Shown: in pieces, positions 1-27,864 of the stretch
Position numbering within the stretch: position 1 is the first letter of the stretch
Layout of the letters: every line of letters begins with the position of its first letter
Source of the DNA: a virus
Direction: 5' to 3' (one strand)
Length of the DNA: 27,864 nt
Virus record (IMG/VR): IMGVR_UViG_3300010430_000385
Coordinates: 1 to 27,864 of that record
Program-made: the position numbers and the translations under genes
Notes under the pieces: generated by a model
The model's input: only the letters and a program-made list of their open reading frames with translations
Told to the model about the DNA's origin: nothing
Database searches by the model: none

Positions 1-296
1 AGATCGCGCTCGCCCGTGGTGGATCGCGCATGGAAATTCCGCAAAAAGCCGAGGGATCGATCCTCGCGGAAATCGTCGGCATTGACGCGGCGCGCAAGAT
101 CGTGAATGACTTGGCGGGTGAGCGGATCGAGATTCCTGTCGGCAACCGCTCAGTCAATGACTGGCTCCGCGAGAATACGGACTGGTCGCAGGAAAAGAGA
201 GCCGTGAGGCTCCGCGTCGGTCGCCGCACGATCCAGCGCTGGGACGCCGGCAACCAGCCCTCCATGCAGCCCGATCTTTTCGACAAGGCATCCTGA
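1..296 (+). CDS. mor: Mor/C-family phage transcription activator (3' part, cut by the window edge)
   Basis: In phage Mu, Mor and C are dimeric activators of the middle and late promoters. The frame is open from base 3 to the stop, and the residues before the first ATG (base 30) continue the family pattern: ALARGGSRMEIP is followed by a similar block, AARKIVNDLAGERIEIPVG. These are the paired 'GG/GER..IP' segments of the Mor dimerisation region, so the true start probably lies left of the window. The last 45 residues (WSQEKRAVRLRVGRRTIQRW) look like the C-terminal helix-turn-helix. A palindrome begins six bases after the stop and could be the binding site of this protein or a relative. The family is fairly sure; whether it equals Mu Mor or Mu C is not. 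Confidence 0.75.
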   Translation, partial: IALARGGSRMEIPQKAEGSILAEIVGIDAARKIVNDLAGERIEIPVGNRSVNDWLRENTDWSQEKRAVRLRVGRRTIQRWDAGNQPSMQPDLFDKAS

Positions 297-301
297 AAAC
301 C

Positions 302-318
302 GGCGTCACTTGACGCCC
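302..318. promoter_or_regulatory. Palindromic operator/promoter element, copy 1
   Basis: GGCGTCAC/TTGACGCC is an inverted repeat with 7-bp arms around a CT centre. It lies just after the activator gene and about 35 bases before the first possible endolysin start. It matches 16 of 18 positions of the palindrome at 8475-8492, and both are followed by T(G/T)ATA, which could be part of a -10 element. The repetition before two operons suggests a binding site for a phage regulator, perhaps the Mor-like protein encoded just upstream. The function is inferred. Confidence 0.6.
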
Positions 319-352
319 TGATATTCCCTCGCCGCATCCCGCACGATGCAGC

Positions 353-973
353 ATGGATAGACCCACCGTACCTGTTCCGCATGGTGCCGCCGGCCGCCCG
401 CAAAGCGCCGGCGGCGCTGCCGTGCGCGACATGGCGATCGACTTCGCAATGTCACACGAAGGTGGGCTTGTCGATCACCCGGCAGACCCCGGCGGCGTCA
501 CGAATTACGGCGTGTCGCTTCGTTACGCGCGCGACCAGGGCGTCATCCGTGGCGTGCGCGGGCAAATCGTTCTGAACTTCGATCTCGACCGCGACGGCGA
601 CATCGATGCCGACGACATCCGGGCGCTGACCGCCGACCAGGCGCGTCACGTCTATGCCGATATATGGGGCCGCTTTGAGTTTCCGGATATCGCCGACCGG
701 TTCGTTGCCACCAAGTTTTTCGACCTGACCTTGCCGATGGGATACGGCGGTGCCAGCCGCGTCGTACAGCGCGCCATGCGCGCCTGCCGCTTCGACGTAT
801 TCGAGGACGGCTTTGTCGGCCCGGTGACGCGGCGCGCGATGAACAAGGCCACGGAATGGAACGCGGCCGCAACCATGGCCGCGATCTGCGCCGAGGCGGC
901 GGGATATTTCCGCGACCTCGACGCGCCGGAATTCGAGGAAGGCTGGCTTAACCGGGCTTACCACTGGCCCTGA
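353..973 (+). CDS. GH108-type endolysin (lysozyme) with EF-hand-like loop
   Basis: Probable peptidoglycan hydrolase for host lysis. Residues 35-53 (HEGGLVDHPADPGGVTNYG) match the GH108 signature, with Glu36 as the expected catalytic acid. The C-terminal half (FFDLTLPMGYGGASRVVQRAMR...FVGPVTRRAM) resembles the peptidoglycan-binding region usual for this family. Residues 77-88 (DLDRDGDIDADD) have Asp at EF-hand positions 1, 3, 5, 7, 9 and 12, Gly at 6 and Ile at 8, which suggests calcium binding. The start is uncertain: ATG 353 has no clear ribosome site, and the domain begins after the in-frame ATG at 431 (181 residues). No signal peptide or membrane segment is seen, so release probably depends on a holin not recognised here. 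Confidence 0.85.
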   Translation: MDRPTVPVPHGAAGRPQSAGGAAVRDMAIDFAMSHEGGLVDHPADPGGVTNYGVSLRYARDQGVIRGVRGQIVLNFDLDRDGDIDADDIRALTADQARHVYADIWGRFEFPDIADRFVATKFFDLTLPMGYGGASRVVQRAMRACRFDVFEDGFVGPVTRRAMNKATEWNAAATMAAICAEAAGYFRDLDAPEFEEGWLNRAYHWP

Positions 974-990
974 CAAAAGGAGTTACGACG

Positions 991-1452
991 ATGAATAGGT
1001 TTGGAATCTTCACGGTGGCACTGGCGGTGATCGCCATTGTCTGCCTGCCGCTTTTGGGCGGCTGTTCGTTTCTCGACAAACAGGCGGACAAGCAACTCGG
1101 TCCGGCGTGCACCGAACAGGCGCGCTTTGCCCGTGCCGGCATGCTGACCGACATGCTCGACAAACGTTATGGCGAGGAATTTCCCGCGGCGGTGTCGCGG
1201 CTTCGCGACAAGGTCAAGATCATGGGCATGGCATTGATTGCCGGCGACGGACTGGATGCCGCCGGTGACAGCTACAAGGCTGACTTCGTTTCCTTGGCGG
1301 GGCTGGTGTTGGCGAAGCGCGGAATCAAGACGGCGCTCGGCGGGTATTCCGATGCCGTCGACCGGCTCAAGACCCTGCCGGAGCTGGTCGCCGACATCAA
1401 CGAGATCGAGGCGCGGGTACGTATTGCCTGCGCCACCGAAACCGGCGGCTAG
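991..1452 (+). CDS. Small lipoprotein of the lysis region
   Basis: A 153-residue protein with a hydrophobic signal peptide (residues 3-22) ending in a lipobox, LLGGC, so Cys25 should be lipidated after signal peptidase II cleavage. AAGGAG sits about eight bases before the ATG. The mature part is mostly helical and charged, with one further Cys pair (Cys40 and one near the C-terminus). It stands between endolysin and lipase, where Mu-like phages often carry an outer-membrane spanin or similar lipoprotein. It is longer than a typical Rz1, no inner-membrane Rz partner is evident, and I do not recognise the family. A role in outer-membrane disruption is inference from position. Confidence 0.7.
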   Translation: MNRFGIFTVALAVIAIVCLPLLGGCSFLDKQADKQLGPACTEQARFARAGMLTDMLDKRYGEEFPAAVSRLRDKVKIMGMALIAGDGLDAAGDSYKADFVSLAGLVLAKRGIKTALGGYSDAVDRLKTLPELVADINEIEARVRIACATETGG

Positions 1453-1462
1453 GAGCACTGCC

Positions 1463-2290
1463 GTGAGTTTCGTCAACAACAAGACCAAGGCCGGCGGGCA
1501 CCCTGAATGCCCGCCGGTCGTTGCCGACCTGATTTACCAGCGCCTCTCGGCACTCGCCTATCAGGCCGAGGACGTGGTCCGGTTTGAGATCGGCAGGTTT
1601 GGCTACAAGCTGATCGAGCACATCCACGACGAGGCCACCGGCGCCGACGCGATCGTCGTTGCGAACGAGGCCGAAGTCGTCGTCGCTTTCAGAGGCACTC
1701 AAAAGAACTACGCCGACATCATGACGGACCTGAAGTTCCGAAAGTGTGGCTTCATGACGTCAGCTGATGGTGTCGAATGCCGGGTGCATCGCGGCTTCGC
1801 CGATCAATGGCGTGCGATCCGCGAGCAGGTATTTCTGGCCGTGCAGACCGCCGCCGCCGGACGCCGGCGGATTGTCGCGACCGGACATTCCCTGGGCGGC
1901 GCACTCGCCGTTCTGTGTTCGATCGCTTATCGCCTGGTCGATACCTGCATCACCTTCGGTGCGCCGCGCGTCGGCGATATCGGCGTGGTCGCGGCAATGG
2001 CGGCCGGCACGGCGGAACATCGCCGTTATGTGTTCGGCGCTGACGTGGTGCCGGCGGTACCGCTGATGACCATGAGCTACCGCCACGACTGCAGGCCCAT
2101 CTATTTGACCCGCAAAGGCCGGGCGATCCGCAACTGCCCTTTATGGCGCGAGCTGCTCGGCCGTGCTCGATCACTGCTGACCCTCAATTGGTCGAAAGGC
2201 TGGACCGTGTGCCCGATTCCGGCACGCATGTTCACCGATCATCGGATCGGCGAATACGGACACGCCATCGCGAGGACGTCCTGGAAATGA
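1463..2290 (+). CDS. Class 3 lipase / alpha-beta hydrolase
   Basis: Probable lipid esterase of the fungal lipase-like (class 3) family, 275 residues. The full triad is visible: Ser143 in GHSLGG, Asp194 in FGADVVPAVP and His260 in FTDHRIGEY; FRGT at 76-79 fits the oxyanion-hole strand. The chosen start is GTG 1463, preceded by AGGAG at 1451-1455; the frame stays open further left, but only as a shadow of the lipoprotein gene. There is no signal peptide, so the enzyme is cytoplasmic until lysis. Its place between lipoprotein and packaging genes suggests a role in membrane breakdown at lysis, analogous to mycobacteriophage LysB but unrelated in family. The fold is sure; the role is inferred. Confidence 0.88.
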   Translation: MSFVNNKTKAGGHPECPPVVADLIYQRLSALAYQAEDVVRFEIGRFGYKLIEHIHDEATGADAIVVANEAEVVVAFRGTQKNYADIMTDLKFRKCGFMTSADGVECRVHRGFADQWRAIREQVFLAVQTAAAGRRRIVATGHSLGGALAVLCSIAYRLVDTCITFGAPRVGDIGVVAAMAAGTAEHRRYVFGADVVPAVPLMTMSYRHDCRPIYLTRKGRAIRNCPLWRELLGRARSLLTLNWSKGWTVCPIPARMFTDHRIGEYGHAIARTSWK

Positions 2291-2487
2291 CCGACATCAT
2301 CGATCGCGCCCAGGCATTGGAGCAGCGCCAACGAGACGCGGCGCTCCGCCGACGTGTGCCGCGGCCACAATCTGGCCGCAAGGACTGTATCGACTGTGAA
2401 GTGGAAATACCTGAAGCGCGGCGCGCGGCCTGCCCTGGAGCAGACCGTTGCATCGACTGTCAGGAAATCTGGGAGAAGGCCTCATGA
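2287..2487 (+). CDS. DksA/TraR-type C4 zinc finger protein
   Basis: A 66-residue protein. After a helical, charged N-terminus (AQALEQRQRDAALRRR) comes CIDCEVEIPEARRAACPGAD and then RCIDCQ, the C-x2-C...C-x2-C zinc finger of the short phage and plasmid TraR/DksA relatives, including the typical 'IPEARR...PG...C..C' order. TraR-like proteins bind RNA polymerase in the secondary channel and alter rRNA and amino-acid promoters without ppGpp. The ATG overlaps the lipase stop (ATGA), and the gene's own stop overlaps the gp25 start in the same way, so it is translationally coupled to both. Target promoters are unknown. Confidence 0.82.
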   Translation: MTDIIDRAQALEQRQRDAALRRRVPRPQSGRKDCIDCEVEIPEARRAACPGADRCIDCQEIWEKAS

Positions 2488-2837
2488 GCCTCACGTTTGA
2501 ACAATGGTGCATGTTGGCGATGACCGTCACGACGTTTCTGATGCTTTGCTGGAACGTCTGGTGGTCGAAGCGGATGGAGAAACGCGCGAGCATCATGAAA
2601 CACAGTGAGCGCCTCGAAGAGCACGGCGTCCGGATCATCAAGCTCGAAGCGGCGGTCGGGAATATCCCAACAAGGGTAGCCTCGCATCAGGACGTCGACG
2701 TCGTCCACAAGCGCGTCACTGAGGTCAAGGCCGATGTGAAAGGCATGATGCGAGACGTCGGCGAGCTAATGGGCTCCGTCAACGGGATGCGGAAAACACT
2801 GTCCGCGATCAACGAAGCTCTGCTGAAAAAGGAATAG
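2484..2837 (+). CDS. Mu gp25-like protein (DUF2730)
   Basis: A 117-residue protein with an N-terminal membrane segment (about residues 6-25, CMLAMTVTTFLMLCWNVWW) followed by a long charged helical stretch (residues 28-117) likely to form a coiled coil. This layout and its place directly before gp26 and the small terminase match DUF2730/Mu gp25. The start overlaps the preceding stop by ATGA. The function of gp25 is not established; a membrane-anchored helix could belong to lysis or packaging. A holin role is possible but not supported by any specific motif. Confidence 0.75.
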   Translation: MSLTFEQWCMLAMTVTTFLMLCWNVWWSKRMEKRASIMKHSERLEEHGVRIIKLEAAVGNIPTRVASHQDVDVVHKRVTEVKADVKGMMRDVGELMGSVNGMRKTLSAINEALLKKE

Positions 2838-2842
2838 CGCTA

Positions 2843-3148
2843 ATGAGCAAATCCAGAGAATGGCTCGTCGAACACATCCGCCTGGCGATCCTTGAAACCA
2901 TCGATCTCGATCCCGGACATTCCTGCAACCATGTCATCATCGCGCATGCCCTCGAAAGCAGCCGCGCATTCTCGCTCGCCGATGAGGAAGTAAAGGAACA
3001 CCTGGAATGGCTGGCCGGTAAGGATCTCGTCGTGACGGAAACGGTCGGCCAGTTCCGGATCGCGCGCCTGACCACGGACGGCGAACGCGCGGCGCGCGGT
3101 TTGAAGGTTGTCAAAGGCGTCGCCAAGCCCGATCCGAGAGGCGAGTGA
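2843..3148 (+). CDS. Mu gp26-like winged-helix protein
   Basis: A 101-residue protein beginning about six bases after the gp25 stop. The sequence (REWLVEHIRLAILETIDLDP...SCNHVIIAHALE...VKEHLEWLAGKDLVV...FRIARLTTDGERAARG) reads as a winged helix: helical first half, a recognition-like helix, then a beta wing ending in LTTDGERAARG. Phage Mu-type gp26 proteins (VpaChn25_0724-type family) have this layout and lie before gp27. The role is unknown; DNA binding near the packaging machine is a reasonable guess. Confidence 0.75.
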   Translation: MSKSREWLVEHIRLAILETIDLDPGHSCNHVIIAHALESSRAFSLADEEVKEHLEWLAGKDLVVTETVGQFRIARLTTDGERAARGLKVVKGVAKPDPRGE

Positions 3149-3151
3149 GAT

Positions 3152-3715
3152 ATGCCTCAGAAGTCCTCCATAGAAACCCAGCTGAGCGAAGAGCAGCTCG
3201 ACATTCTCACCAAGAAAATTGGAACGGGGAAGTGGTCGGTCGATGGCCTCAAGGATCTGCTCGGCGAGTGGGGATACGAAATATCCAGATCCGCCACGCA
3301 CCGGCACATACAGAAGGTCGAGGACAAGCTTAAAGAGGACGCGGACGCGCTCCGCGAGTCCCGGATGATTGTCGAGGCGCTCGGCAAGGAGCTGGGCGAT
3401 TCCGAAACGCTCGGCGAGCAAGGCCGGCTGCTTGTCGAAATGGCGAGGAACCTGACGTTCGATTTAATTCGAAAGGTCCGGCAAGAAAACAGGACGCTCG
3501 ATCCGAAAGACATCGCCATGCTCGGCAAAGGTCTTGCCGAAATGGGCCGCGCGCTGCGCCTCGATCAGGATTTTGAAACGAACATCCGCAAACAGATCGA
3601 GAGGGAAATCAAGGAACAGGCTGCCGATGCCGTTGACGCGGCTGTCGCCGGAGAGAAAGGCTTGTCCGCGGAGACGGCCGAGATGATCAAAAACAAAATC
3701 CTCGGGACCGCATGA
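3152..3715 (+). CDS. Small terminase subunit (Mu gp27, DUF3486)
   Basis: A 187-residue protein that should bind phage DNA and present it to the large terminase for headful packaging. The N-terminal 50 residues hold a helix-turn-helix-like segment (WSVDGLKDLLGEWGYEISRSATHRHIQ), followed by long helices able to oligomerise (residues 52-150) and an acidic, Ala-rich tail. Both the DUF3486 pattern and the place between gp26 and gp28 support the call. Its stop overlaps the large-terminase ATG (ATGA at 3712), so the two subunits are translationally coupled. Confidence 0.85.
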   Translation: MPQKSSIETQLSEEQLDILTKKIGTGKWSVDGLKDLLGEWGYEISRSATHRHIQKVEDKLKEDADALRESRMIVEALGKELGDSETLGEQGRLLVEMARNLTFDLIRKVRQENRTLDPKDIAMLGKGLAEMGRALRLDQDFETNIRKQIEREIKEQAADAVDAAVAGEKGLSAETAEMIKNKILGTA

Positions 3716-5322
3716 CCGAACCTGTGCAATTTCCAGAAGCTGAGGACGGGAGCGCGCCGACGCTCCCGCCGTCGTTCGCGAAGAAGCCCGAGGGCGTGCT
3801 GCTCGGGTATCAGCGTAAGGCGTTCGAGTTGCTGTCGACGACAGCACTTCTCGTCATCGAGAAATCACGCCGCATTGGTATGACGTGGGCGCTGGCGGCA
3901 AAAGCCGCGCTGTTGTCTGCCATGGCCCGCAGTGCCAACGGCATGGACACGCTCTATATCGGCTACAACCTCGATATGGCGCGGGAATTCATCGACACCT
4001 GCGGAATGTGGGCGCGCGCGTTCAATCATGCATGCAGCGATGTCCAGGAGTTCATGTTCGAGGACGACGCAGATCCGGACAAGCACATCAAGGCGTTTCG
4101 AATTACATTCGCATCCGGTTTCGAGATCATGGCCCTGTCGTCCAAGCCGCGATCGCTTCGCGGCCGCCAAGGCTTTGTTATTATCGACGAGGCGGCCTTC
4201 CACGATGATCTTGAAGAACTCTTGAAGGCCGCTTTGGCGCTCCTTATTTGGGGCGGGCAGGTCTGCATCATCTCGACGCATGACGGCGCGGACAATGCCT
4301 TCAACGAACTGATCGGCGAGATCCGCGCAAAGAAGCGGTCGGGCAAGATCCTGCGCGTCGATTTCGACGATGCGCTGAAGGACGGCCTCTACAAGCGGAT
4401 ATGCCTGGTCAACGGCAAGGAATGGACCGAGGACGGCGAAAGGGTATGGCGCCAGGAAGTCGTCGATTTTTACGGCGAGGCTGCCAACGAAGAGCTTTTC
4501 TGTGTGCCCCGTCGTGGCGGCGGTCAGCCGCTGACACGCGCGCTGATCGAGGCGTGCCAAGTTGAGGTGCCTGTATTCCGTTGGGCGTGCAAGGACGGGT
4601 TCGCCCTCCAGGACGCGGCGAGCCGAAAGAAGGAAGCAATGGATTGGTTCGAGGCGACGATGCTCGATCACCTCGACGCTCTCGATATGTCGATGCCCTC
4701 ATTCTTCGGAGAAGATTTTGGCCGCTTTTCCGATTTGACTGTTATCTGGCCGCTGCAGCTGGCGCAGAACATGAACCGGAAAACGCCGTTCACGGTCGAG
4801 CTTCGGAATGTCCCGTTCGAGCAGCAGCGACAAATTCTCTTTTTCGTCGTGGACGCGCTGCCACGTTTTCAGCGGGGCGCTATGGATGCAGGGGGCAATG
4901 GTTCTTATCTGGCCGAGGTGGCATGGCAGAAGTACGGCGCGCGGCGGATCGAAAAAGTATCGCTGCACACTAACTGGTACCGCGACAATATGCCGGCGTT
5001 CACGGCAGCCTTCGAAGACCGCTCAATTGACGTGCCGAGAGATCGGGACACGATGGACGATCTGCGCGCGCTTCGCGAAATCAACGGCGTTACCATGCTG
5101 CCGGCTGTCCGGACAAAAGGTTCTGACCGGATGTTGCGGCATGGAGATTCGGCCATTGCAGCCGCGCTCGCATGGTACGCGTCCAGTGGTGAGATCACCG
5201 AATACGACTACACCCCCGCGAAGATTCCGGGCCGCACGACGCCGGCGGATCGCTGGCGCATGCGGATGACGGATGATGACGATGAATTCAGAGACGACGC
5301 CTGGAGCAAAGGAGCGTGGTGA
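3712..5322 (+). CDS. Large terminase subunit (Mu gp28, TerL)
   Basis: The 536-residue ATPase-nuclease that pumps DNA into the prohead and cuts it. The N-terminal ATPase has a variant Walker A (KSRRIGMT, residues 51-58), Walker B with catalytic acid (VIIDE, 156-160) and a coupling motif (STHDG, 188-192). The C-terminal RNase H-like nuclease has candidate metal-binding acids in GEDFGRFSD (about 333-341) and AMDAGGNG (about 390-397). Length and order fit Mu gp28. It follows the small terminase by a 4-base overlap and ends in TGATG with the portal gene. Confidence 0.93.
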   Translation: MTEPVQFPEAEDGSAPTLPPSFAKKPEGVLLGYQRKAFELLSTTALLVIEKSRRIGMTWALAAKAALLSAMARSANGMDTLYIGYNLDMAREFIDTCGMWARAFNHACSDVQEFMFEDDADPDKHIKAFRITFASGFEIMALSSKPRSLRGRQGFVIIDEAAFHDDLEELLKAALALLIWGGQVCIISTHDGADNAFNELIGEIRAKKRSGKILRVDFDDALKDGLYKRICLVNGKEWTEDGERVWRQEVVDFYGEAANEELFCVPRRGGGQPLTRALIEACQVEVPVFRWACKDGFALQDAASRKKEAMDWFEATMLDHLDALDMSMPSFFGEDFGRFSDLTVIWPLQLAQNMNRKTPFTVELRNVPFEQQRQILFFVVDALPRFQRGAMDAGGNGSYLAEVAWQKYGARRIEKVSLHTNWYRDNMPAFTAAFEDRSIDVPRDRDTMDDLRALREINGVTMLPAVRTKGSDRMLRHGDSAIAAALAWYASSGEITEYDYTPAKIPGRTTPADRWRMRMTDDDDEFRDDAWSKGAW

Positions 5323-6866
5323 TGCTTTACGATCAGTTCAACCGTCCGATCGACACCAGCAAGCTGAAGCAAGAGCAAGCGGCCCCGGAAATGATGGGCG
5401 TCCGCAGCGCCTGGTCGACACACCCGTCCGATGGATTGACGCCGGTGCGCCTGGCCCGGCTGCTCCGCGAATCCGAAAACGGAGATCCCGCAAACTACTT
5501 GGCGTTGGCCGAAGATATGGAAGAGAAGGATCTGCATTATCAGGCTGTCCTCGGCACGCGGAAGCGAGCTGTCTCCCAGCTGCAGATCACCGTGGAGCCT
5601 GCCGACGACAGCGACGAGGCGGAAAAGGACGCCGAGTTGGTGCGTTCGTTCGTGCGCCGGGAAGTTATCCAGGACGAGCTTTTCGATATCCTTGACGCGG
5701 TCGGTAAGGGCTTCTCGATCACCGAGATCATTTGGGACGTGAGCGAGCGGCAATGGATGCCGAGCGAGCTGCGCTGGGTTGATCCGCGGTTCCTCGACTT
5801 CGACCGGGTCGACCGCCGTACGCCGTTGCTCAAGACGGCCGAGGGACCGGTGCCGCTGGCCCCGTTTAAATTCGTGCGCGCCGAGATCAAGGCCAAGTCC
5901 GGCCTGCCGATCCGCAGCGGCATCGCGCGGGGTGCGGCGTGGGCGTACCTGTTCAAGAATTTCGACATCAAGGCGTGGGTCCAGTTTGCCGAGATCTATG
6001 GCCAGCCGCTGCGCGTCGGTAAATATGGTCCCGATGCAACGGACGAGGATCGCCGAAAACTGCTTCGCGCCGTCGCGAACATTGGCACCGATGCCGCCGC
6101 CATCATCCCCGAGAGCATGCTGCTCGAATTCATCAAGGCCGACCAGAAAGCCTCGGCCGATATGTACAAGCAGCTTGCCGAGTATATGGAGCGGCAGATC
6201 TCCAAGGCCGTGCTTGGGCAGACCACGACAACGGACGCGATCTCCGGCGGGCACGCTGTGTCCAAGGAGCACAACGAGGTGCGCGGCGACATCGAGCAGG
6301 CCGATGCCAACCAGCTCGGCGCAATCCTGAAGCGCGACATTGCACGGCCGATCATTGACCTCAACCACGGCCCGCGGCGCGCATATCCGTCAATCACCAT
6401 TGGCCGAGCCGAGCAGGTTGACCAGAAACAGTACGCCGAGAACATCGAGCGCTTGGCCAAGGTCGGCATGCCGATCTCCATATCGGACGTGCAGGACAAG
6501 ATGAGCCTGAAGGCACCGGAAAGCGAACAGGACACGTTGCGCGTACCCGCGTCGGCGGCGAGCGAACCGGCCGCCCCGCCCGCGACGGCCACGGCCAAGT
6601 CCACAGACGTCGGCGGACAGGACGCCATCCAGGAACTGATCGCGGAACTCGCTGAAGGCGATGAGTTCGCCGAAATCATGGCGCCGGTCACCGGCCCGCT
6701 CGAAGACCTGCTGGCCACGGCGGAGAGTTACGAAGAGTTTACCGCCGCGCTCGCTTCCCGGCTCACGGACATGGACCCCAAAGCTGCCGCCGAGGCGATA
6801 GCCCGCGTCCGCTTCGCAAGCCGCCTGGCTGGTGAAGTCGGCGCCGATATCGGTAACGACGGGTAA
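5322..6866 (+). CDS. Portal protein (Mu gp29, DUF935)
   Basis: Forms the dodecameric portal through which DNA enters the head. The 514-residue sequence has DUF935 features: early LREAEN-like text (LARLLRESENGDPANYLALAEDMEEKD), then QAVLGTRKRAVSQL, a central KGFSITEIIWD segment and the crown-side FAEIYGQPLRVGKYG...AAIIPESMLLEFI. ATG 5322 is chosen over GTG 5316/5319 because GGAG at 5311-5314 is correctly spaced and TGATG overlap is the local habit. The C-terminal 100 residues are Ala/Glu-rich and less conserved. It is followed directly by F. Confidence 0.92.
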   Translation: MLYDQFNRPIDTSKLKQEQAAPEMMGVRSAWSTHPSDGLTPVRLARLLRESENGDPANYLALAEDMEEKDLHYQAVLGTRKRAVSQLQITVEPADDSDEAEKDAELVRSFVRREVIQDELFDILDAVGKGFSITEIIWDVSERQWMPSELRWVDPRFLDFDRVDRRTPLLKTAEGPVPLAPFKFVRAEIKAKSGLPIRSGIARGAAWAYLFKNFDIKAWVQFAEIYGQPLRVGKYGPDATDEDRRKLLRAVANIGTDAAAIIPESMLLEFIKADQKASADMYKQLAEYMERQISKAVLGQTTTTDAISGGHAVSKEHNEVRGDIEQADANQLGAILKRDIARPIIDLNHGPRRAYPSITIGRAEQVDQKQYAENIERLAKVGMPISISDVQDKMSLKAPESEQDTLRVPASAASEPAAPPATATAKSTDVGGQDAIQELIAELAEGDEFAEIMAPVTGPLEDLLATAESYEEFTAALASRLTDMDPKAAAEAIARVRFASRLAGEVGADIGNDG

Positions 6867-6871
6867 GCCCA

Positions 6872-8155
6872 ATGCCGGCGCCGGTTCTCAAATCCCTTCC
6901 GCCAAAAGAGGCCGTGGAATTCTTTCGCAAGAAAGGCTACGCGATCGGCTTCAGTTGGCGCGATGTTTGGAAAGAGGAACATGCCGTTGCCTTCACAGTC
7001 GCCAAGGCCATGCGGATCGACATCCTCGAAGACATCCGCCAGGCCACCGACAAGGCAATAGCCAAGGGCATTGCGTTTGGCGAATTCAAGAAGCAGCTGG
7101 CACCGGTGCTGCAGGCCAAGGGCTGGTGGGGCCGCAAGAAAATCGAAGACCCGCTCGACGGCAAGATGAAGTCGGCAACACTCGGATCGAACAGACGGTT
7201 GCGGACGATCTACGATACGAATATGCGCATGGCACATGCTGCCGGCAGATGGGAGCGCATCGAGCGGCTGAAGGACCGGCGTCCTTATCTGCGCTATATT
7301 GCTGTCCAGGACGAGAGAACGCGGCAAACGCACCGTGCCTGGCATGGCACCGTTCTGCCGGCGGATCATGATTTCTGGAACAGCCACTACCCGCCCAACG
7401 GCTGGCGCTGCCGCTGCACGGTCCAGCAGCTGTCTGAGTCCGACCTGAAGAGATACGGACACAAGGTTTCGCCGCGAGCGCCGGATCTCGGCACCCGAGA
7501 TATAGTCGATCGTCGCAACGGTGTCGTGCACAGCGTCCCGCGCGGCATCGATCTCGGCTTTGACTACAATGTCGGCAAGGCCAGGCTGCGCGCCTTCACG
7601 CCGCCGCCGATCGGCGGGCTGCCGCAATCGTTCCCGCCGGGCGTCGGTCTGCCGGATCTGCCGGCGCCGCGCGCGGCCGATGCCAGCAATATTCTCCCCG
7701 GTGGTCTGAAGGACGATGCCTACATCGATTCGTTTCTGACCTCGTTCGGCGCCAGGCGCGGTGGCCCCGGCGTTATTTTCACCGACAAGGCCGGCGAGGA
7801 TCTGGTGATCTCCGAGGATCTTTTCCGAGATACGAACGGGGGGCTTAAGCTGCACAAGGGGCCGCGCAAGCTATTCCTGCCGCTGGTCGCGAGGACGCTT
7901 AGAGAACCGGATGAGATCTGGTGGATATGGCATCAGGACAACAAGAATGCGGACCGATGGTTCCTGCGTCGGCGGTATATCGCGCGCTTTGACGTCGATG
8001 GCCGGCAACGACCCGGGCTCGTCGTCTTCGAGCATGGGCAGGACGGCTGGACCGGCACCACCGCGTTCGCACCGAATGCCGACCGCAGCCCTGCCAGTCA
8101 AAACCGGAGTCTCGATAGCCAGCGAGCCGGCACGCTGGCATATCGCCGGAAATAA
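6872..8155 (+). CDS. Minor head protein F (Mu gp30) with C-terminal PBECR2-like nuclease domain
   Basis: A 427-residue head morphogenesis protein. Residues 100-200 carry the Mu F core: RTIYDTNMRMAHAAGRWE, then YIAVQDERTRQTHRAWHG and PPNGWRCRCTV with the paired Cys. A Pro-rich linker (243-268) leads to a separate domain (about 285-427) whose text FLPLVARTLREPDEIWWIW...WFLRRRYIARFDVDG resembles the PBECR2 (phage Barnase/EndoU/ColicinE5-D/RelE-like) nuclease often fused to such head proteins. The minor head protein may be packaged and enter the host with the DNA. The F assignment is firm; nuclease activity is inferred from family resemblance. A terminator hairpin begins three bases after the stop. 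Confidence 0.9.
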   Translation: MPAPVLKSLPPKEAVEFFRKKGYAIGFSWRDVWKEEHAVAFTVAKAMRIDILEDIRQATDKAIAKGIAFGEFKKQLAPVLQAKGWWGRKKIEDPLDGKMKSATLGSNRRLRTIYDTNMRMAHAAGRWERIERLKDRRPYLRYIAVQDERTRQTHRAWHGTVLPADHDFWNSHYPPNGWRCRCTVQQLSESDLKRYGHKVSPRAPDLGTRDIVDRRNGVVHSVPRGIDLGFDYNVGKARLRAFTPPPIGGLPQSFPPGVGLPDLPAPRAADASNILPGGLKDDAYIDSFLTSFGARRGGPGVIFTDKAGEDLVISEDLFRDTNGGLKLHKGPRKLFLPLVARTLREPDEIWWIWHQDNKNADRWFLRRRYIARFDVDGRQRPGLVVFEHGQDGWTGTTAFAPNADRSPASQNRSLDSQRAGTLAYRRK

Positions 8156-8157
8156 AA

Positions 8158-8183
8158 AACCCCCGAAGACGGCTCCGGGGGTT
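8158..8183. terminator. Hairpin terminator after F (stronger on minus strand)
   Basis: AACCCCCG (8158-8165) pairs with CGGGGGTT (8176-8183); allowing one A/C mismatch the stem extends by AG/CT to an ACGG loop. On the plus strand it is followed by only TTGTT, a weak tract. On the minus strand it runs into TTTTTTATTT, a good U-tract. It can therefore end the terminase-F operon and, more clearly, any leftward transcript from the gap to its right. Confidence 0.75.
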
Positions 8184-8474
8184 GTTCGCCGATATCTTTG
8201 TCGCGTCTCCGTCCGCACGCTACCGGTTACTGACGCAAATATAGCCGACCTTGCCGAAAAAATCGACCCCGAATAAAATCGCGCCACAACGCCACGCGGC
8301 CTCTTAGCAGGCCCGATCCCCCGCCAAAACCCGAGATAGCACCTCTTAGACCTCTTAAAAGCTCTTTGTCGCCGTTCTAAGGTCGATCTGAAGGCGGGAA
8401 TAGACGCGCCCGATAACTTGCGCTATGAGTCGCACACTCCATCAACCCCTGAATTTTCTCCCAGCCGCACGGTC
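8184..8474. other. Non-coding gap between F and protease operons
   Basis: No convincing gene is seen on either strand. The stretch is more AT-rich than its surroundings and contains three CCTCTTA(G/A) direct repeats at 8300-8307, 8342-8349 and 8351-8358, the first inside a small inverted repeat (GGCCT...AGGCC). Minus-strand open frames here lack family resemblance and a good ribosome site. A short leftward RNA ending at the hairpin at 8158-8183 is possible but not shown. Confidence 0.5.
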
Positions 8475-8492
8475 GGGCGTCACGTGACGCCC
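8475..8492. promoter_or_regulatory. Palindromic operator/promoter element, copy 2
   Basis: GGGCGTCACGTGACGCCC is a perfect 18-bp palindrome 82 bases before the protease start. It is followed by TTATAC, a possible -10 element. It repeats the element at 302-318 (16 of 18 positions, plus the following T-ATA). Its place in the only large gap, before the head operon, fits a regulated promoter for the I/Z-T genes. The binding protein is unknown; the Mor/C-like protein is the obvious candidate. Confidence 0.65.
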
Positions 8493-8574
8493 TTATACCC
8501 GCCCGCGCGAACCATGATGATGCCGCATGCATTCAAGGCGGGATTGCCAGAATTTTTGCGGACGGAGACACATC

Positions 8575-9729
8575 ATGCATTCAGGGTCCGGTGACAAAAG
8601 CCGAACCGACCAGGCCCCGGCGCTTCTGAGCGCCGGGTCTTCGGTTGTCGCGATGTGCGATGCATCGGCGGATGCACGAACCGCTGTTTGCGCCGTCGAA
8701 TTGCCGGCCGAGCCGCCCGAGTGGATTCATCTCATGACGCCCGGCCAATTGAATGCGCGCGACGGCCGCCGTTTTCTTCTGCGAGATCCGGGGGCCGTGG
8801 TTCAGGCGTCGCTTGCCGTCTCGCGGGAACTCGTCATCGACTACGAACACCAGACGGACCTCGCTCCCAAGAATGGCCAACCGGCGCCAGCCGCTGGATG
8901 GATCAAGGATCTGGCGGTGCGTGCCGACGGTATATGGGGCCGCGTCAAGTGGAACGACCGTGCCGCCGAGATGATCCGCGCCCGCGAATACCGTTTTCTT
9001 TCGCCTACCTTTACGCACACCCCGGACGCATCGCATGAGGTGAAGATCATCCTTCGTGCGGCTCTGACCAATAACCCGGCGCTTGAGCTGACGGCTCTCG
9101 CCACCAACCAAGACGGAGACCCTGTTATGGAGAAGTTTTTGCTCGCCCTCGCCAAGGCTCTCGGCCTCGGCGACGATGCTGACCAGGATCAGGTCCTGGC
9201 GGCGTTGAACGCAAAGCTCGGCGATCTCGCCTTGCTGACCGCCCTCGCCACCGCTGTTCGCGGCGCGCTCGATCTGGACGATAATGCCGACGAGAAGGCC
9301 ATCGCCACCGCGATCGACGGTCTCAAACAAAATGTTGCCACCGCGTCTGCCAGTGCTGACCCGGACCCGGCCAAGTTCGTGCCGATCGCACAGGTCACGG
9401 AATTGAGCAATCAGATCGCCACCCTCACGGCTTCACTCAACGACGACAAGGCGACCGCCGCCGTCGACCAGGCGATGAAGGACGGGAAGCTGCCGCCGGC
9501 GCTGAAGGACTGGGGTACGGATTATGCCAAGCGCGATCTTGCCGGCTTCGTGGCTTATTGCAGCGCCAATCCGGTACTCGTCAAGCCTGGCTCGGACGTC
9601 CCGAACACTGCACCGAAAGTCGCCGCTGGCGAGCTGGGCGAAGCCGACAAGTCGATCTGCGCCGCGCTCGGTGTGAACACGGAAGCCTATCTGAAAACCC
9701 GCAAGACTGAACTGGAGGCCTCGGCATGA
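8575..9729 (+). CDS. Head maturation protease I (Mu gp32)
   Basis: A 384-residue prohead protease that processes scaffold and itself during head maturation. The N-terminal 180 residues match Mu I-type proteases: HLMTPGQLNARDGRRFLL, then ELVIDYEHQT (86-94), AAGWIKDLAVRADGIWGRVKW and YRFLSPTF (139-146), with His92 and Ser143 as the likely catalytic pair. ATG 8575 is chosen because GGAG at 8562-8565 precedes it; ATG 8527 has no such signal. From residue 185 onward the protein becomes acidic, Ala-rich and helical, as expected for a scaffold region, and there is an internal start for a separate scaffold. Confidence 0.9.
   Translation: MHSGSGDKSRTDQAPALLSAGSSVVAMCDASADARTAVCAVELPAEPPEWIHLMTPGQLNARDGRRFLLRDPGAVVQASLAVSRELVIDYEHQTDLAPKNGQPAPAAGWIKDLAVRADGIWGRVKWNDRAAEMIRAREYRFLSPTFTHTPDASHEVKIILRAALTNNPALELTALATNQDGDPVMEKFLLALAKALGLGDDADQDQVLAALNAKLGDLALLTALATAVRGALDLDDNADEKAIATAIDGLKQNVATASASADPDPAKFVPIAQVTELSNQIATLTASLNDDKATAAVDQAMKDGKLPPALKDWGTDYAKRDLAGFVAYCSANPVLVKPGSDVPNTAPKVAAGELGEADKSICAALGVNTEAYLKTRKTELEASA
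9127..9729 (+). CDS. Scaffold protein Z from an in-frame internal start in I
   Basis: In Mu, scaffold Z is the C-terminal part of I made from an internal start in the same frame. Here an in-frame ATG at 9127 (residue 185 of I) is preceded by GGAGA at 9115-9119, seven bases before it, and falls exactly where the protease domain ends (ALATNQDGDPV) and the acidic helical scaffold region begins (MEKFLLALAKALGLGDD). The product would be 200 residues, shares the I stop and is nested inside it. The arrangement is known; its use here is inferred from the RBS and boundary. Confidence 0.7.
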   Translation: MEKFLLALAKALGLGDDADQDQVLAALNAKLGDLALLTALATAVRGALDLDDNADEKAIATAIDGLKQNVATASASADPDPAKFVPIAQVTELSNQIATLTASLNDDKATAAVDQAMKDGKLPPALKDWGTDYAKRDLAGFVAYCSANPVLVKPGSDVPNTAPKVAAGELGEADKSICAALGVNTEAYLKTRKTELEASA

Positions 9730-10505
9730 CCGCCCTCGCCAAAGACAAGAACACGCCCGAAAAAATCGGCGATCTCCGGGTTGATCCGGTTGCCGCCGCC
9801 GCCACGATCTTCGCCGGCGCACTCGTTTGCCTGGACGCGGCCGGTAACGCCGTGCCCGGCGCCACTGCCGTGAACCTGAAGGCGCGCGGCCGTGCCGAGG
9901 AAGCCGTCGACAATTCCGCCGGCGTCGCAGGCGCAAAGACCGTGAAGACCAAGCGCGGCACCTTCCGCTTCGAGAACTCGGCGGGCGGCGACGAGATCAC
10001 CGCAACCGACATCGAAAAGGTCTGCTACATCGTCGACGATCAGACCGTCGCCAAGACGGATGGCGCCGGCACGCGCTCGGTCGCCGGCAAGGTGGTTTCC
10101 GTCGAAACCGCCGGTGTTTATGTGGAGGTCGGTCCGCCCGAGATGCCGCTGGCGCTCGGTACGCCGGTCATCACGGTTGCCGCTGCGGTTGGCGACGTTA
10201 TCAACGTCTCCATTCAGCTGAAGGATGCAGCCGGTGCGGATCTCGCGGTGCGGGGCGCATTGATCGCTTATCTCTCAGACGATGCCAACGGCGACAGTGT
10301 TGCCGGCACCGCACCTGATACCGTTGCGATCGGCACCGATGGCCTGGCCATTCCGCTGGTTGCCGGCAAGGCCTTCCAGCTGGTCAGCGAGGCCGATGGC
10401 GACATCGACATCGATATCACCGAAGACGGTGCCGACACCTGGTATCTGATTCTTGTCCTTCCCGATGGTCGCCTGGTTGCCAGCGACGCCATCACCTTCG
10501 CCTGA
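9726..10505 (+). CDS. Head decoration protein with C-terminal Ig-like domain
   Basis: A 259-residue protein whose ATG overlaps the I/Z stop (ATGA). Residues 1-140 resemble capsid cement/decoration proteins of Mu-like phages: AATIFAGALVCLDAAGNAVPG, RAEEAVDNSAGVAGAKTVKTKRGTF, then CYIVDDQTVAKTDGAGTRSVAGKVV and GVYVEVG. Residues about 150-259 form a second beta-rich segment (INVSIQLKDAAGADLAVRGALIAYLSDD...WYLILVLPDGRLVASDAITFA) like a bacterial Ig-type fold. It precedes the major capsid gene, as decoration genes usually do. The Ig part probably projects from the capsid surface; its ligand is unknown. Confidence 0.75.
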   Translation: MTALAKDKNTPEKIGDLRVDPVAAAATIFAGALVCLDAAGNAVPGATAVNLKARGRAEEAVDNSAGVAGAKTVKTKRGTFRFENSAGGDEITATDIEKVCYIVDDQTVAKTDGAGTRSVAGKVVSVETAGVYVEVGPPEMPLALGTPVITVAAAVGDVINVSIQLKDAAGADLAVRGALIAYLSDDANGDSVAGTAPDTVAIGTDGLAIPLVAGKAFQLVSEADGDIDIDITEDGADTWYLILVLPDGRLVASDAITFA

Positions 10506-10518
10506 GGAGCATGACAAC

Positions 10519-11415
10519 ATGGAAGTTAACGCACAAAACCTGACCGGTCTCCGCACCGCGTTCAGCACGATCTTCAACCAGCATTTCGAAGCGGTTGAAA
10601 CGACCTGGGGTAAGATTGCGATGGAAGTCCCGTCGACGACGCGGGAAAACGACTATCGCTGGATGAAGAAGCTCAAGGGCATGACCGAATGGATCGGCCA
10701 GCGCCAGATCCAGAGCCTCGCCCAGGAAGGCTTCAAGATCGTCAACCGGTCATTCGAAAACACGGTCGGTGTCGACCGCGACGATATCCGCGACGACACC
10801 TATGGCGTCTATAATCCGCTGATGGCCGATCTCGGTCAAACCGCGGCGGAATTCCCGGACCAGCTGGTCTGGCCGCTGCTCAATGCCGGCTTCACGACTG
10901 AGTGCTATGACGGCCAGTATTTCTTCGATACCGATCATCCGGTTCTCGACGTCAATGGCACCGAGCAGTCAGTGTCGAACTTCCAGGGCGGCAGCGGCAC
11001 GCCGTGGTATCTGCTCGATGTCACCCGCGCCATCAAACCGTTCATTTTCCAGAACCGTGAAAAGCCGATGTTCGTCGCCAAGGACGATCCGGAAGATGAT
11101 CGCGTCTTCATGAACAAGGAATTCGTCTACGGCGCCGACTGCCGCTGCAACGCCGGATACGGCCTTTGGCAACTCGCCTACGCGTCGAAGGAAGACCTGA
11201 CCATCGCCAATTATGCGGCGGCTCGTGCCGCGATGATGGACATGAAAGGCGATAACGACCGGCCGTTGCGCCTGCGCCCGACGCTTCTCGTCGTGCCCGG
11301 CTCGCTGGAAAAGAAAGCCCGAGATGTGCTCATCGCCCAGCGCGAGGCCAACGGCAAGGATAACACCTACGCCGGCACCGCTGAGCTGCACGTCGAACAG
11401 CTTCTCGCGGCCTGA
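10519..11415 (+). CDS. Major capsid protein T (Mu gp34)
   Basis: A 298-residue head subunit. The text follows Mu gpT: NAQNLTGLRTAFSTIFNQHFEAVETTWGKIAMEVPSTT at the N-terminus, YRWMKKLKGMTEWIGQR, IVNRSFENTVGVDRDDIRDDTYGVY, then FFDTDHPV and the C-terminal RPTLLVVPGSLEKKARDVL...NTYAGTAELHV. ATG 10519 is chosen because GAGGAG (10504-10509) lies before it; the frame extends 22 codons left without a signal. It sits between decoration and gp35-like genes as expected. HK97-type capsid fold is the family expectation. Confidence 0.93.
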   Translation: MEVNAQNLTGLRTAFSTIFNQHFEAVETTWGKIAMEVPSTTRENDYRWMKKLKGMTEWIGQRQIQSLAQEGFKIVNRSFENTVGVDRDDIRDDTYGVYNPLMADLGQTAAEFPDQLVWPLLNAGFTTECYDGQYFFDTDHPVLDVNGTEQSVSNFQGGSGTPWYLLDVTRAIKPFIFQNREKPMFVAKDDPEDDRVFMNKEFVYGADCRCNAGYGLWQLAYASKEDLTIANYAAARAAMMDMKGDNDRPLRLRPTLLVVPGSLEKKARDVLIAQREANGKDNTYAGTAELHVEQLLAA

Positions 11416-11426
11416 TCGGGAGCGGA

Positions 11427-11996
11427 ATGATGGCAAAAGAAAAAAGCCTTCTGGTGCCGGTTATCGCGATTGCCGCGATCGCCGGCGCCTTCCGCCGCTG
11501 TGGCCATGCTTTTGGCAAGGAACTGCAGCACTTCGCCCTGGACTACTTCACCGAAGACCAGGGGCGTGTCCTCGAAGCCGAACCGAAGCTCACCCTGCGC
11601 ATGGCCAACGTCGATCCGGCGATCGTTCATGTAATCGGCTATGAGCCGGATGCCGGTGACGGAGCAGCGGAGACACCGACCGAACCGGAGACGCCGACCG
11701 AGCCGGAGACGCCGACCGAACCGGAGACGCCGACCGAACCGGAGACGCCGACCGAACCGGAAACGCCGACCGAACCGGAAACGCCGACCGAACCGGAGAC
11801 GCCGACCGAACCGGAAACGCCGACCGAACCGGAAACGCCGACCGAACCGGAGACGCCGACCGAACCGGAGACGCCGACCGAACCGGAAACGCCGACCGAA
11901 CCGGAAACGCCGACCGAACCGGAAACGCCGACCGCGCCGACCGCAAACAAGAAGCCTGTTGCCAAGACGAAAACCGCCAAGGCGAAGGGCAAGTAA
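11427..11996 (+). CDS. Mu gp35-like protein with ETPTEP repeat tail
   Basis: A 189-residue protein. The N-terminal 75 residues (AGAFRRCGHAFGKELQHFALDYFTEDQGRVLEAEPKLTLR) match the small gp35/HI1506-type protein following the major capsid gene in Mu-like phages. Residues 82-171 are 15 tandem copies of ETPTEP (the last is ETPTAP), a highly acidic, proline-rich rod. The protein ends in a basic, Lys-rich tail (KKPVAKTKTAKAKGK). An acidic rod ending in a basic tip is unusual for this short family. The function of gp35 is unknown; a head-completion or surface role is likely from position. Confidence 0.75.
   Translation: MMAKEKSLLVPVIAIAAIAGAFRRCGHAFGKELQHFALDYFTEDQGRVLEAEPKLTLRMANVDPAIVHVIGYEPDAGDGAAETPTEPETPTEPETPTEPETPTEPETPTEPETPTEPETPTEPETPTEPETPTEPETPTEPETPTEPETPTEPETPTEPETPTEPETPTAPTANKKPVAKTKTAKAKGK
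11670..11939 (+). repeat. Minisatellite, 15 tandem copies of an 18-bp unit
   Basis: The unit GAGACGCCGACCGAACCG occurs 15 times in frame without indels. Variation is almost only synonymous: the first Glu codon is GAA in seven copies and GAG in eight; copy 1 has ACA for ACG, copy 2 has GAG for the second GAA, and copy 15 has GCG replacing GAA. This near-identity points to recent expansion by slippage or unequal exchange, so copy number may vary among relatives. Confidence 0.97.
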
Positions 11997-12008
11997 TACA
12001 CCGCGAGC

Positions 12009-12114
12009 GGGCTTTGATCCGGACGCACCGGCGGGGTGCTAAGGGGAGCCACAAGAGGAAAGCCCACACGGGCGAAATCGTCCGGTCGAGGGGAGCCGTC
12101 CCGAACCTCGGCCG
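12009..12114 (+). ncRNA. Structured intergenic RNA segment between head and tail genes
   Basis: This gap between the gp35-like and gp36 genes can fold into several helices on the plus strand: GGGCTTT (12009-12015) with AAAGCCC (12059-12065) enclosing GCACC/GGTGC (12025-12039); CGGGCG/CGTCCG (12069-12084) with an AAAT loop; and CGGTCGAGG/CCTCGGCCG (12083-12114), a 9-bp stem with one G-U pair and an inner GGA/TCC. No open frame is convincing. It may be a processing signal, 5' leader of the tail operon or a small RNA. No known family is recognised. Confidence 0.4.
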
Positions 12115-12144
12115 GGCGTCTGATTTAAGGAACCTGGTAACATC

Positions 12145-12564
12145 GTGACCGACTACTGCACCGCCGCTGATCTGAATTTGCGCTTCGGCGCGGAGGAAAT
12201 GCTTGAGCTGACCGATCGGGACGCCGATGGCGTTGCCGATGCCGGCGTTCTCGACGCGGCGATCACCGATGCCGGCAATACGATCGACAGTTATATTTCG
12301 AGGCGCTACGACCTGCCGCTGTCCACGGTACCGGCGCGCCTGCTCAAGATCGCCTGCGATTTGGTTCGCTATGATCTACATAAGGAAGACCCGCCCGAGC
12401 GCGTTACGGCCGCATTCAAAGACGCCATGGCCGCGCTGCGCGATATTGCTGCCGGGCGCGCTGTCCTCGATGTCGCCGGTGCCGAGCCGACCGGCGCCAA
12501 GGACGATGTCATCGTTGAAGGCCCCGGTCGAATTTTCAACGAAGACACCATGGGGGGCTTCTGA
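12145..12564 (+). CDS. Mu gp36-like head-tail joining protein (DUF1320)
   Basis: A 139-residue protein with the DUF1320 start (YCTAADLNLRFGAEEMLELTDRD), the central DAAITDAGNTIDSYISRRYDLPL segment and the helical KIACDLVRYDL stretch. It uses GTG 12145, with AAGGAA about twelve bases upstream; no ATG near the N-terminus gives the family start. DUF1320 proteins are head-tail connectors of the gp6/gp15 type, forming a ring below the portal. It opens the connector-tail block and follows the structured non-coding segment. Confidence 0.88.
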   Translation: MTDYCTAADLNLRFGAEEMLELTDRDADGVADAGVLDAAITDAGNTIDSYISRRYDLPLSTVPARLLKIACDLVRYDLHKEDPPERVTAAFKDAMAALRDIAAGRAVLDVAGAEPTGAKDDVIVEGPGRIFNEDTMGGF

Positions 12565-12565
12565 C

Positions 12566-13018
12566 ATGGCCGGCGCTGCCCTCGAAATCAGATCCAGCGT
12601 TCACGGCGTTCACGCCATCGAGCGCAAGCTTAACGGCATCATTGCCGGCGTCGAGGACGCCGAACCGTTGTTCGATGAGATCGGCGGCATCATGGTCGCG
12701 TCGACCCAGCATAATTTCGAGAGTGGCAAGTCGCCGGACGGCGTCGCCTGGATACCCTCCGAGCGCGCTTTGGCCGAAGGCGGACAGACACTGATCGACA
12801 AGGGCATCCTGCTTTCGTCGATCACGCACGACGCTGGCCCGGACTATGCCGAGTGGGGATCTAACCTGGTGTACGCCGGCATTCACCAATTCGGCGGTGA
12901 AACCGGCCGTGGCGGTGCCACGAAATTGCCGGCACGCGAATACCTTGGCATTGGCATCGGCGACGAGTTCGCGATCGTGGCTGCCGCTGAAGATTACCTC
13001 GGAGAGCTGCTCAGATGA
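12566..13018 (+). CDS. Virion morphogenesis / tail completion protein G (Mu gp31)
   Basis: A 150-residue protein matching the phage virion morphogenesis family: LFDEIGGIMVASTQHNFESGKSPDGVAWIPSERA, then QTLIDKGILLSSITHDAG, YAEWGSNLVYAGIHQFGG and LPAREYLGIG. ATG 12566 lies just after the gp36 stop; the frame is open upstream only as a shadow. In Mu, G lies before I, next to F; here it lies after gp36, an order seen in several other Mu-like phages. The stop overlaps the gp37 start by ATGA. Confidence 0.88.
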   Translation: MAGAALEIRSSVHGVHAIERKLNGIIAGVEDAEPLFDEIGGIMVASTQHNFESGKSPDGVAWIPSERALAEGGQTLIDKGILLSSITHDAGPDYAEWGSNLVYAGIHQFGGETGRGGATKLPAREYLGIGIGDEFAIVAAAEDYLGELLR

Positions 13019-13614
13019 TCGGCACCATCGAGCAGGCGATGATTGACAAGATCGCGGCGGCATCGAGCGGCGCCACGCCGGCGCTCGGCTACAAGATCAG
13101 GGACGTGAAGTCATACGGCGGTGAGTTGGAAGGTCCGGTCACCGAGATTGCCAAACGTTCGCCGGCCGTCCTGGTGATGTTCTCGGGTATCCGCGAGGCT
13201 CTGCATCTCGGCGGCGAGCAGTGGCAATACACCGCGGGATACGCAGTCATCGTTCTTCACCAGGACCGCCGCAACAACAAGGCTGCCCGTCACGGCGCCG
13301 GCGCCGGCGACGTCGGCAGCTATCAGATGGCGACCGACATGCTGCAGCTCCTGGTCGGCGAGGATCTCGGTCTCGGGATCGGGGCGATCGAACCGGGCCG
13401 CGTCGTTGCCCTCATCAACTCGAAGACGGTCTCGGTCTACTCGGTCGAGATCCGGACCACGTTCATTATCGACTATCAGGCTGCGGCCACGGACCTAGAC
13501 GATTTCGCCCAACTTCACGTCGATTGGGACGTGCCGACGTTCGGCAACGTCTCGACGGATCTGCCGGCCGCTACGGCCGACGCCCAAGACAACATCGAAC
13601 CGGAGCAAGAATGA
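13015..13614 (+). CDS. Mu gp37-like protein (DUF1834), tail terminator candidate
   Basis: A 199-residue protein with DUF1834 features: a start rich in short helices (IEQAMIDKIAAAS), a KSYGGEL segment, SPAVLVMFSG, and a beta-rich body (YTAGYAVIVLHQDRRNNKAARHG...GSYQMATDMLQLLVG...VSVYSVEIRTTFIIDY). In Mu this gene lies between gp36/G and gp38. It is expected to cap the tail or join it to the head; that role rests on position and family. The last 30 residues are acidic and probably disordered. Confidence 0.85.
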   Translation: MIGTIEQAMIDKIAAASSGATPALGYKIRDVKSYGGELEGPVTEIAKRSPAVLVMFSGIREALHLGGEQWQYTAGYAVIVLHQDRRNNKAARHGAGAGDVGSYQMATDMLQLLVGEDLGLGIGAIEPGRVVALINSKTVSVYSVEIRTTFIIDYQAAATDLDDFAQLHVDWDVPTFGNVSTDLPAATADAQDNIEPEQE

Positions 13615-13808
13615 TGAAACGCACGTTTAAACCCTCGTCCGCGGATCTCGTGGTTCGCGATCCTGTCACCCTTGAAATGCTGCCGGTCGACGGCAAGACG
13701 GTCGATGACAGTCCGTACTGGCGCCGGCGCCTGAGCAGCGGCGACGTCGTCGAGATCAAGGCGGCGGCGAAAAAGAAACCCGCCAAGACCGAACAGAAGG
13801 AATCCTGA
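13611..13808 (+). CDS. Mu gp38-like protein (DUF2635)
   Basis: A 65-residue protein typical of DUF2635: FKPSSADLVVRDPVTLEMLPVDGKTV, SPYWRRRLSSGDVVEI, then a Lys/Ala-rich tail. Two adjacent ATGs (13611 and 13614) are possible; GGAG at 13602-13605 suits the second better, and the first overlaps the gp37 stop (ATGATG). The small protein sits just before the sheath gene as in Mu. Its function is unknown. Confidence 0.85.
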   Translation: MMKRTFKPSSADLVVRDPVTLEMLPVDGKTVDDSPYWRRRLSSGDVVEIKAAAKKKPAKTEQKES

Positions 13809-13811
13809 TCC

Positions 13812-15287
13812 ATGTCTCTCAGCTTCAACAACATCCCGATCGACATCCGCACGCCGGGCGCGTTCCTTGAGATCGACAACTCGAACGCCGCGCGCGGCCT
13901 GCCCGGCATGCCGTCGCGCATCCTTGTCATTGGCCAGCGTCTGAGCACCGGCACCGTCGCCGAGGCCGTGCCGACCCAAGTGCTCAGCGAAGATGCCGCC
14001 GAGCTGTATTTCGGTCGCGGCTCGATGTTGCACCTGATGTTCCGCGCCCTGAAGAAGAACAACAAGTGGACCGAGTCCTGGGCGGTTGCGCTCGATGACG
14101 CCGAAGCGGGGGTTAAAGCATCCGGCACCGTCACCTTTGGCGACGGCACCACGGCCGCCGGAACCCTCAACCTTTACATTGCCGGCCAGCGCGTGCGTGT
14201 CGCCGTGGCGGCCGACGACGATGGCAGCGACATCGCCACCAAGGTCGTCGCGGCGATCACGGCCGCGACGGATCTGCCGGTGACGGCTGCGGTCAATGGA
14301 TCGACGGCGGAACAGGTAGACATCACGGCCAGGCACAAAGGGCTTGCCGGCAACGACATCGATCTTCGCGTCAATCACTACCCGGATGAAAAGCTGCCGA
14401 CCGGCCTCACGGTCACGTTCGGGGCCATGTCGTCCGGTTCCGGCAATCCGGACATCGCCGATGCGATCGCGGTTCTCGGCGATCAGTGGTACACGGACTG
14501 GATCGTCCCCTGGACCGATTCCTCGAACCTGACCGCGCTCGAAGCGGAACTCGCCGCCCAGTTCGGCCCGATGACGATGCGCGACGGCTTCGCTTACACC
14601 GGCGCGCGCGGTACGCACTCGGCGCTGACCACGCTCGGTAACGGCCGCAATTCGCCGCACCTTTCGATCATGGGCGCCGACAGCGCACCGTCCGGACCTT
14701 GGGCCTGGGCCGGCGCATACGGCGGCACCGCAGCTTACCACGTCAAGATCGATCCGGCCCGGCCGCTGCAGACGCTGCCGCTGCCGTCGATCATCCCGCC
14801 GAAGGTTGAAGACCGCTTCTTGCTGCAGGAGCGCAACCTGCTGCTCCACGACGGGATTGCCACCTTTACCGTCGACGACGGTGGGATCGTCCGGATCGAG
14901 CGCGCGATCACGACATATCAGACCAACGCGCAGAGCGTCGCCGACCCGTCGTTCCTCGATCTCAACACGATGAAGACGCTCGCCTACCTGCGCTACAGCG
15001 TCCGGGCGCGCATCCTGCAGAAGTTCCCGCGCCACAAGTTGGCGAATGACGGGACGCGCTATGGCCCCGGCCAAGCGGTTGTGACGCCGAAAACGATCCG
15101 CGCCGAGCTTATCGCCCTGTTTAAGCAATGGGAGGAAGCCGGCCTGGTCGAGGACATTGATCAGTTCAAGGACGAGCTGATCGTCGAGCGTGACAGCACC
15201 GACGTCAACCGCGTCAACGCACTGATCCCGCCCAACATCATCAACCAGTTCCGCGTTCTCGCGGGCAACGTCCAATTCGTCCTCTAA
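13812..15287 (+). CDS. Contractile tail sheath protein L (Mu gp39)
   Basis: The 491-residue subunit of the contractile sheath. It shows the Mu L pattern: SFNNIPIDIRTPGAFLEIDNSNA at the start, PSRILVIGQRL, a central WYTDWIVPWTDSSNL, AAYHVKIDPARPLQTLPL, and the conserved C-terminal part FLDLNTMKTLAYLRYSVRARILQKFPRHKLA...NVQFVL. AAGGA lies upstream of the ATG. The protein shows that the phage is a myovirus. The gene is followed 15 bases later by the tube gene. Confidence 0.94.
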   Translation: MSLSFNNIPIDIRTPGAFLEIDNSNAARGLPGMPSRILVIGQRLSTGTVAEAVPTQVLSEDAAELYFGRGSMLHLMFRALKKNNKWTESWAVALDDAEAGVKASGTVTFGDGTTAAGTLNLYIAGQRVRVAVAADDDGSDIATKVVAAITAATDLPVTAAVNGSTAEQVDITARHKGLAGNDIDLRVNHYPDEKLPTGLTVTFGAMSSGSGNPDIADAIAVLGDQWYTDWIVPWTDSSNLTALEAELAAQFGPMTMRDGFAYTGARGTHSALTTLGNGRNSPHLSIMGADSAPSGPWAWAGAYGGTAAYHVKIDPARPLQTLPLPSIIPPKVEDRFLLQERNLLLHDGIATFTVDDGGIVRIERAITTYQTNAQSVADPSFLDLNTMKTLAYLRYSVRARILQKFPRHKLANDGTRYGPGQAVVTPKTIRAELIALFKQWEEAGLVEDIDQFKDELIVERDSTDVNRVNALIPPNIINQFRVLAGNVQFVL

Positions 15288-15302
15288 AAAGGAGAGTTCA
15301 AA

Positions 15303-15647
15303 ATGAAACCCGTAGGCGGAACAGTTTACGTACAGATCGACGGCCGGCAGGTCGCGGCGAAGGGCAACTGGACCTTCAACATCGGCAACCCGAAACAAGA
15401 ACAGCAGCAGCATGGCATCACGTCCATGTGGCAGCCGTCCAAACTCGAAGGCGTGATCACCGACGTCGAGGAAGAGGACATGGACGCCCTCACGCAGCTG
15501 CAGGGCGCCACGCTCACGCTGGAGCTTCAGAACGGCAAGACGTGGGTCATGCGCGAAGGCTCGTTCACCGGCGACGGCGACGCGACCACCGAGGCCGGCG
15601 AGATTGCCGTCACCTTCGAGAGCCGCCACAAGCTGGAGAAGGTCTGA
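15303..15647 (+). CDS. Tail tube protein M (Mu gp40)
   Basis: A 114-residue tube subunit that polymerises inside the sheath. KPVGGTVYVQIDGRQVAAKGNWTFNIG at the start and the following beta-rich text (LEGVITDVEEEDMDALTQLQGATLTLELQNGKTWVM...EIAVTFESRHKLEKV) match Mu M-type tube proteins. AAGGAGAG precedes the ATG. Sheath, tube, chaperone and tape-measure order is the standard contractile tail layout. The stop overlaps the chaperone start as TGATG. Confidence 0.92.
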   Translation: MKPVGGTVYVQIDGRQVAAKGNWTFNIGNPKQEQQQHGITSMWQPSKLEGVITDVEEEDMDALTQLQGATLTLELQNGKTWVMREGSFTGDGDATTEAGEIAVTFESRHKLEKV

Positions 15648-15928
15648 TGGCCGGGGAAGTTGTCATCAAGCTCTCCCACCCGATCGAGGCGCACGGTGCA
15701 GAAGTCAGCGAGCTGACGCTGCGCCGTCCGCGCCTGAAGGATCTGAAGGGGATCAGCATGGACAACATCACCGGCGATCTGATGATCGAGCTGGTGGCGC
15801 GCCTGGCGGAGATACCGCCGAGCGCCGCCGGCGAGATCGACGCCGGCGACTTCGAAGCCATCGGCGAGGCGTTCAGCGCTTTTTTTCCAAAGCGTCCGGC
15901 GTCGGGCGCGGCTGGGAAACCAAACTAG
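15647..15928 (+). CDS. Tail assembly chaperone gp41 (zero-frame product)
   Basis: A 93-residue protein of the Mu gp41 type: HGAEVSELTLRRPRLKDLKGISMDNITGDLMIELVARLAEIPPSAAGEIDAGDFEAIGEAFSAFF. It should bind the tape measure protein during tail assembly. The start overlaps the tube stop (TGATG). Near its 3' end lies a T-TTT-TTT slippery run, so a share of ribosomes should move into the -1 frame and make a longer product. Normal termination is at 15926-15928. Confidence 0.88.
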   Translation: MAGEVVIKLSHPIEAHGAEVSELTLRRPRLKDLKGISMDNITGDLMIELVARLAEIPPSAAGEIDAGDFEAIGEAFSAFFPKRPASGAAGKPN

Positions 15929-16044
15929 CTGAGGTCGCTTTCGGGTACGGCTTCGGCCTCGACGAGCTTTGGAATCTGACACTCGACGATCTTGATTTCT
16001 GGCACATGCAACTGAGGGCAATTCATGAGCGATCTCAAAGCTAG
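15647..16044 (+). CDS. Frameshifted tail chaperone (gp41 plus -1 frame extension)
   Basis: Zero frame through 15886, then -1 frame from 15886 to the stop at 16042-16044, giving 132 residues: the first 80 of gp41 plus 52 more. The extension contains FGYGFGLDELWNLTLDDLDFWHMQLRAIHE, the small aromatic helical block typical of the second half of tail chaperones such as P2 E+E'. It has no start of its own and is open only in the -1 frame, so it is explained by programmed frameshifting. Tail chaperone frameshifting is conserved in dsDNA phages; Mu itself is reported to use -2. The frame ends 20 bases inside the tape measure gene. Confidence 0.85.
15880..15909 (+). promoter_or_regulatory. -1 ribosomal frameshift signal
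   Basis: The slippery heptamer T-TTT-TTT (15880-15886) lies in the right phase (GCT TTT TTT CCA). Five bases later a hairpin begins: GCGTCCG (15892-15898) pairs with CGGGCGC (15903-15909) around a GCGT loop, seven pairs with one G-U. Heptamer phase, spacer and stem all fit a standard -1 stimulatory site, and the -1 frame stays open for 52 codons with family-like sequence. Confidence 0.85.
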
Positions 16045-17800
16045 CATTCTTCTCCAGGCGATCGACCGGATGACGGGCCCCATGCGCGGGGCCGTCACCA
16101 ATTTCAAGCGTGCTACGGGTGAAATGGTCGCCGCCGGGAAAAAAGCGCAGGAGAGCATGAAGGGCTTCCGGGACGCTTCCAAAAACGTGAACGATTTTGG
16201 CAAGTCTATGGCACTCCGCGTAACAGCGCCGATCGTCGCCTTCGGTGGCCTGACCTTGCGTTCGGCCGCGAACTTCGAGGCCGCGATGAACAAGGTCGGT
16301 GTCCTCACGAATGCAACGGGACAGGATCTGAAAAGCTTGGAGGCTCAGGCACGTGAACTCGGCCGCACCACACAATACTCAGCTTCCCAGGCGGCGGAAG
16401 CGATGAGCTTTCTGGCGATGGCCGGCTTTAACACCGAAAAGATTATCGGCTCGATGCCGGGAACGCTGCAGCTTGCGGCAGCTGCAAACATGGACCTTGC
16501 CCAGGCGGCGGATATCGTCTCCAACGTCATGACAGGGTATGGCTTTGAGGCGGAGCAGCTTACCCGCATCAACGACGTTCTCGTCAAAGCCTTCACCAGT
16601 GCGAACACGGATCTGACGCAATTTGCCGAGGCGATGAAAATTGCCGGTCCGGTCGCTAAGGGCATGAACCTTGACTTCGAAGAGACGGCTGCCGTTATCG
16701 GCATTATGGGGAATGCGGGCTTCCAGGCGTCGCTTGCCGGTACTGCGCTGCGAGGAACGCTATCGAAACTGTCCAACCCCGCGAAGGATGCTCAGAGGGC
16801 GCTTGCCCGCCTTGGCATTCGCAAGGCCGATATCATGGATTCAGCCGGGCAACTGAAATCGCTGACTGAGATCATTAAAGTTCTGGAGGTCAAGGGCGCC
16901 GGCGCTGCCGACTTGCTGGAAATTTTCGGCGAGCGTGCCGGCCCGGCGATGACCGCCGTCTTGTCACAGGGATCATCTGCCGTCGCCGAACTCACGGCAA
17001 AGCTGCAGGAAGCCGGCGGCACGGCGAAGCGCGTTGCCGACGCGCAGATGAAGGGCGCCGCGGGTGAAGTCCGGAGGCTGGCGTCGGCCTTCGAAGGCCT
17101 ACAGCTGGCGATTGCCGACAGCGGACTTTTGCAGTGGTTTACGGACGCGGTGCGCAACATGACGGACTGGGTACAGGGCCTCTCGGAATCCTCTCAGACA
17201 GCGCTCAAATGGGGCACGATTATCGCCGGCATCGCCGCTTTGATTGCGCCGCTGATCATCGCGATCGGCTCATTGGGATTGGCCATAAACGGTCTCGTCG
17301 TCGGCGGCGCCGCTTTGGGGGCGTTCTTCACGGCGTTGACAGGCGGATTTGCCGCGATGTCAGGGGCGGTCACGACCTTTGGGGCCGCTCTGATGGCGAC
17401 GCCGATCGGTTGGATTATGGCGGCTATAGCAGCCCTCGCCGCTGCAGCTTACCTAATCTATGCCAATTGGGAGCCAATCAGCGCGTTCTTCTCAGATCTA
17501 TGGGATGGGGTCGTTTCCAATTTCACAAGCGCGCTTGAGGCCATCCGAAACGGCTTAGGCGCGATCACAGATCTGGTGCCTAGCGGCGTCAGGGGCTTTT
17601 TTGGCTTGGGAGATGATCGGCCACCGGCGGCGGGTGCTTCCGCATTTCCAAATGGCATTGGCGGCGGTCGCAGCACGGTCGGCGGCGAGATCAACATCCG
17701 GATCGACAGCGAGGGGCGGCCGCGCGTGCGCGGGTTGAAATCGAGCAATAAGGATGTCGGGCTGACGGTTGACACCGGTCTCGTGATGGAAGGCGGTTAA
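16025..17800 (+). CDS. Tail tape measure protein (Mu gp42)
   Basis: A 591-residue protein that sets tail length and leads DNA into the host. After an initial helical part (1-60) comes the phage tape measure core: NKVGVLTNATGQDLKSLEAQARELGRTTQYSASQAAEAMSFLAMAGF...GTLQLAAAANMDLAQAADIVSNVMTGYGF. Several hydrophobic segments lie at about residues 395-485 and could insert in the host membrane. The C-terminus is Gly/Arg-rich. At about 0.15 nm per residue this implies a tail near 90 nm, close to Mu. The stop shares two bases with the stop of the convergent minus-strand gene. Confidence 0.92.
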   Translation: MSDLKASILLQAIDRMTGPMRGAVTNFKRATGEMVAAGKKAQESMKGFRDASKNVNDFGKSMALRVTAPIVAFGGLTLRSAANFEAAMNKVGVLTNATGQDLKSLEAQARELGRTTQYSASQAAEAMSFLAMAGFNTEKIIGSMPGTLQLAAAANMDLAQAADIVSNVMTGYGFEAEQLTRINDVLVKAFTSANTDLTQFAEAMKIAGPVAKGMNLDFEETAAVIGIMGNAGFQASLAGTALRGTLSKLSNPAKDAQRALARLGIRKADIMDSAGQLKSLTEIIKVLEVKGAGAADLLEIFGERAGPAMTAVLSQGSSAVAELTAKLQEAGGTAKRVADAQMKGAAGEVRRLASAFEGLQLAIADSGLLQWFTDAVRNMTDWVQGLSESSQTALKWGTIIAGIAALIAPLIIAIGSLGLAINGLVVGGAALGAFFTALTGGFAAMSGAVTTFGAALMATPIGWIMAAIAALAAAAYLIYANWEPISAFFSDLWDGVVSNFTSALEAIRNGLGAITDLVPSGVRGFFGLGDDRPPAAGASAFPNGIGGGRSTVGGEINIRIDSEGRPRVRGLKSSNKDVGLTVDTGLVMEGG

Positions 17801-18180
17801 TGCAGATGCGTGCTACCGAGAACCATCAGATCCTTGGATTTGCCGATCGGCGCGCCGTTGAGCCGTTTGCAAAGATCCTTGCCGCCCTCAAGAACGTAGC
17901 CTTGACGTGCGTGCTTGTTCAAGACGGCGATCTCCGCAACACCGTCCAGAACGTGCGGGCGCGTAATCTGTCCCATGCAGACGCCGGCGGTGATGACGCT
18001 AATATACATCCGGTCGGTGACCCGGTTCTGCGGCAGAACAATCTCGGCGCGCTCTCCGGCAACGCGGGCGTCGATCGGCGCCCACATCTCAAGGGCCTTC
18101 ATAAGACCGTCTCGGGTTTCGGCGCTGGCCGCGGCGGCCGCCAGGCAAAACAGAACGGCAAGCGTGAAGCGTTTCAACAT
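17797..18180 (-). CDS. Secreted small protein, antisense moron in the tail operon
   Basis: A 127-residue protein with a clear signal peptide (KR at 3-4, hydrophobic 5-18, ASA-E cleavage after residue 20) and two Cys in the mature part (68 and 104) that could form a disulfide in the periplasm. GAGGAG sits nine bases before its ATG. No family is recognised (RAEIVLPQNRVTDRMYISVITAGVCMGQ...LEGGKDLCKRLNG). It lies between tape measure and N, on the opposite strand to every neighbour, and converges on the tape measure stop. This is the layout of a moron, a lysogen-expressed cargo gene. The plus-strand frame over the same bases has no signal or family match. Confidence 0.75.
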   Translation of the reverse strand: MLKRFTLAVLFCLAAAAASAETRDGLMKALEMWAPIDARVAGERAEIVLPQNRVTDRMYISVITAGVCMGQITRPHVLDGVAEIAVLNKHARQGYVLEGGKDLCKRLNGAPIGKSKDLMVLGSTHLH

Positions 18181-18204
18181 GGCGTGTATCTCCTCATTCC
18201 GGGG

Positions 18205-18232
18205 AGCATAGCACCATGAGCTGGCGCGACAA
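18205..18232 (-). promoter_or_regulatory. Possible promoter of the antisense moron
   Basis: On the minus strand, TTGTCG (18232-18227) and TATGCT (18210-18205) stand 16 bases apart, about 25 bases before the moron ATG, with the RBS between. Each hexamer matches four of six sigma-70 positions. It overlaps the ribosome site and first codons of N on the other strand. Low-to-moderate confidence. Confidence 0.4.
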
Positions 18233-19400
18233 CCTTCGCCCGGCGTCCTTCAGGGGCGTTGAGTTCCACTACGAGGATCTCGGCCGGGATTTCGGCCGGC
18301 GGGTTAAGACCCACAAGTATCCGGGCAAGAATGATCCGTATCACGAAGACCTCGGCGCCGACGCCGATGCGATCCGGATCAACGCCTATGTCCTGGAGCC
18401 GGACCACATGGCCAAGGCCGACCGGCTGCGCGACGCGCTCCTGAAGAAAGGCGCCGGCACCCTCGTGCATCCGTATTACGGCGAAATCACCGTCGTGTTC
18501 CTGACCGCCAGCGAAACGATCACGACGCGCGAAGGCGGCATGGTGCGCTTCAATCTGCGCTTCGAACGCGCCGGGCCGAACCGCAACCCGTCCTCGCGCG
18601 TCGACACCGCCTCGCTCGTCGGCACCCGCGCCGCCGAGATCGATGCGGCGGCAATCGCCAATTTCGGCGCGTCGTTCAGCGTCGAAGGACAACCAGGCTG
18701 GATCGCCGACAGCGCCGAAGAGGATCTCGGCGCCGTTCTCGATACAACCGATCTGACGCTGGGTGATGCGGTTAATGCCGCCGGCGATGTCGCGGACCTT
18801 GCTTTTGCGATCGCCGATATCCGCACCAACGCGGCAACCCTGATCCGTAACCCGTCGCAGCTCGCGACCAGGTTATCGACGACGTTGGGAAGCATGTCCG
18901 GTGTCTCGCCGATGCTGAAGCTGGCCTCGGACGGCTTCGGCCTCGCAACCGTCGCGGCGACGACGCCGTCGCGGCTTCTGCAAAAGAACAACCGCCAGGC
19001 GCTCGTCGACCTGCTCGGCGGGGTATCGCTTTCCGGTGCCATACGCAGCCTGCCCGGCACCACGTTCGAAACGACGGCGGATGCTTACACCGCGCGCGAT
19101 GCGATCGCGGCCGAGGTCGACCGTCAATCGCTTATCGCCCCGTACAGTGTGGCGCGCACCCTCTCGGCCGGGCTTGCGGCCGTCGCCCGGCACGTATCGG
19201 CAACGGCACCGGCACTACCGCGTCTGATCCGCGTCACGCCGGCGATGACCAGACCGTCGATCGTGCACGCCTATGATCTTTATGGCGACGACGTCGAGGG
19301 CGTCATCACCCGTGCCGGACAGATCGCGCAGCGCAACCGGCTGCGGCATCCGGGCTTCGTGCCGGCCGGCGATGTGATGGAGGTACTCGGCAATGTCTGA
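18216..19400 (+). CDS. Tail/DNA circularization protein N (Mu gp43)
   Basis: A 394-residue protein. The N-terminus (SWRDNLRPASFRGVEFHYEDLGRDFGRRVKTHKYPGKNDPYHEDLGADADAIRINAYVLEPDHMAKADRLRDAL) is the DNA circularisation N-terminal domain of Mu N-type baseplate proteins, and HPYYGEITVVFLTASET fits the next segment. The C-terminal half is Ala-rich and helical. GGGGAG lies before ATG 18216. In Mu, N is a tail/baseplate protein that also enters with the DNA. It ends eight bases inside the start of the hub gene. Confidence 0.9.
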   Translation: MSWRDNLRPASFRGVEFHYEDLGRDFGRRVKTHKYPGKNDPYHEDLGADADAIRINAYVLEPDHMAKADRLRDALLKKGAGTLVHPYYGEITVVFLTASETITTREGGMVRFNLRFERAGPNRNPSSRVDTASLVGTRAAEIDAAAIANFGASFSVEGQPGWIADSAEEDLGAVLDTTDLTLGDAVNAAGDVADLAFAIADIRTNAATLIRNPSQLATRLSTTLGSMSGVSPMLKLASDGFGLATVAATTPSRLLQKNNRQALVDLLGGVSLSGAIRSLPGTTFETTADAYTARDAIAAEVDRQSLIAPYSVARTLSAGLAAVARHVSATAPALPRLIRVTPAMTRPSIVHAYDLYGDDVEGVITRAGQIAQRNRLRHPGFVPAGDVMEVLGNV

Positions 19401-20454
19401 CGTCACGCCGGAACTCCATATCGACGGCAATATCTACAGCGGCTGGACCGAGGTGTCCTGGACGCGCGACATCGAGCGCATGGCCGGCACCTTCGAGCTG
19501 CAGCTGACCGACCGCTGGCCCGGCATCGAGAGCGCCCGCGCCGTCCTGCCCGGTCAGGCCTGCCGCTTGACCGAAGGCGGCGACACGCTGGTGACCGGCT
19601 GGCTCGATGACGTAGATCTCGATCTCGGGGCTTCCGATCACACGATCTCGGCTGTCGGCCGCGACAAGACCGGCGACCTGGTCGACTGCGCCGCGATCCA
19701 CGCCGGCGGTGAATGGACCGATCAACCGCTATTCAGCATCGCCGAGGACATCTGCCGGCCGTTCGGGATCTCCGTACAAGCCGAGGCCGCCGAGGCCCGC
19801 GAGACCATCCGCCGTTTCAAGCTGGAGGAAAGCGAGACCGCCTTCGCCGCCATCGAGCGGCTGTGCCGGATCAAGGGCATCCTGCCGACGTCGACGCCGG
19901 CGGGCGCACTCTTACTTACCAGCGCGGCCCGAGCGACCCGGAGCGGCGCCACGCTGCGCCAAGGCGAAGACGGCAATGTGATGTCCGTCAAGGCGCGCTT
20001 CAGCAGTTCGCAACGCTTCGGCACCTATACGGTCAAGGGGCAGGATGGCGGTTTCGAATTCGGTTCCGGCGAGGAAGCGGCAAGCCCCAAGGGCGAGGCC
20101 TCCGATCCGGGCATTTCGAGATACCGGCCGACGATCATCCTGGCCGAGGAATCCGTCGACGCCGGCGCCTGCGAACGACGCGCCAAGTGGGAGGCATCCG
20201 TCCGCAAGGGGCGTGCCCGCCGCGCCACAGCCATTGTGCAGGGGTGGCGGCATCAAGGTGGGCTGTGGCTGCCGTTGACGCTGGTCGATTGCGAGATGCC
20301 AAAACTCAACCTCTCCACCGAGATGCTCATCACAGCCGTCACCGGCAAGAAGAACGAACAGGACGGCACCACCGCCGAGCTAACACTCGCCGACCCGGCC
20401 GCGTTCACCGGCCTCGCCATCGGTGAGAGCGAAGAAACCGAGTGGGGCTGGTGA
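19393..20454 (+). CDS. Baseplate hub protein P (Mu gp44)
   Basis: A 353-residue hub protein on which the spike sits. ELHIDGNIYSGWTEVSWTRDIERMAGTFELQLTDRWP and the following LVTGWLDDVDLDLGASDHTISAVGRDKTGDLVDCAA match phage late control D/gpP-type hubs; the third part includes ETAFAAIERLCRIKGILPTS. GGAGG (19379-19383) precedes the ATG, which overlaps the N stop by eight bases. Its stop is followed at once by the spike gene. Confidence 0.9.
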   Translation: MSDVTPELHIDGNIYSGWTEVSWTRDIERMAGTFELQLTDRWPGIESARAVLPGQACRLTEGGDTLVTGWLDDVDLDLGASDHTISAVGRDKTGDLVDCAAIHAGGEWTDQPLFSIAEDICRPFGISVQAEAAEARETIRRFKLEESETAFAAIERLCRIKGILPTSTPAGALLLTSAARATRSGATLRQGEDGNVMSVKARFSSSQRFGTYTVKGQDGGFEFGSGEEAASPKGEASDPGISRYRPTIILAEESVDAGACERRAKWEASVRKGRARRATAIVQGWRHQGGLWLPLTLVDCEMPKLNLSTEMLITAVTGKKNEQDGTTAELTLADPAAFTGLAIGESEETEWGW

Positions 20455-20456
20455 CC

Positions 20457-21032
20457 ATGAAGGCGCTCCTTGAGAAACTCCAGAGAGGTATCCGGCTGAT
20501 GATCGGCCGCGCCGTCATCGCTTCGATTGACGACGGCACCGGCCTGCAGCGTCTGCAGCTGAAGGCGCTCGCCGACGAGGTCATGGATCTCCGTGAACGG
20601 TTTCAGGAGTACGGCTTTAGCTCGCACCCGCATAAGGGCGCCGAGGCGGTGCTCGTTTCGCTCGGCGGCAACCGCACCAACACCGTGGTGATCGCCGTCG
20701 ATGATCGACGCTATCGTCTGAAGCTGGAGAACGAGGGCGACGTTGCCATGTATTCATCCGGCGAGAACTACCTGATCATGCGCGCCAACGGTGATATCGA
20801 CTGCCGTGCGCCTGGCGACGCCCGGATTGCGATCGAAGGTGACGCCGATGTCATCGTCGGCGGCGAGGCGCGGATCGAAGGCGACATCGCTCGACTGACC
20901 AGTTCCACGAAGACCATCGTTGAATGCGCCGGTCACGGCTTCGTGCTCTATCCGGACTATCAGGACAATTACACGACCGGCGCCGTTGCCGGCACCACGT
21001 ATTCGATCGCCTCGCCGGAGATCCCGTCATGA
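20457..21032 (+). CDS. Baseplate spike protein gp45 (Mu gp45)
   Basis: A 191-residue spike that caps the hub and pierces the host outer membrane. The N-terminal part (LMIGRAVIASIDDGTGLQRLQLKALADEVMDLRERFQEYGFSSHPHKGAEAVLVSLGGNR) is the Mu gp45 OB-fold region, followed by a regular, short beta-repeat region (YSSGENYLIMRANGDIDCRAPGDARIAIEGDADVIVGGEARIEGD) expected to form a triple-stranded beta-helix. GTG 20451, which overlaps the hub stop as GTGA, is an alternative start adding two residues. Confidence 0.9.
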   Translation: MKALLEKLQRGIRLMIGRAVIASIDDGTGLQRLQLKALADEVMDLRERFQEYGFSSHPHKGAEAVLVSLGGNRTNTVVIAVDDRRYRLKLENEGDVAMYSSGENYLIMRANGDIDCRAPGDARIAIEGDADVIVGGEARIEGDIARLTSSTKTIVECAGHGFVLYPDYQDNYTTGAVAGTTYSIASPEIPS

Positions 21033-21514
21033 CCGATATCAAGGCCGTGTTCGTCGGCGAACGCATGGTGTCCGATCTGGCGCTCGATGCCGGCGCTTTG
21101 CTGGCGGAAAACGGACTGGAGACCGCCGTCGTCATTTCACTGTTTACCGACCGCCGCGCCGAGCCGGATGACAAATTGCCGGCCGAGGCGACGGACCGCC
21201 GTGGTTGGTGGGGCGATGTCGCGCCGCCGATCGTGAACGGCCGCCCGGTCGACGGCGCGCGCATCGGCTCGCGTCTCTGGCTGCTCTCACGCGAAAAGCA
21301 AACGCAAGCCGTCGTGGAGCGCGCCCGGACTTACTGTGCCGAAGCCCTCGCCTGGATGATCGAGGACGGGATCTGCGAGCGCGTCGACGTCGAGGCCGAG
21401 ATCGTGCGCGCCGGCGTGCTGGGTTTCGGGATCACGATTTACCGACCCGACGCCGACGCGGTCGGCTTTCGATACGACTACACCTGGCAAGGGCAGGAAA
21501 GGAGTGCGGCATGA
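21029..21514 (+). CDS. Baseplate wedge protein gp46 (Mu gp46)
   Basis: A 161-residue protein of the phage GP46 / gp25-lysozyme-like wedge family. Typical text is visible: LETAVVISLFTDRRAEPDD, then RRGWWGD and GSRLWLLSREKQT with the following helix VVERARTYCAEALAWMIEDGI, ending in the beta segment FGITIYRPD. It starts within the gp45 stop (ATGA). In contractile tails the wedge protein links hub, sheath and J-like protein. Despite the old name it is not expected to have lysozyme activity. Confidence 0.9.
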   Translation: MTDIKAVFVGERMVSDLALDAGALLAENGLETAVVISLFTDRRAEPDDKLPAEATDRRGWWGDVAPPIVNGRPVDGARIGSRLWLLSREKQTQAVVERARTYCAEALAWMIEDGICERVDVEAEIVRAGVLGFGITIYRPDADAVGFRYDYTWQGQERSAA

Positions 21515-21861
21515 GCGGGCCGAACGTCGTAGAGCGCTGCCGGGACGGGAAGCTGATGTTCGGCTGCCCCGGCTGCGGCCTAGCACACGAGGTCAATGTA
21601 GACCGCCCGGAGCGCCCGCGCTGGGAATGGAACCGCGACATGGTCTGCCCGACCTTCAAGCCGTCGATCCTCGTCCGCGGTACCCGGCGCATCACCGACG
21701 AGGAAGCCGAGCGGATCATGGCCGGTGAGAAACTGGAGCGCGTGAAACTGGTCTGCCACTCGTTCGTCACGGACGGACAGATACGCTTCCTTGGCGACTG
21801 CACGCACGAGCATGCCGGCAAAACCCTGCCGCTGCCGCCGATAGAGAACGAGGACGCCTGA
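21511..21861 (+). CDS. DUF6527 family zinc-binding-like protein
   Basis: A 116-residue protein inserted between gp46 and gp47. The text GCPGCGLAHEV...RWEWNRD...PTFKPSILVRGTRR...VKLVCHSFVTDGQIRFLGDCTHEHAGKTLPLPP is that of DUF6527, a family frequent in phages. Cys19/Cys22, Cys82/His83 and Cys97/His99 look like metal ligands. GGAG at 21501-21504 precedes the ATG, which overlaps the gp46 stop. Mu has no gene here. The function is unknown; its fixed place in the baseplate operon suggests late expression. Confidence 0.82.
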   Translation: MSGPNVVERCRDGKLMFGCPGCGLAHEVNVDRPERPRWEWNRDMVCPTFKPSILVRGTRRITDEEAERIMAGEKLERVKLVCHSFVTDGQIRFLGDCTHEHAGKTLPLPPIENEDA

Positions 21862-22922
21862 TGCCGTACAACCGCCCCACACTTCCGGATCTGATCGACG
21901 CCGCCGAGACCGACATCGAGGCGCGGCTGCCCGGCGCCGACGCGCGCCTCCGGAACTCGAACTTGAATGTGCTGGCCCGCGTCGAAGCCGCCGGCCTCGA
22001 CGGCCTCTACGACTTCGTCAATTGGACGTCGAAGCAGATCCTTCCCGACACGGCCGAGGCGGAGATCCTCGACCGCCACGCGTCGATCTGGGGCATTGCG
22101 CGCACGCCGGCCGCGTTTGCCCAGGGCAACGTCACGATCACCGGTACCAGCGGCACAGTTGTGCCGGCGGGAACACGCCTGCGCCGGTCGGATAACGTGA
22201 CCTACGCGACGGATGCCGAGGCGACGCTCGCGTCCGGTACCGCCACAGTCGCCATCACGGCCGAAACCGCCGCAGCTGCCGGCAATGCGTCCGCGGCCGC
22301 CGCCGTCAGCCTGGTCTCGCCGATCGCCGGCATTACCACACAGGCGGCGGTAGCATCGGGCGGTCTGACCGGCGGCGCCGACGCGGAGACCGATGCTGCG
22401 CTTCGCACCCGCGTCCTTGCCCGTATCCAGCAGCCGCCGCACGGTGGCGCCGGCTTCGACTATGTTAAATGGGCGCTCGCCTTTCCCGGCGTGACGCGGG
22501 CGTGGGTCTATGCGCAGGAGTCGGGCATAGGCACCGTGACCGTCCGCTTCATGATGGACGACACGTACTCGAACGGCATTCCGCAATCCGCCGACGTCAC
22601 GGCGCTGCAGGCGTACCTCGACGCGCTGCGACCGGTGACGGCGGACCTGACCGTCGTCGCCCCGGTGGCCGTCCCGCTCAATATCGTAGCGCTGACCATC
22701 TCGCCGTCGTCGAGCACGGTCCAGGCGGCGATCGAGGCCGAGATCGCGGATCTGATCCGCCGCGAGGCCGAGCCGGGCGCAACGATCCTGATCTCGCACC
22801 TGAGAGAAGCGATTTCCGTCGCCGCCGGCGAGACTGACCACGCCCTGACCAATCCCTCGGCCAACATCACACATTCGACGGGCGAGATCGCCACCGTCGG
22901 CACCTTCCCGTGGAGCGCATGA
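21861..22922 (+). CDS. Baseplate J-like protein gp47 (Mu gp47)
   Basis: A 353-residue baseplate protein. PYNRPTLPDLIDAAETDIEARLPGADARLRNSNLNVLARVEAAGLDGLYDFVNWTSKQILPDTAEAEILDRHASIWGI is the standard J-like start; the middle holds GNVTITGTSGTVVPAGTRLRRSDNVTYAT and the later part GGAGFDYVKWALAFPGVTRAWVY. It forms the outer wedge ring with gp46. It overlaps the DUF6527 stop by TGATG and hands on to gp48 in the same way. Confidence 0.93.
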   Translation: MPYNRPTLPDLIDAAETDIEARLPGADARLRNSNLNVLARVEAAGLDGLYDFVNWTSKQILPDTAEAEILDRHASIWGIARTPAAFAQGNVTITGTSGTVVPAGTRLRRSDNVTYATDAEATLASGTATVAITAETAAAAGNASAAAAVSLVSPIAGITTQAAVASGGLTGGADAETDAALRTRVLARIQQPPHGGAGFDYVKWALAFPGVTRAWVYAQESGIGTVTVRFMMDDTYSNGIPQSADVTALQAYLDALRPVTADLTVVAPVAVPLNIVALTISPSSSTVQAAIEAEIADLIRREAEPGATILISHLREAISVAAGETDHALTNPSANITHSTGEIATVGTFPWSA

Positions 22923-23515
22923 TGCAGGCGGATACGGCGCAATATCTTCACCTTCTGCAGCAGCTGCTGCCGCCCGGCGCGGCATGGCCGCGCGAACCGG
23001 ATGCGGTCCTTACCAAATTGTTGAAGGCCGCCGCCGATGGCCTGGCGCGTGCCCACAACCGTGCAATCGGCCTGATCGAAGAAACCGACCCGCGAGCGGT
23101 CAACGAAATGCTGGCAGATTGGGAGCGTGTCGCCGGCCTGCCGACTGCCTGCCTTGCCGGTCTCGACCAGACCGCCGAGGAACGACGCGCGACTCTGCAC
23201 GCGCATATCATTTCCGGCGGCGGCCAGTCCCGCGCGTTCTTTATCGCCCTCGCGGCCGCGCTCGGATACGAGATCACGATCACCGAGTTTCGGCCGATGA
23301 AGGCCGGCATGAAGGCCGGTTCGCCCTGTTGCTCGGCCGTCTGGTGGTTCGTGTGGCGCGTCAACGCGCCGGAGACGACGGTGCGCCACATCAAGGCCGG
23401 TTCCGGCAAGGCCGGCGAGCCGATCCGTTCATGGGGGAATGAGCGGCTCGAATGCGAAATCACGCGCCGCAAGCCGGCGCACACCCTAGTCCAATTTGCT
23501 TATGGAGAGAGCTGA
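22922..23515 (+). CDS. Baseplate/tail protein gp48 (DUF2313)
   Basis: A 197-residue DUF2313 (YmfQ-type) protein: LLQQLLPPGAAWPREPDAVLTKLLKAAADGLARAHNRA, then DWERVAGLPTACLAGLDQT, RRATLHAHI and the C-terminal WWFVWRVNAPETTVRHIKAGSGKAGEPIRSWGNERLECEI. ATG 22922 is chosen because GGAG at 22912-22915 suits it best and it overlaps the gp47 stop; ATG 22919 and GTG 22910 are alternatives. The product probably joins baseplate and fibres. Confidence 0.9.
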   Translation: MQADTAQYLHLLQQLLPPGAAWPREPDAVLTKLLKAAADGLARAHNRAIGLIEETDPRAVNEMLADWERVAGLPTACLAGLDQTAEERRATLHAHIISGGGQSRAFFIALAAALGYEITITEFRPMKAGMKAGSPCCSAVWWFVWRVNAPETTVRHIKAGSGKAGEPIRSWGNERLECEITRRKPAHTLVQFAYGES

Positions 23516-24138
23516 TGTTTCGAATTGATAATTCCACGTCGGCGGCGACGGCCGACGAAGTCCCCGCCGCCGGCACGGAACAGCATTTTACCGAGGGCAA
23601 CCCGTCCACCTCTGTCGAGGCGACGGATATTCCCGCCTGGTGGCTCAACATGATGCAGGACGAAATCCGCAACGTCGTCACCGGCGCCGGCCTTACACCC
23701 GCCAAGGACAACAACGCCCAGCTCTATGCCGCCGTCCAGGCACTGATCGCGGCCGCGGTCGGCCAGCCGGTCGACATCCCGTTCTATGCCGGCTACGACA
23801 GCGACGGCACTGGCAAGGATCTGGCGGTGCAGGCGTACGGCGCCGTCGTCATGCCCCGCGACGCGACGATCACCGGCGACATCGGGCACCTGCGGACGGC
23901 AGCGACCGGCGCCGACCTGATCCTCGATATCGAGGTCAACGGCGTGTCTATCTTTGGCACCAATCCGAAGTTCACCGCCGCCGGTACGGTCTTTACCGCC
24001 GGCGTGATCGACGGCGTTGACGATGAAGTCGTAATCGACGTCGCCGCCGGCGACCTGGTCGAGTTCAAGGTCACGCAGATCGGCTCGACGATTGCCGGGC
24101 AGCGGCTTTGCTACACCGTCAAAGCGGTGACGCGCTGA
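23515..24138 (+). CDS. Tail fibre protein, proximal
   Basis: A 207-residue protein. The N-terminal 75 residues (FRIDNSTSAATADEVPAAGTEQHFTEGNPSTSVEATDIPAWWLNMMQDEIRNVVTGAGLTPAKDNNAQLYAAVQALI) are the baseplate-attachment part seen in many Mu/P2-like fibres. The rest is a short beta-rich domain (TITGDIGHLRTAATGADLILDIEVNGVSIFG...EVVIDVAAGDLVEFKVTQIG). It is much shorter than Mu S, so it probably serves as an adaptor or short fibre, with the next gene giving a distal part. It starts in the gp48 stop (TGATG). Confidence 0.82.
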   Translation: MFRIDNSTSAATADEVPAAGTEQHFTEGNPSTSVEATDIPAWWLNMMQDEIRNVVTGAGLTPAKDNNAQLYAAVQALIAAAVGQPVDIPFYAGYDSDGTGKDLAVQAYGAVVMPRDATITGDIGHLRTAATGADLILDIEVNGVSIFGTNPKFTAAGTVFTAGVIDGVDDEVVIDVAAGDLVEFKVTQIGSTIAGQRLCYTVKAVTR

Positions 24139-24746
24139 TGCTGGCCGGCGCAGACAATACGTCCTGGGGGCATAAGTCTTCGCTGATCCCGACGACATGG
24201 AACCCGGCCGACAAGGCGGCGGGGATCAGCCTGACGAACGGCAACAGGACCGCGACTTGGGGGTCTTACGATGAAAGCCTGCGCGGCGTGCATGGCGTCG
24301 ATATCGAAACCGAGTTCGCGTACCTGGAATTCACGCCGGACAACGAGTATGCGACTGGCTTTTTTGGCATTGCCAACGCCTCGGCGGCGCTCACCGGGAC
24401 GAACCATTATGCCGACGGAAATTCGTGGATGCTCTACGTCCTGGACGGTCGCAAGCAGTACACCACCGCGACGGCGTACGGGGCGAGCGGCATAACACCT
24501 GCTCAGATCGGAATGATGGCAATCGGCGGCGGCAAGGTCTGGTGGGGCGTTGACGGCACTTATTTCGCGTCGGGCGACCCGGCTGCCGGCACCGGCGCCG
24601 CTTTCACCGGGCTGACCGGGATCATGTATCCGTACGCATTCCATGGCAGCGCAACCGCCGCCGCTTACACCATCAACTGTGGACAGGAACCGTTTGCTTT
24701 CGGCCCGCCGTCCGGTTTCCCGCCGGGCTGGGGCGCAATCGAATGA
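24138..24746 (+). CDS. SPRY-like fibre-associated protein
   Basis: A 202-residue protein resembling the SPRY/B30.2-type beta-sandwich found in phage tail proteins: YLEFTPDNEYATGFFGIANASAAL, then GGGKVWWGVDGTYFASGDPAAGTGAAFTGLTGIMYPYAFHG and the end INCGQEPFAFGPPSGF. Such domains commonly bind cell-surface sugars or proteins, so receptor recognition is the likely role. It overlaps the fibre stop as TGATG, so the two are made together. Confidence 0.75.
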   Translation: MLAGADNTSWGHKSSLIPTTWNPADKAAGISLTNGNRTATWGSYDESLRGVHGVDIETEFAYLEFTPDNEYATGFFGIANASAALTGTNHYADGNSWMLYVLDGRKQYTTATAYGASGITPAQIGMMAIGGGKVWWGVDGTYFASGDPAAGTGAAFTGLTGIMYPYAFHGSATAAAYTINCGQEPFAFGPPSGFPPGWGAIE

Positions 24747-24759
24747 TTGGAGAAATTTC

Positions 24760-25386
24760 ATGACGCTTTATATCGATATCAACAACCCGGCCGCCGTGCC
24801 GGTCCCGAAACCGCAGAAGGCGCCGATCCTGAACGATCCCGCCGCCAGCCCCACCAACTGCAGCCATTGGACGGATGCGGAGTTGGCTGAAATATCCGGC
24901 TACCTCGTCGTCACCGGCTACGATCCGCGGCTGCACATCGCCACCGGCGGCGCCACGGATAACGAGGACGGCACGGCAACGCCGAACAAGACCGACCGCG
25001 ATCTCGCCACGGTGAAGGATCAGATCAAGGCGCAGATCGACGCTGCGGCCGAGGCGGCGCGGCTGCAGTTCATCACCGCCGGCGCCGGCCAGGCGCTGAC
25101 CTATTCGCGAAAAGAGACACAGGCGCGCGACTGTCTGGCCAACTACGACGATCAATCCCCGCCGAGCGAGGGGACGTATCCGGCGCTCGATGCCGAGGTC
25201 GATATCACCGCCGACAGCATCCTCGGCGTTGCCGCCATCGTTGTTGCAAACGCCGATGCATGGGCGCCGGCTGGCGACGCCATCGAGACAATCCGCCTCG
25301 GCGGCAAGAAGGGCGTCGTCGATGCCGCCGACCTTGCCGCGGCCTACGCCGTCTATGACGCGATCACCTGGCCGGCGCCGTCGTGA
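24760..25386 (+). CDS. Putative fibre-associated/assembly protein
   Basis: A 208-residue protein, the last gene of the tail operon, with GGAG at 24749-24752 before ATG 24760. The first 60 residues are Pro-rich (INNPAAVPVPKPQKAPILNDPAASPTNCSHWTDAELAEISGY). A central helix, DRDLATVKDQIKAQIDAAAEAARLQFITAGAGQALTYSRKETQARDCLANY, looks like DUF4376-type phage proteins found beside fibres. The remainder is Ala-rich and helical. Fibre assembly or a small tail component is inferred from place and this likeness; I am not certain of the family. Confidence 0.65.
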   Translation: MTLYIDINNPAAVPVPKPQKAPILNDPAASPTNCSHWTDAELAEISGYLVVTGYDPRLHIATGGATDNEDGTATPNKTDRDLATVKDQIKAQIDAAAEAARLQFITAGAGQALTYSRKETQARDCLANYDDQSPPSEGTYPALDAEVDITADSILGVAAIVVANADAWAPAGDAIETIRLGGKKGVVDAADLAAAYAVYDAITWPAPS

Positions 25387-25421
25387 ATTGGCATGGCCAA
25401 CGATGATGATATGCACCTGGA

Positions 25422-25835
25422 TTAGGCGAGCAAAGCGAGATGCCAAACGGCGCCGATAGTAGATACAAGGAAAAGAGTGGTGGAGATGACACTAAATATA
25501 ATCTCGGTGATCATGGCCTGCCTGGGCTCTCCAGGGGGGGAGATTTCTCCAATATCTTCATTGAACTGGTGATAGAGAATTCCGCGGTACCGCTCCCACT
25601 GCATGGCTACGGCGAACCAACCAAACAACATACCGATCAGGTAGCCAATGAGTACAAATAGCAAATGTAACCCGAAGCCTTCATCGGGTGCATCTTTAAG
25701 GCTGCCGCCGATGAAGCTGAGCACCGCGATCGTGCCACCAGCATTCGCTAGCACCATCGAACGGGAAATGAATTTATCCGCGTCGAGCAACCGGCTGCGC
25801 ATCGTTTCACGCTCTGCACTTTGTGGTTCTTCCAT
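25422..25835 (-). CDS. Three-helix membrane protein A (right-end accessory)
   Basis: A 137-residue inner-membrane protein, on the minus strand. A charged N-terminal helix (EEPQSAERETMRSRLLDADKFI) precedes TM1 (about 25-45, MVLANAGGTIAVLSFIGG), TM2 (55-78, GLHLLFVLIGYLIGMLFGWFAVAM) and TM3 (108-132). GGAGG seven bases before ATG 25835 fixes the start; the frame runs 15 codons further left without signals. Its layout and the LA..GG..IA..xF motif resemble membrane protein B at 26997-27503. The DNA is less GC-rich than the structural genes. The function is unknown; superinfection exclusion is a reasonable guess. Confidence 0.7.
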   Translation of the reverse strand: MEEPQSAERETMRSRLLDADKFISRSMVLANAGGTIAVLSFIGGSLKDAPDEGFGLHLLFVLIGYLIGMLFGWFAVAMQWERYRGILYHQFNEDIGEISPPGEPRQAMITEIIFSVISTTLFLVSTIGAVWHLALLA

Positions 25836-25937
25836 TATCCCCTCCGTTCCTCGACCGGGGCGGGGGCCGGGGCGCGCCAACGCCCCAAGCCGAGCGCCTC
25901 AGACGCTCCTGACCAGAACCGGCCGTCAACTGGCCAG

Positions 25938-25962
25938 CCCGCCACCTCCGCGCGGAGGCGGG
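25938..25962. repeat. Inverted repeat in the divergent intergenic region
   Basis: CCTCCGCGCGGAGG (25945-25958) is a perfect 14-bp palindrome, flanked by CCCG (25938-25941) and CGGG (25959-25962) that also pair, leaving a three-base bulge. It stands between membrane gene A and com, which point away from each other, and could be an operator for either or a terminator-like hairpin. There is no T-tract. No match to the GGCGTCAC elements. Confidence 0.5.
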
Positions 25963-25984
25963 TCGATGGTAGGAGCGCCCCGAC

Positions 25985-26149
25985 GTGGAGTCGACTCTCG
26001 AAGATATCCGCTGTTCAAAATGCAGACGCCTGCTGGCTAAGGGGATCTGCATTGTGTTAGAAATCAAGTGTCCCCGATGCGGGGCGATCAATTCCCTGAG
26101 AGCCGCCGGCGCCCAGCCGGACAAGAGCCCCTCCCGAGAGCGCCCCTGA
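25985..26149 (+). CDS. com: Com-like zinc finger translational regulator
   Basis: A 54-residue protein: DIRCSKCRRLLAKGICIVLEIKCPRCGAIN followed by a short basic tail. Cys10/Cys13 and Cys29/Cys32 form the C-x2-C...C-x2-C zinc finger of Mu Com, which in Mu binds the mom transcript and frees its start codon for translation. GTG 25985 is the likely start, with AGGAG about ten bases before it. It precedes an adenine methylase with 35 bases between. The right-end position matches com in Mu. The family call is strong; the target RNA is inferred. Confidence 0.85.
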   Translation: MESTLEDIRCSKCRRLLAKGICIVLEIKCPRCGAINSLRAAGAQPDKSPSRERP

Positions 26150-26157
26150 GCGTCGTC

Positions 26158-26173
26158 GGCCGTGATAACGGCC
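26158..26173 (+). promoter_or_regulatory. Hairpin before the methylase start, possible Com target
   Basis: GGCCGT (26158-26163) pairs perfectly with ACGGCC (26168-26173) around a GATA loop, ending 11 bases before ATG 26185, between com and dam. In Mu, Com binds a hairpin in the mom leader that otherwise hides the start. This could be the corresponding element; the only Shine-Dalgarno-like match, GGA at 26180-26182, is weak, consistent with controlled translation. Confidence 0.45.
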
Positions 26174-26184
26174 TGAATTGGACG

Positions 26185-26991
26185 ATGATGGCCGATAAGC
26201 TCATGCCGGTTACACCGGTACTGCCGGTAGCACCATATCAGGGTGGCAAAAAGAACCTTGCCGCCCGGCTATGCGCCAAGATCGAATCGCGGCCGCACCG
26301 GCTCTACGCCGAGCCGTTTGTCGGCATGGGGGGCGTGTTTCTGCGTCGCTCAATGCGGCCGAAGGCCGAGGTCATCAACGACCGGTCCCGCGAGGTCGCC
26401 AATCTGTTCCGGATCGTCCAGCGGCACTATGTCCCGTTTCTGGAGATGATGCGCTTCCAGATCACGACACGCGCCGAGTTCGAACGCCTGGTCAAGACGC
26501 CGGCCGACACCCTCACGGATCTGGAGCGCGCGGCAAGGTTCCTCTACCTGCAGCGGACCGGATTCGGCGGCAAGGTTGCCGGCACGGCTGTGTTTGGCGT
26601 CTCGCCCGACCGGCCGGCCAAGTTCGATGTGACCAAGGTCGGCCCGATGCTGGAGGATCTGCATTCCCGGCTTGCCGGGGTGACGATCGAGTGTCTCGAC
26701 TTCGCCGAGTTCCTGACGCGCTACGATCGGCCGCGCACGCTGTTCTACCTGGACCCGCCGTATTGGGGTTGCGAAGGTGACTACGGCAAGGATCTGTTCT
26801 CTCGGGCCGATTTCGAGCGTCTTAGGGACGTCTTGAGAGGCCTCAAAGGGGCTTTTATCATGTCCCTGAACGATGTGCCGGCGGTGCGCGATCTGTTCGG
26901 TGAATTCGACATCGAGGCCGTCGAGACGACATACTCGATCGCCAAGGCCGGCAACAAGAGAGTCGGCGAGGTGATCATCAGTGGGAGGTAA
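26185..26991 (+). CDS. dam: DNA adenine methylase (D12 class)
   Basis: A 268-residue N6-adenine methyltransferase. Motif X/N-terminal PYQGGKKNLA (17-26), SAM-binding EPFVGMGG (43-50) and the catalytic DPPY (190-193, in FYLDPPYWGCEG) appear in the D12/Dam order. The start is taken at ATG 26185 (or 26188), since the residues upstream in the frame only shadow com and lack family sequence. The gene sits after com where Mu carries mom. It may protect phage DNA from restriction; the recognition sequence cannot be read from the gene. The stop lies five bases before the next ATG. Confidence 0.9.
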   Translation: MMADKLMPVTPVLPVAPYQGGKKNLAARLCAKIESRPHRLYAEPFVGMGGVFLRRSMRPKAEVINDRSREVANLFRIVQRHYVPFLEMMRFQITTRAEFERLVKTPADTLTDLERAARFLYLQRTGFGGKVAGTAVFGVSPDRPAKFDVTKVGPMLEDLHSRLAGVTIECLDFAEFLTRYDRPRTLFYLDPPYWGCEGDYGKDLFSRADFERLRDVLRGLKGAFIMSLNDVPAVRDLFGEFDIEAVETTYSIAKAGNKRVGEVIISGR

Positions 26992-26996
26992 GTTCA

Positions 26997-27503
26997 ATGT
27001 CAGGTGGCGGAGGGGAAGACAGCGACCGAGGGATGTTGCATGACAGCAACCTCGTACGTTGGCAAAAGATGTACGAATCAGCGCTACACAGCGATCGCCT
27101 TGCGGGTGAGATCGGAGTCTTTGTTCTTAAAATTCTACTGGCAATCAACGGAGGTGCGCTGATCGCATTGATGGGAGCGTTCCAGCGGTTGGCTGAGAAT
27201 AAAGAGATTGCAGCCGGCCTTACGGGCGGCGGTCGAATGTTCTTGTGGGGCTTGTCGGCGGCAGTGGTGGCCGCTGGTGCGTCGTATTTCTATCAAAGCT
27301 TTGTCACGGTAGCCGAGTGGGGCAGTATGCAAAGGGAGTTTGGGAACACAACGTATGTAGCGTGCGCTGAAAAAGTAGCACCGGCTATCATATACGGCAT
27401 CGTCATTCCGCTATGTTTGGCATCGTTTGGCCTGTTCTATGCTGGCGCTCTTGATGTCTTGCTAGCACTGGAAAGTTTGGCGGCCCTGCCGGCGCCTAAT
27501 TAG
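26997..27503 (+). CDS. Three-helix membrane protein B (last prophage gene)
   Basis: A 168-residue membrane protein with GGGAGG about eight bases before its ATG. A charged N-terminal part (1-36) is followed by TM1 (about 39-63, KILLAINGGALIALMGAF), TM2 (80-102) and TM3 (128-152). TM1 carries LA..GG...A..xF, as does membrane protein A at 25422-25835, and both have the same long linker between TM2 and TM3. Lower GC and more A/T-ending codons than the structural genes suggest separate acquisition. It is co-directional with dam and probably cotranscribed. Function unknown. Confidence 0.72.
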   Translation: MSGGGGEDSDRGMLHDSNLVRWQKMYESALHSDRLAGEIGVFVLKILLAINGGALIALMGAFQRLAENKEIAAGLTGGGRMFLWGLSAAVVAAGASYFYQSFVTVAEWGSMQREFGNTTYVACAEKVAPAIIYGIVIPLCLASFGLFYAGALDVLLALESLAALPAPN

Positions 27504-27572
27504 GGAGTTCAGGAGAGATAATTCTGCTCCAGCTTTCAATGACGACGACTCCAGAAACAAATGCCGCGCTAC
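27504..27572. other. Probable right end of the Mu-like prophage
   Basis: The last prophage gene ends at 27503, while a REP-like hairpin and a host-type gene follow from 27573, so the junction must lie here. Mu-type ends finish in CA; TTTCA at 27534-27538 is one candidate. The left end is outside the window, so neither terminal inverted repeat nor the 5-bp duplication can be checked. Confidence 0.4.
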
Positions 27573-27599
27573 ACCTCTCCCCCTTCCAGGGGGAGAGGT
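27573..27599. repeat. REP-like hairpin
   Basis: ACCTCTCCCCCT and AGGGGGAGAGGT form a perfect 12-bp stem with a TCC loop, followed by TAGGTGAGGGGG. Elements of this form (CCTCTCCCC...GGGGAGAGGTTAGGTGAGGGG) are scattered as intergenic repeats in many proteobacterial chromosomes, so this is probably host DNA. It may also end transcription of the minus-strand dioxygenase gene. Confidence 0.7.
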
Positions 27600-27639
27600 T
27601 AGGTGAGGGGGTCAGAATAAGAGAGGGAGTGCATCTATC

Positions 27640-27864
27640 TCAAACCGTCCGCTCTTTTTCCGACTGTTGGGCAAAGAAAGACGTCTTCGGATATTCCGGC
27701 ACGGCGATGTCGAACGCTTCGCCGCGCACCCGGCGCGGATCGGAACCGCGCACGAACAACCCCATATGTTTCGTCGGCACCGGGTTCGGCGAACACGGCA
27801 TCGCATCGCCCGCCGAATAGACGCAGATGAACAGCGTGCGCGGCATGTCCGACAGGTTCGGCTC
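27640..27864 (-). CDS. Phytanoyl-CoA dioxygenase-like protein, C-terminal part (host, cut by window edge)
   Basis: Only the last 74 residues and stop are in the window. EPNLSDMPRTLFICVYSAGDAMPCSPNPVPTKHMGLFVRG resembles the end of PhyH-type Fe(II)/2-oxoglutarate dioxygenases (pattern 'pN.S..pR......Y.a.Da.p'). ATG codons inside are internal; the frame is open to the window edge. It is not a phage gene and marks the host side of the junction. The exact substrate cannot be told from this fragment. Confidence 0.7.
   Translation of the reverse strand, partial: EPNLSDMPRTLFICVYSAGDAMPCSPNPVPTKHMGLFVRGSDPRRVRGEAFDIAVPEYPKTSFFAQQSEKERTV

Follow-up and report, generated by a model that had tools for sequence, protein, structure and literature searches.

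A tail assembly chaperone gene of the P2 E/E' type with a predicted programmed -1 ribosomal frameshift, in a phage whose head and tail modules are Mu-like

Tail chaperone genes can be extended by frameshifts of -1, -2 or +1, which have been reviewed, and phage Mu needs a shift of -2 (PMC5009743). An earlier note on the IMG/VR virus record studied here, whose whole length of 27,864 bases we call the window, described a -1 slippery site in what it took to be the tail chaperone gene of a Mu-like phage, and suggested a change of shift size within this group of phages. The locus raises two questions: whether ribosomes are programmed to slip at this site, and whether a shift of -1 here marks a departure from the -2 of Mu. 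We conclude that ribosomes are very probably programmed to slip by -1 at this locus, in a tail assembly chaperone gene of the P2 E/E' type, and that the phage carrying it has head and tail modules like those of Mu.

The zero frame of the chaperone gene (15647-15928, plus strand) runs from an ATG at 15647 to a TAG at 15926-15928 and encodes a product of 93 amino acids. Around the site it reads GCG TTC AGC GCT TTT TTT CCA AAG, and the slippery heptamer T TTT TTT (15880-15886, plus strand) lies across the codons GCT TTT TTT CCA in X XXY YYZ phase. A -1 frame begins at the heptamer and is open for 52 codons up to a TAG at 16042-16044 (block at 15886-16044, plus strand), such that a -1 shift would give a product of 132 amino acids whose C-terminal part comes from the -1 block. 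On the same strand the heptamer is followed by a 5-nucleotide spacer, ccaaa (15887-15891), and a possible stimulatory hairpin, gcgtccg/cgggcgc (15892-15909), which has 7 base pairs including one G-U pair, a 4-nucleotide loop and a folding energy of -12.8 kcal/mol (ViennaRNA). The in-phase heptamer, the spacer, the 7-bp stem and the open -1 frame are thus all present in the sequence as the earlier note had described them. A second contig spans the frameshift site and is 99.97% identical to the window over 7.4 kb with 0 gaps, so an assembly error at the site is unlikely. We also considered a separate start for the -1 block and rejected it, as the sole start codon in the block is an ATG at 16006, near its end; because no start codon precedes this one, the block would be made only as a fusion.

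The genes around the site are those expected of a tail chaperone in a Mu-like tail. The order is sheath, tube, chaperone and tape measure, all on the plus strand: the sheath gene (13812-15287; PF04984; PHROG 165, E=4e-196) is in the position of Mu L and its product is 46% identical to that of Mu, the tube gene (15303-15647; PF10618, E=4.9e-19) is in the position of Mu M, and the tape measure gene (16025-17800; PF10145, E=6.6e-46; PHROG 1533) starts within the end of the -1 block, overlapping it by 20 nucleotides. The chaperone gene thus sits between tube and tape measure. Mu-type structural genes are found in the Mu order: gp27, portal, gpF, protease, gpT, gp37, sheath and tube, then the genes for gpP-like, gp45, gp46, gpJ-like baseplate and gp48 proteins. 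PF02914, the family of MuA-type transposition, had no match in the window, a 27.9-kb record that may be a fragment, in a search in which no control genome matched either. Some other genes of this record deserve mention in their own right. The Mu gpF-like head protein (6872-8155) carries a C-terminal PBECR2 nuclease-like domain (PF18810, E=5e-29). An ORF at 1238-2290 has a class 3 lipase domain (PF01764) and adjoins a GH108 endolysin gene (353-973), which is unusual in a phage lysis region. A 139-residue ORF (17800-18219), between the tape measure gene and a DNA circulation protein gene, is without a Pfam match.

In the mechanism that we propose, most ribosomes would stop at 15928 and release the 93-residue chaperone. 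Slippage would take place in a minority of ribosomes: with T TTT TTT paired to tRNA-Phe in both the A and the P site, these would move back one base and continue to 16044. The long form would then be a chaperone of 132 residues, extended at its C-terminus by a helical block with aromatic residues. If the analogy with P2 E/E' and lambda G/GT holds, the short product may coat the tape measure and the long one may link it to the tube subunits.

The hairpin might help the ribosomes to slip. Stems of at least 7 bp occur at this spacing at 3.8% of positions, and a 24-nucleotide fold as stable as the hairpin in 0.8% of windows of that size. However, in a folding test of the T7 sites of three related loci (L012, L088 and L089), the 7-bp stem was not kept at the same spacing, so the role of the hairpin is uncertain. 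The window has no T7 other than that at 15880-15886; shuffled sequences are expected to hold 1.26 on both strands, and thus the run taken alone is unremarkable. Among 31 plausible genes we counted nine in-phase X XXY YYZ heptamers, two of which consist of A and T only and one of which, at this site, is TTTTTTT, and the Phe codons of these genes are TTC (195) more often than TTT (79). Chance is ruled out by the relatives, in which a -1 block again comes with a -1 heptamer in the equivalent position.

Few of these relatives came from searching viral contigs with a single protein (chaperone, tube or sheath); the sheath alignment, whole-genome searches and the gp41 alignment supplied enough of them. 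The ORF pairs were chosen manually, with mistakes possible at the most distant loci. We left out L082, which is masked in the needed stretch, L008, which ends inside the sheath, and L019 (Paraburkholderia phage IPK, an UNVERIFIED record), in which the -1 frame stops before the block; the stops in L019 lie at ~700-900, after the likely slip site and ahead of the block, and could reflect a sequence error or another route.

L012, L088 and L089 have T TTT TTT in the corresponding position. In L006, the nearest relative by sheath (79% identity), the site is C CCT TTC and the block is still in -1; in L007 (sheath 73%) the block is in -1 without a canonical heptamer (GAG GTT TTT ACC). L013 has T TTT TTA and Bordetella phage PBb002 has T TTT TTG. 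In our curated table of 50 distinct -1 loci, T TTT TTN is present in 31, other heptamers include A AAA AAG, G GGT TTT, C CCT TTN, A AAT TTT and G GGA AAG, and 3 loci are without a canonical heptamer. Two loci of one clade, most of which otherwise has A AAA AAG and -1, have the block in the -2/+1 frame: L084 at GGC AAA AAA ACT, and L086 at a site that is unclear (GCC AAA AGG).

This variety of sites bears on whether the ribosome is responsible at all. Homopolymer runs can cause transcriptional slippage, and since the T7 site is a homopolymer, RNA polymerase could in principle join the two frames by gain or loss of bases in the mRNA. However, seven T residues are short for transcriptional slippage, and at the same position relatives carry C CCT TTC, T TTT TTG, G GGT TTT and A AAT TTT, which are -1 ribosomal heptamers with no long homopolymer. 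We therefore regard slippage by the polymerase as highly improbable and favor slippage by the ribosome.

The downstream block itself appears to be maintained. As protein it is 65% identical to that of the window in L012 and 43-54% identical in L006, L088 and L089, with 45-54% for L088 and L089. Between the window and L012 (sheath 74%) the differences in the block fall 7, 9 and 27 times at the first, second and third codon positions of the -1 frame (p=7e-5); this third-position bias is absent in the more distant L088 and L089, as expected near saturation. By this pattern of substitution, the block is conserved as a protein in the -1 frame. Furthermore, homologous blocks are found in other tail chaperones, among them chaperones whose block is reached by -2. 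These results speak against the view that there is no functional shift, in which the -1 block would be a relic or open merely by chance, the short protein being sufficient. A 52-codon open -1 frame is possible by chance in DNA of 62% GC, and KS10, a Mu-like phage, was reported without a recognisable frameshift site (PMC2628397). However, the block recurs in relatives as a conserved protein, and its homology to other chaperone blocks stands out from shuffled and reversed controls, which makes this the least probable of the alternatives we weighed. A functional ribosomal shift to -1 would account for the block.

We then ask to which family of chaperones the gene belongs. The 93-residue product matches Pfam PF10109 (Phage_TAC_7) with E=4.8e-16 and 59 bits, compared to a cut-off of 25, and PHROG 166 (tail protein) with E=9.7e-18. 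In the Pfam search it had no match to PF23746 (Gp41_Mu), the family that is matched by Mu, B23, L009, L011, L114, L119, L167 and L177. In a one-against-one comparison, the fusion protein of the window aligned with the P2 E+E' fusion over nearly the whole length (E=5e-7), and P2 E+E', for which a -1 frameshift is annotated, carries GGT TTT TTG at the position that corresponds to GCT TTT TTT of the window. Profile comparison by hhalign gave a probability of 85% (E=6e-6) between the chaperone domains of the P2 E and gp41 types and of 94.5% (E=8e-8) between their C-terminal blocks, each in a single comparison; column-shuffled or reversed controls did not exceed 0.84%. Judged by these profiles, the two types are distantly related, and by its family matches the chaperone of the window is of the P2 E type inside a tail that is Mu-like in its sheath, tube position, tape measure and baseplate. 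Thus the earlier claim of a tail chaperone gene with a programmed -1 frameshift is supported by the PF10109 match, the gene order and the -1 heptamers of relatives, and its assignment to a Mu-like phage holds for the head and tail modules but not for the chaperone, which is not gp41.

Because the chaperone is of the P2 E type, -1 would be its usual state and no change from the -2 of Mu. The contrary reading, that a -2 site of the Mu gp41 type was turned into a -1 site in this phage, draws on the Mu-like tail and on two close relatives, L167 and L169 (sheath 68-69% identical to the window), which carry true gp41 at ~2501-2860 with CGG GGG CGA and the block in -2. However, the window chaperone has PF10109 without a PF23746 match, and its joint is a T run with no trace of the gp41 RG codons; the joint typical of gp41 (-2/+1 frame, CGG GGG CGN) is absent from the chaperone gene of the window, where the block is in -1. 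Among these sheath neighbours, the window, L006, L012 and L007 are all -1. Since the type of chaperone also differs between the window and L167/L169, the difference in shift looks like gene exchange rather than a change of shift at one site, and we consider conversion of a gp41 site in this phage very unlikely. A -1 site of the P2 type fits the locus better.

Has the shift size changed anywhere among Mu-like tails? The gp41 alignment led to 65 viral loci. In Mu, D108, MuM16-2, B23, martha, Pmp9 and Vibrio 1.028 the block is reached by -2 (or +1), in agreement with the shift of -2 that the earlier note had given for Mu. Sixty distinct gp41-type sequences need -2 or +1, which cannot be told apart by sequence alone, such that -2 is taken from the Mu literature (PMC5009743); GGG followed by CGN is found in 59 of the 60, and the last codon is CGA in 56 of these 59. 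In five gp41 loci the block lies in -1 instead, and the -1 site occupies the codons that form the -2 site elsewhere: L114 (2800-2833) and L177 (2040-2074) with CGG GGA AAG, L009 (6150-6186) with CGG GGG GAA, L011 (6170-6208) with CGG GGG GAG, and L119 (2560-2586) with AAG GGG GAA. For each of the five, the zero-frame product matches Gp41_Mu at E≤2e-29. The five are thus true gp41, and the shift size has therefore changed at a homologous site inside gp41. These loci include draft genomes and metagenome contigs in which a G run could be misread; a simple sequencing error is spoken against by the flanking codons, which differ too (no CGA).

On a sheath tree of 105 rows, built quickly with a simple model, the distribution of -1 and -2 needs about 12 changes, and the -1 gp41 group accounts for three changes, all forced by well-supported branches. 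The suggestion that shift size has changed within Mu-like phages thus finds support in these changes and in the five -1 gp41 loci, while the site in the window, which had prompted it, is no such change. It seems likely to us that Mu-like tail chaperones change their shift size readily, with the two protein parts kept and the joint moving between -1 and -2. Within gp41, the RG codons would have passed, three or more times on the sheath tree, from CGG GGG CGA to CGG GGA AAG, CGG GGG GAR or AAG GGG GAA, and close sheath relatives such as the window and L167 differ in the whole type of chaperone and thereby in shift size.

A shift of -1 in a Mu-like phage is in itself already reported, as the Mu-like phage PaMx73 was predicted to shift by -1 at T TTT TTC and the -2 of Mu was called exceptional (PMC4378225). 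For -1 sites within gp41 we found no description in the literature searched; the phage list of Xu et al. 2004 may include such cases. The window site is one more P2-type -1 frameshift and is ordinary. The wider comparison gives natural pairs of related chaperone genes in which the two protein parts are the same and the shift that joins them is either -1 or -2, and such pairs make the determinants of slip size testable, for example whether CGA after CGG GGG is needed for -2.

Compared to known systems, the window locus shares with the core ORFs 35/36 of PaMx73 (P. aeruginosa) a Mu-like phage and a predicted -1 shift at a T run, a likeness drawn from the published description; unlike the window, PaMx73 has a siphovirus-type tail (PMC4378225). 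Phage P2 E/E+E' is similar to the window in its PF10109 family, its place before the tape measure gene and its -1 shift; its heptamer ends in G whereas that of the window ends in T, and the window is Mu-like in its remaining head and tail genes. Mu gp41, with its frameshift extension, lies at the same genome position as the window chaperone and has a distantly related chaperone domain and C-terminal block. In contrast to the window, which is without a PF23746 match and uses a T run and -1, Mu gp41 is a PF23746 member that requires -2 (or +1) at CGG GGG CGA. The heptamer of phage lambda is G GGA AAG, which is carried by the gp41 loci L114 and L177 and not by the window. In lambda G/GT a chaperone is accompanied by a rarer extension made by a -1 frameshift (PMC5009743), and the same arrangement is predicted for the window.
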